From a virus, in IMG/VR virus record IMGVR_UViG_3300046535_001734, positions 1 through 60,798 of that record: a stretch of 60,798 nt of DNA; one strand, 5' to 3'. Both the position numbers and the translations under genes were made by a program. A model generated the notes under the pieces. The model made no database searches. It had not been told where the DNA came from and saw nothing but the letters and a program-made list of their open reading frames with translations. Positions within the stretch are counted from its first letter, which is position 1. Each line of letters starts with the position of its first letter. Below, piece after piece: positions 1-60,798 of the stretch.

Positions 1-341
1 GTGGACGTCAGCCGCATGATGATGGTGTGGCTGGTCGGGCAGGCCGTGGCGCCCTTGGAGATGGTGGTGGTGACGGTGACCGTCAGGCCGGTGGCTGCCT
101 TCACGTGGGCGGCGGTCAGCTTCGCGTACGCGGTGAGCTTCGTCCGGGATGTGCTGTCGTAGAAGACGATCGTCCAGGGCTTGCTGTCGAGGTAGCGGAC
201 GCCGTTGCCGTCGCCGATGTTCCAGCCGGTTCCCTCGTAGACCTGGTAGAGGCCCGCGCCGTGGGCACGCCCGGGGGCGGCAACCACGGCGGAGGCGGCC
301 AGGGTGAGGGCGAACGCCGCGCTGGCTATTCGGGTTCTCAT
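1..341 (-). CDS. Secreted protein, N-terminal part (runs off the left edge)
   Basis: Only the first 113 codons are in the window. The ATG at 341 overlaps the stop of the preceding gene as ATGA. Residues 1-27 form a typical Sec signal peptide: MRTR, then a hydrophobic Ala/Leu/Val stretch, then a likely AHG-AG cleavage site. The mature start reads YQVYEGTGWNIGDGNGVRYL, which resembles N-terminal parts of small Streptomyces secreted matrixin-like metalloproteases, but the zinc motif HExxH would lie outside the window. The exported nature is well supported; the protease reading is a guess. Confidence 0.7.
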   Translation of the reverse strand, partial: MRTRIASAAFALTLAASAVVAAPGRAHGAGLYQVYEGTGWNIGDGNGVRYLDSKPWTIVFYDSTSRTKLTAYAKLTAAHVKAATGLTVTVTTTISKGATACPTSHTIIMRLTS

Positions 342-634
342 GCGGGTCGTCCGTTCTTCCGGGCCCACCACTTCTGGGCCTTGTCGGTCTGGGTGGTCTT
401 GTCGGCGAGGTGGGACTGCATGACCTCCAGGGCGGCGCGTCCGTAGCCGGCGGCGTACATCCGTTCCGGGAGGGTGGAGGTGGGGGTGATGAAGTCGAGG
501 GCGAGGGTGGCGTTGACTCGGACGGTGTCGGGCTGGTGGTGCTGGGCGTCGTCGTAGGCGTCGGCGCGGCCGCGGGCGAAGTCGGGGTTGGTGGAGAACG
601 GGGGCGGTCCGGGGGCGATGTCGGTGATCGTCAT
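338..634 (-). CDS. Hypothetical protein, 98 aa
   Basis: This small protein of no recognised family has a proline-rich N terminus and a polar helical C terminus ending in KAQKWWARKNGRPA. It overlaps the next gene by 4 bp (ATGA), so the two are translationally coupled at the end of the leftmost minus-strand operon. Codon use is the usual high-GC third position. Function unknown; the gene is supported by its tight packing and consistent coding frame. Confidence 0.7.
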   Translation of the reverse strand: MTITDIAPGPPPFSTNPDFARGRADAYDDAQHHQPDTVRVNATLALDFITPTSTLPERMYAAGYGRAALEVMQSHLADKTTQTDKAQKWWARKNGRPA

Positions 635-672
635 GGCGGTGGGGATCCGTTTCGTGTCAGGGGGCGGTGGGG

Positions 673-996
673 TCAGGCGACGGATTCGGTGATGTCCGGG
701 TGGATGGGCTCTTCGGTGAGGGCCAGGGCGTGGACCAGGACCGGGGTGCGGGAGCCGTCGGAGCGGGGCTCGGTGTGGGTGCGCAGCGTCCAGAGGGTGA
801 CGCCGAGGCTGGCGCGTTCGCGGGTGATGTAGCCGCCGCAGGCGGTCAGCCAGGCCTGCAGGTGCTGGATGTCGTCGGTGAAGATGTGGGCGGCGTCGTT
901 GCGGGCGATGAGGCGGCCGATGGGCAGGCCGTGCAGGTCGGCGGTGACGAGGGCCGCTGTGGTGGGGTCTGTGCTGGTGCGTGCGGTGGTGGCCAT
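673..996 (-). CDS. Hypothetical protein, 107 aa
   Basis: The ATG at 996 is preceded by GGGGAG at good spacing; the longer frame upstream of it is Arg/Pro-rich shadow sequence and was not used. The protein looks compact alpha/beta, with segments such as PIGRLIARNDAAHIFTDDI and LGVTLWTLRTHTEP. No catalytic motif was recognised. A strong hairpin separates it from the upstream gene, so it may be expressed at a different level from its neighbours. Confidence 0.72.
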   Translation of the reverse strand: MATTARTSTDPTTAALVTADLHGLPIGRLIARNDAAHIFTDDIQHLQAWLTACGGYITRERASLGVTLWTLRTHTEPRSDGSRTPVLVHALALTEEPIHPDITESVA

Positions 997-1035
997 GTGG
1001 TGCTCCCCTGCTGGCGGTTCGGTGGTGGTTGTGGT

Positions 1036-1077
1036 CCCGCCCGGCCGGGGCCTTGTGGTCATCCGCGGCCGGGCGGG
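1036..1077 (-). terminator. Hairpin between two early genes
   Basis: Perfect 12-bp arms CCCGCCCGGCCG (1036-1047) and CGGCCGGGCGGG (1066-1077) enclose an 18-nt loop in the gap between the genes at 1089-1430 and 673-996. No U-tract follows, as is common in Streptomyces. It could be a terminator or an attenuator. Confidence 0.6.
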
Positions 1078-1088
1078 GAATCTGTGGG

Positions 1089-1430
1089 TCAGTCGAGGTC
1101 CGGGGCGGGGTGCCGGTCGGCGCACAGGGGGCATTGGCGGATCGGCAGGTTGAAGCCGTTGGACTCTTCGATGGTTCGGGCGTCGGGGTCGGCGTTGTCG
1201 AAGACGGCCGGGCAGACGCAGGTGCACTTGCAGGGGAGGACTTCGCCGCCGTACTCGATGTGGAGGCCGGCGAGCGCGGCGACGCCGAGCATCAGGGAGT
1301 TGTATTCGCCTGCGTCGCTGGTGTCGTCGGCGCGCTGGAGGAGCTGGTCGAGGCGGTTCTGCTGGGTGGCGGTGAGGTCGCGGTAGTCGACGCTGGTGGG
1401 CGTCTTTCGGGCGTGCGTCATCAGGGCCAC
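1089..1430 (-). CDS. Cys-rich hypothetical protein, 113 aa
   Basis: The start was set to the GTG at 1430 because AGGAG lies 5 nt upstream; the ATG at 1421 is too far from it. The C-terminal half carries a cysteine cluster CKCTCVCP and later a CPLC knuckle followed by ADRH, which together could bind zinc. This is the first gene of the leftmost operon. A 19-bp operator-like palindrome at 1514-1532 lies in its promoter region. Function unknown; a small metal-binding regulator or structural zinc protein is possible. Confidence 0.72.
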   Translation of the reverse strand: MALMTHARKTPTSVDYRDLTATQQNRLDQLLQRADDTSDAGEYNSLMLGVAALAGLHIEYGGEVLPCKCTCVCPAVFDNADPDARTIEESNGFNLPIRQCPLCADRHPAPDLD

Positions 1431-1513
1431 GGGGTCTCCTGGGGTGCAAGTCACGTCGTCAGACCGGGTTTTGGGTGGTCTGTCGTTGTCGGCTTAATCA
1501 CCGTACCCGTTCA

Positions 1514-1532
1514 GGCATGGCAGTGCAATGCC
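1514..1532. promoter_or_regulatory. Operator-like 19-bp palindrome, copy 1
   Basis: GGCATGGCAGTGCAATGCC matches 17 of 19 positions of the perfect palindrome at 15366-15384. It lies upstream of the leftmost minus-strand operon (first start 1430), where its promoter is expected. It is inferred to bind the same regulator as the two sites near 15300. Confidence 0.6.
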
Positions 1533-1554
1533 CACGCTGTGCGGGCATGAGAAA

Positions 1555-1587
1555 GGCCCCGCCCCGGAAGTTCGGGTGCAGGGCCTG
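1555..1587 (-). terminator. Terminator of the HTH-like gene
   Basis: On the minus strand AGGCCC and GGGCCT arms (with an inner CCCG/CGGG pair) form a hairpin followed by TTTCTC, 23 nt after the stop at 1611. This has the form of an intrinsic terminator. Confidence 0.6.
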
Positions 1588-1610
1588 TGGGGGTGCGGAC
1601 AGTGGGCCGG

Positions 1611-1838
1611 TCAGTCCGGGTACAGCTCGGCATGGACGTCGAGGAGGTCGCTCCACGACGCGTAGTCGGTCCGGCCGCACCGGATGATTTCCACGGGATC
1701 CGGCTTGTGGGCCAGGGCGTGCTTCTTCAGGGTCCGCGGGGCGACCGGGCGGCCCGTCTCCTCGAGGAGGTCACAGGCCTCGCGGAGGCTGACGAGGTCC
1801 GACGTGGCGGCGTAGGGACTCGGGTTGGCGATGGCCAT
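1611..1838 (-). CDS. Small HTH-like DNA-binding protein, 75 aa
   Basis: The ATG at 1838 follows GGGAG by 7 nt. The sequence has the layout of MerR/excisionase-type winged HTH proteins: LVSLREACDLLEETGRPVAPRTLKKHALAHK forms the helix-turn-helix region, followed by a short wing (VEIIRCGRTDYASWSDL). Such proteins in phages act as excisionases or small regulators. It stands alone with its own terminator. The leader GGGAGCACCGCCATG resembles those before 51796 and 55341. The DNA-binding call rests on pattern only. Confidence 0.6.
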   Translation of the reverse strand: MAIANPSPYAATSDLVSLREACDLLEETGRPVAPRTLKKHALAHKPDPVEIIRCGRTDYASWSDLLDVHAELYPD

Positions 1839-1964
1839 GGCGGTGCTCCCATGTACGGCGGGCCATCGTTCGCAGCTCCGGCGGCCGGACGGGGTGGACC
1901 TTGCGGGTCCAGTTGTGATGAAACCGTGTGCAGGTGTTGGAGTGCTAGACCCGCGTACCCCCGA

Positions 1965-2525
1965 TTAGGTTGCACGCACCTGGCGAGAATTTTTTTGTCC
2001 TACAACGTGGTGGTAGGCGAGCTGTGCGAGCGTCCAGGCGTTGGTCATACCGTCCTCGTCGCGGCACCGGGTGTGGGTGCATACCGCGCGCTCCCGGCCG
2101 TGGTCCCACCTCAGACCGAACGTGCGGCAGGCGGGGCAGCGGTGGGGCGGGATGACGCCGGTGTCGCCCATGGTGATGGCGAACTCCAGGGCCTGGCGGA
2201 ACACGACGGTGGCGCGGCGCTGCACCTGGGCGTCCGTGGCGTTCTCGGTGTTGGCGATGTACCAGTCGTAGACGGCGTCGATCTGGCTGGGCCGCGGTTC
2301 GGCGGCCGGGTTCACGGCCTCCACGTGGTGTACGACCTCGTTGACGGAGTCGGTGATCTGGTCGACGACGCGGAGGTTCACGGGGGCGCCGCCGTCCGTG
2401 CGGGTGCCTCGGGGTTCGGAGCTGATGTAGGAGTGGCCGTCGGGTCCGGTGACAGGGCGCTGCAGGAAGTGCTGGTGCATCTGCCGCAGGCGGGTTGCTG
2501 CAATGTTCTCGTGTCCGTTGCCCAT
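1965..2525 (-). CDS. Zinc-finger-like hypothetical protein, 186 aa
   Basis: The start was placed at the ATG at 2525 (MGNGHENIAATRL); the longer frame upstream lacks coding character. The N-terminal two thirds are helical and polar (VDQITDSVNEVVHHVEAVNP). The C-terminal part holds a Cys/His set, CPAC then CTHTRC, as in a zinc ribbon. It may be a nucleic-acid-binding accessory protein. It is followed by a gap before 1838 and preceded by a roughly 250-bp promoter region. Confidence 0.65.
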   Translation of the reverse strand: MGNGHENIAATRLRQMHQHFLQRPVTGPDGHSYISSEPRGTRTDGGAPVNLRVVDQITDSVNEVVHHVEAVNPAAEPRPSQIDAVYDWYIANTENATDAQVQRRATVVFRQALEFAITMGDTGVIPPHRCPACRTFGLRWDHGRERAVCTHTRCRDEDGMTNAWTLAQLAYHHVVGQKNSRQVRAT

Positions 2526-2778
2526 GGTGACCCCGTCCCGTAGGGCGGCCCCGGGGGAGCGCGGGACGTCCATGCATGGCGGGGCGCGCGCCGGGGGCCG
2601 GAAGTGCGAACTCCGGGTGATTCCGGACGCCCCACTATGGCACGTGGGTGGCTGGAGTTGAACAGATCGTCGCAGTTGATCAACGCTGTGTGGTGGGCGG
2701 TTGCACAACGGCCCACGTCAACGGGCATGATCCGCCCGGCTCTTATCAACACAACGTCTTACAAGGGTCGCTTTGTCG

Positions 2779-3180
2779 TCATTCCTCGGCGATGATCTCG
2801 GGTGCCTGACGCATCCCCTGGAACAGTTCGCCGAGCTTTCCCCGCTGCGCCTCGTCGATGATTCCCTCCGCGTGCGCGCCCTCGAGCATCCCCGTCACGA
2901 TCTGCAGGGTGGTGTCGTAGGCGCGGGCGGTCCGGACGTCGGTCAGGGACAGCCGGTGCGCGTTGAACGTGATCTCGACGTGCTCGGCCAAATCGTGCAT
3001 CGTGCGGGCACTGCTCTGGTGGGCGCTGTTCGCGTGGGAGTTGTTCACGTCCCGATGCCACCGCCCCCCGGGGCCAGTCCCGCTGCTCCTGCTCCCGCCG
3101 TGCTTCCTGAAGTCAATTACGGCCGCCTCGCCCTGCCCGTTCACTGCGGGCGTGGGGCGAACCGGTTCTGCTGCGGACAT
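2779..3180 (-). CDS. Hypothetical protein, 133 aa
   Basis: The protein starts at the ATG at 3180, with a polar, Gly/Ser-rich first 50 residues and a mainly helical second half (HRLSLTDVRTARAYDTTLQI and following). No family was recognised. It sits alone between two long non-coding stretches, so it probably has its own promoter in the 3181-3840 region. Confidence 0.65.
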   Translation of the reverse strand: MSAAEPVRPTPAVNGQGEAAVIDFRKHGGSRSSGTGPGGRWHRDVNNSHANSAHQSSARTMHDLAEHVEITFNAHRLSLTDVRTARAYDTTLQIVTGMLEGAHAEGIIDEAQRGKLGELFQGMRQAPEIIAEE

Positions 3181-3840
3181 GGGGCGTCTCCGCTCCTCCG
3201 GCAGATATCGGGAAGGGTCTCGTGCAGCACGGCCTTGGGCCGCGCCCCGTCCCGCGTCACGGCTGCCAGTCCGAACCGCGGGAAGCCCACTGTGGCACCA
3301 CTACCGGCGTGGCGGGTAGGACAGATGCAGATTTCACCGATCATTGCGGCGCGACGTGTACAGATCCGGCCTGATCACTCACGGGCCGCCACCGTTCCGG
3401 CCATTCCGGCGAGTTGACGTGTAAGGCCCCGCCAGGGGGTGGGGTGACGTGTTTTGCCGACAACGACTCCCGCAGGCCGGCGGGGCCTCGAGACCTCACG
3501 GGCATGCCCGCCAGATGACGGTGATTGTAGTCGCGCTATGTGCACGAAGGGGAGTGGCTTGCCCCGGCGGAAATCCCGCCTGGGGCATGACGGTACAAGG
3601 TGGGGCTGGTGCCGGGCTGGGGTGGCTGGCCGCCCTGACCGAGGTGAGGCACTGGAGGGCTGCGATCCACACAGGCCCTGCCCGGCCGGGCGGCCGGCCC
3701 TCCCAACGCGTGGGGGGTCGGCGCACCCTAGCCAACCTGCAGTGATTGCCTGAGGCAAGAGATTGGTAAGAGGCTCACACGATCGACGGACGAAAAACCC
3801 CGACAACACTCGCAAACACGACCGAATTTTGTCGGTGTAC
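3181..3840. other. Long non-coding region with GACGTGT repeats
   Basis: No convincing gene was found here; one open frame of 155 codons (3375-3842) has no coding bias and was rejected. The heptamer GACGTGT occurs three times in the same orientation at 3353-3359, 3416-3422 and 3446-3452, inside a stretch that probably holds the promoter of the 2779-3180 gene. The repeats could be regulator sites or iterons; they are short, so chance cannot be excluded. Confidence 0.45.
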
Positions 3841-3884
3841 ACCGCTGGCCCCGCTCCGGATGTAACCGGAACGGGGCCAGCGGT
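3841..3884 (-). terminator. Terminator downstream of parB
   Basis: Perfect 13-bp arms ACCGCTGGCCCCG (3841-3853) and CGGGGCCAGCGGT (3872-3884), with a further inner TCCGG/CCGGA pair, lie 16 bp after the parB stop. This ends the parAB transcript. Confidence 0.8.
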
Positions 3885-3900
3885 CTGTCTTCCCGGCGGG

Positions 3901-5004
3901 CTATACCGAGGGAACCTCCAGTCCAGCGCTGTCCGCGTACTCGTTCATCACACGCAGCGCCTTCACAAACGCACCCGTCGGCATCTTCCGGATGAGGTGC
4001 TGTGCAACGAAGTTCCCGTCGTCGTAGGGCAGGGTCCGCGGCGCAGGGTCCCCGCCGTCCTCGGCCTGCTGGACGGTCCGCGGTTCAGGGATCGGCTGCT
4101 CCGCCAGCACCACCGCGGGCGCATGGAGGTCCGGTGCGGTCTCCGGGACCGGAGCAGGGCCCGGCATCGGATCGGCACCTGCTGGCTTGGACTTGGAGAC
4201 GTCCGGAATTATCACGCCGTGATATTCGGCGGGCCCGGCCGAGCGTTCCGGCGCCGGGTATGGCGCGGGTTGCGGCGAAGCCGACCGGGCGGCCGCCTGG
4301 CTTTGAGCGGCTTCGGCGCGCGCGTCGGCCTTCTCAACCTGCTCCTGCGGGGTCAGCTTCCCGAGGTTGCGGACGTGCTCCACCCTGCGTGCACCGGTGA
4401 CGAGGTCCTTCTGCAGCTCGGGGGTGAGCTTCAGCAGGGACAGCTTGGTGGAGAGCGTGGCCTGCGGGATCCCGAGCCGTTTCGCGGCCTTGAGCTGGGA
4501 CCCGTAGTGGTCCACCAACTGCTTGAGCGCGTGGGCCTCCTCGAGGTCCGTCATGTCGTCGCGGTGGTAATTCGCGATGAACGCGGCCTCGAGGAGGGTC
4601 TCGTCGGTGGCCAGCCGCGAGTTGTCGACCCTGACCGGGATGGTGGCCAGTCCGACGCGGCGGGAGGCCTCGAGGCGTCGGTGGCCGTCGATGACGACGT
4701 ACTGGGCTCCGTCGTCGATGTCGTCGGCGCGGGCGGCCCGGTCACGGAGATAGGCCTCTGTCGTTCCGACGACGATGGGCAGGATGATGCCGACCTGGCG
4801 GACGGACTCCACGGTCTCGTCGAGGTTGCGGAGGTGGTTGCGCGGGTTGTCGGGGTTGTCGCTGATCAGCGTGACGGGCAGTTCGGTGATGGCCGCGGTC
4901 GCTGCCGCGTCCCCTCCTATGGCGCTGTTGATGGCGTCGCGCCGTGGGCTGCGCCGGGCCGCGGCGAAGGCGGGCGCCGGGCCGAGGGTGTCGGCCTTGC
5001 TCAT
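3901..5004 (-). CDS. parB: ParB-type partition protein, 367 aa
   Basis: This is the centromere-binding partner of ParA. The N-terminal ParB/Srx fold includes the signature IDGHRRLEASRRVG (equivalent of the GERR box) and a segment of the form ETVESVRQVGIILPIVV. A helix-turn-helix follows around residues 172-205 (LKAAKRLGIPQATLSTKLSL). The C terminus is Pro/Ala-rich and variable. Its ATG overlaps the parA stop as ATGA, giving a coupled parAB operon closed by the hairpin at 3841-3884. A parS-like palindrome lies inside the coding sequence at 4210-4224, with two more upstream of parA. It is inferred to bind these sites to segregate the element in its plasmid state. Confidence 0.93.
   Translation of the reverse strand: MSKADTLGPAPAFAAARRSPRRDAINSAIGGDAAATAAITELPVTLISDNPDNPRNHLRNLDETVESVRQVGIILPIVVGTTEAYLRDRAARADDIDDGAQYVVIDGHRRLEASRRVGLATIPVRVDNSRLATDETLLEAAFIANYHRDDMTDLEEAHALKQLVDHYGSQLKAAKRLGIPQATLSTKLSLLKLTPELQKDLVTGARRVEHVRNLGKLTPQEQVEKADARAEAAQSQAAARSASPQPAPYPAPERSAGPAEYHGVIIPDVSKSKPAGADPMPGPAPVPETAPDLHAPAVVLAEQPIPEPRTVQQAEDGGDPAPRTLPYDDGNFVAQHLIRKMPTGAFVKALRVMNEYADSAGLEVPSV
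4210..4224. promoter_or_regulatory. parS-like palindrome, copy inside parB
   Basis: TATCACG-C-CGTGATA, 7-bp perfect arms with a central C, is identical in its core to the two sites upstream of parA. The flank ATTCGGCGGG is also partly shared. Inferred ParB-binding centromere site. Confidence 0.75.
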
Positions 5005-6164
5005 CGGGTGGCCCCCTTCGCGACCTGCCGCATGGCCTCCGCCTGGTCGGACAGGGGTGCGTACGACAGCAGCGGCATCCGCTTGCGGACCGCTTCCCGC
5101 TGTTCCTTCAGATCACCGATGACGGCCAGGACTCTCGGGTCACCGATGGCCTTCCAGCTATCCAGGGAGGAGGTGGCGACGTAACCGCGGCGCGAGTCGT
5201 ACAAATTGACGACCAGGCCGAGGTAGTCGACGTCCAGGCTGAGGTCTTCGCACAGGGCTTCGATCTGCTGGTCGAGCATGCTGTACGCGGTGGCGGAGGA
5301 GTCCTCGGCGAGGACGGGAATGATGACGCCGGACTTGCCCTTGGCCTCGTTGCGGCGGCGGCGCGCGTAGTAGAGGGCGGCGTCCATGGCGATGCCGAGG
5401 CTGGGCGGGCAGTCCACGACGATGACGTCGTAGTCGGCCTCGAGGGGACGAAGTGCCATCTCCAGGGCGACTTCCTTCTGGAAGCCTCGCTTGTTCGCGG
5501 ACAGGACGGCGATCCTCGAGTCGAGGAGGAATCCGTCGAAGCAGGCGGGCAGTACGTGCAGTCGCTTCTCGAACCGCGGATCGTCTATGACCACGACCAG
5601 GTCGCGGAGGTCTCCCTTGTCCTCGCCGCACATGTGGGAGACGAGGCTGTCGTGGTCGGGTGCGATCTGCAGGACACCGAGTTGCTCGCTGAGGTGGCCT
5701 TGCGGGTCGTAGTCGACGAGCAGGACGCGCTTGCCCTGCTCGGCGTACGCCTGGGCGACGCCGGCGGAGATGGCGGTCTTGCCGACGCCGCCCTTCTGGT
5801 TGCAGACGACCTTGCGTTCGGCTTCTTCGTCCTGGGCGCCGTGCTGCGGGGAAGGGTTGGCGTCCAGCCACATCCGGACCGACTGCGCGAGGCCCTGGGT
5901 GTAGGAGACGGAGCGTTCGGTGCAGGCGTCCTTGAACGCGTCGTACTGGCCGGACGGGAGCCATGTGGAGAACGAGCGGGCGCCGGCCGTGTCGATGTCC
6001 GGGCTGATGCCGGGTTCGGCGCGCCATTGGGCGATGCCCGCGGTGACGGCGTCCTGGATGTCCAGGCCGAGCTCGGCGGCGCGGACCTTGAGTGCTTGTT
6101 GGAGCGCCGAGGGCAGCTTCGACGCTACCTTTTCCCGGTCTCCTTGGAGATATGGAGAGGCCAT
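5001..6164 (-). CDS. parA: ParA-type partition ATPase with RHH-like N terminus, 387 aa
   Basis: The deviant Walker A motif KGGVGKT is at residues 124-130, a ParA motif LLVDYDPQGHLSEQL near 148-162, and Walker B DVIVVDCPPS near 246-255. This makes it a ParA/MinD-family ATPase that moves ParB-bound DNA. Unusually, the first 100 residues contain two ribbon-helix-helix-like stretches (LPSALQQALKVRAAELGLDI and WLPSGQYDAFKDACTERSVS), so the protein may bind DNA by itself and repress its own operon, as type Ia ParA proteins do with a different N-terminal domain. Two parS-like sites lie directly upstream. Confidence 0.93.
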   Translation of the reverse strand: MASPYLQGDREKVASKLPSALQQALKVRAAELGLDIQDAVTAGIAQWRAEPGISPDIDTAGARSFSTWLPSGQYDAFKDACTERSVSYTQGLAQSVRMWLDANPSPQHGAQDEEAERKVVCNQKGGVGKTAISAGVAQAYAEQGKRVLLVDYDPQGHLSEQLGVLQIAPDHDSLVSHMCGEDKGDLRDLVVVIDDPRFEKRLHVLPACFDGFLLDSRIAVLSANKRGFQKEVALEMALRPLEADYDVIVVDCPPSLGIAMDAALYYARRRRNEAKGKSGVIIPVLAEDSSATAYSMLDQQIEALCEDLSLDVDYLGLVVNLYDSRRGYVATSSLDSWKAIGDPRVLAVIGDLKEQREAVRKRMPLLSYAPLSDQAEAMRQVAKGATR

Positions 6165-6250
6165 GGCGTCACCTTACTGACTCTCCTGTCGCTCCTGTCA
6201 CCCGGTTCGCCGTTCCTGACACGGTTTCATCCTTCCGGTGAGGTACCGGG

Positions 6251-6269
6251 ATTATCACGGCGTGATAAT
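6251..6269. promoter_or_regulatory. parS-like palindrome, longest copy
   Basis: ATTATCACG-G-CGTGATAAT has perfect 9-bp arms and lies about 90 bp upstream of the parA start. Its core TATCACG-N-CGTGATA matches the copies at 4210 and 6311. Inferred ParB site. Confidence 0.8.
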
Positions 6270-6310
6270 TCGCCGGGGTCCAAGACGATCCGGCGCCGGG
6301 AAGCCGTGAT

Positions 6311-6325
6311 TATCACGCCGTGATA
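6311..6325. promoter_or_regulatory. parS-like palindrome, third copy
   Basis: TATCACG-C-CGTGATA overlaps the stop codon of the small gene at 6313-6444. The downstream flank TTTGCCGGGTCC resembles that of the 6251 copy (ATTCGCCGGGGTCC), so the repeat unit is longer than the palindrome. Confidence 0.75.
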
Positions 6326-6444
6326 TTTGCCGGGTCCTCGAGGACGTCGTCCTCGTCGCCCTGGTCGTACGGTCCGTCGACGTACACCGGCTCCCGGAAC
6401 AGGTCCTCGTACGCCGGCTTCCGCGGTGTGGCGGTCTGTGTCAT
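6313..6444 (-). CDS. Acidic small protein, 43 aa
   Basis: This is a short gene coupled to the one before it: its ATG (6444) overlaps the stop of the 6441-6683 gene. The product is acidic (YDQGDEDDVLEDP) with no recognised domain. A parS-like palindrome overlaps its 3' end, so ParB bound there could affect its transcription. Kept because of the overlap and the coding character of the frame. Confidence 0.6.
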   Translation of the reverse strand: MTQTATPRKPAYEDLFREPVYVDGPYDQGDEDDVLEDPANITA

Positions 6445-6683
6445 CCCAGGCTCCCGGCGGCCGCCCCGAGGTGGGCGTGCATGTGGTGGTCGAGCATCTT
6501 GCGTTCCACGGCGGCCAGGTAGCGGTCGCGGGCCTCCTGCGGCGGCAGGTCGGCGTGCTCGAGATGGAAGTCGAGGGTGACGCCCCAGCAGGCCTGGCCC
6601 ATGGTGTGGAAGTCGCCGTGGAGGAGGCACATGGTGGGGGCCGCCTGGCCGGTGGTCTGTGCGGGTGCTGCGGGTGTGGTCAA
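6441..6683 (-). CDS. Hypothetical protein, 80 aa, TTG start
   Basis: The start is inferred as TTG at 6683: GGAG lies 8 nt upstream, right after the stop of the preceding gene. The first in-frame ATG would give a protein shorter by 17 residues. The product has several His/Cys residues (CLLHGDFHTMGQACWG, LDHHMHAHLG) and a short amphipathic helix region. A metal-binding role is possible but unproven. Confidence 0.65.
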   Translation of the reverse strand: MTTPAAPAQTTGQAAPTMCLLHGDFHTMGQACWGVTLDFHLEHADLPPQEARDRYLAAVERKMLDHHMHAHLGAAAGSLG

Positions 6684-6697
6684 GGGTGGTTCTCCGT

Positions 6698-7744
6698 TCA
6701 GGCGGACGTGGGTGCGCTGTAGCCGTAGCGGGCCCGGTCGCGTACGCACCGTGCGGCGATTTCCTCGGCTGCAACCTGCGGCCAGTTCGGGGTGTCGGTG
6801 GTGAGGTGCTGGACGGGCTGACTGCCGCCGAACCAGGAGTCGCCGGCCCGGTAGGGGATGCCGGGCTTGCAGTCCCAGTCCAGGGTCCAGTGCTCGCGGC
6901 GCCGGCCGCGTTGGCGTCCGATGGACCAGCACTCGAGGCGGACGGTCACCTCGTAGGCCTCGCCGTCCGGCATCCGAACGGTGGCAGGCGCCTTCGCCGT
7001 GACGGACACCTGCCGGTTGGTGACCTTGCCGAGCAGGTAGTGGCGGGGGTCGATGGGGATGCTGCCGCGCCACCACCACGGGTCGTCCTTGGAGGAGCTG
7101 TCGCGGGGCGCCCACAGCTTCCAGTTGAGGCGGCCGCGATGGAGGTCGACGCCGGTGACCCTGGACTCGGTGGACAGGTCCCGGTTGCCGTTGAAGCGGC
7201 GTTGGATGAACCGGCCGTGGTCTTCGGTGTGGACGTAGATGGCGCCGAGCGGGCCAAGGGAGATGCTGGCGGCTAGGCACTGCTCGCTGCTACCGGAACC
7301 GACCTTGAGTTGAGCGCTGACGAAGTTGGACCGTCCGATGATGACCTGGGCGCCGACCGCGCTTTCCGGGTTCATCGACCAGTCACCGGGCAAGCGGATT
7401 CCCGCGTCGTGGCCGAGGCGGATGAGTTGCTTGCGCACGGTCGGGGACATCGGCTGTGTGGGATTAAACGGGCCGGTGTAGCGCTGTCCCAGATGCCACT
7501 GGTCAGGGTCCAGCCAGCCCTGGGGCTCGGGACGAATGCCACACTGTCCGCAGTTGATCCAGCGGGCCCGGCGTTCCTCTTCGGGACCGTACTTCGAGTC
7601 GTATCCGTCGACTACCGGCCGGTGACCGATCAGGCGGCACAGCAGGATGACGCGGGGCAGGCCGGAGAGGAAGAAGCCGCGGTTCATCAGGACCCAGCGG
7701 TCGGCGGAACGGTCCTTGCTGTAGTCGACGGTGAACCAGTGCAT
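6698..7744 (-). CDS. Hypothetical protein, 348 aa
   Basis: This well-formed coding sequence has no family I can name. The N-terminal part has a hydrophobic stretch (GLPRVILLCRLIGH) and a Cys pair (INCGQCGIRPEPQGW) that may bind zinc. The middle and C-terminal parts look beta-rich, with many Trp and Arg residues, and contain an LNWKLWAP segment. An 18-bp perfect palindrome (7767-7784) lies 22 bp upstream of the start and probably controls this gene and the coupled small genes after it. Confidence 0.75.
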   Translation of the reverse strand: MHWFTVDYSKDRSADRWVLMNRGFFLSGLPRVILLCRLIGHRPVVDGYDSKYGPEEERRARWINCGQCGIRPEPQGWLDPDQWHLGQRYTGPFNPTQPMSPTVRKQLIRLGHDAGIRLPGDWSMNPESAVGAQVIIGRSNFVSAQLKVGSGSSEQCLAASISLGPLGAIYVHTEDHGRFIQRRFNGNRDLSTESRVTGVDLHRGRLNWKLWAPRDSSSKDDPWWWRGSIPIDPRHYLLGKVTNRQVSVTAKAPATVRMPDGEAYEVTVRLECWSIGRQRGRRREHWTLDWDCKPGIPYRAGDSWFGGSQPVQHLTTDTPNWPQVAAEEIAARCVRDRARYGYSAPTSA

Positions 7745-7766
7745 AACGTCTCCCGGGGGGCGGTTT

Positions 7767-7784
7767 GGTTTACCGCGGTAAACC
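7767..7784. promoter_or_regulatory. 18-bp perfect palindrome, likely operator
   Basis: GGTTTACCGCGGTAAACC lies 22 bp upstream of the ATG at 7744, in the only gap (72 bp) between the Rep/SLOG pair and the 348-aa gene. No second copy was seen in the window. Its symmetry suggests a dimeric repressor site. Confidence 0.6.
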
Positions 7785-7816
7785 GTCTCGCAGATCCGGC
7801 GAACCCTTCCCTCCGC

Positions 7817-8263
7817 TCAGGCGGTGATCCGGTGGATCGGGATGCCGGCCTTCTTCGCCCGGCGCATGCAGTCCGCAGTGCCGGACGACTTGCCCACCTG
7901 CGCGGCGACGAGCAGCAGGGGGAGTTCGTCGATGATGGCCTGGTTGCGGCGGTGGCCGGCGACCGGACAGTACGTTCGACCGCCTGCCTTGGCGCGGCGG
8001 TGTCCGGGCTGGCATTCCGGTCCGCAGGGTCCTTCCCAGTCCGCGGGGCGCCGGCGGCGTGGGACGTGGTGGCGGATGGCCCAGGCGTCGCCCATGGCGT
8101 CGGCCCCGTCCTGGCAGTCGCCGTGGATGAGTTCGATGCCGCTGTATCCGACCTCGAGAGCCTCGTGCCAGACGAGGAGCAGGGTGGTCTCGAGCAGGCC
8201 CGGGTCGGGCCATGTGCGGCTGCCGGTGAGGCCGATCAGAGCGAGTTGTGGGGGCGCGTTCAT
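7817..8263 (-). CDS. SLOG-family (YspA/DUF2493-like) nucleotide-binding protein, 148 aa
   Basis: The motif set matches the YspA-type SLOG fold: GLTGSRTWPD at the N terminus, HGDCQDGADAMGDAWA in the middle, and AGHRRNQAIIDE before the C-terminal strand LLLVAAQ. An insertion with Cys and His residues (CGPECQPGHRR and YCPVAGHRRN) may bind zinc. SLOG proteins bind nucleotides or ADP-ribose-like ligands and recur in phages and plasmids. The start at 8263 overlaps the stop of the Rep-like gene (ATGA), so the two are made together. The fold call is strong; the ligand is unknown. Confidence 0.8.
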   Translation of the reverse strand: MNAPPQLALIGLTGSRTWPDPGLLETTLLLVWHEALEVGYSGIELIHGDCQDGADAMGDAWAIRHHVPRRRRPADWEGPCGPECQPGHRRAKAGGRTYCPVAGHRRNQAIIDELPLLLVAAQVGKSSGTADCMRRAKKAGIPIHRITA

Positions 8264-9765
8264 GCGGTGGCTCCGGCCAGGCGGTGGGCGTTGTCGTAGA
8301 GCATCCGTCCGTACAGGGCGACCGCGGCGGCCTCGCCGGCCATGACCGCGTAGTCGACGACCAGGCGGGGGTGCCGACGGCCTAGGTCCCTCAGCTCCTG
8401 GATCTCCCCGTCCGACAGGGGCACTTCCTCGACGTCGGGCAGGACCTCGCCGTCCGGTTCCTGGCCGCGGACCACAGCGGCGGCAGCAGCGAAGGCAGCG
8501 TTCGGTGCAGTCGCGGCAGCCTCCTCGGCCTCCTGGACGGCACGGCGCGCCTGCTGGGCGGTTTCCTCGGCGAGGACGGACTGGATGAACTCGGCGGGCT
8601 TCGCGGGCTTCCACCGGCCGACCATTCCGATCAGCTCTGCGGCGATCCGCTGGGCGTCCCAGCCGCGGTCCGTCCACGGGCGCAGGACGAACTCGAGGCG
8701 GCGCAGCGGCACCCGCTGGGTCCAGTTGACGAGGGCGCGCACCAGCCGAATGGTGCGCATCGCCCGTTCGACGTCGCCCGCGGTGCGGCGGTGCCCGTTC
8801 TTGCTGCTGGCCTGGTGGGGGATGAATCGTTCGCGCCCCGCCTGCGGGGTGTAGTTACAACCACTCTCTACCTTCAGCTTTCCCTCTTCCTCTACCCAGG
8901 TAAGGGAAGGGGGCGCACAGGCCTCGGAACTGGGGTTGTCCACAGGCGGGTTATCCACAGGGCGGTCCTGGCCCCGCTGGTCGATGACGATCCGCGCCGT
9001 GTACCCGGAGCCGACGACCGTGTGCCCCATCGCGTGGTCGTACATGGGGGGGATGACGGCGGCGTACACGGTGGCGGTGGCGGCGTACCCGCCCATGCCG
9101 AGTGCCCGGCGGATGTTGGCCCGGGTTCCGTGCTGTACCCAGGCGAGCGCGCCCAGCTCCCGCAGGACGGCGATGTGCCGCTTGACGGTGGCCTTGTCGA
9201 CGCCGAGGCGGTGCGCGGTCTCGAGCATGCAGTACCGGCCGTGCCCGGTGTCGTAGTCCATCCGCAGGGCGAGGTCCTCGGCGACCTTCTGCGTGGTGGC
9301 GTTCGCGCGGCCGTGGAGGCCGGCTGCGATCAGCCACGCGACCGCGCGAAGCCACCGTCGCGGGCCCGTTCGGCGCGAGGCAGTGCACGCCACCTCTTGG
9401 GCGGCGCCGCGCACGGGGTGGGCCCGACCTGCACTGTATTCGATCAGGTGTTCGGTTTCGAGGGTGGTGGTGTGCGTGTCTCGTGTGGGCTGGGGGCACT
9501 GGGTGCCGCCCAACCGGGGGGAGATAAGCCGCGAATCGCCCGACGAGGGGACCCTGAGCTGACAAGAGGGTGCCGAGTGCTGCACTATGTACCTGCCGTC
9601 CTGCGGACATGCAAAAGCCCGCTCGGTGGTGAAGGTGGTTCTGGGATGAACCTGAAGGTCGCTCGAATCTCGGGCCGGTCGCCAAACCGGATCTGAAGTT
9701 CGGGCCTTAGCTCCGAGGGCCAACTCGGAGCAGTTGCACGAAGGCCGCGCACGGTGCGCCAACAC
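8260..9765 (-). CDS. Replication-initiator-like HTH protein
   Basis: The core resembles a family widespread on actinomycete mobile elements, with the segment RRTGPRRWLRAVAWLIAAGL, a winged HTH (LGVDKATVKRHIAVLRELGA) and a conserved block GMGGYAATATVYAAVIPPMY. Such proteins are often linked to replication or its control. Two perfect DnaA boxes lie inside this gene, which supports a Rep role. The start is uncertain: coordinates give the longest frame, but coding character begins near 9500 and GTG or TTG starts around 9585 or 9510 are possible. The C terminus is Ala/Glu-rich. Confidence 0.7.
   Translation of the reverse strand: MLAHRARPSCNCSELALGAKARTSDPVWRPARDSSDLQVHPRTTFTTERAFACPQDGRYIVQHSAPSCQLRVPSSGDSRLISPRLGGTQCPQPTRDTHTTTLETEHLIEYSAGRAHPVRGAAQEVACTASRRTGPRRWLRAVAWLIAAGLHGRANATTQKVAEDLALRMDYDTGHGRYCMLETAHRLGVDKATVKRHIAVLRELGALAWVQHGTRANIRRALGMGGYAATATVYAAVIPPMYDHAMGHTVVGSGYTARIVIDQRGQDRPVDNPPVDNPSSEACAPPSLTWVEEEGKLKVESGCNYTPQAGRERFIPHQASSKNGHRRTAGDVERAMRTIRLVRALVNWTQRVPLRRLEFVLRPWTDRGWDAQRIAAELIGMVGRWKPAKPAEFIQSVLAEETAQQARRAVQEAEEAAATAPNAAFAAAAAVVRGQEPDGEVLPDVEEVPLSDGEIQELRDLGRRHPRLVVDYAVMAGEAAAVALYGRMLYDNAHRLAGATA
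8936..8959 (+). other. Two DnaA boxes, candidate replication origin
   Basis: TTGTCCACA (8936-8944, the Streptomyces consensus) and TTATCCACA (8951-8959) lie in the same orientation 15 bp apart inside the Rep-like gene. A relatively AT- and pyrimidine-rich stretch lies next to them at about 8850-8905. Origins inside rep genes are known on Streptomyces plasmids; the assignment here is inferred. Confidence 0.6.
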
Positions 9766-9834
9766 CAGCGGCCAGCGGTAGAGGAAGCGCCCCCGCCAAG
9801 GGGCACCGGACCTCCCGCTCAGGAAGTTCCTAGG

Positions 9835-10278
9835 TCACTCGTTCTCCTTCACTGGTCGGATCTTGTTCGTCCGTCGGGCCTCCAACTTGGAAACGCCGTA
9901 ACGGACTTCATCGGCACGATCGCAGGCGGCCAGGATGGACATCGCCAGTTCGCGAGCCGTGGTGGTGGGGACAGCCATGAAGTCTTCCGCGACCATGGCG
10001 TCCGGTGTGGAGATGAAGACACAGTCGGCGTCGTCGGGGAGGTCCGTCGCTCGGACCAACCAGCCGTCCCGCTCCCGCCGGTAGAAGTGGTCGTAGACCT
10101 TCCTGGGCATCGGGGCGGACACTGACCACTCACGTCCCGGCATGGGGTGAGGGCGCTGGTGGACAACGCTGGGTCGGGGCTTCTCCGCGGTGTGGGCCAG
10201 GGCAAGGATCTCTGAAAGCTGCTGGCGCAGGTCTCCGAGAGTCACCTCAGCGGCCGACTGCTCGGCCGGGCTGCTCAT
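9835..10278 (-). CDS. Hypothetical protein, 147 aa
   Basis: The ATG at 10278 overlaps the stop of a 38-aa gene as ATGA, which fixes the start. The product has a helical N terminus (LGDLRQQLSEILALAHTAE), a central MPRKVYDHFYRRERDGWLVR segment, and an acidic middle. No known family. The tight coupling to the small gene suggests that the pair forms one functional unit. Transcription probably starts between 10391 and 10424. Confidence 0.7.
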   Translation of the reverse strand: MSSPAEQSAAEVTLGDLRQQLSEILALAHTAEKPRPSVVHQRPHPMPGREWSVSAPMPRKVYDHFYRRERDGWLVRATDLPDDADCVFISTPDAMVAEDFMAVPTTTARELAMSILAACDRADEVRYGVSKLEARRTNKIRPVKENE

Positions 10279-10391
10279 GCTGCTGAGGGGGTAGTGGTGA
10301 CAGGGCCCGATCGCGCCAGCGGTGTGATGTTCACGCCGGGATCGCGGGTCCACCTGTCTACGGGGTCACGGCCCCGGGTACTCTGAGCCAT
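10275..10391 (-). CDS. Small protein, 38 aa, coupled to the next gene
   Basis: The ATG at 10391 follows GAAGG by 7 nt, and the stop overlaps the next ATG (ATGA). The product has no domain (VDRWTRDPGVNITPLARSG). It could be a leader-type gene whose translation opens the start of the 147-aa gene. Kept because ribosome binding site and overlap agree. Confidence 0.55.
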   Translation of the reverse strand: MAQSTRGRDPVDRWTRDPGVNITPLARSGPVTTTPSAA

Positions 10392-10423
10392 GTCGGCACC
10401 TTCGTCGCTGTTGAGTGTCGGCC

Positions 10424-10468
10424 CGGCCCCGCACCGGTTGTTGACGCAACCGGGATACTGCGGGGCCG
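10424..10468 (-). terminator. Compound hairpin terminator
   Basis: Outer arms CGGCCCCGCA (10424-10433) and TGCGGGGCCG (10459-10468) enclose an inner CCGGTTG/CAACCGG stem. It lies downstream of the WhiB-like operon (stop at 10607) and about 30 bp before the start of the 38-aa gene, so it separates the two units. The remaining 10469-10606 stretch shows nothing else of note. Confidence 0.65.
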
Positions 10469-10606
10469 TTCCAATGTCTTGGGCGCCCTGTCCGTCCAGA
10501 CCACGTTCTGACTGGACGTCTGGGGCTAGGCGCAGCCTATCGGTTGGGCGTGTCATCTGTCCCCTGCCTCCCCATACGTGTCGTCTGTACGACCAATCAC
10601 ACCGGC

Positions 10607-11086
10607 TCAGTGCTCCCGAGCGTCCTCGTCGTCCGCCGGGTGCCACTCCGGGGCACGCTCCGCGACCTGCCGGGACCGGCCCGCCATCCCACCCATCGCC
10701 CGGAACCCCGCCTGCGCCAACTCGCCCTGCAACCGGGCCAGCCGGTCCCGGTTGAAGCGGGGCGCCGCCATCAACTGCCCGGCCCGCACCCCCACCACCA
10801 GCGCCCGGTCCCAGATCTCCTGCACGTCCGCCGGATCCATCCCCGGGAACAAGTCCCGCGGCAGTTTCCGCGGCGTTCCCGCCGTGTCCAACTGGGCGGC
10901 CGCGATCAGCCCGGCCAGATGCTGGCCCGTCGATGCGGCCCGCCCCGCCAGGACGAGGTCGCACATCGCGTCCTGGCCGACGTCGGCCGACCACCCGGCC
11001 TTGACGACCCCGCCAGCGGCCGGACCGCCCACGGCCCCCGTCCCGATGGAGGCGGGCAGGGAGGTGGAGTCAGGGGTGTTGCTCAT
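10607..11086 (-). CDS. Hypothetical protein, 159 aa
   Basis: The ATG at 11086 overlaps the stop of the WhiB-like gene (ATGA). The product is mostly helical and polar; recognisable stretches are GQHLAGLIAAAQLDTAGTPR and RLARLQGELAQAGFRAMGGM. No domain was identified. As the last gene of the 12308-10607 operon it probably works with the WhiB-like protein, but nothing in the sequence says how. Confidence 0.72.
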   Translation of the reverse strand: MSNTPDSTSLPASIGTGAVGGPAAGGVVKAGWSADVGQDAMCDLVLAGRAASTGQHLAGLIAAAQLDTAGTPRKLPRDLFPGMDPADVQEIWDRALVVGVRAGQLMAAPRFNRDRLARLQGELAQAGFRAMGGMAGRSRQVAERAPEWHPADDEDAREH

Positions 11087-12009
11087 GCTGCAGCCTCCAG
11101 CGGCGTAGCGGGGAACAGGGAACACACATCGGCGACCTGGGCCAGGTCGGCTTCCATCTCGGCGAGCAGCAGATCCAACTGCCCGGGTACCTCCACGAAC
11201 CGCTCCCGCAACGACAGCCGGCGCACCCGCTCCGTACGCCGCCCCGGCACACGCTGCTCGCCCTCGTCGACGTCGGCGACCGGCAGCCGGGCCAGGAGCC
11301 GCTCGAACTCCACCGCCCACAACAGCAACTGCCCGTTCGCCTCCACGGTGTGCGTCTTCACCCCCGACGGACACGCCAGCACCGACCCGTCATCCGCCAC
11401 CACCAGGCCAGCGTCGACCAGGCCACGCTCCACCGCCGCGGCGAGCAGCTCCATCCGCGACGCCTCACGCGACAGGCCCATCAGCGTGACAATCGCCGAC
11501 CGCTGCCAACCCGCCGTCCGCACATCCATCCGCGCCGCCGCAGCCACCCGATACGGATCCGCGTGCCCGGCCAGCGCAGCCAGAACGGCCAGCTTCTGCT
11601 CCGTCCGCAACTTCGCGTCCGCGGCCGCACCCATCACCTCGTGACGGTGCCGGATGAACGCCGTGTGCCGCTCCGTCTGCGTCTCCGCGCCCCACACCCC
11701 GTGCGGCTCCGCCAACCGCGCCACATCCCCGTCCATCACCACGGTGTTGGCGTACGCGGCGCACTGCACCATCACCGGACAGTCCAGACACACTTCGACC
11801 GCCGCGGCCTCCCGCGCCCGGCGTACCGGCTGCCTCTCCCCACCATCCACATCCGGAGCGAAATGCGCCCCCAGCGGCAGGTCCAGGTTCCCCGCCATCC
11901 GCGACGGCAGCACCGGATCCGGCGCACACCCCCGATACCGGAACCGCGGATGCGTCTCCCACGCCGCACGCGCCACCGCCACACTCACCTGCTCACCGGT
12001 GCCCGTCAT
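11083..12009 (-). CDS. WhiB-type iron-sulfur protein with long C-terminal extension, 308 aa
   Basis: Four cysteines in WhiB arrangement, C28 then C74-x2-C77-x5-C83, followed by the GVWG turn at 104-107, mark the Wbl 4Fe-4S domain. Wbl proteins are actinobacterial regulators that act with sigma factor HrdB-type RNA polymerase. Typical Wbl proteins are 80-130 aa; here about 190 extra residues follow, with a helical region that could be a second DNA- or protein-binding part (LRRLSLRERF and similar). It is coupled at both ends by ATGA overlaps. Phage Wbl proteins can alter host development or superinfection; that role is inferred. Confidence 0.8.
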   Translation of the reverse strand: MTGTGEQVSVAVARAAWETHPRFRYRGCAPDPVLPSRMAGNLDLPLGAHFAPDVDGGERQPVRRAREAAAVEVCLDCPVMVQCAAYANTVVMDGDVARLAEPHGVWGAETQTERHTAFIRHRHEVMGAAADAKLRTEQKLAVLAALAGHADPYRVAAAARMDVRTAGWQRSAIVTLMGLSREASRMELLAAAVERGLVDAGLVVADDGSVLACPSGVKTHTVEANGQLLLWAVEFERLLARLPVADVDEGEQRVPGRRTERVRRLSLRERFVEVPGQLDLLLAEMEADLAQVADVCSLFPATPLEAAA

Positions 12010-12308
12010 GCCGGACCCCCTTCCGAACTCGGATCACCCGAACCACTCGAACGCGCCTGCGCGGCCAACGCCGCATCCACCACCCGATCCGCCTCCGCCA
12101 GCACCGCCCGCTGAGCCAGCACGGCATTCATCCGGGCGCGGAACTCCTCGAGGTCCCGGTCCCGGCAGCCCTCCGTCAGCCGGGCCGCGGCCTTCTCCCG
12201 GTCCAGCAGCCGGTACAGGCGCCGCAGCCGGCGCACTGTGCAGATGGCGACGGCCGCCGCGGCGAGTGCCGCGACGGCCAGAACAATCAGTAGAAACACG
12301 GCACTCAC
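12006..12308 (-). CDS. Small membrane protein, 100 aa
   Basis: A single N-terminal transmembrane helix (about residues 4-24, FLLIVLAVAALAAAAVAI) is followed by an Arg-rich cytosolic side and a long charged helix with coiled-coil character. It overlaps the WhiB-like start by 4 bp. No family was recognised. Its pairing with the next small membrane protein suggests a joint membrane role. Confidence 0.72.
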   Translation of the reverse strand: MSAVFLLIVLAVAALAAAAVAICTVRRLRRLYRLLDREKAAARLTEGCRDRDLEEFRARMNAVLAQRAVLAEADRVVDAALAAQARSSGSGDPSSEGGPA

Positions 12309-12344
12309 CTTTCTCCAGGGAAGGGGACGGCCACCGGACCCCGG

Positions 12345-12638
12345 TCAGGGCCGGTACCAGGCGTTCGTCTTCACCACGCTGTCCAGCGCCCGCAGGCCTG
12401 CCAGCTCGGCCGCATCCGCCCGCGCCCCGACCTCCGCGTCCGCCACCGCCTCGAGCGCCTCCGCATCACGGACCGCCTGCTCGGCCGTCGACCGCCGCCG
12501 CCACGCCCGCAGCTCCACCACGTTGTCCGGCACACTCGGACGGCGCTTCTCCCACCACAAGGCCACCGGCACCCCGAGCAGGGCCAAGAGCAGGATCGCC
12601 GGAATCACCCAGCGCTGGGCGTCAGAGAAAGGGGGCAT
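12345..12638 (-). CDS. Small membrane protein, 97 aa
   Basis: One transmembrane helix near the N terminus (about residues 11-28, VIPAILLLALLGVPVALW) is followed by basic residues and a charged alpha-helical tail rich in Ala, Glu and Arg. The build matches that of the neighbouring 100-aa protein, so the two may associate. It is the first gene of the WhiB-like operon. Confidence 0.7.
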   Translation of the reverse strand: MPPFSDAQRWVIPAILLLALLGVPVALWWEKRRPSVPDNVVELRAWRRRSTAEQAVRDAEALEAVADAEVGARADAAELAGLRALDSVVKTNAWYRP

Positions 12639-12950
12639 GACGGAACTCCGTTCGGCGACAGCCGGGATGAGGTGGGTGGTGGTGCGGCGGCCCGCCGGAG
12701 CGGGCCGGATGGTCAGGCGGCGGAAATGACCTCGTCCGCGCCATTCATCGGGATACCGAACCCGGCAGCGACAACATGCTGGAGGACAACCGGAGTACGG
12801 GAGAAACAGGCAACAGGCGGGACGGCGGTCAGTTCTCTTCTTGATCCGGCTTGGGGGCCAGCCGAGATACAGCCGAAAGGGATATGCAGGACCTCGTGCG
12901 AGGAGTCGTTCCCTCTACTGGGCAGCTCGTCCTTCGGTACGGGGCGGTGA
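12639..12950. other. Region without a confident gene
   Basis: The 12713-12994 minus frame of 93 codons is open but has no domain, no clear ribosome binding site, and lower GC bias than its neighbours. The stretch lies where the missing C-terminal half of the truncated methyltransferase would be expected, yet none of its frames shows methyltransferase motifs VI, VIII, IX or X. It may be the scar of a deletion. Confidence 0.4.
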
Positions 12951-13343
12951 TCACTGCTCGCCGCCCTCGGCGCCTGCGGCCAGGAGGCCGGCAAGGCTCT
13001 GGAGGTGGGCGGCCGGGCCGAGGTCGGTGTAGAAGGAGCCTGCGGGCAGCGGGGGCAACTGCGCGGGCACGGCCTGGTGCACGAGCGGCTGGTCCGCCAG
13101 ACCGAGCCCCTTACCGGCGCGCGACCACGCCTGGCACGGCGGAGACCAGATCTGCTTCTTCGACCGCCCCTTGAATGGAGCGGTCGGGTACTGGGCGACG
13201 TCGCACTGGATAGTCAGGTGGCCCGCCGCCGCGCGGGTCTTGCACGCTGCGGTGTCCCACTCCAGCCCCACATCGCGAAGGCCAAGCAGCCGCAGCCCTT
13301 CCGACCAGCCACCAGGCCCTGCGAACCCGTCGAGGATCGTCAT
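12951..13343 (-). pseudogene. Truncated C5-cytosine DNA methyltransferase, 130 aa
   Basis: Motif I (ILDGFAGPGGWSEGLR), a motif II-like GLEWD, and catalytic motif IV (SPPCQAWSRAGKG, Cys at residue 70) are intact. The target-recognition region and motifs VI, VIII, IX and X, needed for a working enzyme of some 300 or more residues, are absent, and the last 30 residues look unrelated. The ATG overlaps the stop of the rad52-like gene (TGATG). It is probably non-functional as a methylase unless a partner protein supplies the rest. Confidence 0.75.
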
Positions 13344-14299
13344 CAGGCGGCGCTCCTCTCTGCGGCGTTGGCCTGGGCGGCCTGTTCCTTCAACTGGGCG
13401 ATGCGGCGCGTCAGGAGGTCCTCAACGCGCACGTCCATCTCGCCGACCTTCACCGTCTCGTCCAGAAGGCCGTGCTTCCTGGCGTCGGCAAGGTTCTGCT
13501 CGCACGACAGACGGTTCTTCCACCCGGCGTTGATTTTCTCCTTGAGGCCTTCCAGCGTGGTCCCCGCAGCCTGCTCCTGCCGGTGCACGTCCTCCCGCTG
13601 CTCTTCCGTAGGACTGGCAGGCACGGCATCTACCGCTTCCTGCTTCGCGGCCGCTACATCCGGCTCGGCCTCCACCTTGTCGTCCTTGAACTCGGCCTCC
13701 TTCGGCGCCTTCCAGTACGGAAGCGACGACTGCACCACCGGGGACAGACGGCCCTTGTTGTACAGGGACAGGCCGAACTGATCACCCAGGTTGGTGGCCG
13801 CCCGCTTCAAGGCCTGCGAGTCGGCGGTCTTCAGCGCCAGGTCGTGAGCATCGGCCCGGGACGGCTGGTTCGTGGCGTCCCCGGTGGCGATGCCGTGCCA
13901 GTGGCCCAGCTCGATCCCGTCCACCTTCACCGACAGGCGAACCGCGACGCGGTAGATGACCGTCCACGCATCGAAGGGGTTCCCGTACGGGCGACCGTTC
14001 TTGTCCTTCTTCTGGTGGTCCGGGATGCAGGTCTCGGCGATCAGCGTCGACTCCAGCAGGTCGGTGTCGTGCCCGCCGAACCCGAAGATGCGGATCAGGT
14101 AGCGCCGAATGTCCCAGGCCTCCATGTGCGCGAAGCCCTTGCCGTCCGAACCCACCCGGTCCGGGTCAACGGGGCGCAGCAGCTGGGCGATCTGGAGGTC
14201 GGACAGGGTGCCCAGGCGGCGGGCCGGGGCCTGGTTTTGGGTGTGCGAGGTGGGGCCCTCCGCCGTCGTGCTGGCGAGGGCCTCGGTGGCCGGGGCCAT
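13343..14299 (-). CDS. Rad52-family single-strand annealing protein, 318 aa
   Basis: The N-terminal half has the phage Rad52/Rad22-like pattern: LSDLQIAQLLRPVDPDRVGS near the start, a strand-rich middle, and the diagnostic block LKTADSQALKRAATNLGDQFGLSLYNKG. These proteins anneal single strands and drive recombination in phage replication. The C-terminal part is charged and helical, and probably binds partners. No exonuclease gene is next to it in this window. It is translationally coupled to the truncated methyltransferase. Confidence 0.82.
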   Translation of the reverse strand: MAPATEALASTTAEGPTSHTQNQAPARRLGTLSDLQIAQLLRPVDPDRVGSDGKGFAHMEAWDIRRYLIRIFGFGGHDTDLLESTLIAETCIPDHQKKDKNGRPYGNPFDAWTVIYRVAVRLSVKVDGIELGHWHGIATGDATNQPSRADAHDLALKTADSQALKRAATNLGDQFGLSLYNKGRLSPVVQSSLPYWKAPKEAEFKDDKVEAEPDVAAAKQEAVDAVPASPTEEQREDVHRQEQAAGTTLEGLKEKINAGWKNRLSCEQNLADARKHGLLDETVKVGEMDVRVEDLLTRRIAQLKEQAAQANAAERSAA

Positions 14300-14382
14300 G
14301 AGGTCTCTCCTATGAGGTTGTGCGAAGTACGGGGCGCGGGGCCCGGCTGGTGTCGGCGTCCAGGCCGACCCCGCGCAGACGG

Positions 14383-15276
14383 CTATGCGGCGGGCTCGCC
14401 GAGGCGGTCCTTCAGGATCGCCACCGCGATCGAACCGGGGAACATCTTGTAATCCAGGGCCTCAGATACCCGCGGCTCCACGTCACGGAGCTGCTCGAGC
14501 AGGTCGGCGTTCACCCGGACCGGCAGCCACGTCGCATCGTCCAGCGACCGGCTACCCGGCGCCGCCTTCGACGGACGCGGCGGCAGCCACTCCCCGCCGG
14601 CCAGCGAACGGATCCCGTCCTCCAGAACCTTCTGCAGCGCCACGCCCTGACGGCCGGACTCGGCAATGAGGTGCTGCTCCAGGGGCTTCAGGACCCGCAG
14701 CTTCAGCATCTCCACACCGACCGGACTGTCGACGCCCAGCTCCTCCGTCATCCACAGCAGAGCGATACCGCCCTCCGTGATGGGATAGCCGGCCTCCTCC
14801 GACAGCGACGCCAGCCGCTCCTGCACCTGCGCCCGCAGGTCCGCGTCGATGTTGACGGTCATCACCGCGCGGCCGGGGCGCCGTTCACCCTTCAGCCAGC
14901 GCTTCGTCTTACGCTGCGGCGGCAGCCACCTGCCCTCCAGCACCAGTCGGTAGCCGTCCTCGACCACATCGGTCAGCAGCACACCCAGCTCGTCCGCAGC
15001 CGCCCTCAGGGCGTCCCGCATATCCGTGTTCGTGGTGATGGTCAGCGGCGACTTGCCGGGCCCGTCAGCGGGAGCGGCGTCACGCAGCAGCGTCCACCCG
15101 CCCCGCACCAGGACCGCCCGGACATCGGCAGCCGAGTCGGGATGGCCGGCGTCCTCCAGACGCTGGGCGGCGAGGGTCAGACGGTCGTGGATGGGACGGG
15201 CCACGTGGAGCGGTCCTCTCGGATGGCACCTCCCCGGCTCCTTGCGGGCCGGCGGGTGCGTGGGGGCGTTGGCCAC
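14383..15276 (-). CDS. Protein of four ribbon-helix-helix-like units, 297 aa
   Basis: The start was placed at the GTG at 15276 because GGAGG lies 8 nt upstream; a GTG at 15204 is an alternative. Four segments repeat the plan strand (alternating hydrophobic), helix, turn, helix: starts near LTITTNTDMRDAL, MTVNIDADLRAQV, LKLRVLKPLEQHL and LPVRVNADLLEQL. The first and third end alike (EDGYRLVLEGRWLPP and EDGIRSLAGGEWLPP). This matches RHH (Arc/CopG-like) repressors strung in one chain. Two copies of a 19-bp palindrome lie in its own promoter region, so an autoregulating repressor is likely. Role inferred. Confidence 0.7.
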   Translation of the reverse strand: MANAPTHPPARKEPGRCHPRGPLHVARPIHDRLTLAAQRLEDAGHPDSAADVRAVLVRGGWTLLRDAAPADGPGKSPLTITTNTDMRDALRAAADELGVLLTDVVEDGYRLVLEGRWLPPQRKTKRWLKGERRPGRAVMTVNIDADLRAQVQERLASLSEEAGYPITEGGIALLWMTEELGVDSPVGVEMLKLRVLKPLEQHLIAESGRQGVALQKVLEDGIRSLAGGEWLPPRPSKAAPGSRSLDDATWLPVRVNADLLEQLRDVEPRVSEALDYKMFPGSIAVAILKDRLGEPAA

Positions 15277-15293
15277 GCCAGTTTCCTCCAAAC

Positions 15294-15312
15294 GGCAGTT
15301 CAATGCCATGCC
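15294..15312. promoter_or_regulatory. Operator-like 19-bp site, copy 2
   Basis: GGCAGTTCAATGCCATGCC matches 16 of 19 positions of the perfect copy at 15366. It lies 18 bp upstream of the 14383-15276 start, next to the ribosome binding site. Confidence 0.55.
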
Positions 15313-15365
15313 CGGAGGCTCTGGCAGTGGGGCGGCACCCCAACAACCCCAACGATACTGCCACA

Positions 15366-15384
15366 GGCATTGCAATGCAATGCC
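15366..15384. promoter_or_regulatory. Operator-like 19-bp palindrome, perfect copy
   Basis: GGCATTGCA-A-TGCAATGCC has perfect 9-bp arms. It lies in the 153-bp gap between the divergent genes at 15276 (minus) and 15430 (plus), so a bound protein could control both. Confidence 0.7.
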
Positions 15385-15429
15385 TCACGGGTCTATGGTG
15401 GAACCAACACCACGAACCAGGGGGCCACC

Positions 15430-15879
15430 GTGCGGAATACCAAGAACCAGACCACCACCCGCACGCTCACCGACCTCCTCCGCGCCGCCGGCCGCCAGCA
15501 CGCCGTCACCATCACCTACCTCAAGCCCGGCGAGACCGAGCCCACCGTCCGCACCATCGAGATCCACGAGATCCGCACCACCGCCGTGAAGATCAAGAAG
15601 ACCGGCAAGGTCACCGGCGGAGGCCTCGTCATCATCGCCATGTGCCGACTCCGCGGAGAGGGAAGGGAATTCCACCTCTCCGGCATCCTCGCCTACACGC
15701 TCCACCGCATCCCCTACGTCCTCAAGCGCCCCGCCAACACCACCTACCAGCCCGCCGCCCCCCAGCCCACCGACGACGCGGACGCCCTCTTCTTCCACGA
15801 GCTCGCCCGCGACCAGGACGACGCCGACTACCGTCCCCGCGTCAAGCTCACCCAGGCCGACACCGACCTCGCCGCCTGA
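15430..15879 (+). CDS. WYL-domain-like protein, 149 aa
   Basis: The GTG start at 15430 follows AGGGGG. The fold pattern fits a WYL (Sm-like) ligand-sensing domain: HAVTITYLKPGETEPTVRTI, then EIHEIRTTAVKI, then RGEGREFHLSGILAYTLHRI. WYL domains regulate defence and phage genes, usually with an HTH, which is absent here. The C terminus is acidic. It is divergent from the four-RHH-like gene across shared operator-like sites, so both are probably under the same control. Domain call is moderate. Confidence 0.62.
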   Translation: MRNTKNQTTTRTLTDLLRAAGRQHAVTITYLKPGETEPTVRTIEIHEIRTTAVKIKKTGKVTGGGLVIIAMCRLRGEGREFHLSGILAYTLHRIPYVLKRPANTTYQPAAPQPTDDADALFFHELARDQDDADYRPRVKLTQADTDLAA

Positions 15880-15889
15880 AAGGCACCCC

Positions 15890-16165
15890 GTGATTACCTA
15901 CTTCACTGCGCCTGGCACGCTCGCCGAAGCCCTGCATGTACTGGCGGAACGGATGGAACGTGTCGAGGAGCGCATCGGGCACGTCGCGCTGGCCAACATG
16001 ATGAGCGCCGTACTCGACGGCCCCGGGCATACCGCCTGGACACCGACCGAACACCCGGAGCTGGCCCGGAAGATGCAGGACGCCATCGTCCCGGACGGCT
16101 TCCTGAGCCCGGTTCCGACGGCCGGGCAGGTGCGGCAGGCCGCCGACGCCGCCCGCAGTTCCTGA
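15890..16165 (+). CDS. Hypothetical protein, 91 aa
   Basis: The GTG at 15890 follows GAAAGG and lies 10 nt after the WYL-like stop, so both are one transcript, closed by the hairpin at 16180. The product has a helical N-terminal half (LAEALHVLAERMERVEERIG) likely to form a coiled coil. Function unknown. Confidence 0.68.
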   Translation: MITYFTAPGTLAEALHVLAERMERVEERIGHVALANMMSAVLDGPGHTAWTPTEHPELARKMQDAIVPDGFLSPVPTAGQVRQAADAARSS

Positions 16166-16179
16166 CCCCGGACATGACG

Positions 16180-16213
16180 AAGGCCACCACCCTCAAGGGG
16201 GTTGGTGGCCTTT
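16180..16213 (+). terminator. Terminator after the WYL-like pair
   Basis: Arms AAGGCCACCA (16180-16189) and TGGTGGCCTT (16203-16212) form a perfect 10-bp stem, followed by TTT, 15 nt after the stop at 16165. Confidence 0.75.
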
Positions 16214-16291
16214 CCATACGGATCACGCACGCGCAGCGTAGCGGATCTATGTGCACGCACGCCAGACCTGTTCAGGGATGACACTGGGGAC

Positions 16292-16489
16292 ATGGCCACG
16301 AACCGTCAGGAAGCGCTGATCGAGGAGCCGTCGGGACGCCGGCGCGTGTGGTGCCGGGGTGTCGGCTGCGGCCGTGAACTGACAGATCAGGTGTCACGCA
16401 CGAGAGGCTTCGGCGAGGAGTGCGACCCCGAGCCCCGAACCCGGCCGCGGACGTTCGTCATCGACCAGGATCCGATCCCCGGGACGTAA
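16292..16489 (+). CDS. DUF6011-like zinc-binding small protein, 65 aa
   Basis: The ATG at 16292 follows GGGGA. The core CRGVGCGRELTDQVSRTRGF followed by GEEC matches the Cys-x-Cys-GR-L...S...G-G..C layout of the DUF6011 family, small zinc-binding proteins common in actinomycete phages and genomes. The longer frame upstream of the ATG was not used. Role unknown. Confidence 0.65.
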   Translation: MATNRQEALIEEPSGRRRVWCRGVGCGRELTDQVSRTRGFGEECDPEPRTRPRTFVIDQDPIPGT

Positions 16490-16909
16490 TGGCCGCGGGC
16501 CCGTCGCCGATGGGGAGCGCGGGCCCGCGGCAGGGGGCGGGAGCTTCACCTGGGGGGATCTGCTCGACCGCCGTGCGGGAACGGTACGCCCGCCCCGGTT
16601 GGTACGTACAGCCTTCAACAGAAATATCTACGGCCCGGGTCACCGGCCGCCCCCGGGGCGCTCCGGAGGAGAGCGGGGGCAGCGGATGCGCCGTTCCGGC
16701 ATAGCGTGATCCCAGGGACTTGGTAGGGGATGCCGACCCATCCTCACCCCCTCCGACCAGGACTTTACGAACCCTCCGAACCCCCACCCACCAGGAGAGG
16801 CCGCGCACGCCCCGCCCCGCACCCCCGGCCGAACCGCAACCACCACCGCACCAGGGTGGACGGTCCTGAGGGTTTGTAAAGATTGATCTATGTCGTGGCG
16901 GGCGCCACT
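16490..16909. other. Non-coding region upstream of the recombinase-like gene
   Basis: No gene was found in these 420 bases. Near its right half are CTTTACGAACCCTC (16763-16776) and the inverted copy GAGGGTTTGTAAAG (16868-16881), which match at 13 of 14 positions and lie 91 bp apart, with a TTGATCTAT stretch just before the gene. These may be promoter or recombinase-binding sites. Confidence 0.55.
16763..16881. repeat. Inverted 14-bp repeats before the recombinase-like gene
   Basis: The arms CTTTACGAACCCTC and GAGGGTTTGTAAAG (13 of 14 matching as inverted copies) bracket 91 bp ending 28 bp before the ATG at 16910. This is the layout of a site bound by a recombinase or by a regulator of the gene. 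Confidence 0.5.
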
Positions 16910-17767
16910 ATGGACCCCATGGACCCCCGCGCCCTGCTCGACGCCTGGCTCACCTCAGGACTGCTCCGCCAGTCCACCGTCGGCCGCTACCAGCCGCAGG
17001 TCGACCAGTGGCTCACCTGGTGCGAGGCGAATGGTGTCCACCCCTACACCGCCGGCCTGCGCGAAGTCGCCGCCTTCTGCGGCCAGCGCCTCGCCCCCCA
17101 CCTCGACGGACGGCCCTTCAACGGACCCGACGACCTCGCCCGCCTCGCCCAGGAGGCCCCCGACGTCGCCGGCACCCACGACGGCTACATCACCGCCATC
17201 ACCGGCTACTACACCGCCGCCCACACCCGCGGCCTCATCCCCGGCATCCCCGACCTCACCGAGCTCCGCGCCGGCATCGACCGCGACCCCGGCGCCCCCC
17301 AGAAGCTGAACCCCCGAGAACGCGCCGTCCTCCTCTACTGCATCGGCATGTGGAACCAGACCAACGCCCGCCACTACCGGCGCGACCGCCTCATCGCCTA
17401 CCTCCTCCTCGAAGGCATGCGGCCCGGCGAGATCGTCCGACTCGACTCCCGCCACCTCTACCCCCAGCCCGACGGCACCACCGAAGTCCGCGCCCCCGAC
17501 TACGACTTCGAAGCCCTCGGCCCCCAGTTCGTCCTCGACCCCATCACCGGCGCCGCCCTCCAGGACTACCTCCCCCACCGGCCCCGCCCCGCCGAAGGCG
17601 TCCACGCCCTCATCCTCGGCCAAGGCGGACGCCCCGTCGTCTCCCGCTACCCCAACATGCTGATCCGGCAGATCGCCGCCCTCCACCCGATCCTCGCCCA
17701 ACGCCAGCCACCCGTCACCGCCGACGCCGTCGCCCACACCGGCCTCTGGGACATCCCCGAAACCTGA
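16910..17767 (+). CDS. Tyrosine-recombinase-like protein lacking the C-terminal catalytic motifs, 285 aa
   Basis: The N-terminal half resembles a SAM-like core-binding domain (RQSTVGRYQPQVDQWLTWCE), and the block LIAYLLLEGMRPGEIVRLD is the box I region with its catalytic Arg. The protein ends with VAHTGLWDIPET: no HxxR box, His/Trp or nucleophilic Tyr follows, although family members normally have them within another 60-100 residues. Either it is truncated or it is a DNA-binding relative without strand-cleaving ability. The ATG at 16910 is used; the upstream TTG frame is less likely. Confidence 0.65.
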   Translation: MDPMDPRALLDAWLTSGLLRQSTVGRYQPQVDQWLTWCEANGVHPYTAGLREVAAFCGQRLAPHLDGRPFNGPDDLARLAQEAPDVAGTHDGYITAITGYYTAAHTRGLIPGIPDLTELRAGIDRDPGAPQKLNPRERAVLLYCIGMWNQTNARHYRRDRLIAYLLLEGMRPGEIVRLDSRHLYPQPDGTTEVRAPDYDFEALGPQFVLDPITGAALQDYLPHRPRPAEGVHALILGQGGRPVVSRYPNMLIRQIAALHPILAQRQPPVTADAVAHTGLWDIPET

Positions 17768-17919
17768 CCCCAGTAGCGCTGTAGAAACTGCGGGGCCGAT
17801 GTCGGGGGTGGCTTGTACGGTCTTTCTGACCAGGAACAACGTCCGATCAGGTGGATCACTTCCGAATGACGGGTTATGTCCTTGGTGAGGGCGCACCGTG
17901 CGCCCGCCGAAGGAGCCCC

Positions 17920-18114
17920 ATGGACCGGACACCCTTTGCTCTTGCAGTGGCCAGCCTGATCCTGCAAGCCCTAACTTTCCTCAGCCCACCCAGCCCCGCC
18001 CCCATCCGGACCGAGGTCACCGTGACCCTCCAGGTGCCAGCCACCGCCCCCACCTGCATCTGGGCCACCCCACCAGGCGGCTATTCCGGCCCGGTGCGCG
18101 TCACGTCCTGGTGA
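17920..18114 (+). CDS. Small exported or membrane protein, 64 aa
   Basis: The ATG at 17920 is preceded by AAGGAG at 4 nt. A hydrophobic stretch (FALAVASLILQALTFL) follows the first residues, then a Pro/Thr-rich tail with one Cys. It could be a signal peptide with a short exported domain or a membrane-anchored peptide. No family recognised. Confidence 0.6.
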   Translation: MDRTPFALAVASLILQALTFLSPPSPAPIRTEVTVTLQVPATAPTCIWATPPGGYSGPVRVTSW

Positions 18115-18165
18115 GGCCTGTCAAACTCGGCGGCGCGCGGAAGCCCGTACTGGCAGGATCGCCCC

Positions 18166-19134
18166 ATGCTCATTTCGCCCCGCCCGGGCACCGACCGGGA
18201 CAACCTCCTCCAGACCCTGCGGTCCGTGCACACCAGCGCCTCCAACGAGCACGGCCGCGGCTACGACAACGCCTACAAGCGGCTGCTGGGATATCTGGAG
18301 TGGGCGATGGGCGCAGCCCGGCTGCTGCGCAACCAGATCAGCACCGAGGACCTGCACGCCTTGGTACTGACGAAGGGCCACGACACCCTGCTGAACGGCA
18401 TCGGCGACCTCGAGGGTTCACGACGGGAACGCCTGGTGAACCTGCTTGTCGACCAAGAACTCGCCGAGCGCACCGAGGCACTCGAGGCCACAGTCAACCT
18501 GCTCCAATCACTGAGGCACCGCTGGCCAGGACACGAACGGTTCGTTGTCGCCGACCCCAGCTTCTACATCCAGAACGAGATCAAGCTGGCCGACGTCGAC
18601 CTGCACCAGGTGCTCGGCATCCGGGAAGAGGCCTTCATCCGGCTGCTGTTCCCCATCGTGGTGGTCGACGAGCTCGACGGGCTGAAGGACGCGGGCAAGC
18701 CGCGGCCCCGGTGGAGGGCAGCCCACACACTCGGCCTCCTCGACGGGGTCCTGAACGGCGACACCGAAGGTGTTCTGCACCCCGGAACCTACGACCCCAG
18801 CAACGGGGAGACCCTGGGTAAAGTCATCGTGGAAATCGTCCTCGATCCTCCCGGGCATGTCCGCCTACCGCTGGCCGACGACGAGATCGTCGACCGGGCG
18901 GTCGTCCTCCAAGCCCTCGGCGGCCGCGACGTACGTCTGCTGACGTGCGACACCAGCCAGCACACCCGCGGCTGCGCGGCCGGCCTGCAGGTGACGAAGG
19001 TCGCGACGAAAGACCCCGGCCCCGAGCCCGACTGGGAGGCCGAGGGCAAGCCGGGGACCGGCGTACGGGCGCAGCGCCGCGCCAGGCAGGAAGCCAGGAA
19101 CGGCAGTTCCGCCGAGGCGCCCGCGAACTCATGA
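18166..19134 (+). CDS. PIN-domain protein, 322 aa
   Basis: The C-terminal half has PIN-nuclease spacing of acidic residues: D130 in VVADPSFYI, E169 in PIVVVDELDGLKD, D238/D239 in LPLADDEIVDRAVVLQAL, and D262 in RLLTCDTSQH. The N-terminal 120 residues are helical, with no motif. PIN proteins cleave RNA and include toxins and quality-control RNases; the long helical N terminus and the lack of a small antitoxin partner argue against a standard VapC pair. It overlaps the integrase tail-to-tail by 6 bp. A role in host RNA cleavage or defence is inferred. Confidence 0.78.
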   Translation: MLISPRPGTDRDNLLQTLRSVHTSASNEHGRGYDNAYKRLLGYLEWAMGAARLLRNQISTEDLHALVLTKGHDTLLNGIGDLEGSRRERLVNLLVDQELAERTEALEATVNLLQSLRHRWPGHERFVVADPSFYIQNEIKLADVDLHQVLGIREEAFIRLLFPIVVVDELDGLKDAGKPRPRWRAAHTLGLLDGVLNGDTEGVLHPGTYDPSNGETLGKVIVEIVLDPPGHVRLPLADDEIVDRAVVLQALGGRDVRLLTCDTSQHTRGCAAGLQVTKVATKDPGPEPDWEAEGKPGTGVRAQRRARQEARNGSSAEAPANS

Positions 19135-20277
19135 CCCGGCAGGCCCGGCCTCCTTGACGGCTGCCTTCCCGATCTGCGCGAGCGGGTTGTTCTCGCCCTG
19201 GGCGTCGTCCTCGTCTACGTAGCCGATCAGCGCTTTGGACTGGTCGTCCCAGCCGCCGTGCCGGCCGATCTGCACGATGTCGACGCCCGCGGTCCGGGCC
19301 GACTTCACGAAGCCGCGGCGGGAGGAGTGGGAGCGCCACCGGCCCGGCAGCCCGGTCCGCTCGATGGACCGCTGGATGACGTCGGAGGCGGCCTCGGTCG
19401 TCAGCCGTCCGTCCTCGGCGCCGATAGGCTCACCGCCACGCTGCATCTCCGGGTTGAGGTAGCCCCAGCGGTCCATGCGCAGGAACAGGGGGCCCACGGT
19501 GTGTCCGTTGTCGGCGAGGGCGGCAACCAGGGCGCGGACCGCGCGGACGGCGCACAGGTCGGGTTCGGGGTCGAGCGGAATGTCGGGGGTCTGCCACATC
19601 TTGCGCTTCTTGCGGTAGACGCGGACCTGCAGACCGCCGTCGGGGAGATCGGTGAAGCTGTCCGGCCAGTTCAGCGGCACGAGTTCGCTGCCGCGCGAGG
19701 CCAGCGCGTGACCGAGCAGCATCAGGGCGGCGTCCCGCTTCCCTGCCAGGGTGGTGCGGTCCAGCTCACCGAGCGCGGTGCGCAGGACGGTCCGGTCGGC
19801 GGGGCTCGCCTTCTGCGGGCGGGCGGCCGGGTCCTGGGCGAGGGCGAGCTGCTCGCGGTAGCCGGCCACGACCTTCCGGGCGCCCATGGTGTCCGGGGGC
19901 CGGTACCCGGCGGCCCGGTGGGAGGAGCGGATGGACGCGATGACGCGGTCCATCGTGTTCGGTCCGTACGGGCGTCCGGTGCGCGGCCGCGGAGTGCGCT
20001 TCAGGTAGGAGAGGTACTCGGTGACGGTCTGCGGCGCAGCCGGCAGCGGGCGGCGGCCGACGGACAGGCACCATGCGGTGAAGCGGTCCATGTCGCCCTT
20101 GTACGCCTTGGTGGTCTCCTCCGGGATTCCGGCCTTGACATCCTGCTGGGCTTCCTCGGACAGCCAGGCGTCCGGGTCCTCTTCCGTCAACGGGACGGCG
20201 GGGGCCCGGTCTTCGGGGATGGCGGGCAGCCGGTCGTCGACCAGCTCCGCGTCGACCACCTCGTCGCGCATGCTCAC
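19129..20277 (-). CDS. Tyrosine recombinase / integrase, 382 aa
   Basis: All catalytic residues are present: Arg195 in LASRGSELVPL, Lys near 223-226 (YRKKRK), His317-x2-Arg320 in SHSSRRGF, His340 in GRHGGW, and Tyr353 in LIGYVDE. The N-terminal domain (IPEETTKAYKGDMDRFTAWC) is the SAM-like arm. It can carry out site-specific integration, or resolve multimers of a plasmid-like form. The start is the GTG at 20277, which overlaps the stop of the preceding gene (GTGA). No attachment site was recognised next to it. Confidence 0.88.
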   Translation of the reverse strand: MSMRDEVVDAELVDDRLPAIPEDRAPAVPLTEEDPDAWLSEEAQQDVKAGIPEETTKAYKGDMDRFTAWCLSVGRRPLPAAPQTVTEYLSYLKRTPRPRTGRPYGPNTMDRVIASIRSSHRAAGYRPPDTMGARKVVAGYREQLALAQDPAARPQKASPADRTVLRTALGELDRTTLAGKRDAALMLLGHALASRGSELVPLNWPDSFTDLPDGGLQVRVYRKKRKMWQTPDIPLDPEPDLCAVRAVRALVAALADNGHTVGPLFLRMDRWGYLNPEMQRGGEPIGAEDGRLTTEAASDVIQRSIERTGLPGRWRSHSSRRGFVKSARTAGVDIVQIGRHGGWDDQSKALIGYVDEDDAQGENNPLAQIGKAAVKEAGPAGS

Positions 20278-20669
20278 GGCCGCCAGTTCTCCTTGTAGTC
20301 CTGGTGCGTGGCGTACTCCAGCGCGTGCAGTTTGATGACGTCCATGTAAGCGACGGTGGCCACCTGGGAGTTGTCGTGGTCCCAGTTCATCTCCTTGCCG
20401 CGGAGGGTCTGGCCCAGTGCGGCTTCGAACATGTCCAGGGTGGCTTCGATCGCGTCCAGGTGAGCTTTGAAGCGTCCCAAGGGGACGAGGGCTGTCGTGC
20501 CGCCGCCGGTGCCGATCTGGTGCTGTGCCCCTGTGATGACCGGACAGTGCACGGCGTCCAGCGTGCTACGGTCGTCGGCGATGCGTTTCCGGAGGAAGGT
20601 GGTGAGGTCGTCCACCGCGGGTGGGCCGGACGCGGCAATGACGCGGTGGGCGATTTCGGCCTCGTTCAC
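20274..20669 (-). CDS. DUF6221-like protein, 131 aa
   Basis: The GTG start at 20669 follows GGGGAG by 6 nt. The N-terminal DDLTTFLRKRIADD and C-terminal HALEYATHQDYKENWRP match the ends of the DUF6221 family, common and uncharacterised in actinomycetes and their phages. It overlaps the integrase start, so the two are expressed together. Family call moderate; function unknown. Confidence 0.68.
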   Translation of the reverse strand: MNEAEIAHRVIAASGPPAVDDLTTFLRKRIADDRSTLDAVHCPVITGAQHQIGTGGGTTALVPLGRFKAHLDAIEATLDMFEAALGQTLRGKEMNWDHDNSQVATVAYMDVIKLHALEYATHQDYKENWRP

Positions 20670-20749
20670 GGGTGTCTCCCCTGCCTCGGATGATCGCTCT
20701 ACAGAAGGAACATTACTTGGAGCCAGCGTGCGCATTGCCTCCGAAACAG

Positions 20750-20779
20750 CGATACCCCCGCACGGTGGCGGGGGTATCG
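20750..20779 (-). terminator. Terminator with 12-bp stem
   Basis: CGATACCCCCGC (20750-20761) and GCGGGGGTATCG (20768-20779) form a perfect stem with a 6-nt loop, directly after the stop of the 20781-21092 gene. It separates that gene from the integrase operon. Confidence 0.8.
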
Positions 20780-20780
20780 G

Positions 20781-21092
20781 CTAGGCGTTCCGAGTGATGC
20801 CGTACGGATCCCACGTCGGCTGGAAGTCGGAGTGCGTTGCCCACCGGCGAGCCACCAGCGCCAGGTAGTGGAACGGCATGGACGGGTCGTCGCCGTGCGA
20901 AAGTTCCGACTGTGCGACGCCCTTGATGTAGACGGCGAGGTCGAGAAGCGACTGGAAGGCCCTGCCTTCTTCCGAGTCGTACCGTGCAGCGTCGCGTAGC
21001 GGACCAACCCGGGCCTGGATGAAAGCGACGAGGGCGTCGATGTCTTCCTGCGAACGAGGCGGTTCAGGCGTGTACTCGGTCTGATCGGTCAC
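20781..21092 (-). CDS. DUF6221-related hypothetical protein, 103 aa
   Basis: The product has an N-terminal helix (QEDIDALVAFIQARVGPLRD) and ends in WATHSDFQPTWDPYGI, which is close in pattern to the ATHQDYKENW end of the 20274-20669 protein. The two are probably distant relatives from an old duplication. It is a single-gene unit with a terminator behind it and an inverted repeat (21137-21178) upstream. Confidence 0.65.
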   Translation of the reverse strand: MTDQTEYTPEPPRSQEDIDALVAFIQARVGPLRDAARYDSEEGRAFQSLLDLAVYIKGVAQSELSHGDDPSMPFHYLALVARRWATHSDFQPTWDPYGITRNA

Positions 21093-21136
21093 GGCATGTG
21101 AGCTTATCGGGAACCAGAGCGCGTGATCCCGGCGCC

Positions 21137-21178
21137 GAACTACTAGTCCGGGACGAAATGGGAGACCAGTAGTAGTTC
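21137..21178. promoter_or_regulatory. Inverted repeat upstream of the 103-aa gene
   Basis: GAACTACTA (21137-21145) and TAGTAGTTC (21170-21178) are perfect 9-bp inverted arms 24 bp apart, 45 bp upstream of the start at 21092. Candidate operator. Confidence 0.45.
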
Positions 21179-21215
21179 TGGGAGATGACTGACCGTTTCG
21201 ATCAGTTCGATTTTT

Positions 21216-21252
21216 CGTCAGGAACGATCCTAAGCGCGGACCGTTCCTGACG
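21216..21252 (-). terminator. Terminator of the GvpU-like gene
   Basis: CGTCAGGAACG (21216-21226) and CGTTCCTGACG (21242-21252) form a perfect 11-bp stem 17 bp after the stop at 21270. The T-run lies on the plus-strand side of the first arm, so it is not a classic U-tract terminator for minus transcripts. Confidence 0.6.
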
Positions 21253-21269
21253 ACCTGCTCCTTCGACGT

Positions 21270-21695
21270 TCAGGACGGACGTCCCATCGTCCAGCCCTGA
21301 ACTTCCTGAACCCGGACCCGCCACAACGGCGACTCCATGCCCTGAACGACGTCACCGTCCAACGTCCCCCGGTAGTTCGTGACCACCCGCGCGTTCTTCA
21401 GGTGTGCGAAGTACAGCGGGTCCTCGTCCCCCCGGGGACCGGTCTCCTCGCTGACGCTCTTCAGGAACTTGCCCACCAGGTCGGCGCCGTCGCCGACCTC
21501 CGCCATCCACCTCTCGAAGGCGGCCACCCACTGGTCATGACCGATCAGGTCACCGCACACCAGCGTTCCCCCGACCAGGAGGCTGACCGAAATGGAAGCC
21601 TGCTTTTGGTCCTCCAAGTCCAGGAACTCCAACAGCGCGTCAAAGTAGAGGTCCCGGTACGCGCCCACGGCCGGCTGAGAGGTCTTTTCACTCAT
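21270..21695 (-). CDS. GvpU-like hypothetical protein, 141 aa
   Basis: The order of segments resembles gas-vesicle accessory protein GvpU: ASISVSLLVGGTLVCGDLIG, then an amphipathic helix, then FAHLKNARVVTNYRG and WRVRVQEVQGWTMG. GvpU modifies gas-vesicle clustering in bacilli; the same fold is widespread in Streptomyces with unclear roles, and no other gvp genes are here. It stands alone with its own hairpin. The family call is tentative. Confidence 0.5.
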   Translation of the reverse strand: MSEKTSQPAVGAYRDLYFDALLEFLDLEDQKQASISVSLLVGGTLVCGDLIGHDQWVAAFERWMAEVGDGADLVGKFLKSVSEETGPRGDEDPLYFAHLKNARVVTNYRGTLDGDVVQGMESPLWRVRVQEVQGWTMGRPS

Positions 21696-21791
21696 TGTGC
21701 TTCCCCGCTGTGCAGAGTCCCGGCGGGCCCTGTGCCCCCAGCCGACTCGGATGCATCAACGGTATCCCGCCCCACTGACAACGCGGCGTAG

Positions 21792-21950
21792 CTACTTCTT
21801 CGCCTGCAGCGCGAGGACGGGGGCGTGGCAGAGGACGCAGAGCGGGCTCGCCTTCTCGCCGTACCTTCGGGTGGGGTGGCCGCAGCCCGCGCACGGGCCG
21901 ACCTGGGCGGGCGCGCACGTGGGCATAGGCGGAGCGGGAGGACTGGTCAT
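21792..21950 (-). CDS. Zinc-ribbon small protein, 52 aa
   Basis: Two knuckles, CAGC at residues 20-23 and CVLC at 38-41, form a four-Cys zinc ribbon, preceded by a Pro-rich start. The ATG at 21950 lies 16 nt after the stop of the phage structural gene at 21967, so it is the last gene of the virion and lysis transcript. Similar tiny zinc proteins are frequent in actinophages; function unknown. Confidence 0.62.
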   Translation of the reverse strand: MTSPPAPPMPTCAPAQVGPCAGCGHPTRRYGEKASPLCVLCHAPVLALQAKK

Positions 21951-21966
21951 GCCGGGATCATCTCAC

Positions 21967-22245
21967 TCACCGGTCCTCGATCTTCAGATAGATCGACCGC
22001 TCAGCGATCAGCCCGCTGGTGGTGGTGATCTGGCAGACCACCGCGCTGACGTCACCGAGCGCCCCGCCTGATACCCGCTGGGTGACGACAGAACCGTTCA
22101 CCACCGGTGCCCCGACAGCCGTGAGCCCATCATTCGCAACGACCGTTGCTTCGCTGATGGTGTCGCCTACTTCCGCGAGCCAGAGCGTCCAGTCCCAGGT
22201 GTAGTCCAGCAGCTCGGAGGGGTCTTTGGCGAAGGTGGTGGACAT
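21967..22245 (-). CDS. Phage structural-region protein, 92 aa, Ig-like
   Basis: The protein looks like an all-beta domain: DYTWDWTLWLAEVGDTISEA, then ATVVANDGLTAVGAPVVNGS, then VVCQITTTSGLIAERSI. This pattern is seen in small proteins encoded next to tail or head genes in many actinophages. It is two bases from the repeat-bearing fibre-like gene. Likely virion-associated; exact role unknown. Confidence 0.65.
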   Translation of the reverse strand: MSTTFAKDPSELLDYTWDWTLWLAEVGDTISEATVVANDGLTAVGAPVVNGSVVTQRVSGGALGDVSAVVCQITTTSGLIAERSIYLKIEDR

Positions 22246-22247
22246 GC

Positions 22248-23498
22248 CTACCTCACTGTCAGGGTGCGGTGCTCGGCGGGGACGACCATCCGTCGGCGCT
22301 CGGCGGGGACGGCGACCAGCCGGTCCTCGGCGGGGATCTGGACGGTGCGCTGGGGACTGGGCACGACGGTGCTTTGCCTGGCGATCGGGCGTGCCGTGGA
22401 GACGTCGATGGCCGGCGTCAGGGTGGCGGTCTTGAAGCCGGTGAGCGGTAGCGCCGTCTCGATCACGCTGGCGGTGGACAGCGTCACGACCGGGGCGGCC
22501 GGGGTGAGCGGTTGCGCTGCCTCGACCTCGCCGGCAATCCCGAGAGCGGCTGTCTTTTCCCCGGCGACGGGCTGGGCGGTGCTCTCCTCCGTGGCGGGCG
22601 GGAGGGCGGCGCTCTTGGCGCCGGTGAGGTCCTGCGCCGATGCGGCTTCGACCGCGGTGGGGAGCGCGAGCGACCGGGTGCCCGTGAGTGCTTGCCCGGC
22701 CTCGGTGGCTGTGGCAGTGCTGAGTTCGCTCGTCTTGCTGCCGGTCGGGATCTGCGCCGTCTCCACGACGGTGGCCACGCCCAGCGTTGCCGTCTTGACG
22801 CCAGTGAGGGGCTGGGCCGTCTCCAGTACAGAACCTGGGCCAAGCGTTGCCGTCTTGGTGCCGGTGAGGGCCTGGGCCGTCTCCACCGCAGCGCCTGCGC
22901 TGAGGCTGGTGGTCTTCGCCCCGGTGAGCGCTTGGGCGGCTTCGGATGCGCTGGCCAGCGTGAGGGAACTGGTCGTTCCCGTGGTCACGTCGGCTGCGGA
23001 GAAATCATCGAAGCGGAGCGCGGACACGGACTCGGCTCGGATACCGACGCTCGTTCCGGTGGCCACGTTGGTGTCCGTGACGCTGACCCTCTGGACACCG
23101 TTGACAAAGCCCTTGATCGTCGTGCCGACGACCTGGAGCTTGGCGACGTCGCCCGAGACGGCCGCTGCGGCGTAGCTGCCGATGCTGATGAACGAGCCGC
23201 CGACGACCGCGAACAAGGTCCAGTTCGAGCCGTCATTACGCCACAAATAGCCGCTCGTGATGTTGCTGTTGCCTCTGCACCATATGCCGTGGCTGACTGC
23301 TGCGGTGACAGCGATCGTCGTCTGCACGTAGTGGTCGTTGCTGGCCATCGCTCCGGCGGCGCGGAGGATGATGGTGCCGCCGGCCGAGCCCGAAGACAGT
23401 CGGTTGGAGACGATCGACCAGTCCCCCGACACCTCGACCCAGCCGGCGCCCAGGCTGGAGCTGTCCGACCGGTTGAAGTCGTCGGTGAAGGTGGTCAC
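22248..23498 (-). CDS. Fibre-like protein with lectin-like domain and tandem repeats, 416 aa
   Basis: Residues 1-170 resemble a concanavalin/LamG-like beta-sandwich (DDFNRSDSSSLGAGWVEVSG start; VGIRAESVSALRFDDFSAAD end). Residues about 175-375 hold some ten tandem repeats of 19-20 residues with core E-x-A-Q-x-L-T-G-x-K-T followed by an Ala/Ser/Leu linker. The C terminus has three short repeats of the type VPAEHR. Such architecture is typical of surface or tail proteins that bind host glycans. It lies near the end of the tail/lysis transcript. Binding role inferred. Confidence 0.75.
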   Translation of the reverse strand: MTTFTDDFNRSDSSSLGAGWVEVSGDWSIVSNRLSSGSAGGTIILRAAGAMASNDHYVQTTIAVTAAVSHGIWCRGNSNITSGYLWRNDGSNWTLFAVVGGSFISIGSYAAAAVSGDVAKLQVVGTTIKGFVNGVQRVSVTDTNVATGTSVGIRAESVSALRFDDFSAADVTTGTTSSLTLASASEAAQALTGAKTTSLSAGAAVETAQALTGTKTATLGPGSVLETAQPLTGVKTATLGVATVVETAQIPTGSKTSELSTATATEAGQALTGTRSLALPTAVEAASAQDLTGAKSAALPPATEESTAQPVAGEKTAALGIAGEVEAAQPLTPAAPVVTLSTASVIETALPLTGFKTATLTPAIDVSTARPIARQSTVVPSPQRTVQIPAEDRLVAVPAERRRMVVPAEHRTLTVR

Positions 23499-23501
23499 GG
23501 G

Positions 23502-23951
23502 CTATGCCGCCGAGGTGACCCGCGCGAAGTCCGCGACCGTCAGGGTGAAGTTGTTGCCGTCCGGGGTGAGGGTCACGTCGTGGAGGCTCAGCGGCACGAT
23601 GCTGGAGTCGGTCCCCGTGGTCGTGTCCGGGTCGAAGCAGATCAGCAGCTTCGAGATCGCGTTGCCCGAGGCCGCGGTCCACGTCTGGTCGGCGAAGTCC
23701 AGGGCGAGCCGGTCATTCGTGTCGTCGACGGTGGCAGTGCAGGCGGTAACCGTCTTCCTGCCCATGGTCGTCTGCTCGTTGGTGGTGCCGGACAGGAACG
23801 CTGCGAGGTCGTCTTTGTCGCGCAGGACCGAGTCCGTTTCCAGGCCCGAGGTTTCGATGGGGACGAGGATGAGTGCGGCGTTTCCGACGCCGACCTGTTC
23901 GGCGTACCGCTTCAGGTAGCCGAGCGCGATGTTCAGGACGATGTTGGCCAT
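23502..23951 (-). CDS. Phage structural-region protein, 149 aa
   Basis: The ATG at 23951 follows GGAG. The product has an N-terminal helix (NIALGYLKRYAEQVGVGNAA) and a beta-rich remainder with many Thr and Asp residues, as is usual for small virion or tail-associated proteins of actinophages. It lies between the repeat protein and the membrane proteins of the lysis block. No more precise function can be given. Confidence 0.65.
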   Translation of the reverse strand: MANIVLNIALGYLKRYAEQVGVGNAALILVPIETSGLETDSVLRDKDDLAAFLSGTTNEQTTMGRKTVTACTATVDDTNDRLALDFADQTWTAASGNAISKLLICFDPDTTTGTDSSIVPLSLHDVTLTPDGNNFTLTVADFARVTSAA

Positions 23952-23983
23952 GGTCACTCCAGTTCTTGCGGGTCGATGCGGCG

Positions 23984-24307
23984 TTACGGGCTTGGGGCCG
24001 AGGAGGTCGACGGGGTCGGGGTGGGAACGGTGGCGCAGATCTTGTCGGCGGCCGTACGGACGGCGCCGGACAGCTTCGCCTGGGCGTCGTCGCGCATTAC
24101 CGCCCACAGGGCGCAGGTGAGTTGCTGCTGGTCGGTGCGCTGGGCGAGGCCGGTGGTCTGCCCGGATCGCAGGGTGGCGAGGCGGTCCTGGGCGCGGGAG
24201 TTCTGCCAGATCAGTAGGACGGCCAGGATGAGCATGGTGGCCAGCACGACAGCGATGACGGGGGTGGTGTCATGCCGGGGGCGGCGCAGGGGAATCGGTG
24301 CGGCCAC
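23984..24307 (-). CDS. Membrane protein of the lysis block, 107 aa
   Basis: A basic N terminus (IPLRRPRHDT) precedes one transmembrane helix (about residues 16-36, VIAVVLATMLILAVLLIW), giving a likely N-in orientation. The outer part has a Gln-rich helix, two Cys residues (LTCALW and DKICAT) that could form a disulfide, and a Ser/Thr/Pro tail. Encoded with the holin and collagen-like genes; a lysis-accessory or cell-surface role is inferred. Confidence 0.68.
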   Translation of the reverse strand: MAAPIPLRRPRHDTTPVIAVVLATMLILAVLLIWQNSRAQDRLATLRSGQTTGLAQRTDQQQLTCALWAVMRDDAQAKLSGAVRTAADKICATVPTPTPSTSSAPSP

Positions 24308-24322
24308 GATGGCCTCCTCTCT

Positions 24323-24952
24323 TCAGGGGGCTATCAGGCCGAGGAGGCCGGACAGCAGGGACGTGTCGGTCGGGGTGGGGGATGCGGTCGGGGTGGGGCT
24401 GGTCGTGGGGGTGCGGCGGCAGACGAGGGTGTCGGGGTCGTCCGGGGCCGGTTGGAGGGTGTAGCCGTCGGGGCAGGTCTGGCCGTCCTTGCCGTCGGCG
24501 CCGTTGGATCCGTCCTGTCCGCTGGTGCCGTCGGTTCCCTTCGCGCCGTCTTGTCCTGCCGCTCCGGAGGAGCCGGCGGCGCCCGGCTGCCCGGTGGGGC
24601 CGGGTGAGCCGTCCGGTCCCGGAGCCCCAGCGGGTCCGGGCGGGCCGGGCACGGTGGACGTCGGCCCGGGGGAACCGGTGTCGCCCTTCTCGCCCGGTTC
24701 ACCGGGAAGGCCCGGGGATCCGGTGGCGTCCTGGCCGGGCTTGCCGGACGGTCCGGCGACGGGGTCGCCGCCCAGTTCGCGTACCTGCGCTGCGAGGGCG
24801 TCACGGTCCTTGCGCGCTTCGTGGAGCGAGGCGGACAGGTCCCGCATCGTGACGACGATCCACCCCAGCACAGTGATCAGTAAGGCGACGCCGACTACCC
24901 AGACCACGTCGGTACGCCGTTTGCGGCGCCTGGACGCCGGACTCTCCCTCAC
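24323..24952 (-). CDS. Membrane-anchored collagen-like protein, 209 aa
   Basis: Arg-rich residues 8-13 precede a transmembrane helix (about 16-36), a short charged coiled-coil stretch (LHEARKDRDALAAQVREL), and then about 30 Gly-x-y triplets over residues 65-158 with one break (STVPGPPGP). The C-terminal part has two Cys and a TP-rich region, ending in a hydrophobic SLLSGLLGLIAP. Phage collagen-like proteins are usually virion fibres without a membrane helix; an N-terminal anchor inside the lysis block is unusual. It would trimerise outside the cell. It overlaps the next gene by 4 bp. Confidence 0.8.
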   Translation of the reverse strand: MRESPASRRRKRRTDVVWVVGVALLITVLGWIVVTMRDLSASLHEARKDRDALAAQVRELGGDPVAGPSGKPGQDATGSPGLPGEPGEKGDTGSPGPTSTVPGPPGPAGAPGPDGSPGPTGQPGAAGSSGAAGQDGAKGTDGTSGQDGSNGADGKDGQTCPDGYTLQPAPDDPDTLVCRRTPTTSPTPTASPTPTDTSLLSGLLGLIAP

Positions 24953-25293
24953 GATGACCCCTTACTGGCCAGGTAGACCTGCAGAAGTAGGAGCAGGAGG
25001 GGGGCGACGAGAGCGGTCAGCATGAGCCGTTTGTCGCCTGCTCTACGGGTTTCCAACTCGCGCTGCTCTGTCTGCTTCTGCTGCGCTTCCCGCTCCCGGG
25101 CCTGCTCGATCGCGGCGATCCGAGCGACAGCGGCGGCGTGGCGGTCGTCCTGCGCCTGCTGCTGGAGGGCGAGCAGGCTGGTGTCGGCCTTGGTGTCCAG
25201 GCGCCCCGCGAGGGTGCGCATGTCCTCCTTGAGGTCGTCGAATCCGGCGTCGAGGCGACGAGCCAGCTCCCCGTTCGTTGGCTCGTCGCCCAC
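24949..25293 (-). CDS. Tail-anchored membrane protein, holin-associated, 114 aa
   Basis: The GTG start at 25293 follows AGGAG by 8 nt. The product starts with a helix GELARRLDAGFDDLKEDMRT, continues as a long charged coiled coil, and ends with a hydrophobic helix (LTALVAPLLLLLLQVYLA). This layout is common for a second small protein next to actinophage holins and could be an antiholin or holin partner. Inferred from position and topology. Confidence 0.7.
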   Translation of the reverse strand: MGDEPTNGELARRLDAGFDDLKEDMRTLAGRLDTKADTSLLALQQQAQDDRHAAAVARIAAIEQAREREAQQKQTEQRELETRRAGDKRLMLTALVAPLLLLLLQVYLASKGSS

Positions 25294-25310
25294 GGCAGCG
25301 GCTCCTAAAT

Positions 25311-25673
25311 TCAGGCCTGCACCGACCGCACGGCGGCGGCCGGAACGGGGGCGGTGACCTGGGTGCGGTCCCACATGCCGACGACGATGGTGACTGCGGT
25401 CAGGACGACGGCCTGCTTCTCCGAGGACCAGTCCAGGCCGAGGCCGACGGCCAGGGCGAGGGCGGCCTGCGCGAAGCCGATCAGCGCGGCGCCGACGGCG
25501 TCGTGGGCGATGAGGGCGACCAGAACGCCGACGGCGGCCGCAGCCGCGCCGTTGACCCAAGCCTGGGTGTCGGCGGAGGCGTCCCAGCCGAACGCGGCGG
25601 ACAGCTTCACGCAGATCGCAACGAGGGCCAGGATGGCGGCGGGCTCACGCCCGAGGATCTTTACCGGGGACAC
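25311..25673 (-). CDS. Holin, 120 aa
   Basis: Three hydrophobic segments can be read: EPAAILALVAICVKLSAAFG, then NGAAAAAVGVLVALIAHDAV, then ALIGFAQAALALAVGLGLDW with a further hydrophobic end (VVLTAVTIVVGMWD). Size and hydropathy match actinophage holins, which open the membrane for the endolysin. It lies 42 bp downstream of the endolysin gene in the lysis block. Confidence 0.75.
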   Translation of the reverse strand: MSPVKILGREPAAILALVAICVKLSAAFGWDASADTQAWVNGAAAAAVGVLVALIAHDAVGAALIGFAQAALALAVGLGLDWSSEKQAVVLTAVTIVVGMWDRTQVTAPVPAAAVRSVQA

Positions 25674-25715
25674 GACGGTCTCCTTCTGGAGGGATGGGGT
25701 GGGGCGGGGGGTGGG

Positions 25716-26939
25716 TCAGACGTTGGGTACGCGAAGGGCGTCCCACGACTTTTTGCCGGGGATGCCGTCGCACTCGGCATCCGTCCAGCCCAGGGCGTTG
25801 GCCTTGGAGAATTTTCGCTGCCACGCCGCGTAGGAACGGCGGTCGGAGTTCGTCCAGTTCGGGCCGGGGCCGGAGGCGTACCTGCCGCAGCCCTCGGCGA
25901 CCAGGCGCCGGCCCATCGCGGTGACGATCGGCGAGTGGCGGCCGCCGTGGAAGAACGCGGCACCGGGGAACGGCTCGGTCGACGGCCTGGCAGGCTTCGT
26001 GGGTGTGGCCGGGGTGGTCGGCTTCGGCGCGGGAGCAGCAGCAGGCTTGCCGGGCACGATGGCGGTGTCGATCGCTCCGGGGTCCCAGTGGTCGTTTCCG
26101 GGGACCTGCGCGTGCGCGTAGTGCCCGCCTTCGTTCTGCCACGTGGTCCGCGACCGGGAGCCCTTCGCCGCGGCCGCAGCAGTGGCGGGCGGCTTTCCGG
26201 CGGGCCAGACGTCGGGAATGCCGTGCGCGCGCAGAGCGGCCTTCAGCTTCTGGAAGTTCGGCTTCTTCGTCTCGTCGAACCCGTTGGTCCATGGCGAGGC
26301 GGCGCGGCCGAGGACCTCGATCTGGACGTTCACCTTGCCCTCGCGGTTGGTGCGCCGGGTGCCGTCGTTCTTCAGGGCGCGCGCGGAGGCGGTGAGCGGG
26401 CCGAACTGGCCGATGAGGTCGGAGTCCGGGCAGTAGATGACCTGTGGTTCGGATGCGACGCGGATCAGGTAGGCGGCGACGGACGCGAAGTACGCGGCGC
26501 CGGCCGGGGACTCGGTGGTGTGCCAGGTTGCCCGGGGCGGGTTGCCGGGGTAGTCCATGGCGCCGCCGATGGCCTGGCTGCCGAACTTGGTGGCGCCGGA
26601 GATGTAGGCCGGGCCCGCCGTGGTACCGCGCGGCAGGTCCGCGCTCTCCTTGACGGCCCGCTTCTTCGCGGCGGGGTCCGGGTCGTACACCCGGTACTCG
26701 GGGGCGCCGACGGGGACGTACACGTCCAGGTTGTCGTCGTCGCGGAGCACCATGAAGGCGCCCTCGATGTGCGGGTGGTCCTTCACGAACTGCGGGGAGT
26801 CATCCAGCGCGGCGATCGCGCGGACTTCGTCGACGTGGGCCTGGTCGCAGGTGCCCAGGTAGACGGTCTCCGTGTGAAGTTCGGGGGTGTCCGGATCGGG
26901 GGAGGCGAGGGTGTCGACTGCGACGTGGTACTCGGTCAT
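25716..26939 (-). CDS. Endolysin: amidase plus C-terminal peptidoglycan-binding domain, 407 aa
   Basis: The start is the ATG at 26939, overlapping the stop of the peptidase gene (ATGA). The catalytic part (about 125-280) has amidase_2/PGRP features: WHTTESPAG with the first zinc His and HAQVPGNDHWDPGAID with the last. A Pro/Thr linker follows, then a C-terminal domain (about 325-405) with FFHGGRHSPIVTAMGRRLVA and DRRSYAAWQRKFSKANALGW, a pattern of wall-binding domains in Streptomyces phage lysins. It cleaves the sugar-peptide amide bond for release. The first 110 residues are an extra domain of unknown role. Confidence 0.88.
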   Translation of the reverse strand: MTEYHVAVDTLASPDPDTPELHTETVYLGTCDQAHVDEVRAIAALDDSPQFVKDHPHIEGAFMVLRDDDNLDVYVPVGAPEYRVYDPDPAAKKRAVKESADLPRGTTAGPAYISGATKFGSQAIGGAMDYPGNPPRATWHTTESPAGAAYFASVAAYLIRVASEPQVIYCPDSDLIGQFGPLTASARALKNDGTRRTNREGKVNVQIEVLGRAASPWTNGFDETKKPNFQKLKAALRAHGIPDVWPAGKPPATAAAAAKGSRSRTTWQNEGGHYAHAQVPGNDHWDPGAIDTAIVPGKPAAAPAPKPTTPATPTKPARPSTEPFPGAAFFHGGRHSPIVTAMGRRLVAEGCGRYASGPGPNWTNSDRRSYAAWQRKFSKANALGWTDAECDGIPGKKSWDALRVPNV

Positions 26940-27760
26940 CGGCTGGCGTCCAATCGGGGCTGGACGAGGTCGATCTCGTCCCGGAGGGCCTGGTAGAGGG
27001 CGAGGGACATGCGGAACTCGCCGGCGTCGCCCCAGGAGGCGGACCAGCTGTTGCGTACGCGCAGGACGGTCTGCTCGAGGACCAGGTGGCCGTCCGGGTC
27101 GGTGACGGCGGACTCGAGGGCGGTGATGCACACCTCGTGGCCGCCGGCGACGGGTGAGTCCTGCCAGCCGGGAATGTCGTCGAGGACGGCGTGGGCGCCG
27201 GACGGCTCGAAGAACGCCTGGTACCAGGGCATGCCCATCAGTACCGGTCCGGTCTGCAGGAGGGCGCAGAGTTCCGCGGCAGTGGTGGCGTGCCCGTACT
27301 GGTCGATGAGGCCACGCGAGCGCAGGGCTTTGGCGACGCCGAGGCCGGAGGAGCCGCAGTCGTCGGAGGGCCACTGCTGGTCCAGCCACTGGTCATGTCG
27401 GGTGGCGTCGGAGTACAGGCCGATCGCCCATTCCTCGGCGGCCAGCGGATCGGAGACGTCCAGGCCCTTCGCGGTCAGTGTCTCCGTGTCGTGGAGGACG
27501 GAGACCAGCGCGGTGGCGGCGTTGGCGGTGCAGGAGCCCAGAGCGTCGACGTCGGGTGCGCCGGGGGCCAGGAGGCTGGTGCGGATGCCCTGGCCGAGGA
27601 GGTCCTGCTGGTCCAGGACCGGAATCTTGGGCTGCCACGCGGTGGGATGCAGCGGTCCGCCGTCGTAGCGGCGCCGGTAGGCGAGGCTGCGCGGGTCCAG
27701 CACTAGGTGCCGGCCGAGCTGTCCGGTGACGTCGTACCGCTTGATGTCGAGGTCGGGCAC
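26936..27760 (-). CDS. Papain-like (C1-type) cysteine peptidase, 274 aa
   Basis: The start was set at the GTG at 27760 (AGGAG 9 nt upstream); a GTG at 27778 is possible. The catalytic set of papain-like enzymes is complete: VLDQQDL then LGSCTANAATAL with the nucleophile Cys (about residue 77), GGHEVCITALES with the His (about 207), and RNSWSASWGDAGEFRM with the Asn (about 236). There is no signal peptide. Placed between the fibre gene and the endolysin, it could process a virion protein, act in entry, or cleave wall or host surface proteins. The family call is firm; the substrate is unknown. Confidence 0.82.
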   Translation of the reverse strand: MPDLDIKRYDVTGQLGRHLVLDPRSLAYRRRYDGGPLHPTAWQPKIPVLDQQDLLGQGIRTSLLAPGAPDVDALGSCTANAATALVSVLHDTETLTAKGLDVSDPLAAEEWAIGLYSDATRHDQWLDQQWPSDDCGSSGLGVAKALRSRGLIDQYGHATTAAELCALLQTGPVLMGMPWYQAFFEPSGAHAVLDDIPGWQDSPVAGGHEVCITALESAVTDPDGHLVLEQTVLRVRNSWSASWGDAGEFRMSLALYQALRDEIDLVQPRLDASR

Positions 27761-27779
27761 CCGACCCTGCTCCTGCACT

Positions 27780-27790
27780 CCCCGCGCCTG
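27780..27790 (-). promoter_or_regulatory. Late-gene start-associated element, partial copy
   Basis: The minus strand reads CAGGCGCGGGG, the first 11 bases of the 15-bp element found at 47246, 49190, 51831 and 55370. It ends 19 nt before the start at 27760. Confidence 0.5.
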
Positions 27791-27905
27791 AGCTGCTGTG
27801 TGGCGGACCGCTGTGGTGCGGTCGTCCCTCGGGGTGTGGAGTGTGGGGCGGAGGGTCGCCCGGTGATCTCAGGCTACGGCCTGACGGGGCGTGTGTTGCC
27901 CCGGC

Positions 27906-28130
27906 TCATTCGCCGAGCGGCGGGAGCGGGGTGACGGGGAAGATCTGCTCGTGCCGGGCTGCGGTGACGGACGCGAAGTCGGTGCCAGTCTGGATGAGCC
28001 ATTCCTGGATGTGGTGGGCGAGGGCGACTTCGTCGACGCGCTGGTTGTCGGACTGCACGTGCACGGTGACGACGGTGGGGTTCTCGTCACCGTTGCTGGT
28101 GCAGGTGAGGACAGTGCTGGGGAAGTCCAT
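27906..28130 (-). CDS. Small phage protein, 74 aa
   Basis: The ATG at 28130 lies two bases after the stop of the fibre gene. The product is a compact alpha/beta protein with TVLTCTSNGDENPTVVTVHV and a helix EVALAHHIQEWLIQTG. Small proteins of this type often follow tail fibre genes in actinophages and may be chaperones. Function not established. Confidence 0.62.
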   Translation of the reverse strand: MDFPSTVLTCTSNGDENPTVVTVHVQSDNQRVDEVALAHHIQEWLIQTGTDFASVTAARHEQIFPVTPLPPLGE

Positions 28131-28132
28131 GA

Positions 28133-31051
28133 TCAGGCCACCCTTTCGAGTGTGAGGTAGGAGTCGAGGTAGAGAGTGGTGGCGGTTGCGTCGCTGGTTC
28201 CCTGGGCCCATTGGAGGGCGAACGTTCCAGCGGTGCCACCGACACGGACGGTTGCTTTGACCTGGACGCCGTATCCGTTGGCCGCGATGCCGCCGTAGGT
28301 GCGGGGGCTGGCCAGGTCGGTGGATTCGGTTCGGACGGCGTACCCCCAAGTGGAGGATGTGTCCTGCTGAGTTCCTCCGCCGCTTGTCCCGGAGATGACG
28401 GTGACGCCGTTTCCGAGGCCCTGCCAGGTGCCGTCCGTTCCGGACGGGAAGGTCCATCCCATCTTGAAGTCGCCGGGCCCAGAGTGCAGGAGGAGGCCTT
28501 CCACCGTGTACACGGCTCCCGCGTCCACGGCGAAGGTGATCTGGGTGTCGGTGGCCAGGGTGGTGTTGCTGGTCTTGGTCGCGTTGCTGGTGCGGTACTT
28601 GGTCTGGCGGCTTCCGATACCGGAGACGGTCAGGTTCCCGGCCACGGTGGCGTTGCCGTCCTTGTCGACCTTGAACTTGTCGACGGAGTTGTACTGGGCG
28701 CGTACCAGGCTGGCGGTGTGCCCGGTCTCGGCATTGACGTAGAGGGCTGCGGATGAGGAGGCGGGTGCGAAGATCTCGAGTCGGGCTTTGTTGATCTGTC
28801 CGACTCCCTGCTGGAGCGTCAGGACGGCGTCCTGGGTGGAGTCGGCGGAGTTGCGGAATCCGATGCTTGCCGAGGTGCTGGAGAGGAAGATCCGTCCGCC
28901 GAGGTAGACCGAGGTGTCGGAGTCACGGACCCGTTCCGCGCACCAGAAGTCGGTGCCCAGGGCGCTGCCGAAGATGGTGCGCCACTTCATGTCGGAGAAG
29001 GCGCCCGCGGTGAAAAGGCCCGAGTTCATGCCGAGGACGGCGGCCGAGCCGGACACGTTGATGACGGCAGAGTTCGTACCTGCCGCGTTCGTCAGCCGCA
29101 GGTTCGGGAAGACGTCGTTCGGGTCGAGCCAGAGGATGGCGCCGTTGGTGCCTTTGACCAGCAGGCCGGAGGCGGACAGTTCACCGATCGCGGTGCCGCT
29201 CGAGTCGTAGACGAGGACCTTGTTGGCGGAGGACTCGTTCAGGGTGATGCGCTGCCCGGAGGCGGCGGTCTGGATGAGGGCGCCGGTGATGGTGCCGCCC
29301 GTGATGGTCTTGCCCGTGATGGCGGTCGCCGACAGGGCGGTCGCGTCCACCGCCCCAGCCGTGATCTTCGCCGCCGTAATCGCACCATCGGCGATGTTGA
29401 CGGTGTTGACCACACCGGTCGGCAGGGTCTCCACGGTGACCTGGTCGACCTGCATGACGCCGCCGGTGGCGCCCGTCAGGAGCCGGACGACCGGGCGGAC
29501 GTAGCGGACGTTCGTGTGGACTTTGCCGGGTGATTTCGGGTCCGGGCTGGCCGCGGTGGTGCCGGTGGACGCTGTGCCCTGGACGTAGCCGGTAAACGTG
29601 GTCCAGGCGGTGCCGACGCTGACCGTGACAGCGTTCGCGGCAATGTAGTGCTGGCCGGTGACGACGGCGTTGGCGCCGGTGGAGGAGACGCGGGTGGTGC
29701 CGTCCGCAGCGATCCCGACCAGGCCCATGGACACGTTCGCGGTGCCCGCGGAGGGCGCGGTGGTGGTGCGGACGCGGGCGGTGACCCGGTACATCGTGTC
29801 TGGGTCGTAGGGCGTGTTGACGTTCCGTTCGAGGGTGACCGGCCCGGCAGCCTGGGCGACGGTGCCGCCGGCGGCCGCGTCGGAGACTGCGGTGAGCCAG
29901 GTCGGGGTGCCGGCGTCGGAGGTCTGCGTCCACAAGGTGGAGTCGCCCATGGCGTCGACCATTTTCGAGGCGATGGCCTGGGCGATGCCGACGGTCAGGG
30001 CGGTCGCGGTGACCGCTCCGGCCTGGATGTTGCCCGCGGCCACCGAGTTCACTGCGAGTTTCCCGGCCGTGACCGCGAGGGCGTTGAGCTCGCGCGCGGT
30101 GATGGCGTTCGCGTCCACCGTCCCGGCCTGGACCGCGTTCGCGGCGATGTTGCCCGCTTGCACGCTGTTCGCGGCCAGGTTCCCCGCCTGGACGGCCGCT
30201 GCCGCAATGTTCCCGGCCACCACGCTGCTGGCGTCGAGCTTGCCCGCGATGACGGCCCCGGCCGCAATCTTTGCCGCAGTCACGCAGGTCGCAGCCAACT
30301 CGTTCGCTGTGATAACGCTCGCGACCAGCTTTGGCGTGGTTATCGCGCCGTCGCTGATTTCGGTGTTCCCCACCGCTCCAGCCGCGATGGCTGCATTCGT
30401 GACGGCGTCCGCGGCGATGATGGCTGCCGTGACCGCCGCGTTGGCCAGGGCATCTGTGTCGATGGCCCCGGCCGCTACCTTCGCGGAGGTGACCGCGTCG
30501 TCGGCGAGTTTGAGCGTGGTGACGATGCCGTCGAGGATGTCGTCCGCGACCACCGGTGTCGGGCCGAACGGCCCCACCGTCACGGAGGGCGGGGAGGCGG
30601 CGCCGGAGGTGTTGCGGGCCAGGAGGCGGACGTAGACGGGGGTGTCGCAGGAGTGGACGACGGTGGCGCCTTGCGCGGTCTCGATCGTGGTGACGAGGGT
30701 GGCAGGGACCGGCGTGTAGACGGGGGTGATGGAGGCGTGGACTTCGACGCGCTGCCAGTCCATCGGAATGACCGTGCCGCCCGCGAACAGGCCGTCCCAG
30801 GAGACGGTGACTCCGCCGAGGACGGACGCGACGATCGGGTCGGACGGCTGGGGCGGGGGCGGCCCGTTGACCGCTTGGACGCCTACGGTGCCGTCGCCCT
30901 GGACGCCGAGGATCGCCCGGACCTGACCGGAGCCGCTGTTCACGGTGACGGCGGCGTTCTCGATGGACGCGCCGTGTGCGAGCCGCTGCCCTTTGCGGAC
31001 CTGGGCCAGGGCCCGCTCGAGTGCGGCGACCTTCTCGGGGACGGTGGCCAT
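28133..31051 (-). CDS. Tail fibre / tip protein with beta-helix repeats, 972 aa
   Basis: The start is the ATG at 31051 (MATVPEKVAALERALAQVRK, coiled coil). Residues about 70-170 look like a fibronectin/Ig-type domain. From about 180 to 330 the sequence is a run of short Ala/Gly/Ile/Val repeats of the kind AGNIAANAVQAGTVDAN, expected to fold as a beta helix, followed by carbohydrate-binding-like beta domains and a C-terminal domain (TYGGIAANGYGVQVKATVRV). This is the likely receptor-binding fibre of the virion. Position after the tip proteins agrees. Confidence 0.82.
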   Translation of the reverse strand: MATVPEKVAALERALAQVRKGQRLAHGASIENAAVTVNSGSGQVRAILGVQGDGTVGVQAVNGPPPPQPSDPIVASVLGGVTVSWDGLFAGGTVIPMDWQRVEVHASITPVYTPVPATLVTTIETAQGATVVHSCDTPVYVRLLARNTSGAASPPSVTVGPFGPTPVVADDILDGIVTTLKLADDAVTSAKVAAGAIDTDALANAAVTAAIIAADAVTNAAIAAGAVGNTEISDGAITTPKLVASVITANELAATCVTAAKIAAGAVIAGKLDASSVVAGNIAAAAVQAGNLAANSVQAGNIAANAVQAGTVDANAITARELNALAVTAGKLAVNSVAAGNIQAGAVTATALTVGIAQAIASKMVDAMGDSTLWTQTSDAGTPTWLTAVSDAAAGGTVAQAAGPVTLERNVNTPYDPDTMYRVTARVRTTTAPSAGTANVSMGLVGIAADGTTRVSSTGANAVVTGQHYIAANAVTVSVGTAWTTFTGYVQGTASTGTTAASPDPKSPGKVHTNVRYVRPVVRLLTGATGGVMQVDQVTVETLPTGVVNTVNIADGAITAAKITAGAVDATALSATAITGKTITGGTITGALIQTAASGQRITLNESSANKVLVYDSSGTAIGELSASGLLVKGTNGAILWLDPNDVFPNLRLTNAAGTNSAVINVSGSAAVLGMNSGLFTAGAFSDMKWRTIFGSALGTDFWCAERVRDSDTSVYLGGRIFLSSTSASIGFRNSADSTQDAVLTLQQGVGQINKARLEIFAPASSSAALYVNAETGHTASLVRAQYNSVDKFKVDKDGNATVAGNLTVSGIGSRQTKYRTSNATKTSNTTLATDTQITFAVDAGAVYTVEGLLLHSGPGDFKMGWTFPSGTDGTWQGLGNGVTVISGTSGGGTQQDTSSTWGYAVRTESTDLASPRTYGGIAANGYGVQVKATVRVGGTAGTFALQWAQGTSDATATTLYLDSYLTLERVA

Positions 31052-31053
31052 GG

Positions 31054-32151
31054 TCAGGAGTCCTCCGGCGATCCGTAGTGGAAGCTGTCGGCGCGCCGCA
31101 GCGTCAGGACGGCCTGGTCGGGGTTGTCGCCGGGCTGGTAGGAGTCGGCCGTGATGCGCGCCCATCCGGTGTACGACGTCCACTCGTTGTGCACTGCTAC
31201 CTGGACGTCGTCGCCGATCTGCCAGGACCCGAGGCGGGCGTTGGGGTGGTCGCGGACGGTGATCTGGTCGACCTGGCCCATGATCTGAAGCTTGCGGCGT
31301 TCGGCGGTCGCGCGGCGGCCGAGGACGTCGTTGCCGTTGACGGTGGGCAGGGCCAGCACGGTCTCCATGCGGAGGCGGCCGTCGCGGGCGGGGTCGACGG
31401 CGAAGCGGGTGGCGGTGCCTTCGCCGCTGCCGGTGGCGATGACGACGTTGGCGTAGTCGTCCCCGGACCGCTTGACCGGCGGCGCGTTGATGATGTTCAC
31501 GCCGGACCGGAAGCTGATGTCGGTGCGGCGGGCGCCCAGACGCGGGTAGCCGAGCGCGAGGCGCCGGCGGATGCTGCCGTTGGACTGGAAGGAGCAGAGG
31601 TTGGTGTACTGCGGGGCGCCGTCCTCGGACACCAGGTCGTCTACCAGCTCGCCCAGCACCGGGGTCTCGTACCAGTAGGAATGCCACGGCTCGGCCGGCG
31701 TCCCGGACTTCGCGCTGGACGTGGTGGAGTCGACGACGACGCCGAGGTTCCCGTCCGGCTGCTCCTGCGCGTACGCCCAGATGTCGCGGATGATGTCGCA
31801 CGGGTCGGCGTACGTGTACGGACCGCGTCCGTTCAGTTCGCCGTGCTCGTCGTGCCGCTTGGTCAGGTACGACGACCAGGACGCGGCCTCGAGCCGGTAC
31901 TCACCGCCTTCGGCTTCCACGGACCAGACGAGGCCGCCCCAGCGCAGGAACCCGTCCGCTTCCGCGTAGATCAGGGCGACGGCCGGTTCGACCAGTGCAG
32001 CGTTCGCGGCGACCCAGTGCGGGGCGAGGGTGGCGGAGAAGCTGCCGGGGCCGTTGAGTTCGTTGCCGAACTCCACCCCGGACAGCGGCAGTGCGGGGTG
32101 GAGGACGGCGCCAGTCAGCGCGTGCTGCGTGAAAAAGCGCCAGCGCCCCAT
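31054..32151 (-). CDS. Tail tip protein (siphovirus Gp37-like), 365 aa
   Basis: The ATG at 32151 overlaps the stop of the preceding gene by one base. The order of motifs (FFTQHALTGAVLHPALPLSG, EAEGGEYRLEAASWSSYL, QITVRDHPNARLGSWQIGDD) resembles the tail-hub or baseplate proteins encoded after the distal tail protein in actinophages. It probably forms the tail-tip complex connecting tail tube and fibre. The family call is by position and general resemblance. Confidence 0.72.
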   Translation of the reverse strand: MGRWRFFTQHALTGAVLHPALPLSGVEFGNELNGPGSFSATLAPHWVAANAALVEPAVALIYAEADGFLRWGGLVWSVEAEGGEYRLEAASWSSYLTKRHDEHGELNGRGPYTYADPCDIIRDIWAYAQEQPDGNLGVVVDSTTSSAKSGTPAEPWHSYWYETPVLGELVDDLVSEDGAPQYTNLCSFQSNGSIRRRLALGYPRLGARRTDISFRSGVNIINAPPVKRSGDDYANVVIATGSGEGTATRFAVDPARDGRLRMETVLALPTVNGNDVLGRRATAERRKLQIMGQVDQITVRDHPNARLGSWQIGDDVQVAVHNEWTSYTGWARITADSYQPGDNPDQAVLTLRRADSFHYGSPEDS

Positions 32152-33104
32152 CAGATGGCGCCCTCGGTGAACTCCACGTCGATGATGAAGCTGGTGGCGC
32201 CGTCCACGCCGATCTTCCCCGCGTTGGAGGACCGGGTCCGCATGCGGGCCTTGAAGGCCTGGTTGGTGCCGCGCATCGCGGCGCCCGCAGTGGTGGTGAG
32301 GCTGATCGTCTCGGCCATCACCAGGGAGGGGACGCGGCGGGCGGCGGAGCCCTGGTTGTCGTCGATGGAGACCCACTGGGCGGCCTCTTCGGTGCCCAGC
32401 ATAAAACGGAAGCCGCCGAACACGTTGCCGTCGACCAGGCGTATGCCGCCGGCGGAGAAAACGACCTTTGCGGAGGCGGCCCAGGCGGGGATCGCGATGG
32501 TCGCCATGGTCAGGTTGGGGTGGGTCTTCCACGTCTCCGAGGTGCCGGAGATCTCCACCAGCGGGTCGGACGCGTAGTACGGGTACAGGATGCGTTCGCG
32601 GCGCGGGTTGGCGACCTTCCGCAGGTCCACGATCATCGCGGCGGTGATGGTCGCGGTCGAGGCCGGGATGTCGATGCGGGCCAGCGGGATCGCCGAGTAC
32701 CCGGAGGGCACCGTCGTCGCGGACGAGCCGACGTTGGTGACGACCTGCCAGTAGACGATCGGGTCCTCGGCCGGGTCGCGGGTGCCCTCGTAATCGGGGT
32801 CTTCGACGCGCAGGATCAGCATGTCGGAGCGCGGTGACCCGCCGGTGGCGGAGATCGACACGGTGTCGGAGCCGATGTTGTAGGCCGAGTAGTAGCCCTG
32901 GAACGTGTTCGCCTTCCCGGCGATGACGGCCGATCCGTCACTGATCTGGACGCCGGCGCCGGGCGTGGACAGGGCGGACACCTTCAGGTCCAGGCCGGTG
33001 GTGACGCCCTGGTTGTCCCGCGCCAGGTCTTTAATCATCATGCGGAACTGCTGGGCGGTGTGCTCGGCCCCGGTGGTTGCGATCGGGGTGCCGTTGAGCG
33101 CCAT
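32151..33104 (-). CDS. Minor tail protein, 317 aa
   Basis: The product is beta-rich with an N-terminal helical region (AEHTAQQFRMMIKDLARD), then segments such as GVQISDGSAVIAGKANTFQG and RSDMLILRVEDPDYEGTRDP that occur in actinophage minor tail or baseplate-wedge proteins. It is sandwiched between the Dit-like and tip genes with one-base overlap at its 3' end. Confidence 0.75.
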   Translation of the reverse strand: MALNGTPIATTGAEHTAQQFRMMIKDLARDNQGVTTGLDLKVSALSTPGAGVQISDGSAVIAGKANTFQGYYSAYNIGSDTVSISATGGSPRSDMLILRVEDPDYEGTRDPAEDPIVYWQVVTNVGSSATTVPSGYSAIPLARIDIPASTATITAAMIVDLRKVANPRRERILYPYYASDPLVEISGTSETWKTHPNLTMATIAIPAWAASAKVVFSAGGIRLVDGNVFGGFRFMLGTEEAAQWVSIDDNQGSAARRVPSLVMAETISLTTTAGAAMRGTNQAFKARMRTRSSNAGKIGVDGATSFIIDVEFTEGAI

Positions 33105-33114
33105 GACGGGCCTC

Positions 33115-34011
33115 CTACAGGGCCTTGTAGGCGGGCCACCAGGTGACGGCCAGCGTGGACGTGAGCGTGTTGTCGGTGGCGTTCCACCGAATCTCGTTGA
33201 GGCCCGGGGTGAGGACGAACTGGTCGATGCGGGAGACGGCGGTGAGGGGGGCGCCGCCGCCGTTCTCGCGCAGCACGGTGCGCCAGCCGGGCCGGGTGTC
33301 GATCTGCACCCACTCCCCGGCGGCCAGCGTCGTCTGCACGGTCAGCGTCCGGCCGGAGCCGACGTGGGTGATGGAGGGGTTGGCGCACGGCCCGTTGACC
33401 CGCAGAACGGGTGCGGTGGCCTTGGTGCCGTCGACCTGGATGTAGCCGGGGCGGGCGATTGCGGATGCGGCTCCGGCGATCGTGAACGGGAACTGCAGGG
33501 GGAAGGTCATGCCGCCCTCGGTGAGGCTGCCGAGCGGCATGGACGTCGTCTCCGCCTGGTCGGCGTAGTAGAGGTGGTCCTGCGCCTGGAACTCGATGTC
33601 GAGCGGCGCGTAGCCGAAGATGACCTGTTCCAGGTTGGGTTCGAACTTTCGCAGGCGGCCGCGGACGACGCGGGTGGTACGGCCGGGGAACTTCAGCCGC
33701 AGGTCCATGGTCGTGCCGGCCTGCCCGCGGACGGCGTCGGTGTCGGCGAGGTCCTGGAGGTCGGCGGCGATGTCGAGGACGCCGGGCACGTCCTCGACGA
33801 CCTTGACGGCGGCGTCGATGCGGATGAGGCGGCCGGCGTAGTAGTCGGTGCCCAGCCAGGTGCCGTCCTCCCCGGGCGGGTCCACGTCGGCGGTGCGCAG
33901 CGGGGGCTGGCCGAGGCCTTCGACGGTTTTGATGGGGATGCTGGTGCCGCGTCCGATGAGGACGCCGCCGAGTTCGTGCTGGAAGTCGCTCAGCTCGATG
34001 GGTGTGCTCAT
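33115..34011 (-). CDS. Distal tail (Dit-like) protein, 298 aa
   Basis: The ATG at 34011 overlaps the tape-measure stop (ATGA). The N-terminal half has the siphovirus tail-component pattern (GEDGTWLGTDYYAGRLIRID, then RLKFPGRTTRVVRGRLRKFE) and the C-terminal half the galectin-like end (LTPGLNEIRWNATDNTLTST). Dit forms a hexameric ring linking tail tube and tip. Gene order after the tape measure is the classical one. Confidence 0.82.
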   Translation of the reverse strand: MSTPIELSDFQHELGGVLIGRGTSIPIKTVEGLGQPPLRTADVDPPGEDGTWLGTDYYAGRLIRIDAAVKVVEDVPGVLDIAADLQDLADTDAVRGQAGTTMDLRLKFPGRTTRVVRGRLRKFEPNLEQVIFGYAPLDIEFQAQDHLYYADQAETTSMPLGSLTEGGMTFPLQFPFTIAGAASAIARPGYIQVDGTKATAPVLRVNGPCANPSITHVGSGRTLTVQTTLAAGEWVQIDTRPGWRTVLRENGGGAPLTAVSRIDQFVLTPGLNEIRWNATDNTLTSTLAVTWWPAYKAL

Positions 34012-37000
34012 CCGCGTGCCCCTACTCCGCCGCGGGCCAGGCGCCGCAGCTGGTAGCCCTGACGGCTGTCGATGTCGCGGGCCAGGTCGCGGTCGGACCG
34101 GCGGTCGCCGATGTGGTAGTGGTTCTCGCCGATCAGGGGGGCCTGCTGACGGATGATGATGATCTTTTCTTTGGTGGCGTCCCGCAGGCCCACGCCGAAC
34201 CGTCCGGCGACGTCGGCCAGGACCGGCATCGCGGAGCTGCGCTTGTTCGCGCCGAGCGGGATGTACGCCTCGCCGCCGGTGGACGGCTCGGCGAAGGTGA
34301 CGGCGCCGCCGCTGGTGGAGTAGATTCCGGAGCGGATCCCGCCGTCGGCGTACGCGAGGCCCTTGTTGGCCTTGCCCAGGTCGGACAGGAAGCGGGTGGC
34401 GCGGGTGCCGAGGCTCTTGCTGATCTGGCTCTTGGCCTTGTTGGCGACCGTGATGATCTCGTCTTCGCCCAGTGCGGTGGTCGCGGCGACGTCGTGCAGG
34501 CCGGTCTTGCTCGTCTTGATCGCGGCGATGATGGAGACCAGTTCGGACACCTCGTCGGCCGTCAGGGCCTTGTTCGCGGTCTTCGCTGCGTCGTTGGCCT
34601 TGGACGCCTTGCCCTTGTCCTTGACCGCGGCCGCGGCGAGGTCCTGCGCGGCCTGGTCGTTCTGGGCGGCCAACTGGGCGGCGAGGTCCCCGAAGCCTTC
34701 GGCGGCCAGCTTGGCCAGGTTGTCGCTGAACGTCTTGTTCAGCACGTTGGCCTTGCCCAACTGGCGGGTGTAGTCCTCGAGCGTGGCCTTGGCCGTCTTC
34801 TGCAGGTCCCGGAGCGCCTTGGACATGTCGTTGATGTACTTGGTGGAGCCGGTGGCCATTTTGTGGGCGAGTTTCATGCCGTCCTCGCCCATCGCGGCGA
34901 GGGCGTCGGCGACGTCCCCGCCGGCCCGGCGGGCGACGGCCTCGAGGTCCTTGTTCCAGGCGGTGGTGGCCTTCGCGGCGGACTTCAGCTTCTTCTCCAC
35001 CGCGCCGATGTCGAAGTACTCGACCTCTTTGGTCTTCCACTTGCCCTTGACCTTGACCTTGACCTTCTTGGTCTTGTGGCCTGCCTGCCCGGCGTCGGAG
35101 GCGGAGTAGAGGGACCCGCTGGTGGGGTCGTAGCGCCAGTCGGTGACGTTGCCGTCGGCGTTCCAGTTGATGCCGCCCGGGTTGCCGCCCAGACGGCGGA
35201 CGATCTCTTCGGTGATGGCGCGGGAGCGGGGCCGCTTGGAGGCGGCGAACGGAACGTAGCCCTCGCCCTGCGTCTCGGGCTCACCCCACACCCGCCACGA
35301 TCCGCCGGGGGCGATCTGCGCGACGTGGTTCTCGGCGCCGCCAGCGAAGCGCTGTACGCCGCCGCGCTGGATGCCGCCGTTGGCGTAGTGGTCGACGATG
35401 CCGCCGTTGGAGTATCCGGCAAGGTTCTTGTTGGTTCGCGCGACGGTCGCTTCGACGTTGATGGTGTGCCGGACGGTGGTGAGCGTGACGGTTTTGCTGC
35501 GGATCCTGTCGATCGCGGCCTGGATGGCGCGGGCGGTCGCGCTGGCCCGGTCGATGACGCCTACGGGGACGTTCTTGCCCTTGACGCTGGACAGTTTCGC
35601 GATGAGCAGGTCGAGGTCGGCGCGAGCTCCCTGCGTCGGTGCGGTGATCTTGTATTCGCGGGTGCCGGGGATCAGCTTGATTTTGTAGCCGAGGTCCTCT
35701 AGTTCCCTCTTCGCGTCCTCGCCCAGAGCGTCAATCTTGATGGTCTTCTTGGTGGGCTGCGCTTTGAACTGGGCCTGCACCGCCATCAGTTCGGCGAGGG
35801 TGGAGTCGACGCCGTGGGTGGACAGCAGGATGGACACCTGTCCGGGGATCAGCCCCATGGAGTCGGCGACCCTCCCGGCCTGCGTCGCGGTCAGCCCGTA
35901 CCCGCCCATCAGGTCGATGGCGGCCTTGCGGGACTTCTCCATCTCCGCGCGCGCGGCCGCCATCGACTCGGGCAGTCCCTTGCCCTGCGAGTCGGCAAAG
36001 TCGTAGGCGGCCACCGCCGCGGAGGCACTTCCGTCGGCGACGGTGTTGAGGGTGTTGAAGAGGTCCTGGCCGTTCTTGGTGGTGGTGTCGAGCTGCCCGT
36101 TGGTCTTCACCAGGGCTTTGCCGTAGCCGGCCGTGTGGTCGATGCCGTTCTTCATCGCCTCGTTGGCGTTGGAGATGGCCTCGTTCACCCGGGCCTGCGC
36201 GGCCTGCAGGGAGACGCTGCCGCCGGACAGCAGGTCCAGGGCTTCGCGCAGGGCGCGGGTACGGGTGTCGGCGTCGCCGGTCCTGTCGGCCAGCGCGCCG
36301 ACGGCGGTCTTGAGCCGGTCGTAGGCGGTGACGCCGTTGCTGGCCCCGTTGACGCCTTCGTTGTAGTCGCGGGCGTCTGCGGCGGCTTTCTTGAAGTCAC
36401 CGGACAGGCCGGACAGCCCTTGGCGCAGGTCGTCTGCTGCCTGGCCCTGTTTGTTGAGGGCATCGCCGCCGACACCGGACTCGGGGTCCAGAACCCAGTG
36501 GTGGTTCGCTGCGGCGACATCCTCGAGGTGTTTTTGCAGCTTGCCCAGGCTGGTGCCCTGGTTGGTGTAGGCGTCGACCAGTTCGGACATCGGGACTTTC
36601 GCGGTCCGCGCGAGGTCGACGAGGCGCTGCTGTCCGTCCAGCGTTGTTTTGATCTTCTGCTGCATCAGGTTCTCGGTGGCGATGGAGCGCACCGATTCGT
36701 TCACGACGCCGTTGGAGTCGCGTAGTGCCTGGGACAGGCTGCTGATCTGCTGCTGGTGCTCGGCGGCTGCCTGGGCGGCCTGCTGCTGCTTGGTGGCGAG
36801 GAAGCCGAGTCCGATGGTGGCGGCGGTGATGGCCAGGCCCCACGGTCCGCCGAGGGCGCCCATGAGGCCGCTGCCGAGTCCGCGGGCGGCGGTCCCGGCG
36901 GCTGCGCCGATCCCGCGCAGGGTGCCGGTGAAGCCGGTTCCGGCGGCTGCGGCGGTACGGAACGAGGCCCCCATCCGGCCGATGATCGGGACCCGGGCCT

Positions 37001-39101
37001 GGAGGACGGAGAGCGCTGCCCCGTACCGGGTCAGGGACACGCCGGCCGCGGCGGCCAGCGACCGCTGCACGGCCATCTGCCCGCTCAACGATCGGAAGGC
37101 ACCGGTGACGCGTCCGGACACGGTGCCGGCGAGCGCTGCCATACGCGGCTGGATGCGGGAGGTCAGCATCGCGGCGAGGACGAACTGCTGGATCGGGCCG
37201 GGCAGCGCGCCGAACGCGGAGACCAGCGTGCCGACGAGGTGGCCGATCGGGCCCAGTACGACGGAGACCGCTGATACGGCGGCCATGACGAGGTCCAGGG
37301 CTCCCACGACGATGTCGAGGGTGGAGGCCACGGTGCTGCCCTCGCCGGTGAGGTCGCCGAAGGCGGACACGACGGGCTGGACGCCGTCGGCGAGGTTGCC
37401 GAGGACGTCCATGACCATCTTCCCGGCGTTGATGATCAGGTGGAAGAAGGCGGCGATGCCTTCGCCCGCGAGGTCCTTGAACGGCTCGGCCAGGCCTTCC
37501 GCGGAGTCCTTGATCCCGTCGAACTGGGCGCGGGCGGCCGCGAGAAGGTCGGGCCCGAACACGGAGCCCAGGTCGTTCATGTGCTTGAAAAACTGTTCGA
37601 TCTTCGGGGTGGCGTCGGACAGGCCGGCAGTGATGCCGCGGGTGAGGAACTCCAGGCCGGGCGCCATGCCCTGGTAGATCGTCAGGCCGGTCTGCTTGGC
37701 CTGGGTCTTGAGCTGGAGCATGGCGCCGGCGAGGCCCTTGCCCTTGGCGGCGGCGATCTCGGAGGCGGCGCCGGTGTCGGACACCGCGGCCATCAGGTTG
37801 TCGAAGCTGTCGACGCCCTGGTGGGCGAGGGCGATGGCGCCGGACATGGCCGGCTTGCCCATGGACTTCTTGACGGCGGCCGCGAAGTCCTTCTGGCTCA
37901 TCTTGTGCTGGGCGTGGGACAGGCCGTCGATGACGTAGCGCAGGCCTTTGAACTGCCCGGACGCAGACCACGCTTCGATGCCCATGGCCTTGAGGCCTTC
38001 GATCATCTGCGGGGTGGGGGCGGCCAGGTTGGCCATCATGCCGCGCAGTGTCGTACCGGCGGTCTGGCCGAGGATGCCGGCCTTGCCGAGCATGCCGACC
38101 GCGGACGCGGTCTCCTGCATGGTGACGCCGAGCCCGTGCGCGACCGGGCCCGCGTACTTCATGGCGTAGTAAATGTCGATAATGTCGCCGGATGCGGCAT
38201 TTGCCGTAGCGGCGAGGGTGTCGGCGGCCTTGCCCGCCTGGTCGGCGCCCATGCCGAACTGGTCCATCATGTCGCCGAGATACTTCGCGCTGTCGGCGGC
38301 GTCTACCTGCGCGGCGGAGGCGAGGATCAGGCTGGCGCGGGTGGAGGAGATGGCCTGGTCGGTACGGAACCCGGCCTTGGCGAGTTCCACCATCGCCTCG
38401 GCGGCGTCCGCGGCGGTGGCGCCGGGGATGCTGAGGTCGTTGCCGAGCTGGTTGGCGGTCGCCCCTGCGCGCTGCATCTGCATGGCGGTCGCGCCGGTCG
38501 TCGCCCCGAACGCGTTCATCGACTGCTGGAGTTCGCCGCCCATCTTCAGCAGCTCGGCGCCGCCGATGACGAACGCCCCGCCGGTCAGCAGGTTGGCCAG
38601 GGACATGAGCTGGCGGCGGGCGTGCCCGGACTCGTCACCGATGCGGCGCAGGCCACGGACGCTGCCGCCGCCGACCCGGGCCAGGCGTGAGTCGGCGCGT
38701 CGGGCCGCGTCGGCCAGGCGCAGCAGGTCCCGGACCGCACCGTCGATCTGCCCGGACATGCGGGCGAGTTGCCGGGCGGTGGTGCGGGAGTGATCGCCCA
38801 GGGTGTTGACGTGCCGCTGGGCGCGCTGCGCGGCATCCCCGTAGCGGCCGAGGTGGCGGGCCGCGGCCTGGGCGCCCTCTCCCAGCCGGGTCAGGTTGCG
38901 GCCTGCCGTGCGGGCTTCGCGACCCAGGGTGCGCAGGTGCCGGGTCGCGGTGTCGGCGGCCTGCCCGAGTTCCTTGACCTCGGTCTTCGCGGTACGTGCG
39001 GCATTCCCGAGGCTGCGGGCGTGCTTCGCCGACGACTTCAGCGACTGGGCGAGATCATTACCGTGCCCGCGGATGTCCACGGACAAGTTCCAGTTGGCCA
39101 C
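34008..39101 (-). CDS. Tail tape measure protein, 1697 aa
   Basis: This is the longest gene in the window. The N terminus is a long helical, Arg/Ala-rich coiled-coil region (RTAGRNLTRLGEGAQAAARH), then a TP901-type tape-measure core (AGFRTDQAISSTRASLILAS, VTMQETASAVGMLGKAGILG), a hydrophobic segment near residue 750 (GPWGLAITAATIGLGFLAT), and two related C-terminal blocks with the pattern GEGYVPFAASKR / GEAYIPLGANKR. At about 0.15 nm per residue, the tail length would be roughly 250 nm. It sets the tail length and is ejected with the DNA. Confidence 0.95.
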   Translation of the reverse strand: MANWNLSVDIRGHGNDLAQSLKSSAKHARSLGNAARTAKTEVKELGQAADTATRHLRTLGREARTAGRNLTRLGEGAQAAARHLGRYGDAAQRAQRHVNTLGDHSRTTARQLARMSGQIDGAVRDLLRLADAARRADSRLARVGGGSVRGLRRIGDESGHARRQLMSLANLLTGGAFVIGGAELLKMGGELQQSMNAFGATTGATAMQMQRAGATANQLGNDLSIPGATAADAAEAMVELAKAGFRTDQAISSTRASLILASAAQVDAADSAKYLGDMMDQFGMGADQAGKAADTLAATANAASGDIIDIYYAMKYAGPVAHGLGVTMQETASAVGMLGKAGILGQTAGTTLRGMMANLAAPTPQMIEGLKAMGIEAWSASGQFKGLRYVIDGLSHAQHKMSQKDFAAAVKKSMGKPAMSGAIALAHQGVDSFDNLMAAVSDTGAASEIAAAKGKGLAGAMLQLKTQAKQTGLTIYQGMAPGLEFLTRGITAGLSDATPKIEQFFKHMNDLGSVFGPDLLAAARAQFDGIKDSAEGLAEPFKDLAGEGIAAFFHLIINAGKMVMDVLGNLADGVQPVVSAFGDLTGEGSTVASTLDIVVGALDLVMAAVSAVSVVLGPIGHLVGTLVSAFGALPGPIQQFVLAAMLTSRIQPRMAALAGTVSGRVTGAFRSLSGQMAVQRSLAAAAGVSLTRYGAALSVLQARVPIIGRMGASFRTAAAAGTGFTGTLRGIGAAAGTAARGLGSGLMGALGGPWGLAITAATIGLGFLATKQQQAAQAAAEHQQQISSLSQALRDSNGVVNESVRSIATENLMQQKIKTTLDGQQRLVDLARTAKVPMSELVDAYTNQGTSLGKLQKHLEDVAAANHHWVLDPESGVGGDALNKQGQAADDLRQGLSGLSGDFKKAAADARDYNEGVNGASNGVTAYDRLKTAVGALADRTGDADTRTRALREALDLLSGGSVSLQAAQARVNEAISNANEAMKNGIDHTAGYGKALVKTNGQLDTTTKNGQDLFNTLNTVADGSASAAVAAYDFADSQGKGLPESMAAARAEMEKSRKAAIDLMGGYGLTATQAGRVADSMGLIPGQVSILLSTHGVDSTLAELMAVQAQFKAQPTKKTIKIDALGEDAKRELEDLGYKIKLIPGTREYKITAPTQGARADLDLLIAKLSSVKGKNVPVGVIDRASATARAIQAAIDRIRSKTVTLTTVRHTINVEATVARTNKNLAGYSNGGIVDHYANGGIQRGGVQRFAGGAENHVAQIAPGGSWRVWGEPETQGEGYVPFAASKRPRSRAITEEIVRRLGGNPGGINWNADGNVTDWRYDPTSGSLYSASDAGQAGHKTKKVKVKVKGKWKTKEVEYFDIGAVEKKLKSAAKATTAWNKDLEAVARRAGGDVADALAAMGEDGMKLAHKMATGSTKYINDMSKALRDLQKTAKATLEDYTRQLGKANVLNKTFSDNLAKLAAEGFGDLAAQLAAQNDQAAQDLAAAAVKDKGKASKANDAAKTANKALTADEVSELVSIIAAIKTSKTGLHDVAATTALGEDEIITVANKAKSQISKSLGTRATRFLSDLGKANKGLAYADGGIRSGIYSTSGGAVTFAEPSTGGEAYIPLGANKRSSAMPVLADVAGRFGVGLRDATKEKIIIIRQQAPLIGENHYHIGDRRSDRDLARDIDSRQGYQLRRLARGGVGARG

Positions 39102-39143
39102 CGGTACGCCCCTCCCTCGCTGCTCGACTCGTGCGGTGTGCGG

Positions 39144-40075
39144 TTACCGGGCGCCGAGTTCGGCGGCCAGCTGCTGCGCTGCGTGGATGTGCGCGGGCAG
39201 CAGCAGGACCTTCAGGCCGCCCCCGGCCTGCCCGTCGGGGATCTCCTTCTGCCTCATGGCGATCTCCTCGCAGCCGAAGCAGTTGTGCGTGACGGCGATG
39301 TAGGAGTCCACGTATTCGCCGTTCTCGTCGACCCACTCCGATTCGCGGGTGCCGCACTGCGGGCACATCCCGCGCAGGTAGTCGGCGTAGGCGAGGGCCT
39401 TGTCCCGGTCGCCGGCCGACCAGGTGCCGTCGCCGAGGCCCCGGAACTGCGAGTACGGGATGCGGTACTCGCGGCACAGGGCCATCTCGGCGCGGAACCG
39501 TAGGTCATCGGTCAGCCTTTTCCCAGGTCGGCCCGGGTGGTGTTCTGCACCCCGTAGGCGGCGTTGAACATCGCGTTGGCCTCGGCAAGCGACCAGGACT
39601 CGAGGAGCTCGCGCGCTTCGGTCTCGGTCATACCGTCGACGGACGCGGCCGCGATCAGCGCGGCGGGGTATCCCTCGCCCCACTCCTTGCCGTCTTCGGA
39701 TTCCGCCTCGGACGCCGGATGCGCCTTGAAGACGGCTTCGTAGGCCGGGCGGGGCAGGGCGCGGAAGCGGATGGCGATGGCGACCTGGTCGTAGGCGGCG
39801 TTCGCCTCGTCCCGCTCCCGGGTGGCGGTGGCGAGGTCGGCGGCCGCCTCAGCGTCCTTGGGGTGGGCCTTGGCGTAGTTCTCGGCCAGGTCGAACGCGC
39901 GGGCGGCCCGGTTGTGGCGGTCGCGGACGGCCTGGTCGTCGCAGATGACGAAGGTGGTCTCGGCGAGCGACCGGTTGCGGAGCCGGTTCATCTTGGCGGA
40001 CCAGTGCGCGTCGGCGGCCACAGCCTGCGCGGGCGGCTCGGGGGTGGCGGTCTGCCGGGTTCGGGTGGTGGTCAT
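39144..40075 (-). CDS. Tail assembly chaperone GT fusion made by -1 frameshift, about 310 aa
   Basis: The G frame (39512-40075) holds the slippery heptamer GGGAAAA at 39518-39524, two codons before its stop. A -1 slip moves ribosomes into an open frame from 39518 to 39144 that adds 124 residues (RLTDDLRFRAEMALCREYRI start). The extension contains a Cys quartet (CPQC and CFGC) that could bind zinc. G and GT proteins in siphoviruses chaperone the tape measure during tail assembly. The architecture, heptamer and position directly before the tape measure all agree. Confidence 0.85.
39512..40075 (-). CDS. Tail assembly chaperone G, 187 aa
   Basis: This is the unshifted product. It starts at the ATG at 40075 and ends in ADLGKG just after the slippery site. 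It is a helical protein with an N-terminal Thr/Pro-rich part and the central segment AIRFRALPRPAYEAVFKAHP, a pattern seen in tail assembly chaperones of actinophages. It lies between major tail and tape measure genes, as expected. Confidence 0.85.
   Translation of the reverse strand: MTTTRTRQTATPEPPAQAVAADAHWSAKMNRLRNRSLAETTFVICDDQAVRDRHNRAARAFDLAENYAKAHPKDAEAAADLATATRERDEANAAYDQVAIAIRFRALPRPAYEAVFKAHPASEAESEDGKEWGEGYPAALIAAASVDGMTETEARELLESWSLAEANAMFNAAYGVQNTTRADLGKG
39518..39524 (-). promoter_or_regulatory. Slippery heptamer for -1 ribosomal frameshift
   Basis: The minus strand reads CTG GGA AAA GGC TGA in the zero frame; G-GGA-AAA is a canonical X-XXY-YYZ heptamer of the kind used in the lambda G/GT system (GGGAAAG). 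Confidence 0.85.
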
Positions 40076-40092
40076 GGCGGGTGGGTCCTCCG

Positions 40093-40141
40093 GTTCGGGA
40101 AGGGGACCCGGCCGGGCGCCGATGGGCGCCCCTTCCCGAAC
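40093..40141 (-). terminator. Hairpin between major tail and chaperone genes
   Basis: GTTCGGGAAGGGG (40093-40105) and CCCCTTCCCGAAC (40129-40141) are perfect 13-bp arms with a 23-nt GC-rich loop, 50 bp after the major tail stop. It probably lowers transcription into the tape measure region relative to the major tail protein. Confidence 0.75.
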
Positions 40142-40190
40142 GCGTCGGGGCCCGGCCGGGCGTAGAGGGGGTGTTGCGGTCCGGCTGGGG

Positions 40191-40994
40191 TCAGCCGCCC
40201 GGCGTGGTCGTGGAGACCGTGACGGTCGGTGTGGTGCCGCCGGTCAGGGTCGCGGTCGCGGTCATCTGCGGGACGTCGGCGCCGTCGTAGGCGCCACCGA
40301 ACGTGACGACGACCGGGGTTCCCGGGTGCGGGCCGCCGGTGCAGACGACGTCGCCGGACGCGATGTTCGACAGCGCCTCGAGCGCGGACTGCACGGCGGA
40401 CGCGGCAGCGTTGTACACGATGGCCGCGGTGGTCTGCCCGGAGAAGGTCAGCGTGTACGAGCCACCGGTGGGGGTGCCGGTGATCGTGATCGTCTGGACC
40501 TCGTCCGTGCCCGCGGCGGGCACCGGTGCGCCCTGGAGCGGCCGGCTCGTGATGGAGCAGGTGGCCATGAACTTGGCGGCCTCGTTGTCGGCGGTGTACT
40601 GCGGCGACTGGGAGGCGACCCGGATCGGGAAGACGTCCATCGAGTTGTTCGCGGGGACGTCGCCCTTACGCATGATCACGATGTAGGCGTTCGTGCCCTT
40701 CGCGAAAAGCTGCTCCAGGTCGGCGTCTTCCTCGTCCTCGTAGAACGTGAAGCTGCTGGAGTCGGCCTTGTCGCTGCCGGGGATGGTGGAGTCGTAGGTG
40801 TCCGCCATGTCCGGCGTGTCGATCTCGTTGTTGGCGACCGTCCACCCGTCCATCGCGGCGATGTAAGGGGAGAACTCGGTGCCGGCGGAGATCTCGCTGC
40901 GCGTGGGCAGCATGTCGTCGGACGCGATCGACGGCACGAAGAAGAACTTCGACGTACCGCGCCGCATGTACTTCTTCGGCTTGGCAAGCAGCAT
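40191..40994 (-). CDS. Major tail protein with C-terminal Ig-like domain, 267 aa
   Basis: The ATG at 40994 follows AAGGGG; the longer upstream frame was not used. Residues 1-160 are the tube-forming beta protein (KYMRRGTSKFFFVPSIASDD start). Residues 164-267 form an extra domain, EVQTITITGTPTGGSYTLTF and following, which also occurs inside the head decoration protein at 45478-46215. Such add-on domains decorate the outside of actinophage tails and heads and may bind surfaces. Position and copy-level controls (hairpin downstream) fit a major tail protein. Confidence 0.85.
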   Translation of the reverse strand: MLLAKPKKYMRRGTSKFFFVPSIASDDMLPTRSEISAGTEFSPYIAAMDGWTVANNEIDTPDMADTYDSTIPGSDKADSSSFTFYEDEEDADLEQLFAKGTNAYIVIMRKGDVPANNSMDVFPIRVASQSPQYTADNEAAKFMATCSITSRPLQGAPVPAAGTDEVQTITITGTPTGGSYTLTFSGQTTAAIVYNAAASAVQSALEALSNIASGDVVCTGGPHPGTPVVVTFGGAYDGADVPQMTATATLTGGTTPTVTVSTTTPGG

Positions 40995-41121
40995 TCGTGG
41001 GCCCCTTGGTCCCGGGGCCTTCGAGGTCTGTGGGACCCGGCCCCTTACACGGTGTGTATGGGTGGCGGCCACCTGCCTGGTGGCGTCCGCGTGGGGTCCC
41101 GCCGCGGTGCGGTCATACAGC

Positions 41122-41138
41122 CCTGACCTTCGGTCAGG
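41122..41138 (-). terminator. Short hairpin at the end of the tail terminator gene
   Basis: CCTGAC (41122-41127) and GTCAGG (41133-41138) form a short stem with a 5-nt loop, overlapping the stop codon region of the 41134-41583 gene. It may end or weaken the upstream transcript before the major tail gene. Confidence 0.45.
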
Positions 41139-41583
41139 TGGAAGTCAGGTCGAACCTGAACCTGCTGGCACTGCTCATGATTCCATCGGCGGCGTCAGGT
41201 GTTCCCCCCGCTTCGACCTCGGCGGCCCGGCCGATGACCCTGGCGCCGGACACGGCCAGGGCGTGAAGCCACGCGCGGGTGACCGGGTTGCGGCCGAGGA
41301 GGACTTCGCGGGCGGTGTCGGCCAGCCACTCCATCTGGTCCTGGGTGCCGTGCGAGTCCGGGGCGGCCAGGTCGCGGGCGGAGATGCAGTTGACCTGGTA
41401 GATGAGGCTGCAGTCCTCGTTCAGGTCCGAAAACGGCGCTCCGGAGGTCTGCCGGTCGATGAAGTGCAGGATGTAGTACTCGGTCGGGTTCCCGTCCGGG
41501 ATCACGCCCTCCCCGACCGGCTTCCCGGTGCCGGTGGCGAGCAGGGTGACGAGCGCGTTGGTGACCAGCCGCGTTTTGATCAC
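41134..41583 (-). CDS. Tail terminator / completion protein, 149 aa
   Basis: The GTG at 41583 follows GGAGG by 7 nt. The pattern IKTRLVTNALVTLLATGTGK, then EYYILHFIDRQTSGAPFSDL with a YQVNCIS strand and a C-terminal RFRFDLTST, matches siphovirus tail-completion (gpU/gp17-like) proteins, which cap the tail tube. It lies just before the major tail gene, the usual position. Confidence 0.75.
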   Translation of the reverse strand: MIKTRLVTNALVTLLATGTGKPVGEGVIPDGNPTEYYILHFIDRQTSGAPFSDLNEDCSLIYQVNCISARDLAAPDSHGTQDQMEWLADTAREVLLGRNPVTRAWLHALAVSGARVIGRAAEVEAGGTPDAADGIMSSASRFRFDLTST

Positions 41584-41966
41584 AGCAGGACCTCCGCGAG
41601 GGCGAGGCGCATCGTCGCCATCAGCGTGGCCTCGATGAACGGCAGGGCCGGCTGGACGTGCGGGAACGGCGGCTGGTTGTAGTTGCGGCCGATGCTGTCC
41701 ATGCCGACGAAGCCGAACTCGAGGCGTCGGCCCTGGGGCGCGTTGGTGCCCAGGGTGCAGATCGCCCCGTGGGGAATCCTTCGGGTGTCGGTCTGCCAAC
41801 TGTTGCGGTAGGCGCCGGTGATGACGTTCGGTCCGGGCCGGCCGGAGGCGTTGCCCCGGATCCTGGCCTGCCCGAGCGTGCCGGTGTGCTCGACGGCGTG
41901 CGCGATGGCCGGGCCGACCTTCTTCGCGGCGAGCTCGAGCTTGGCGGCCAGTTCATCCGGGGTCAC
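41580..41966 (-). CDS. HK97 gp10-like head-tail protein, 128 aa
   Basis: The GTG start at 41966 follows GGAG. A helical N terminus (VTPDELAAKLELAAKKVGPA) is followed by a conserved strand region (YRNSWQTDTRRIPHGAICTL) and FPHVQPALPFIEATLMATMR, the layout of HK97 gp10/minor tail connector proteins. It overlaps both neighbours by 4 bp. Confidence 0.75.
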   Translation of the reverse strand: MTPDELAAKLELAAKKVGPAIAHAVEHTGTLGQARIRGNASGRPGPNVITGAYRNSWQTDTRRIPHGAICTLGTNAPQGRRLEFGFVGMDSIGRNYNQPPFPHVQPALPFIEATLMATMRLALAEVLL

Positions 41967-42412
41967 AACGGTGCTCCGGGGGCCTGGTTCTGGTCCAGCG
42001 GGGTGATGCGGACGACTTCGGTGGTGGCGGCGCGGGACGGGTCCTGGCACGTCCACGTGCGGCCGATCAGAGCCGTGTTGGCGGGGTCATGGACCTGGAC
42101 GACGGTGACAATGGCGTCCTTGGGCACGATGGGCGCCTCGAGCGGCGTCATCAGCCGGTACCTGGACTTGGTCTCCTGCACCCACGGCTGGAGCGCGCCG
42201 GGTGTCGCGGAGATCTCCGACTGCGCGGTCCCGCCCTGCACAGCCCCCGGCCCCTCGTACAGGATCTCCCCGTCCGGACGGGCCAGCTTGCCCGTGACCT
42301 CGTCGAGGACGGGCTTGCCGGTTGCAGGCAGTTCGACCCGCACGGTGTCCAGGAGCAGGTTCTTGCCCACCCAGGCGCGTACGCCGGCGAGGGCTGCGTC
42401 CAGTCCGGGCAT
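41963..42412 (-). CDS. Head-tail stopper, DUF6093-like, 149 aa
   Basis: The ATG at 42412 follows GGAGG by 5 nt. The sequence LLLDTVRVELPATGKPVLDE, then GEILYEGPGAVQ and TPLEAPIVPKDAIVTVVQVH resembles DUF6093 proteins, small beta-barrel head-tail connectors of actinophages. It probably closes the capsid side of the neck. It overlaps neighbours at both ends. Confidence 0.72.
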   Translation of the reverse strand: MPGLDAALAGVRAWVGKNLLLDTVRVELPATGKPVLDEVTGKLARPDGEILYEGPGAVQGGTAQSEISATPGALQPWVQETKSRYRLMTPLEAPIVPKDAIVTVVQVHDPANTALIGRTWTCQDPSRAATTEVVRITPLDQNQAPGAPL

Positions 42413-42810
42413 CAGGTCCTCCCCTGCGCCCACTCGGCGAGCTGCTTGAGGATCGCCTCGGTGACGCCCGTCTTCCCGTCCTCGAGGTCCATGCGGTCCA
42501 GCGCGGCACGTTGCACGGCCGCCGGGTCCAAGCCGAGGACGAATTCGGCGATGGCGGCGCCAGTGTCCTGCTGGACGGCGACCGCCACCCGGGACAGGCC
42601 TTCGAACGCGACGTGGTCGGCCTGCCGGATGTGCAGGACCAGCATGGGCAGGGAGTCGGCGATGGAGTGCTCGAGTTGGTAGCCCACGATCTGCCCGGCT
42701 GGCAGGGGGGTGCCGTCGATGCTGATGGTGGCGCTGCCGGGCTGCGCCTCGATACGGACGCCGCGCGCGGCCGACTCGGCGGGCCCGGTCTGCTGGGGCT
42801 GTTCGGTCAT
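42412..42810 (-). CDS. Structural-region protein, 132 aa
   Basis: The ATG at 42810 overlaps the MuF-like stop. The product has a beta-rich middle (GSATISIDGTPLPAGQIVGY, SLPMLVLHIRQADHVAFEG) and an acidic helix near the C terminus. It is commonly located between connector genes in Streptomyces phages. Exact role unknown. Confidence 0.68.
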   Translation of the reverse strand: MTEQPQQTGPAESAARGVRIEAQPGSATISIDGTPLPAGQIVGYQLEHSIADSLPMLVLHIRQADHVAFEGLSRVAVAVQQDTGAAIAEFVLGLDPAAVQRAALDRMDLEDGKTGVTEAILKQLAEWAQGRT

Positions 42811-43661
42811 ACAGGATCTCCCGATACGAGGCCGCGGCGGCTGTTCAGGTCGGGGCGCGGGACCCACTGGCGGATACAGCCGTGGTGGGCGAGGGGGAAG
42901 GCGGCCGCGTCGTCTGCGGATCGGATGGTGCCGTCGGCATGGTCGGTGTCGGGGTGGGACTGGAATCCGCACTCCGGGCCGTCGATGCATTCGAACCAGT
43001 CGGCCTCGATGTCTAGGCGGCCGGTGTTGATGGCGCCGGCGTTCGCGGCGCTGACGCCCTGCCACATGAGGGCGGAACGAGCCCAGGCTTTGACGGGGTG
43101 GCGTGACTGGTCCGCGTAGATGACGGTGCTCAGCGGGTGGTCTGCGGTGAGTTTCGGGCTGTCGACGCGCGGGGTGCTGTATTCGACGATGACCTGCCGG
43201 ACGGCAGTCTGCACTGCGCGGGCGAATGCTTGGGCGCGGCGGACTGCTTCGGAGATGCGCTGGATGAGGTCGACGTAGAACCCGGCGGTCAGGGTGGTGA
43301 GGGCTGCCTGGTGGGGGGTGGTCCAGCGGAACAGGGTGACGTCGGCGGCAGCACGCTCGAGGGCGCGCAGGGCGCCGTCGCGGTAGATGGTGGGCAGCGT
43401 GGTCGCGGCCCAGCGTTCGGTGAACGCGCGGGCGGACCGGTCGAACTGGGCGACTTGGCCGTTGAAGACGGCCAGGGCTGTACGGAAGCGGCTGGTGGCC
43501 TGGTAGCCGGGCCGGATCTGCTCGACGGCGCGCAGGAGGTCGTCCTGGGCGAGGGTGAGGCGTTTCCATTCCCGGGTGAGCTGGGCGACGGCGGCCGCGA
43601 TGGCCAGGAGGAGTTCCTCCCGTCCGTCGACGGTCCGGTCGACTGGGGTGGGGGTGGTCAT
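42807..43661 (-). CDS. MuF-like head morphogenesis / minor capsid protein, 284 aa
   Basis: The N-terminal two thirds are long helices (TREWKRLTLAQDDLLRAVEQ and RISEAVRRAQAFARAVQTAV), and the C-terminal part contains the capsid-protein-2/MuF-type block ECIDGPECGFQSHPDTDHAD followed by PLAHHGCIRQW, with Cys and His that may bind metal. Such proteins sit in the capsid and may be ejected with DNA. Here it lies after the capsid gene, not before it as in SPP1. Confidence 0.75.
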   Translation of the reverse strand: MTTPTPVDRTVDGREELLLAIAAAVAQLTREWKRLTLAQDDLLRAVEQIRPGYQATSRFRTALAVFNGQVAQFDRSARAFTERWAATTLPTIYRDGALRALERAAADVTLFRWTTPHQAALTTLTAGFYVDLIQRISEAVRRAQAFARAVQTAVRQVIVEYSTPRVDSPKLTADHPLSTVIYADQSRHPVKAWARSALMWQGVSAANAGAINTGRLDIEADWFECIDGPECGFQSHPDTDHADGTIRSADDAAAFPLAHHGCIRQWVPRPDLNSRRGLVSGDPV

Positions 43662-43993
43662 CGCCGGGGCCGTTCGCGGAGGAAGAACACGCCCAGCGCG
43701 TCGGGGTCGCTGGCTTCGGGGTCCACCGGGTCGTCAGGCGCCGGCGGCTGACCGGCTTCGAGTGCGGCGATCTGCCGTTCGTAGGCGGCGATGTTCGCAG
43801 CGGTGTTGATGGCGACGACAGACACGACGGTGATCCCGGACGGCTGGGCCAACAGGGCGGCGAGCCGTTCGCGGGCGATCTCGATGGCGACGGCGCGGGC
43901 GGTGCCGAGGCGGGTGTAGCGGGATACGAGGTCGGCCAGGTCGGTGTCGGTGCCGAGTTGGGCGAGCAGCCACGCTCTGACGGCGGTGTTCAC
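43658..43993 (-). CDS. Head-tail connector protein, 111 aa
   Basis: The GTG at 43993 was chosen because GGAGG lies 5 nt upstream; an ATG at 44005 would overlap that site. The product is mainly helical (NTAVRAWLLAQLGTDTDLAD, ARAVAIEIARERLAALLAQP) with an acidic C-terminal tail, the build of adaptor proteins in siphovirus necks. It is coupled to the MuF-like gene by ATGA. Confidence 0.68.
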   Translation of the reverse strand: MNTAVRAWLLAQLGTDTDLADLVSRYTRLGTARAVAIEIARERLAALLAQPSGITVVSVVAINTAANIAAYERQIAALEAGQPPAPDDPVDPEASDPDALGVFFLRERPRR

Positions 43994-44035
43994 TGCTGCC
44001 TCCATCCGGGGTGGTGGTGGGAAGGGGGTGTGCGG

Positions 44036-44083
44036 GTGCGGGCCCGCCGGGTGGCGCCCCCACCACTGGTGGCGGGCCCGCAC
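44036..44083 (-). terminator. Hairpin after the capsid gene pair
   Basis: GTGCGGGCCCGCC (44036-44048) and GGCGGGCCCGCAC (44071-44083) form perfect 13-bp arms 4 bp after the stop at 44088. It probably lowers read-through from the capsid genes into the connector genes. Confidence 0.75.
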
Positions 44084-44087
44084 GCCG

Positions 44088-44399
44088 CTAGTCGCCGCTG
44101 TTGCCCTCTCCAGCGGCGTCCCGGCCCCGAGACCGGCTTGACGCCGCGGTCTTCTTCGCGGCCGTCTTCTTGGCCGCGGATGCGGCCTGCTTGGTGTCAG
44201 CTCCGTCCGAGTCGTCCGAGTCGTCGCCAGAGGCGTCGTCCTCGTCGGCTTCGGCGGGGAGGTTCCCGTCGATCCAGGCGGACGGGTTCGTCACCAGGGC
44301 GGCCAGCCGCGGTTCCGGGCAGGTGCCCGGGTCGAGGATGACCGTCTCGTGCGTCTCCGGGTCCGTCAGGTGCACGCTCGTTGCGAGTTGGGCGCCCAT
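44088..44399 (-). CDS. Small head-region protein with charged tail, 103 aa
   Basis: Residues 1-50 hold a short conserved unit (SVHLTDPETHETVILDPGTC and LAALVTNPSAWIDGNLP), followed by an acidic stretch and then a Lys/Ala/Ser-rich tail that resembles histone-like tails. It lies 3 bp after the capsid gene. It may bind DNA or the capsid interior; similar genes lie here in many actinophages. Confidence 0.68.
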   Translation of the reverse strand: MGAQLATSVHLTDPETHETVILDPGTCPEPRLAALVTNPSAWIDGNLPAEADEDDASGDDSDDSDGADTKQAASAAKKTAAKKTAASSRSRGRDAAGEGNSGD

Positions 44400-44402
44400 G
44401 GC

Positions 44403-45464
44403 TCACCACACCGTCGCAGCGATGTGGATGTCGGGGGTGTACATGATGGGCATCGCCGCGGCGGAGCCCTTCGTCCACACCTCGACCGGGTCGTCCTCGT
44501 ACCCGGAGGTGACGATGATGCCGGGGGCCTCCTCCTTGGTGATGGAGGGGTTGCCGCCGAAGGACAGCTTGATGCCCTCGGCGGTGAGGCCGTACTGGGT
44601 TTCGCCCATCTGGCGGGCGTCGGGCGGCAGCAGGAAGAACATGTTCTCCGGCAGGGGCCGCTTTGACGTGCCGTCGTCGAGGGGGATGGTGACGTCGTAG
44701 GCCTCGATGGGCGGCAGGTTGTACTGCGCGCGGACCACGTTGACGGCTTCCGGGGACAGGACGGCGGTCGGGGTGGCGCTGGGCGCTACGGACCGGTAGT
44801 ACGCCGCCCGGTAGGAGTCGTTGGCCATGGCCAGCGACCTCGTCTTGTACGAGGTGAGCGCGCGGGTGGGGAGCGGTGCGCCGGTGGAGCGCAGGTACTC
44901 GATCCAGCGCATCTCGTCGCCGAGCATGTCGGCAGCCGGGTTGGTCCAGACGGTCCCGGCGGTCGGCATGTTGTTGGCCGGCACGTTGTGGTTGGCCTCG
45001 ATGGTGAGGCCGTTCTCGCCGACCAGGGTGAACTTGCCGTCGACCAGGAGGTCGCCAGCGGCCAGCTCGAGGCGGTGCTTGATGGACAGGACGTGGGCGG
45101 CGGTGTCGTCCCAGATGCTGTCCTTGAGGTCCTCGCCGTCCATGCCGCGGGAGACGGCCTCAAGGATGACCTGGAGTTCGTCGATCGTGTACTTCTGGCC
45201 GAGCGGCAGAAGCTGACCCTCGGTCTCGTACCGCTGGATCTCGCGGTCGGCGACCTTGACCTGGGCGTTCCACGCCCGGTACGACGCGGCGGCGACGCGC
45301 CGCTTGGTGCCGCGAGTCTTCCACTTCACCGAGTTGACTGTGCGCTCGGGGAAGACGGACTGCGTCAGCAGGTAGTCGGCCGGCGTCTGGATCTGCCGTA
45401 CGAACGCGTTGATGACGGTGGGGTTGATGTCGCGGAGCAGGAGCTCCAGCATGTCGTCAGCCAT
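44403..45464 (-). CDS. Major capsid protein (lambda gpE-type), 353 aa
   Basis: The motif order of the HK97-fold gpE family is visible: NPTVINAFVRQIQTPADYLL at the N terminus, SYRAWNAQVKVADREIQRYE in the E-loop region, LELAAGDLLVDGKFTL, and a C-terminal KEEAPGIIVTSGYEDDPVEV. The gene lies between decoration protein and connectors. It forms the icosahedral shell. Confidence 0.9.
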   Translation of the reverse strand: MADDMLELLLRDINPTVINAFVRQIQTPADYLLTQSVFPERTVNSVKWKTRGTKRRVAAASYRAWNAQVKVADREIQRYETEGQLLPLGQKYTIDELQVILEAVSRGMDGEDLKDSIWDDTAAHVLSIKHRLELAAGDLLVDGKFTLVGENGLTIEANHNVPANNMPTAGTVWTNPAADMLGDEMRWIEYLRSTGAPLPTRALTSYKTRSLAMANDSYRAAYYRSVAPSATPTAVLSPEAVNVVRAQYNLPPIEAYDVTIPLDDGTSKRPLPENMFFLLPPDARQMGETQYGLTAEGIKLSFGGNPSITKEEAPGIIVTSGYEDDPVEVWTKGSAAAMPIMYTPDIHIAATVW

Positions 45465-45477
45465 GTCGGGCCCCTAC

Positions 45478-46215
45478 TCAGGCGGTCTTGTAGATGAAGT
45501 GGACGTTGGATCCGGCGGGTACGTCGGCCGGGTCGAAGGCGACGGGCAGGTACTTGGGGTTGACCTGGCCGAAGACCATGAGCGCCGCCTCGGACTTCGT
45601 GGCGCCCGGGTAGAAGGCGACCTCGGCGTAGAGGAACCCGGCGAACTTCTGGGTGCCGTCGGACGCGGTCGCGGTACCGCCCGCGGTGGTGGTGGCCATC
45701 GTGACGCCGGGGGTGGTGCCGCCGGTCAGGGATGCGGTGGCCGTGGCGGAGGCGACGTTGTCGCCGAGGTACTGGCCGCCGAAGGTGAGCGTGTACGGGC
45801 CGCCCGCGTTGCCGGTGACCTTGATGTCGCCCGGGTTGACGTTGGACAGCGCCTCGAGAGCCGTCTGCACGGCGGCCGCGGTGGCGTTGTAGGCGATGGC
45901 CGCGGTGGTCTGCCCGGAGAACGTGAGGGTGAACGTGCCACCCGTCGGGGATCCGGTGACCGTGGCGGTCTGGACCTCGTTGGTGACCGGGCTGTAGGGC
46001 TCGTACAGCGTGGTCGTGGTGTTGTAGCCGAGCGGGATGCCGGACTTCAGCTTGCGCTGCGGCTGGTGGGCGGTGCCCTCGACCCAGTGCAGGGTCTCGT
46101 CGAACGCCGTCAGGTCGAGAGTGATGGTCTCGTTGGTCTGCGACCCGAACGTGTTCATCAGCCAGCGGCGGCCGAACCCAAGGGTCTCTGTGGTGGTGTA
46201 CGGCTGGATGGACAC
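45478..46215 (-). CDS. Head decoration protein with inserted Ig-like domain, 245 aa
   Basis: The first 75 residues and the last 65 (FLYAEVAFYPGATKSEAALM) resemble lambda gpD-like decoration proteins. Residues 79-178 are a separate domain (EVQTATVTGSPTGGTFTLTF and following) nearly identical in pattern to the C-terminal domain of the major tail protein. It stabilises the head and displays the extra domain outside. Confidence 0.78.
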   Translation of the reverse strand: MSIQPYTTTETLGFGRRWLMNTFGSQTNETITLDLTAFDETLHWVEGTAHQPQRKLKSGIPLGYNTTTTLYEPYSPVTNEVQTATVTGSPTGGTFTLTFSGQTTAAIAYNATAAAVQTALEALSNVNPGDIKVTGNAGGPYTLTFGGQYLGDNVASATATASLTGGTTPGVTMATTTAGGTATASDGTQKFAGFLYAEVAFYPGATKSEAALMVFGQVNPKYLPVAFDPADVPAGSNVHFIYKTA

Positions 46216-46316
46216 GCCGTGCCCCTTTCGCGTGTTCCGCGGGTGTGGGAGAGGTCGCCTGCCTGGCGCCGTCCACGGGGGTCAGGGCGTGGTCCCTTGG
46301 GTGGTGCTGGTCTGGG

Positions 46317-47213
46317 TCAGGCTGCGTCCGGGGCGCGCAGGCCCCGGTCGATGGCCATCTGCCGGGCGGCTGCGTTGATGGCGTCCTTGTCGCCGACGGG
46401 CTGGCGGGGGGCGTTGCCTCCGGCCGGGCCGCCGGACGGGGCGGGGGGAAGCGTCAGGGGGGCGGCCGGGGCGCCGAACAGTTCGGGCCGGCGCTGCTTC
46501 AGCTTGTCGGCGGCCGCGGCAAGGGTGGCGGCGTCGGCGTCCGGGTTGTCGCGCAGGTCGCGGTCCAGCATGGCGAGCGCGTCCTGGAGGTTCGGGGCGG
46601 TGACGTTTCCCTGGTCGTCGGCGATGTCGAGGGCGCCGAGCCGGGTGAGGGCCTGCTCGCGGGCCAGCGCGCGCCGGTCCGCGGCGATCTGGGCGCGGTC
46701 CTGGTCCAGCTTGGTCCGGTCGTCCTGGAGGGTCTGGGCCTGGGTGGTGAGCTCCTCCTGGCGGCGCTGCTCCTCGGTGAGGCGTTCCTTGCGGGTGACC
46801 TCGGCGTCCTTGAGGAGTTGTCCGAACTTTTTGGGGTCGAAGTCGTCGGGGTCGAAGGGCAGTCCGGCGGATTCGGCGAGTTCACGCAGGGCGGCGCGGC
46901 GGCCCTTGGAGTTCTCCCGGGCCATGATCTTGGTGAAGGCGCTCTGGGTCATCGGGGCGCCGGTGCCGTGGTCGAGGAGGACGGCTTCGTCCACGCCCGC
47001 GGTCTGCGGCGCGGCAGGCTGTGGGGTGGGAGGCTGCTGGCCTGCGCGGGCGGCGACGTCGGCCGGGGAAGGCACGGCGGGAGCTGCCGGGGCGGGCGCT
47101 CCGCCCTGTCCGCCGTCGTTGTAGAACACGGCGGCCGCGAGGACACCCGTGTACGGGTGCGCCCAGGCGGTGCGCGGGGTGGGGCCGAGGTGGTGCTGCG
47201 CGGGGCGACGCAT
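46317..47213 (-). CDS. Capsid scaffold protein, 298 aa
   Basis: The ATG at 47213 follows GGGAGG by 10 nt. A Pro/Ala-rich N-terminal half is followed by a strong coiled coil (KERLTEEQRRQEELTTQAQT and LDQDRAQIAADRRALAREQA), a typical scaffold layout, and a Pro-rich tail. It lies between portal and decoration genes. The scaffold guides prohead assembly and is then lost. Confidence 0.78.
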   Translation of the reverse strand: MRRPAQHHLGPTPRTAWAHPYTGVLAAAVFYNDGGQGGAPAPAAPAVPSPADVAARAGQQPPTPQPAAPQTAGVDEAVLLDHGTGAPMTQSAFTKIMARENSKGRRAALRELAESAGLPFDPDDFDPKKFGQLLKDAEVTRKERLTEEQRRQEELTTQAQTLQDDRTKLDQDRAQIAADRRALAREQALTRLGALDIADDQGNVTAPNLQDALAMLDRDLRDNPDADAATLAAAADKLKQRRPELFGAPAAPLTLPPAPSGGPAGGNAPRQPVGDKDAINAAARQMAIDRGLRAPDAA

Positions 47214-47245
47214 CTGTCCAAGTCCTCCCAGACTCGTACTGTTTC

Positions 47246-47260
47246 CAGGCCCCGCGCCTG
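47246..47260 (-). promoter_or_regulatory. Late-gene start-associated element, copy 2
   Basis: The minus strand reads CAGGCGCGGGGCCTG, ending 32 nt before the scaffold start, and is preceded by TTGATCT. The ends CAGGC/GCCTG can pair. Confidence 0.65.
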
Positions 47261-47281
47261 AGATCAAGGACATCACAGATG

Positions 47282-49171
47282 TCACGAGGTGTTCCCCCCG
47301 CTCCCCTGCTGCCCCTGCGCGGCCGGGCCCTGGGCGGCAGCGGCTGCGGGGTCGTCGGACGGCAGGGCGGGCAGCTGGACCGCGGGCGCTTCGGGCTCGT
47401 CGGGGGCTTCGCGGCCGAGGAACTTCGCGGTCTCGTCCACGTTGCCGAGGGCGTCGGCGAGGTTGCGGGCGTCGTCGAAGGAGCGGGCGTCGATCCGCTT
47501 GATCTCTTCCTCGGCGTCGTCGATGGGCCAGCCGATGTCCTGCAGCATTCGGATCGCCGTCTCCAATGAGATCAGCTTGTCGGTGCGGGCGTTGCGAATG
47601 GACTCGAGGGCTGCCGTCTTGTCGGTGGGACGGAACGAGCCGCGCACGATCTTCGCCGGGAGGGGGGTGATGCCCGCCCAGTCGGGGTGCTGGCCGGCGA
47701 GGAACAACCGTTGGACGAACTTGGGGAGGAGCCGGTCGGCGTGGTCGCGGGCCAGGCGCATCCCGGCGATCAGGGAGTCCTCCGGGCCCAGCGCCAACTC
47801 GAGAGCGTACCCGGACGGCATCTTGGACGGGTCCAGGGTGCCAAGGGCGACGGGCGGGATACGGACGACGTTCGCTGCGCGTTCGCCGAGGTCGTGGACC
47901 TGGTTGCGGAGTTCGGCGAGGTTGCGGCTGGTGTCGACGGTGGTGATGCCGCCGCCCTCGCCGAGCGTGAACACCAGACCCGGCCCGGCCTCATAGTGCT
48001 GCTGCCCGGACACCGACTTCCCGGAGATGCCGATCATCGGGGAGCCGGTGGTGGCCGAGGCGCGGCTGGAGTCGGTGTCGGAGCCGGACAGTTCGTCGAA
48101 GATCTGCAGGGCCTTGGCGAGGCTGGACTGCCCCCAGTGCTCCCCCGGCTCGGGCACGGTGTTGGGGACGTGGATGACCGGCAGGAAGTCCTGGTACAGG
48201 TCGAGGCGGTCGAGGATCTCGCCCTGCTCGTTGGTGGCGAAGGACGCCTTGCCCATGGGCAGGCTGTCGATGTCGACAGGGCCCTTGAGGTCGCCGAGGT
48301 CCCAGGTCGCGTCGGTGAGGTAGCAGGTCCTGAACGACGGCTTCTCGGACCAGGGGTACAGGCGGGTGATGGAGCCGTTGGCGTCGACCTGGTCGCCCTG
48401 GCCGAGGACCGGGGCGGACGGGGTGGTGTCGGTGGCTTCGGACATGACGGGGGCGCGCAGGGCCCGGCCGGTGCGGTCGACACCGTTCGCGGTGCGAGGG
48501 CCGATCCAGTCGAGGTGGTAGGTAATGCGGCGCAGCCGGGCCGGCAGCTTGCGGGCCTTGTCCTCCGGGAGTTCCCACGCGAAATGCACTTTGTCGGGGT
48601 AGTCGGAGCCGTCGTCGTCTTCCCCCACGACCGGGAAGTAGAAGCCGGGGTCGAAGGTTTTCACGCGAACGCGCTGCTTGTCGCCGTCCCAGTACAGGAG
48701 GTAGACGCCGTCGCCGAGGCCTACGGCCTTGCGTTCGGTCTGGAGCATCCGCATCGGCAGGAGTTCCTCGTCGGCCCACTCCCGCAGCAGCGTCTGGACG
48801 CGTTCTGCGGCCGCCGACTCCGGGGTCTGCTGGTCGCCTTCGGCGCCGGGCACGGTGATGATCTGCTCACTGCCCAGGACGTCCGAGGTCAGCTTGTCGA
48901 CGAACATCGACGGGTCACCGAACTCGCGCCGGTCGCGGGCCGTATCCCCGTCGACGAAGGCCGACAGTTCGGCGACCTGGTTGTGGTCGTAGGCCTTCAG
49001 CAGCTTGTAGGAGGCCAGGCGGCGCTCGTCGGCGGCGGGGACCCAGGTCGCGGCGGCTTCCGGAAAGGCGCGGCGGTGGGGCATGCCGAGGCTGTCGGAG
49101 AAGATCGGCTTGTAGTTCAGCCACGACCAGCCGTCGATGACGGCCTCTCTCAAGCCGGTGAAGAGGCCCAC
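47282..49171 (-). CDS. Portal protein, 629 aa
   Basis: The GTG start at 49171 follows GGAAGG. The length and motifs (DKLTSDVLGSEQIITVPGAE, GVYLLYWDGDKQRVRVKTFD, RIPPVALGTLDPSKMPSGYA) fit actinophage portal proteins. It forms the dodecameric ring through which DNA enters. The late-gene element at 49190 lies 18 nt upstream, so it has its own start signal besides read-through from the terminase genes. Confidence 0.88.
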   Translation of the reverse strand: MGLFTGLREAVIDGWSWLNYKPIFSDSLGMPHRRAFPEAAATWVPAADERRLASYKLLKAYDHNQVAELSAFVDGDTARDRREFGDPSMFVDKLTSDVLGSEQIITVPGAEGDQQTPESAAAERVQTLLREWADEELLPMRMLQTERKAVGLGDGVYLLYWDGDKQRVRVKTFDPGFYFPVVGEDDDGSDYPDKVHFAWELPEDKARKLPARLRRITYHLDWIGPRTANGVDRTGRALRAPVMSEATDTTPSAPVLGQGDQVDANGSITRLYPWSEKPSFRTCYLTDATWDLGDLKGPVDIDSLPMGKASFATNEQGEILDRLDLYQDFLPVIHVPNTVPEPGEHWGQSSLAKALQIFDELSGSDTDSSRASATTGSPMIGISGKSVSGQQHYEAGPGLVFTLGEGGGITTVDTSRNLAELRNQVHDLGERAANVVRIPPVALGTLDPSKMPSGYALELALGPEDSLIAGMRLARDHADRLLPKFVQRLFLAGQHPDWAGITPLPAKIVRGSFRPTDKTAALESIRNARTDKLISLETAIRMLQDIGWPIDDAEEEIKRIDARSFDDARNLADALGNVDETAKFLGREAPDEPEAPAVQLPALPSDDPAAAAAQGPAAQGQQGSGGNTS

Positions 49172-49189
49172 AGCGATCCTTCCGCTATC

Positions 49190-49204
49190 CAGGCCCCGCG
49201 CCTG
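49190..49204 (-). promoter_or_regulatory. Late-gene start-associated element, copy 3
   Basis: The minus strand reads CAGGCGCGGGGCCTG, 18 nt before the portal start, preceded by CTGATCA. Confidence 0.65.
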
Positions 49205-49207
49205 TGA

Positions 49208-49594
49208 TCAGCGTACGGGCTGGGCATGGTCGGGTTCCCCCGGCTGTTCGGGCAGCGGGACCGTGCGGCGGCCGCCGTCGTAGTCGACGGCGTGCCCGGC
49301 GGCGACGAGGTCCGCGTTGAGGGTGCGGGCGCCCGCGGTGATGGTGCCGAGGATCCGCCCGTACTTCTCGGTCTTGTCGAGTTCGGTGCGCAGGATCAGG
49401 TCGGGCCCGTTCTCGGCGAGCCACTGGGTGGTGAACGCGGTGGCGGCGTCTCCGGCCGGGCTGCCGTGTTCGGGGCAGTTCACGCCGAGGAGTCGGACGC
49501 GTTCGTGGATCTGGATGTGAAATCCCAGGTCGGCGAGGACGTCCAGGGTGTCGCCATCGACGACTCTGGACAGCCGCGCAGCGTAGACATACAT
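49208..49594 (-). CDS. SNase-like thermonuclease, 128 aa
   Basis: The staphylococcal nuclease pattern is complete: VVDGDTLDVL near residue 11, RVRLLGVNCPE with Arg34 and Glu42, and DKTEKYGRILGTI with Arg80. There is no signal peptide, so it acts in the cytoplasm. Placement between terminase and portal is unusual for a nuclease; it may process DNA during packaging or degrade host DNA. It sits 13 bp before the portal's late-gene element. Confidence 0.85.
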   Translation of the reverse strand: MYVYAARLSRVVDGDTLDVLADLGFHIQIHERVRLLGVNCPEHGSPAGDAATAFTTQWLAENGPDLILRTELDKTEKYGRILGTITAGARTLNADLVAAGHAVDYDGGRRTVPLPEQPGEPDHAQPVR

Positions 49595-49603
49595 CGGGTT
49601 CTC

Positions 49604-51226
49604 CTATCGGCGGCCGCGGAGGCGTTGGTCGCGGTAGTTGGAGGTGCCGAGGCCCTGGGTGGAGGGGTCGGCGAGTTCGGTGAGGGCGTGGACGGCGGCG
49701 TCCATGCGGTCGGGTGAGTCCATGCCGGGGATCCAGGTGACCATCTGGCCCTCGAGGCGGGGGAATTCGCCGAGGTGGTGGACGAGGCCTTGGGCGTAGA
49801 GCTGGGCGATGGGTTCGGCGCGTAGCCGTTTGCCTTGCTTGGCGTGGACTTCGATGATCGATGGCATGAGGAGGCCGCGGGTTTCGCCTCGTTCGGCAAG
49901 CTCTTTCCAGGCCTGGCGGATGATCTGCTTGGCCATGTCGCCGCCGAAGTTGGCTTCGACGACGATGGCGTCGGCCTGGTACTCGATGGCGAGTTGGCAG
50001 GCGGCGAGGCCCCAGGTGTCGGCGCCCATGCGGTCGGATGCGTCGGCGAGGAGGTAGAGGTGGCCTTCGCGGTCGCGTCCTGCTGCGCACAGGCCGGCTT
50101 CGTCGTTTCCGTCTCCTTCTCCGCCGGCGTGGTCGACGGCGACGATGCTGCGGGTGAGGTCGATGCCGCGGAACGCCATGGGGGTGATGCGGTGGTCGGT
50201 GATCCATGGCCATTTCCACACGCCGCCCTCGAGTGGGCGGGGTTTTTGCATGTAGAGGGACCACCAGACGCGTTCCCCGACGGCGCGGCGGATCTTCTGG
50301 AGGGCTTTGGTGCCGTAGCGGATGGGCCACAGGGGGCGGCCGATGTCGCGGCCGAGGGCGTCGTTTTCGCTGTCGGCGATGGCGGGGAGGTCGAGGATGG
50401 TCCAGTCGTCGGCGTCTTCTCCGGCGAGGATGCGGCCGGCGAGGTCCTGTTCGTGCCAGCGGGTCTGGATGACCAGGATGGATCCGCCGGGTTCGATGCG
50501 GGTGTTGAGGACGGATGTCCACCAGTCCCACAGGCGGCGCCGCATGGTGGGGGATTCGGCGTCGGCGGCGTCTTTGATGGGGTCGTCGACGACGGCGAGG
50601 TGGGCGCCCTTGCCGGTGAGGCCGCCGCCGACGCCTGCGGTGACGAGGCCGCCTTCGAGGCGTTCGCCGGTGTCGGGGTCGGCGAGGTCGAACCGGTTCG
50701 CCGCTTTGCTGCCGGAGTGGAGGGCGAGGCCGATCTGGGGGCCGTAGGAGACGATCGCGTCGCGGATCCACCGTCCGTGGTCGTCGGCGAGGTCCGCGGA
50801 GTATGAGGCGATCATGACGCGGTGGTCGGGGTGCCTCGACAGGTACCAGAGCGGCGCCCACCGGGCCGCACGCCGGCTTTTGCCGTGCCGCGGAGGCATG
50901 GTGATGAGGACCTTGCGGGGCCGGCCGCGGGCGATGTCGCGGAACACCTGGTCGATCAGGTCCAGGTGGCGGGCCTGCTTCTCCTTCCCGTCGGTGAGGA
51001 TCGCCGACATGGCGCCCGGCGACCGCTTGAGGGCCATGTCGCGTTCGACCCCGGCGAGGACGGTGCGGACCTCTCCACTGGCCCGGCAGGCGATATGGCG
51101 GCGCTGAGCCCGGTTCAGGCGCCGGTACTGGGCGACCAGTTGGAGTAGCTCCTCCGCTCCCTGGACGACGTCATCAACGTCCTCGTCGTGCCCCGGGCCG
51201 ACGTCAGGTGTCGTCGCTGTGGTCAT
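49604..51226 (-). CDS. Terminase large subunit, 540 aa
   Basis: ATPase motifs are Walker A PPRHGKS (111-117) and Walker B LAVVDDP (210-216); the arginine region and SILVIQTRWHEQDLAGRILA follow. The RNase-H-like nuclease domain shows VAVDHAGGEGDG, DAIVVEANFGG and RMDAAVHALTELAD with the three acidic residues. It powers DNA packaging and cuts the concatemer. It overlaps the small subunit gene by 23 bp. Confidence 0.93.
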   Translation of the reverse strand: MTTATTPDVGPGHDEDVDDVVQGAEELLQLVAQYRRLNRAQRRHIACRASGEVRTVLAGVERDMALKRSPGAMSAILTDGKEKQARHLDLIDQVFRDIARGRPRKVLITMPPRHGKSRRAARWAPLWYLSRHPDHRVMIASYSADLADDHGRWIRDAIVSYGPQIGLALHSGSKAANRFDLADPDTGERLEGGLVTAGVGGGLTGKGAHLAVVDDPIKDAADAESPTMRRRLWDWWTSVLNTRIEPGGSILVIQTRWHEQDLAGRILAGEDADDWTILDLPAIADSENDALGRDIGRPLWPIRYGTKALQKIRRAVGERVWWSLYMQKPRPLEGGVWKWPWITDHRITPMAFRGIDLTRSIVAVDHAGGEGDGNDEAGLCAAGRDREGHLYLLADASDRMGADTWGLAACQLAIEYQADAIVVEANFGGDMAKQIIRQAWKELAERGETRGLLMPSIIEVHAKQGKRLRAEPIAQLYAQGLVHHLGEFPRLEGQMVTWIPGMDSPDRMDAAVHALTELADPSTQGLGTSNYRDQRLRGRR

Positions 51227-51707
51227 CCAGTGCGCCTTCGTCGCCCTCGTCGGGGGCTTCGTCGTCCTCGGGATCGGGGTCGCCTGCTGCTCCGATCAGG
51301 CTGCGGAGTTCGGCGATGCTGGCCTGGCTGATGGGGACGGCTCCCCCGCCGGGCCCGGACACCTCGGCGCGGATGGGTTCGGCCACCCCGTACAGGCGGA
51401 TCCGTTCGGCGATGAGCCGGCGGGCCGCCTCGACGGCCTTGAGGTCGCCCTTGAGCGCTTTGGGCCACACGGCGGCCAGGAGGCGTTCGAAGCGGGCTCC
51501 TTCGACCTCGCGCAGGTTCTCGACTGCTTCCTTCTCTTCCAGCCGGTTGCGCTGGATGGCGCGCCAGAAGTCTTTGCGGGCAGCGCCGTCGTCGGCGTAG
51601 TCGAGGCGGTCGGCGATGGCTTCGAAGTCCATGCCGGCGAGCTTCAGTGCGATGAGCTGCTTGCGTCGCTGCGCGGTGACGGCCTGCTGGGCTTTGGATG
51701 CGGGCAT
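51204..51707 (-). CDS. Terminase small subunit, 167 aa
   Basis: The N-terminal HTH region (RKQLIALKLAGMDFEAIADR) recognises the packaging site, a central coiled coil (LEEKEAVENLREVEGARFER) drives oligomerisation, and the segment ARRLIAERIRLYGVAEPIRA is characteristic of actinophage TerS. The C-terminal tail is acidic. The ATG overlaps the stop of a 29-codon gene (TGATG). Confidence 0.85.
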   Translation of the reverse strand: MPASKAQQAVTAQRRKQLIALKLAGMDFEAIADRLDYADDGAARKDFWRAIQRNRLEEKEAVENLREVEGARFERLLAAVWPKALKGDLKAVEAARRLIAERIRLYGVAEPIRAEVSGPGGGAVPISQASIAELRSLIGAAGDPDPEDDEAPDEGDEGALDDHSDDT

Positions 51708-51796
51708 CAGTCGTCACCGTCCTGGGCGGTGGTGAGGTCGTGTTCCTCGCCGGCTGCCTGCTGGTGGGTGTGGCTGCTGTGTGCGCTGGTGGTCAT
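51707..51796 (-). CDS. Leader-like small protein, 29 aa
   Basis: The ATG at 51796 has the leader GCGGGAGCCCCCACCGCC, nearly the same as that before the ParB-like gene at 55341, and its stop overlaps the TerS start (TGATG). The peptide is His/Ser/Thr-rich (SAHSSHTHQQAAGEEHDLTT). It may serve mainly to couple TerS translation to the late leader. Confidence 0.55.
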   Translation of the reverse strand: MTTSAHSSHTHQQAAGEEHDLTTAQDGDD

Positions 51797-51830
51797 GGCG
51801 GTGGGGGCTCCCGCTCGTATGTCTGACTGT

Positions 51831-51845
51831 CAGGCCCCGCGCCTG
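51831..51845 (-). promoter_or_regulatory. Late-gene start-associated element, copy 4
   Basis: The minus strand reads CAGGCGCGGGGCCTG, 34 nt before the 29-aa gene that leads into the terminase operon; GATCATC lies a few bases further upstream. Confidence 0.65.
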
Positions 51846-51953
51846 CTCCTGATGATCCCTGGTTTCCTCCGTTTCCTTCCCCCAGCAGGGGTGTTGCGCG
51901 TGGCCGGGAGGGGGGCCGGGTCGCGGGCCGGCGGGCGGTGCTGCTCCCCGAAT

Positions 51954-51982
51954 TAGGTTGTCCATCTCATGTTGACGGCCCA
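51954..51982 (+). promoter_or_regulatory. Dyad operator, weakest copy
   Basis: TAGGTTGTC-N11-GACGGCCCA: the left half is a perfect match and the right half matches 6 of 9. It lies between the terminase operon and the plus-strand unit starting at 52038. Confidence 0.45.
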
Positions 51983-51994
51983 TCGGGGCTCCGT

Positions 51995-52023
51995 TAGATT
52001 GTCCATATCAACACGACAACCTA
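51995..52023 (+). promoter_or_regulatory. Dyad operator before the 52038 gene
   Basis: TAGATTGTC-N11-GACAACCTA, an inverted repeat ending 14 nt before the start and directly before the GGAGGG ribosome binding site. Confidence 0.65.
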
Positions 52024-52037
52024 CGGAGGGAGCACCG

Positions 52038-52442
52038 ATGCAGAACCTGCGGAGCCTGACGGACAACCAGCTCGCCGAGGTGTACAGCGACGGCGACGAG
52101 GCCACCCAGGCCGCGGTGCTCCGCGAGGCCGCCCGCAGGGACCGCAAGGACGCACAGACCGCCCGCGACAAGGCCCGCTGGGCGGCCGTGAACGACCAGT
52201 GGATGAGCTGGGCCGAAGCGCAGTTCGCCGCCGCCGAGGCCGAGTGCCGCGGATACCTGCTCAACAAGGCCGGCCAGGCCGAGGGCATGACCCCGTGGAC
52301 GCTGTGGACCGGCCCCGCAGCCCGCGCGACGCGGTACGCCTCCGAGGAGCTGCTGGAGTTCTGGGACACCCACCCGCGCCTGACCGTCAGCGAGTACCGC
52401 AACGAGCTGCGCCGCGCGAACCACGACCAGCCGGCCGCCTGA
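52038..52442 (+). CDS. Hypothetical protein, 134 aa
   Basis: The ATG at 52038 follows GGAGGG by 7 nt. The N-terminal part reads like a short HTH or coiled helix (LRSLTDNQLAEVYSDGDEAT), followed by a charged helix rich in Arg/Asp/Lys and a Trp-rich middle. No family recognised. It starts the plus-strand unit with its own dyad operator, so it is probably expressed at a different time from the virion genes. Confidence 0.68.
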   Translation: MQNLRSLTDNQLAEVYSDGDEATQAAVLREAARRDRKDAQTARDKARWAAVNDQWMSWAEAQFAAAEAECRGYLLNKAGQAEGMTPWTLWTGPAARATRYASEELLEFWDTHPRLTVSEYRNELRRANHDQPAA

Positions 52443-52475
52443 ACCGCCCATCCCACCCGCCGAAAGGACACGACC

Positions 52476-52811
52476 ATGACCGACTCCTCCTCCACCACCC
52501 GCTTCCAGGCCCGCAAGGCGCGCTCCGGCTGGTACGTCCAGGACTCCGTCACGGGCGACGTGTGGACGGGACTGTCCCGGCCCGGTGTGGACAACCTGAT
52601 CGGCCACCTCGCCAAGGACAGGGCGTCCGCCCCGGTGGTCACGGCGGTCGCGGACGAGCCCGCCACCGCGGACGAGCCCGGCCAGCAGCCGCTGTGGGTG
52701 GAGATGATGGGCGCGGACTTCGGCGAGAGCCGTGGGCCGGTGCAGGGTTCGCTGTTCCAGGCTCCGGATGCGTGCGGAACGCTGGACCTGTTCGCCGCCA
52801 TGGGCGAGTAG
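52476..52811 (+). CDS. Hypothetical protein, 111 aa
   Basis: It lies 33 nt after the 134-aa gene, in the same transcript, with the ribosome binding site GAAAGGA. The product has a short beta motif (FQARKARSGWYVQDSVTGDV) and an acidic linker, and ends in PDACGTLDLFAAMGE. No family recognised. Confidence 0.65.
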   Translation: MTDSSSTTRFQARKARSGWYVQDSVTGDVWTGLSRPGVDNLIGHLAKDRASAPVVTAVADEPATADEPGQQPLWVEMMGADFGESRGPVQGSLFQAPDACGTLDLFAAMGE

Positions 52812-52837
52812 CTTGTCTCTATCAGAACGACTATCTA
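52809..52837 (+). promoter_or_regulatory. Dyad operator before the HTH gene
   Basis: TAGCTTGTC-N11-GACTATCTA, same 11-nt spacing as the other copies, lying between the stop at 52811 and the GGAGG of the HTH gene. Confidence 0.6.
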
Positions 52838-52848
52838 TGGAGGTTGTG

Positions 52849-53208
52849 ATGGGTGCTGAGCCCGCAGGGCTGCCGGACGCCGACGAGCTGATCGCCGTGG
52901 CGCAGGGGGCGCTGGCCGGCGGCACGGCCGACGACGCGCGCCGCGCGCTGGACGCTTACGCCCCGGCCGTCGACACGCTGGTCGATGCGGCCGCGGCCGC
53001 GGCGTGGCTGGGCATCTCGCCATCCTCCATCTACCGCGAGCGCTCGCGCGAGCGCGCGGACGGGACGCCCGGCTGGCCCGACCCGGACAGGAAGTTCGGC
53101 CGGTCGGGGGTCTGGAGCTACCGGACGCTGGTGCTGCACCGGGCGACGATGCCGGGCCGGGGTTCGGCCGGCCGGGGTCGTCCGCGTCGGGCCGGCCAGT
53201 CGGGTTGA
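52849..53208 (+). CDS. HTH DNA-binding protein, 119 aa
   Basis: The ATG at 52849 follows GGAGG by 5 nt. The central segment AAAAAWLGISPSSIYRERSR is a MerR/excisionase-type HTH, followed by a wing (RKFGRSGVWSYRTLVLHRAT) and a basic Gly/Arg tail. The gene has a dyad operator directly upstream and lies among other genes with the same operator, so it is a good candidate for the regulator of this set or an excisionase. DNA binding is inferred from pattern. Confidence 0.68.
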   Translation: MGAEPAGLPDADELIAVAQGALAGGTADDARRALDAYAPAVDTLVDAAAAAAWLGISPSSIYRERSRERADGTPGWPDPDRKFGRSGVWSYRTLVLHRATMPGRGSAGRGRPRRAGQSG

Positions 53209-53228
53209 CGGGGTTCTCACCCGGAAGA

Positions 53229-53257
53229 TAGGTTGTCCATATGGACGAGACAAGCTT
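53229..53257 (+). promoter_or_regulatory. Dyad operator over the ASCH gene start
   Basis: TAGGTTGTC-N11-GACAAGCTT spans the ATG at 53241, so a bound protein would block initiation directly. Confidence 0.6.
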
Positions 53258-53681
53258 TCAGGATGCCCTGTTCGCCACGGACACCGAGCCCACGCCGTAC
53301 GTGCTCACCGTGAAGCAGCCCTGGGCGTGGGCCATCATCCACGCGGGCAAGGACGTCGAAAACCGCAGCAGGCCTGTCAACTACCGGGGCAAGCTGCTCA
53401 TCCAGGCTGGCAAGAGCTACGCCCCCGAGGGTGACAAGTACCTGCGCGATCTGGGCATCACTCCCCCGGCCGACCTGCCGCGCGGCTGCATCATCGGCTC
53501 TGTCGAGGTCGTCGGCTCCACCAGCCGGTCCACCTCCGAGTGGGCCATGGACGGATACCAGCACTGGCTGCTCGCCGACCCGAAGCCTGCTGCGCAGCTC
53601 CTGCCGTGCCGGGGATCGCTGAGCATGTTCCGCGCCCCCGAGGGTTGGGAGCAGGCGTTCACGTCGCCTTCGGGGGCATGA
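53241..53681 (+). CDS. ASCH-domain protein, 146 aa
   Basis: The family signature is clear: VLTVKQPWAWAIIHAGKDVE, then NYRGKLLIQAGKSY, LPRGCIIGSVEVV and HWLLADPKPAAQLLPCRGSL. ASCH domains have a PUA-like fold and bind RNA or modified bases; some hydrolyse acetylated cytidine. In phages they occur with DNA base-modification genes. It is convergent with, and overlaps by 23 bp, the ABC-GNAT gene. Family firm; role here inferred. Confidence 0.82.
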   Translation: MDETSFQDALFATDTEPTPYVLTVKQPWAWAIIHAGKDVENRSRPVNYRGKLLIQAGKSYAPEGDKYLRDLGITPPADLPRGCIIGSVEVVGSTSRSTSEWAMDGYQHWLLADPKPAAQLLPCRGSLSMFRAPEGWEQAFTSPSGA

Positions 53682-54750
53682 ACTCGAAACTGCGCGTGAG
53701 AAGGCGTCGGGGGTCGGAGTAGCGCTTCCTCAGCGAGCCCGTGAGGCTCTTGCCGGGCTTTCCTGTACTCACCTTCCCGGTCTCGCGCCAGCGTGGGGAG
53801 CGCACGCAGTAGGCGATGACTGCCGGATGGGCGACAACTCGCCTGTAACGGCAGCCTTGCTGGTACAAGTGCTGGCCGATCCATTCGGAGATACGGCCGC
53901 TGATCCCCAGCCCCTGGTAGTCGGGCAGGACGACGGACCGGTGGTCCATCTTGATGTTCTTCGCCTGGGCGTGCGGGAAGTGCATGTAGGCGCTGAAGGC
54001 TACGAGGTCGTCACCGATGAAGCCGCCGAAGCAGCGTGCGGAGCGGTTCAGGTCGGCGCTCAGATAGTGATGGCGGCGAAACAGCGGCCAGACGGTGTGA
54101 TCGACCTGGTGGATGCGGAGTTCGAGCGCGGGGTGGGGTTGAACCTGCCTCCACGCGAAGGAGTTGGCCGCGACGTCGAACACCCAGTCGGGCTGGAGCC
54201 AGTCGGTGACGTCGTAGTGGCAGGTGACGGCGACGAACTGGCGGTCCTGGCGGCGCACTGCCTTTTGCACCGTGTGGGAGGCGACCTTGGCGACCTGACG
54301 GTCGACGACCGAGGTGAACTCGTCGACGACGACCAGGCCGTCGGTCTCGGCGAGGGAGCGGGCGATGGAGGCACGGAACGCCTCGCCGTTGGACAGCGTG
54401 TGGTGCGGGCGCATCCACGCGGGCGGTGAGCCGAGGCCGACCGAGGTGAGCAGACCGATGATGTCCTTGATGCTCATGCTGGCCGGGAAGTCGTCGAGCA
54501 GCGACGCGTCCGGGGACCATACATAGTTCGCGGCCATCTCCTCGGGCCACACGTGCCGGGCCAGGGTGGACTTGCCTGCTCCGGAGGGTCCGACGATGAG
54601 ACCGACGTTCCAGGGCCGGTCCTCGATGGGCAGGTTCGCGTCGAGGGTGTGGCCGGCTTTCTGCTCGATCGGGACGTCGAACATGCCGGCCATCTGCAGG
54701 ACGCGGGCGGAGCTGCAGACGGTGGTGCTGACGTTGACTTGTGCGCGCAT
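53659..54750 (-). CDS. ABC-type ATPase fused to GNAT/Mom-like acyltransferase domain, 363 aa
   Basis: Residues 45-190 are an ABC ATPase without membrane segments: Walker A GPSGAGKST (54-62), signature-like LSNGE (119-123), Walker B DGLVVVDE (137-144) and switch His178 in AVTCHYD. Residues about 208-325 are GNAT-like with the motif A block RSVVLPDYQGLGISGRISEW and an upstream HHYLS segment like that of Mu Mom-type enzymes. Proteins of this design (COG2401-like) occur in phages and archaea. With the adjacent ParB-fold and ASCH genes it forms a candidate DNA base-modification or anti-restriction unit. Domains firm; chemistry unknown. Confidence 0.78.
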   Translation of the reverse strand: MRAQVNVSTTVCSSARVLQMAGMFDVPIEQKAGHTLDANLPIEDRPWNVGLIVGPSGAGKSTLARHVWPEEMAANYVWSPDASLLDDFPASMSIKDIIGLLTSVGLGSPPAWMRPHHTLSNGEAFRASIARSLAETDGLVVVDEFTSVVDRQVAKVASHTVQKAVRRQDRQFVAVTCHYDVTDWLQPDWVFDVAANSFAWRQVQPHPALELRIHQVDHTVWPLFRRHHYLSADLNRSARCFGGFIGDDLVAFSAYMHFPHAQAKNIKMDHRSVVLPDYQGLGISGRISEWIGQHLYQQGCRYRRVVAHPAVIAYCVRSPRWRETGKVSTGKPGKSLTGSLRKRYSDPRRLLTRSFEFMPPKAT

Positions 54751-54765
54751 GCCGGGGTGTCCCTT

Positions 54766-55341
54766 CTATGCCATGAGGGCGCGGACGCGGCGCCCTTCGG
54801 CGGCCAGCCGCTCGAGGAGTTCGGTCTGCTGCTGCTCGTCCAGGCATTCGACGATGACGCCCCACGTTGCTTCGGTGTCCTCGATGGGGGCGTCGCCCTC
54901 TTCGGGGAGCTGCGGGGGGACGATCAGTGCGGCGACGTCTTCGTCGGTGTATCCGGTGCCTTCGTAGTCGCCGTCGAGGTAGGAGATGAGTTCGGCGAGG
55001 GCGTCTTTGTCGTTCTCTCCGAGCTCGGCGGTGCGGTTGTCGGCGAGGTTGATCCGGCGGGCGGTGTTGTCGTCGCAGACGACGACTTCGCAGCGGGCTG
55101 TCTCGTGCCCTTCGGCGGCGAGCCCCTGCATGGTGTGGTTGCCGGCCAGGACAATGAGGGGGCCGTCAGGGATTTCCCGGACGACGAGCGACCTGTACTG
55201 GCCGTTGCGGCGGAGGGATTTGCGGATGGCGTCGACGTCGCCGCGTTTCGCGTTGCCGGGGAACGGGGTGAGTTCATCCAGGGGGATGTCGGCGGTGCGG
55301 ACGTAGGTGACGCCGGCGTCGGAGTCGGTGCTTTCGGTCAT
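54766..55341 (-). CDS. ParB-fold protein of the modification module, 191 aa
   Basis: A ParB/Srx-type N-terminal domain is seen without the ParB HTH: IPLDELTPFPGNAKRGDVDA, RRNGQYRSLVVREI, and LAGNHTMQGLAAEGH in place of GERR. It continues with INLADNRTAELGENDKDALA. This is distinct from the partition ParB at 3901-5004. ParB-like domains of this type may act as nucleotide-dependent enzymes or DNA-binding parts and often accompany phage DNA-modifying genes. It is 15 bp upstream of the ABC-GNAT gene in one operon, under a late-gene element. Confidence 0.8.
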   Translation of the reverse strand: MTESTDSDAGVTYVRTADIPLDELTPFPGNAKRGDVDAIRKSLRRNGQYRSLVVREIPDGPLIVLAGNHTMQGLAAEGHETARCEVVVCDDNTARRINLADNRTAELGENDKDALAELISYLDGDYEGTGYTDEDVAALIVPPQLPEEGDAPIEDTEATWGVIVECLDEQQQTELLERLAAEGRRVRALMA

Positions 55342-55369
55342 GGCGGTGGGGCTCCCGCTGTGTGGTTGT

Positions 55370-55384
55370 CAGGCCCCGCGCCTG
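55370..55384 (-). promoter_or_regulatory. Late-gene start-associated element, copy 5
   Basis: The minus strand reads CAGGCGCGGGGCCTG, 28 nt before the ParB-fold gene, preceded by GATCATC. The leader down to the ATG is nearly the same as at 51796. Confidence 0.65.
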
Positions 55385-55443
55385 TCACAGATGATCGCCG
55401 ATTTCCGTGGTTCTGTTCCCTGCGCCCTGGTTGGGGCGTCACG

Positions 55444-56151
55444 ATGCCCGGCATGAGAGATGTGCGTGTGAGGGGGGCTGTGGCGGCGTGTGTGGCTGCT
55501 GCGGTGGTGGTGTTGGCGGGTTGCGGGGGCGGATCGGACGACGGCGGGAAGTCGAAGGCGTCGCCGTCGGTGTCGGCGGTGGGTTCGTCGCCGCCTGCTG
55601 AGGTGGAGCCGTCGCCGACGTATCCGCCGGGCCCGGAGGGGGATGTGGACCGGGCCGTGGATGAGGCGGGTCTGGTGTATGACGATTCGTCGTACACCGA
55701 TGCGGCCGCGTTCGTGCAGGACATCTGCGACTCGATGGTGACGCAGTCGAAGAACTGGAACCCGGCGCAGTGGCTGGCGGAGGGTGGCTATCTCGGGGAT
55801 GACGGGGAGCAGATCCTGGATGTGGGGGTGCCGAAGCTGTGCCCGCGGTGGAAGTCGGCGTTGAAGCAGGCGGAGGCGGGGACGTACGTGCGGTTCATCT
55901 CGTCTGGGGAGTTCGAGGTGAAGGCGGATCCGGCGCCGTATGACTCTGACAGCGATTCGGATGTTGAGGAGATCAAGGCGGGCACGTATGTGGCGCGGGG
56001 GCATTTCTCGGACTGCTACTGGGAGCGGACCGGGGCGGACGGTCAGATTATTGAGAATCGTGCGGTGACTCAGGCGACGCGGATGACGGTGACGTTGCGG
56101 GTTGGGGAGCTGTTCTCGAATGACTGCGGGACGTTTCGGCCGGTCGGCTGA
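55444..56151 (+). CDS. Lipoprotein, 235 aa
   Basis: A signal peptide ends in a lipobox VVVLAGC (Cys about 26), so the protein is exported and anchored to the outer face of the membrane. A Ser/Pro-rich linker follows, then a folded domain with WRSALKQAEAGTYVRFISSG-like order (KSALKQAEAGTYVRFISSG) and several Cys. It is the only plus-strand gene between two minus-strand operons and faces away from the ParB-fold gene. Prophage lipoproteins often block superinfecting phages; that role is inferred. Confidence 0.75.
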   Translation: MPGMRDVRVRGAVAACVAAAVVVLAGCGGGSDDGGKSKASPSVSAVGSSPPAEVEPSPTYPPGPEGDVDRAVDEAGLVYDDSSYTDAAAFVQDICDSMVTQSKNWNPAQWLAEGGYLGDDGEQILDVGVPKLCPRWKSALKQAEAGTYVRFISSGEFEVKADPAPYDSDSDSDVEEIKAGTYVARGHFSDCYWERTGADGQIIENRAVTQATRMTVTLRVGELFSNDCGTFRPVG

Positions 56152-56375
56152 CCGATCCCGGATACGCGAAGGTCCCCGCCGCGCTCCCGGGGGGTGGGGT
56201 GCGGGCGGGGCCGGGTGCTCGGCCTGCCTGGGGGGATGGGCGGGTTCGAGCGGTGGGGGTGTGGGGGTTACGGCCTGCCCCGCCCCGGCGCGGGGGTGCT
56301 AGGACGGGACAGGCTGTGCACTTTTGATGGTGGGGTATGGCCGCGCGTTTGTCCGAGGCGCTTCCCCTCTGGGTG

Positions 56376-58664
56376 CTACTCCCCTGCGTCCGGGCCGGGT
56401 CCCGGGCCGTACTTGCCGCGGACGGCCTGGCCGCTGCCGGGCATGCGGTGGATGCGGCCTTCCTTGACCATCCGGGACAGCCGGTTCTCGAGCGTGGAGG
56501 AAGTCAGCCCGGTGAGGCGCTCGATGTCGTCCTTGTGCAGGTAGTTGACCTCCTCCCCCATCGGGTCGGCGGCGTCCTCGAGGACGGTGAGGATCTTTTC
56601 GTCTGCGTTGGGCCCCTTCGGCGGTCCGGTGAGGGTGGCCCCGCCGCCGGCCTGTCCCGTCTCGCCGTCTTCGTCGTCCGGGAGGATGGAGGTCCGGCCG
56701 ATCTCGTCCGCGCGCTCGAAGTCCGGCCAGTCAGCGGGGTGGGCGATGGCGGTTTCGTCGATGTAGGGGGCGGCGGACTCGAGGATGAAGTCGCGCATCA
56801 TCTCGGCGGCTCCGCCGGGGCCCAGGGTGTAGCCGAGCCCGTAGGTGGATTCGGGGTCCTGGAGGGCGACGCTCTCGTCGTAGATGAGGGGCCGGTTGAC
56901 GTCCCAGGCCGGGGGGATCTGGCCGGGGTCGACGCCTTCGAAGCCGGTGGTGACGAGGTTGGACTGGTCGGAGTCGGTGCGGAGCATGACCAGGGAGCCG
57001 CCCTGGATGACGTTGGTCCGCAGGGCGGTTGAGCCGCCGAGCTTGTCGGCGTTCACGGCCTGGTTGACGATGGTGAGGATGATGCCGAGGGAGCGGGCCT
57101 TCGCGGCCAGCGCCTCCACGATGATCTTTGCTTCCTTGCGGTGGTCGACCAGCTCGGACAGCGGGACGTGGGCTTCGTCGAGGATGACGCGGACCCAGGG
57201 GCGGTCAGGGGTGGCGATGAAGTTCTTCATCTTCAGCCGTGCGGACTCGGCGATCCGCCACTGCATGAGGCCGTAGGAGACGCGCAGGGCGTGCATGCAC
57301 TGTTCTTCGCCGATGCCGGAGTAGCAGGCCATGGTCTCGACGTCGGGGTTGGAGGAGCCCTTGGGGTCGGCGTAGATGATGGCGTGGCCGTTGACGTGGT
57401 CGGCGAGGGCGACGATCTGGATGAGGCCACCCTTGCCGGATCCGGTGACGCCGGCGATGAAGAGGTGCTTGGCGCCGAGCTTGGGGTCGACGAACTGGAT
57501 GCGGGCGGGGAATCCGGAGACGTGCTGGCCGATCTGGACGTAGCCGCCCTTGGAGATTTTCAGGACGTGGGTGCCGGGGAAGGGGACGCCCTCCTTGAGG
57601 GGGTTGTGATTCATCTTGCGGACGGTTCCGCGGCGGGGGTCTCCGGGGACGGGTGCGTAGGAGCAGAGCAGGGTGTTGGTGCGGAGCGCTCCGGCGAGGG
57701 CTGCGCGGTCGGGGACGGGGAGTTTGTCGAGGTTCTCGCCAGCGACGACGTAGGCGACTTCACCGCCGGTGTTGGGGTCGGTCTGGACGTCTTCGAGGTG
57801 GGTGCCGGCCATGACGCCGCCGGTGCGGGCGGCCCATTTGCGCCAGGCGCCCTGGAGGGTGCTGGTGTCGAGTTCGGCGGGCGGCGCAAGGTTGACGGTG
57901 ATGTGGCGTTCGCCGGAGTGGGCGCCGTCCTCGAAGGTGATCCAGGCGGCGCGGACCTGGTAGGGGGTGGACTGGTAGGCGCTGGAGACGGTGTCGGCGG
58001 TGACGGTGACGGACTGGCCGGCGGGGGCGGTGATGGTGCCTTTCCAGCGGGTCGTGGACAGGGTGCGGATCTCGATGTTCTGGCTTTTGTGGGTGCCGTT
58101 GTCGAGGTTGGAGATGATCTGGTGCCAGCGGTAGGCGATCTGTTCGGCGGGGGTCAGCGGTCCGGCGGCTGCCTTGGGTGCGGGGCCGACGGGGGTGGGG
58201 GCGGGCTGTTTGGGGGTGCGGACGCGGCCGAGGACCTTGCGGAGTTTGAGGGGGACGAAGCCGACGGCGGCCAGCCAGCCGAGGGAGACGATGCCGGGGA
58301 TCGGGTTGGCGGCGATGTCGGCGACGCCGAGCATGAGGGCGTCGGATCCTTCGCCGCCGAGGAGGGCGCCCATGGCGAGAGCGACGCCGCTGGTGAGGGT
58401 GGAGATGGCCATGGGGGTGCTGTGCGCGCGGAGGATGTCCGCGGGCAGGTGGCGTTCGAGGCCGGGCGGTAGCCGGTTCATGTAGGTGGCGGTGGTGAGG
58501 GCGGCCGCGCCGCCGTAGGCGATGGTGGCGAGGAAGGTGGCGCTGGCGTCGAGGAGGGGGATGCCCGCGCCGATGGCGATGGGGGCGGCGCTGGTGGCGA
58601 TGGCGATGCCGCGTTCGGTGCTGCTGGCGGCCGGCCTGCTGGCGGTGTTCGTGTTGCTCGTCAT
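56376..58664 (-). CDS. TraB/FtsK-like DNA translocase, 762 aa
   Basis: The N-terminal 150 residues hold several hydrophobic segments (IAIATSAAPIAIGAGIPLLD, MAISTLTSGVALAMGALLGG, IPGIVSLGWLAAVGFVPL). The motor domain has Walker A GVTGSGKG (405-412, Gly in place of the usual Ser/Thr) and Walker B VRVILDEAHV (491-500). The C-terminal winged helix (HKDDIERLTGLTSSTLENRL) resembles the DNA-reading gamma domain. Streptomyces plasmids transfer double-stranded DNA with TraB proteins of this type, so this may mediate conjugation. It is the second indication of a plasmid lifestyle beside parAB. Confidence 0.82.
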   Translation of the reverse strand: MTSNTNTASRPAASSTERGIAIATSAAPIAIGAGIPLLDASATFLATIAYGGAAALTTATYMNRLPPGLERHLPADILRAHSTPMAISTLTSGVALAMGALLGGEGSDALMLGVADIAANPIPGIVSLGWLAAVGFVPLKLRKVLGRVRTPKQPAPTPVGPAPKAAAGPLTPAEQIAYRWHQIISNLDNGTHKSQNIEIRTLSTTRWKGTITAPAGQSVTVTADTVSSAYQSTPYQVRAAWITFEDGAHSGERHITVNLAPPAELDTSTLQGAWRKWAARTGGVMAGTHLEDVQTDPNTGGEVAYVVAGENLDKLPVPDRAALAGALRTNTLLCSYAPVPGDPRRGTVRKMNHNPLKEGVPFPGTHVLKISKGGYVQIGQHVSGFPARIQFVDPKLGAKHLFIAGVTGSGKGGLIQIVALADHVNGHAIIYADPKGSSNPDVETMACYSGIGEEQCMHALRVSYGLMQWRIAESARLKMKNFIATPDRPWVRVILDEAHVPLSELVDHRKEAKIIVEALAAKARSLGIILTIVNQAVNADKLGGSTALRTNVIQGGSLVMLRTDSDQSNLVTTGFEGVDPGQIPPAWDVNRPLIYDESVALQDPESTYGLGYTLGPGGAAEMMRDFILESAAPYIDETAIAHPADWPDFERADEIGRTSILPDDEDGETGQAGGGATLTGPPKGPNADEKILTVLEDAADPMGEEVNYLHKDDIERLTGLTSSTLENRLSRMVKEGRIHRMPGSGQAVRGKYGPGPGPDAGE

Positions 58665-58714
58665 GGCGGATCTCCTTCGCGGGGCTGCGGGCGGGGTGGG
58701 GGGGGGTGGAGGTT

Positions 58715-59095
58715 CTACTCCTGGGTGAGCCAGTCGTTGTCGACGTCGTGGATGCCGGAGGCCGGGGAGGCGTTGACGGCTTCGTGGATGCCCTGGTGGG
58801 TGGCGACGGCTTCGTCGTGGCTGGTCCGGGCGAGGCGGGTGGTGGTGTCGCCGGCGGAGGCGTACCGGATGGCCTGCTCGGACACCCCGGTCATGGTCTT
58901 GGCGAGTTGGTGGGTCTCTCCGACGGTCTCGGTGTCGACGCGTTTGGCGGAGATCCCGTCGGCGATCCGGCTGGTGTCGGTGGCTTCCTGCTCGATGAAC
59001 TGGGCCCATCCGCGGAGGGCTTCGGCGTCGGCGAGGATCTCGTTGCCGAAGTCGGTGACGTCTCGGACGAACTGCTCGTAGCGGGTGTCGGTCAT
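58715..59095 (-). CDS. Transfer-region helical protein, 126 aa
   Basis: The ATG at 59095 follows GGAAG by 8 nt; a GTG at 59104 overlapping the preceding stop is possible. The product is a polar helical protein (RYEQFVRDVTDFGNEILADA) with coiled-coil character and no Cys. It lies between the TraB-like and the large low-complexity genes in one operon and is likely an accessory of the transfer machine. Confidence 0.65.
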   Translation of the reverse strand: MTDTRYEQFVRDVTDFGNEILADAEALRGWAQFIEQEATDTSRIADGISAKRVDTETVGETHQLAKTMTGVSEQAIRYASAGDTTTRLARTSHDEAVATHQGIHEAVNASPASGIHDVDNDWLTQE

Positions 59096-59100
59096 GGGGC

Positions 59101-60798
59101 TCACTTCCGGTACCAGTTGAGTTCGGCGGGCTTGGTCAGGGGGCTGTCGCAGACGGCCTTGTAGATGCCGCCGTAGCGGATCTCCACGTTGACGAGGACC
59201 ACTTGGGTGTTCTCGGCTGCGCGGACGACGCGCTTGTGGAGTTCCTGGGCTTCGCGGATCTGGATGGTGGCGGCCTCGTGGAGGCGGGTGAGGACGCCGA
59301 CGAACCGGTCGCCGCCTTCGCTCTTCAGGTTCTTGGCCGTCTCGAGGAACTTCAGGGCCTTGGCGGCCTGCTGCTCGGCGTGGGCCTGGAGCTGGCGGGT
59401 GCCTTCGGCGGCCTTGCCCATGCTGGTGGCTTTCTCGCCCAGGCGTCGTTCGTACTGTTTGAGGTTGCGGACCTCGCCGCGGGTGAAGGTCCGGCCGCCG
59501 TCCAGGGTGATGTGGTCGGCGGTGACTTCCTTGACCTCGATGGGCTGCGGCCCATCGGGCTGGTGGTCGGTGCTGGACGCGGTCACGGGCTGGTCCTCTG
59601 CTGCTCGCTGCTGCTTGCGGTCGGCGCGTGCCTGATCGAGACGCTCCTTTTCGCGCTGGGCGGCTTCGCTGCGGTCGTGGTGGCCGTCCTTGAAGCCGTC
59701 GCGGTAGGCGTTGATGTGGGCGGTGACCGTGGCGGTACGGGCTCCGTCGCGGTAGCCGGCTTCGCGGGACGGCTGGGTCTTGGGCGGCGTGCCGTTCCGG
59801 TTGCCGGTGGTCTTGGACCGGTCGGCAGCTTTGTCCTGTCCGGTGGTCTTGGGTGGCGTGGTGCCGTCCTTGGGCGTGCTGGTCTTGCCCTTGGCGTTCG
59901 GGGTGTCCTTCTTCGCCAGGTCGGTCTTCGCGCTGTCGCTGCTGCCCTGCTTGGGTGCGGCGCCTGACTGGCCGCCGCCGGTGTTGCCGGTGCCGGCTGC
60001 GTTGTCCTTGCCCGGGGCGGGCGCGGGAGTCTTCTTCGTGCTGGCGGTGCTGTCGCCGTTCTTGGGCTTCTTGTCCTTGGTCAGGCTGATCCCGGAGGAG
60101 TCGCCGCAGGTGGCCGTCTCCGTCCTGGTCCCGGGCCCCGTCCTGGTCTTGCCCGGGGTCTTCTTGCTGCCGGAGCCGTTGCCGGTGGCCTCGTGGTGTC
60201 CTTTGGTGTCCTTCTTCGGCTTTGGTGTGGCCTCGTTGTTGCCGTGACCGGACGAGCCGCCGGCCCCGCGCCCCGCACCGGAACCGCCCGCCCCGGAGGC
60301 GGTACCGCTGCCGGAGCGGCCGTTGGACTTGGAGCCGCCCGCGCCCCCGCTCCCCGAACTGCCGCCTCCTGACCTGCTGTTCTTCGGCCCGGTGGGCCCG
60401 TTGGACTTTGATGAGGAGTTTCGGGATGACCCGTTGGAGGGGCCGCCACTGTTCTTTGTCTTGGAATCCGTGGACTTACCCGCGGATGTCCCTGAATTCG
60501 TGGAGCCGCCCACGAACTTTTCGGACCGGTTGACCGTGCGGGATTCCTTCGTCTGGTACGCCTGCGCCTTGGCCTTTTGAATGTCGAGGCGCTTATTCCG
60601 GGCGTCGCCGCCTTTCTTCCACCGTTCGATGGCGGCGAGAGCGAAAGAACGCATGACGCCGGTCTGCTGCTTACTTTCCTTCGCCCCGGCGCCTTCCTGG
60701 GTGTCGTTCTGGTAGGTGGAGCTGGAGGCGCTGGTGTGGGCGGGGTCGATGGTGTCGGGGGTGGTGGCGGCCGGGTCGAGGTTGAAGGAGGCGGAGGT
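59101..60798 (-). CDS. Low-complexity transfer-region protein (runs off the right edge)
   Basis: The reading frame stays open past the ATG at 60654 to the window end, with clear coding character, so the start lies outside. At least 565 residues are visible. A basic segment (AAIERWKKGGDARNKRLDIQ) is followed by some 300 residues rich in Ser, Gly, Thr, Lys, Pro, and then a helical, charged C terminus (LQAHAEQQAAKALKFLETAK) ending in a beta part (VVLVNVEIRYGGIYKAVCDS). It is coupled to the next genes of the TraB-like operon and may be a DNA- or cell-surface-associated transfer protein. No family recognised. Confidence 0.65.
   Translation of the reverse strand, partial: TSASFNLDPAATTPDTIDPAHTSASSSTYQNDTQEGAGAKESKQQTGVMRSFALAAIERWKKGGDARNKRLDIQKAKAQAYQTKESRTVNRSEKFVGGSTNSGTSAGKSTDSKTKNSGGPSNGSSRNSSSKSNGPTGPKNSRSGGGSSGSGGAGGSKSNGRSGSGTASGAGGSGAGRGAGGSSGHGNNEATPKPKKDTKGHHEATGNGSGSKKTPGKTRTGPGTRTETATCGDSSGISLTKDKKPKNGDSTASTKKTPAPAPGKDNAAGTGNTGGGQSGAAPKQGSSDSAKTDLAKKDTPNAKGKTSTPKDGTTPPKTTGQDKAADRSKTTGNRNGTPPKTQPSREAGYRDGARTATVTAHINAYRDGFKDGHHDRSEAAQREKERLDQARADRKQQRAAEDQPVTASSTDHQPDGPQPIEVKEVTADHITLDGGRTFTRGEVRNLKQYERRLGEKATSMGKAAEGTRQLQAHAEQQAAKALKFLETAKNLKSEGGDRFVGVLTRLHEAATIQIREAQELHKRVVRAAENTQVVLVNVEIRYGGIYKAVCDSPLTKPAELNWYRK

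Follow-up and report, generated by a model that had tools for sequence, protein, structure and literature searches.

The window analyzed here, a 60,798-base stretch of an IMG/VR virus record with a GC content of ~70%, comes from a soil phage, and a second contig, 97,174 bases long, was completely identical to it over the 11,052 bases compared, indicating that the viral genome extends beyond the window. On the minus strand, two consecutive co-directional genes separated by 15 nt encode a ParB-fold protein and a fusion of an ABC ATPase with a GNAT acyltransferase domain (ABC-GNAT), and a gene for an ASCH-domain protein approaches from the plus strand, so that the 3′ ends of the ASCH and ABC-GNAT genes overlap by 23 bp (Table 1). 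All three open reading frames named by the original prediction were present. The ASCH gene, which that prediction had included in the module, lies outside the ParB/ABC-GNAT operon owing to its opposite strand and convergent orientation, and is accessory to the two-gene cassette. Other minus-strand genes of the window encode a portal-like protein, major head proteins and a tail-fibre-like protein. The label "Rnase E" carried by PHROG 645 looks wrong for the product that we assigned as the small terminase subunit.

Table 1. Coordinates of the genes and motifs of the window considered in this study
Feature	Position	Strand	Remarks
Partition-type ParB gene, parA-linked	3901-5004	-	
ParA gene	5001-6164	-	
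Terminase large subunit gene	49604-51226	-	PHROG 38, E 8e-102; Terminase_6N, E 1e-11; context
Probable small terminase subunit gene	51204-51707	-	assigned from position, overlaps large terminase gene; PHROG 645, E 5e-26
ASCH-domain gene (146 aa)	53241-53681	+	tail-to-tail with ABC-GNAT; KDVENR motif 53349-53366
ABC-GNAT gene (363 aa)	53659-54750	-	second of pair; PHROG 11143, E 1e-96
GNAT domain	53662-54165	-	residues 196-363; HHYL 54061-54072; PDYQGLGIS acyl-CoA loop 53899-53925; invariant R271, H308-P309
ABC ATPase domain	54175-54750	-	residues 1-192; Walker A GPSGAGKS 54568-54591; LSNGE signature; D143-E144; H178
ParB-fold gene (191 aa)	54766-55341	-	first of pair; PHROG 723 "ParB-like", E 5e-44
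ParB C-terminal tail, ABC-GNAT type	54769-54894	-	C.DE..Q...L....G....R; proposed docking element
Shared ParB-fold N-domain	54946-55302	-	~residues 14-132; also present in ParBs linked to ABC-GNAT, Mom or methylases
FtsK/SpoIIIE-like protein gene	56376-59009	-	

Domain composition of the three proteins

The fusion of an ABC ATPase to a GNAT-fold acyltransferase proposed earlier was confirmed by three profile matches: residues 4-358 of the window protein matched PHROG 11143, an ABC-ATPase/GNAT family of predicted base-acylation function, Pfam ABC_tran scored above its cut-off (E 1.3e-7), and the C-terminal domain matched Pfam GNAT (PF00583) in all 27 diverse members (best E 1.5e-10). The ABC ATP-hydrolysis motif set was complete in the window protein, and its Walker A, LSNGE, D143-E144, SVVDR D-loop and H178 elements were invariant or nearly so among 39 viral relatives. 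The GNAT residues kept were W221, F224, H228-Y229, R271, P276-D277, Q279-G280, G282, H308-P309, S318 and W321, and the Q/R-x-x-G-x-G/A acyl-CoA loop appeared as QGLGIS, with serine at the last position. AlphaFold2 modeled the full protein at pLDDT 88.1 and pTM 0.82, and the GNAT domain alone at 84.3 and 0.76; Foldseek searches retrieved ABC nucleotide-binding domains with the whole model and RimI-type and other GNATs as best matches with the C-terminal domain. The C-terminal domain belongs to the GNATs, and its acyl-CoA loop has the canonical form. Membership of a PADLOC defence system was rejected, the matches being partial and confined to the ATPase part (mad3, E 1.7e-12).

The Mom protein of phage Mu (PF25680; PDB 8bv8, "Methylcarbamoylase mom"), which performs an adenine N6 acyl modification, shares the GNAT fold with ABC-GNAT, and both contain an H-Y motif, in regions that would correspond according to non-significant alignments. 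The Mom model PF25680 gave no match to the window GNAT domain at E≤10 and matched 2 of the 27 ABC-GNAT relatives (best E 0.019), and HHalign of the ABC-GNAT domain against a diverse Mom alignment returned a probability of 1.9%, its local alignment bracketing the H-Y region of the two families. Mom-specific residues (E-L-x-R, S124, D149 and Y159-Q-A) were matched only in part by ABC-GNAT: H228-Y229 and R271, which would be the counterparts of Mom residues in these non-significant alignments, are invariant in ABC-GNAT, and E-L and Y-Q-A are absent. The acyl-CoA loop PDYQGLGIS takes the place of a DxxPRNSES stretch in Mu Mom. Structure comparison gave a similar picture, Mom being absent from the best 50 solved structures found by Foldseek for the GNAT domain and a Salmonella phage Mom ranking 38th (E 1.1e-4) among other GNATs in a search of a viral structure library. 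A separate GNAT-like family, PHROG 886, aligned to the GNAT domain with an HHalign probability of 94.8%. Since the Pfam, PHROG and HHalign (diverse Mom set) comparisons with Mom were all non-significant, Mom membership was rejected and no specific homology is claimed. The profile check thus placed the C-terminal domain inside the GNAT group, as anticipated, and outside Mom, and the "Mom-like motif A" of the original prediction gave way to a canonical loop. ABC-GNAT further differs from Mom in its fused ABC ATPase and in a ParB partner whose tail lacks the zinc knuckle.

The ParB family profile matched solved ParB/Noc/Spo0J N-domains (E 1.9e-15) and a domain search detected no HTH in the 191-aa window protein, which together with the PHROG 723 match bore out a ParB/Srx fold lacking the HTH. 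Neither of the two marks of a partition ParB, an HTH and an adjacent parA, was found, and because the window carries a separate ParA/ParB partition pair, the ParB-fold protein need not serve segregation. In Box II (P motif, GxxR) the arginine is replaced by threonine (GNHT); position 70 is R in 30 of 48 relatives and T in 13, the window protein among the latter. As those ParB-fold proteins that have been tested need this arginine to bind nucleotide (PMC12704722), NTP-dependent clamping may have been lost in the branch of the window ParB.

The ASCH domain, weakly matched in the window protein alone (Pfam E 0.039), was established at the family level, where PF04266 matched 13 of 13 relatives and the family profile retrieved ASC-1 ASCH structures (E 1.5e-22). 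ASCH homologues lay ≤1.2 kb from the module, in either orientation, in 9 of 20 clusters represented by one locus each (3.0 expected, P 3e-5), and were not found in the other 11. YqfB-type ASCH proteins hydrolyse N4-acetylcytidine and N4-acetyldeoxycytidine by a catalytic set composed of Lys21-Thr24-Arg26 (KxxTxR) and Glu74 (PMC6972931, PMC9599836). By motif, and for Lys21-Thr24-Arg26 alone, these residues correspond to K37, E40 and R42 (KDVENR) of the window protein, and most relatives likewise carry glutamate at the Thr24 position. A YqfB-type deacylase or amidohydrolase was rejected for the replacement of the catalytic threonine and consequent loss of the nucleophile, which makes a nucleic-acid reader the more likely role for this protein than a hydrolase.

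ParB pairing and exchange of ABC-GNAT with Mom

In 22 of 27 ABC-GNAT clusters (60% identity), a co-directional ParB gene lay immediately 5′ of ABC-GNAT, and the two genes mostly overlapped by 4 or 22 nt; an adjacent ParB was not detected in the remaining 5. Annotated examples include the phages Jace, Ligma, Pmp13, LE3 and EastWest. The pair was frequently located just 5′ of the terminase genes; in Jace and EastWest, where it does not directly adjoin the large terminase gene, the partnership is kept. A family-alignment scan of cellular genome contigs contained at least one full-length ABC-GNAT relative among the matches listed, at a planctomycete locus with the order ParB, ABC-GNAT, terminase-like genes (L133). 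ABC and GNAT occupy different frames in phages of Streptococcus, Oenococcus, Lactococcus and Enterococcus. The −1 frame that runs through the ABC stop encodes the beginning of the GNAT domain, HYL motif included, making it likely that frameshifting joins the two parts. Acinetobacter, Rhizobium and Pseudomonas phages carry ParB, a separate ABC protein and the GNAT-like PHROG 886, followed by terminase; these loci resemble the window in their components and order upstream of terminase, and differ from it in having separate genes, an extra ParB and a larger GNAT protein.

A scan with the Mom of Microbacterium phage Antuna yielded 80 Mom loci, 73 of which had ParB directly 5′ of Mom, while 3 had none despite available upstream sequence and 4 were too truncated. 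The Arthrobacter phages EastWest (ABC-GNAT) and Wyborn (Mom) differ in the enzyme and agree in gene order, with identities of 67% for the upstream gene, 62% over 118 aa for ParB, 71% for the HTH and 54% for the sliding clamp, and with four more flanking genes (41-88%) in the same order. IMG/VR contigs provided further swap pairs with homologues on both sides (L063/L198, L039 and L059/L168, L029/L143, L035/L169), defined by homology of flanking open reading frames, in which some short matches may be spurious frames and several are long (e.g., 86% over 432 aa and 89% over 408 aa). Mom was also found in the same pre-terminase slot as ABC-GNAT. Thus, related phages exchange ABC-GNAT with Mom behind the same kind of ParB. 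The ParB-linked locus that Mom of the Antuna/Wyborn type shares with ABC-GNAT in related phages is a common context and does not define a family, and the two enzymes are not strictly alternative, because Aeromonas phage PX29 has both.

Matching of ParB tails to partner enzymes

The C-terminal tail of ParB differed with the enzyme that follows it, being of the C.DE..Q...L....G....R type before ABC-GNAT and carrying a zinc-knuckle-like CPxCGxxF before Mom. The CxxC knuckle was present in 0 of 79 ABC-GNAT ParBs compared to 69 of 73 Mom ParBs. Tail profiles assigned all 79 ABC-GNAT ParBs and all 73 Mom ParBs correctly when built from the same sequences, and 382 of 385 when half of the set was held out. 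A tree of the ParB N-domain with the tails excluded, based on few columns and containing many weak forks, required 22 enzyme switches (shuffled mean 30.9), at least 7 of them forced by well-supported branches, arguing that the enzymes do not mark two ParB clades. Over the supported branches, the tail tracked the enzyme in an average of 6.9 of 7 independent pairs and never went the opposite way (sign test, median p 0.016). The near absence of mismatched tail/enzyme combinations suggests that the match is functional and probably physical.

To view the ParB domain across its partners, we collected 157 viral loci with two ParB queries; these are best hits and therefore non-independent, with domains called on cluster representatives. 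ParB was fused in 80 of them, made up of clusters of 53 and 6 loci whose representatives carry a PF01555 methylase, 18 whose representative is a tandem ParB, and 3 others. Directly 3′ of the unfused ParBs were ABC-GNAT (18), Mom (10), Tet_JBP-type (10), TET-associated/HMC glucosyltransferase-type (10), TGT-type (8) and histidine phosphatase-cytidylyltransferase (7) genes, C5 methylase (2), PAPS reductase (1) and unclassified genes (8), and the contig ended there in 3 loci. A recognised type of DNA-base-modification enzyme was consequently fused to, or directly 3′ of, ParB in ~100 of the 139 loci lacking ABC-GNAT (59 methylase fusions + 10 + 10 + 10 + 8 + 2 + 1). The tail classes were largely recovered again for six partner types. 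Tail and enzyme are contiguous on the DNA, which favors easy co-transfer and could explain part of their matching.

Coupling of the ParB fold to DNA-modifying enzymes has precedents in the published phage fusions with N6/N4 methyltransferases (PMC12704722), the ParB domain family of the window being itself fused to PF01555 methylases, and in DpdB, a ParB-like ATPase acting in the Dpd 7-deazaguanine DNA modification system (PMC12839542). In contrast to both, ParB in the window has a gene of its own and a tail of its partner's type, and its enzyme is ABC-GNAT.

A predicted DNA-base modification cassette

We consider it probable (about 0.7) that ParB and ABC-GNAT constitute a phage DNA-base modification cassette that protects the phage DNA, resembling Mom in its working and distinct from Mom itself. 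We infer DNA as the substrate, a docking role of the tail, the mechanism of the ABC part and protection from restriction. The ParB-fold protein would act as the targeting or docking subunit, supplying DNA contact or recruitment, with an N-domain for handling DNA or nucleotide and a C-terminal tail for binding its own partner enzyme. The GNAT domain would transfer an acyl group from acyl-CoA to an amino group of a DNA base, and the ABC heads, by dimerising in an ATP-driven manner, would position or open the DNA and gate the transfer, either bringing two GNATs to the DNA or opening the duplex. The acylated phage DNA would then resist host nucleases, and the ASCH protein, of PUA-like fold, may serve as an optional nucleic-acid reader in part of the family. 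The DNA-modification or anti-restriction function suggested by the original prediction gained support from the occurrence of Mom in the same ParB-linked slot and from the many classes of DNA-modifying enzymes that the ParB domain accompanies. Several observations weigh against the cassette: the closeness of the GNAT fold to RimI-type and other GNATs, with Mom missing from the best 50 structures; the incomplete match to Mom-specific residues; the presence of both enzymes in PX29; the 5 clusters in which no adjacent ParB was detected; the threonine in Box II of the window ParB; and the contiguity of tail and enzyme DNA.

This reading has independent prior support, since an ABC-ATPase-coupled GNAT was predicted to acylate a DNA nucleobase by Iyer 2013, as restated for jumbo phages in PMC7824862. 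The statement of that prediction in PMC7824862 concerns the same GNAT and ABC pair, names phage pT24, which was also matched in our search, and is silent there on a ParB partner, on any tail code and on an exchange of ABC-GNAT for Mom. The earlier impression that no described pathway fits the locus therefore did not hold for the GNAT and ABC fusion, and it stood for the remainder: reports of ParB pairing, ABC-GNAT/Mom exchange or a tail code were not found in the literature searched, Iyer 2013 being outside its scope. The predicted DNA acylation by the ABC and GNAT family and the ParB-methylase fusions were thus already on record; the ParB pairing, the exchange with Mom in one slot, the matching of tail to enzyme and the association of the ParB domain with many modifying enzymes are new.

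Acylation of a protein rather than DNA would fit the nearest solved folds, namely RimI and further GNATs that act on proteins or small molecules, and phage GNATs such as Rac are described in PMC7824862 as acting on host RNA polymerase. Here the target would be host RNA polymerase, a ribosomal protein, terminase or a host nuclease, modified for takeover or anti-defence, with ParB and ABC recruiting the GNAT to DNA-bound targets. We regard this as unlikely, because neither the exchange with DNA-modifying Mom in one slot nor the sharing of ParB with DNA methylases, TET and TGT-like enzymes would be expected from it. The frequent position just 5′ of terminase could alternatively point to packaging or DNA-end processing by the ABC head and ParB, acylation being regulatory; we judge this improbable, given that the partnership persists away from the terminase large subunit in Jace and EastWest and that Mom occupies the same pre-terminase slot.

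Equally improbable in our estimate is acylation of free nucleotides or RNA by the GNAT, with ASCH as a YqfB-like N4-acylcytosine amidohydrolase partner. The activity of YqfB-type proteins on N4-acetylated cytidines and the clustering of ASCH matches at the module speak for such a pair, whereas the glutamate replacing Thr24 of YqfB in the window ASCH and most relatives, and the 11 of 20 clusters in which ASCH was not found, speak against it. Annotations such as "ABC iron siderophore transporter" reflect the likeness of the ABC head to transporter nucleotide-binding domains, but a transporter or solute ABC system is hardly credible with the membrane partner absent, the GNAT fused or frame-linked, and ParB paired to it in many phages.

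Beyond the DNA-base modification cassette itself, we put forward tentatively, at somewhat less than even odds, a broader scheme, in which the ParB-fold domain would be a common docking platform with class-specific tails, tail and enzyme would be swapped together at one locus so that a phage changes its DNA chemistry, and ABC-GNAT would write a new, ATP-dependent acylated base. If true, phages of many hosts bear an uncharacterised modification of DNA bases, written by an ATP-requiring enzyme that resides in a swappable module, which makes it testable in isolated phage pairs such as Arthrobacter EastWest and Wyborn. The commonness of ParB-like genes in phages would then be explained by partnership with DNA-modifying enzymes and not by partition, and the tail rule would predict partner enzymes, and uncover new ones, from the ParB sequence alone.

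ABC-GNAT genes and their database names

Both a Mom homologue and the ABC ATPase-GNAT acyltransferase fusion (ABC-GNAT) were found in Aeromonas phage PX29 (L088; GU396103.1 36309-36881), where no ParB was detected beside the ABC-GNAT. On the Delftia IncP plasmid pKV29 (L096), an ABC-GNAT with no accompanying ParB precedes a gene of the formyltransferase family. The ABC part overlaps the GNAT part in the −1 frame, over 103-136 nt, in phages of Oenococcus, Lactococcus, Streptococcus and Enterococcus; the start of GNAT, including its HYL motif, is encoded in that −1 frame. The overlap of L091 contains the slippery heptamer A AAA AAG and, judged from sequence, is a candidate for programmed −1 frameshifting.

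Several database names proved misleading: PHROG 886, labelled "ABC transporter ATP-binding subunit", is GNAT-like, the "ABC iron siderophore transporter" of GenBank Javan/Oenococcus phages (L086, L089) is the ABC half of ABC-GNAT, and PHROG 645 "Rnase E" matched the window gene in the small-terminase position. A gene with a Tad2-like (Thoeris anti-defence) domain lies between the ABC and PHROG 886 genes of a Rhizobium phage (L098), consistent with an anti-defence neighbourhood.

Coordinates of the features discussed
Feature	Locus	Positions
ABC/GNAT frame overlap	L089	5549-5654
ABC/GNAT frame overlap	L095	4549-4651
ABC/GNAT frame overlap	L086	4537-4639
ABC/GNAT frame overlap	L091	5414-5549
ABC-GNAT, pKV29	L096	5139-6682
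Tad2-like gene	L098	5612-5914
Tandem ParB	L309	2486-3805
Histidine phosphatase-cytidylyltransferase fusion	L235	3273-4241
HalD-like 2OG dioxygenase	L328	2986-3681
Second ParB	Window	3901-5004
ParA	Window	5001-6164
FtsK-like gene	Window	56376-59009

Other partners and forms of the ParB domain

Directly downstream of the ParB domain, seven loci (L235 among them) encode histidine phosphatase-cytidylyltransferase fusions, possibly another modification-pathway enzyme. The same position in L328 is occupied by a HalD-like 2OG dioxygenase, a possible DNA hydroxylase or halogenase. Two ParB-fold domains share one ORF in L309, the representative of an 18-fusion cluster in the ParB survey.

Partition genes of the window virus

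The second ParB of the window, which is likely the partition protein of this virus, is paired with ParA. Because the window contains this ParA/ParB partition pair together with an FtsK-like gene, a phage-plasmid lifestyle is suggested for the virus.
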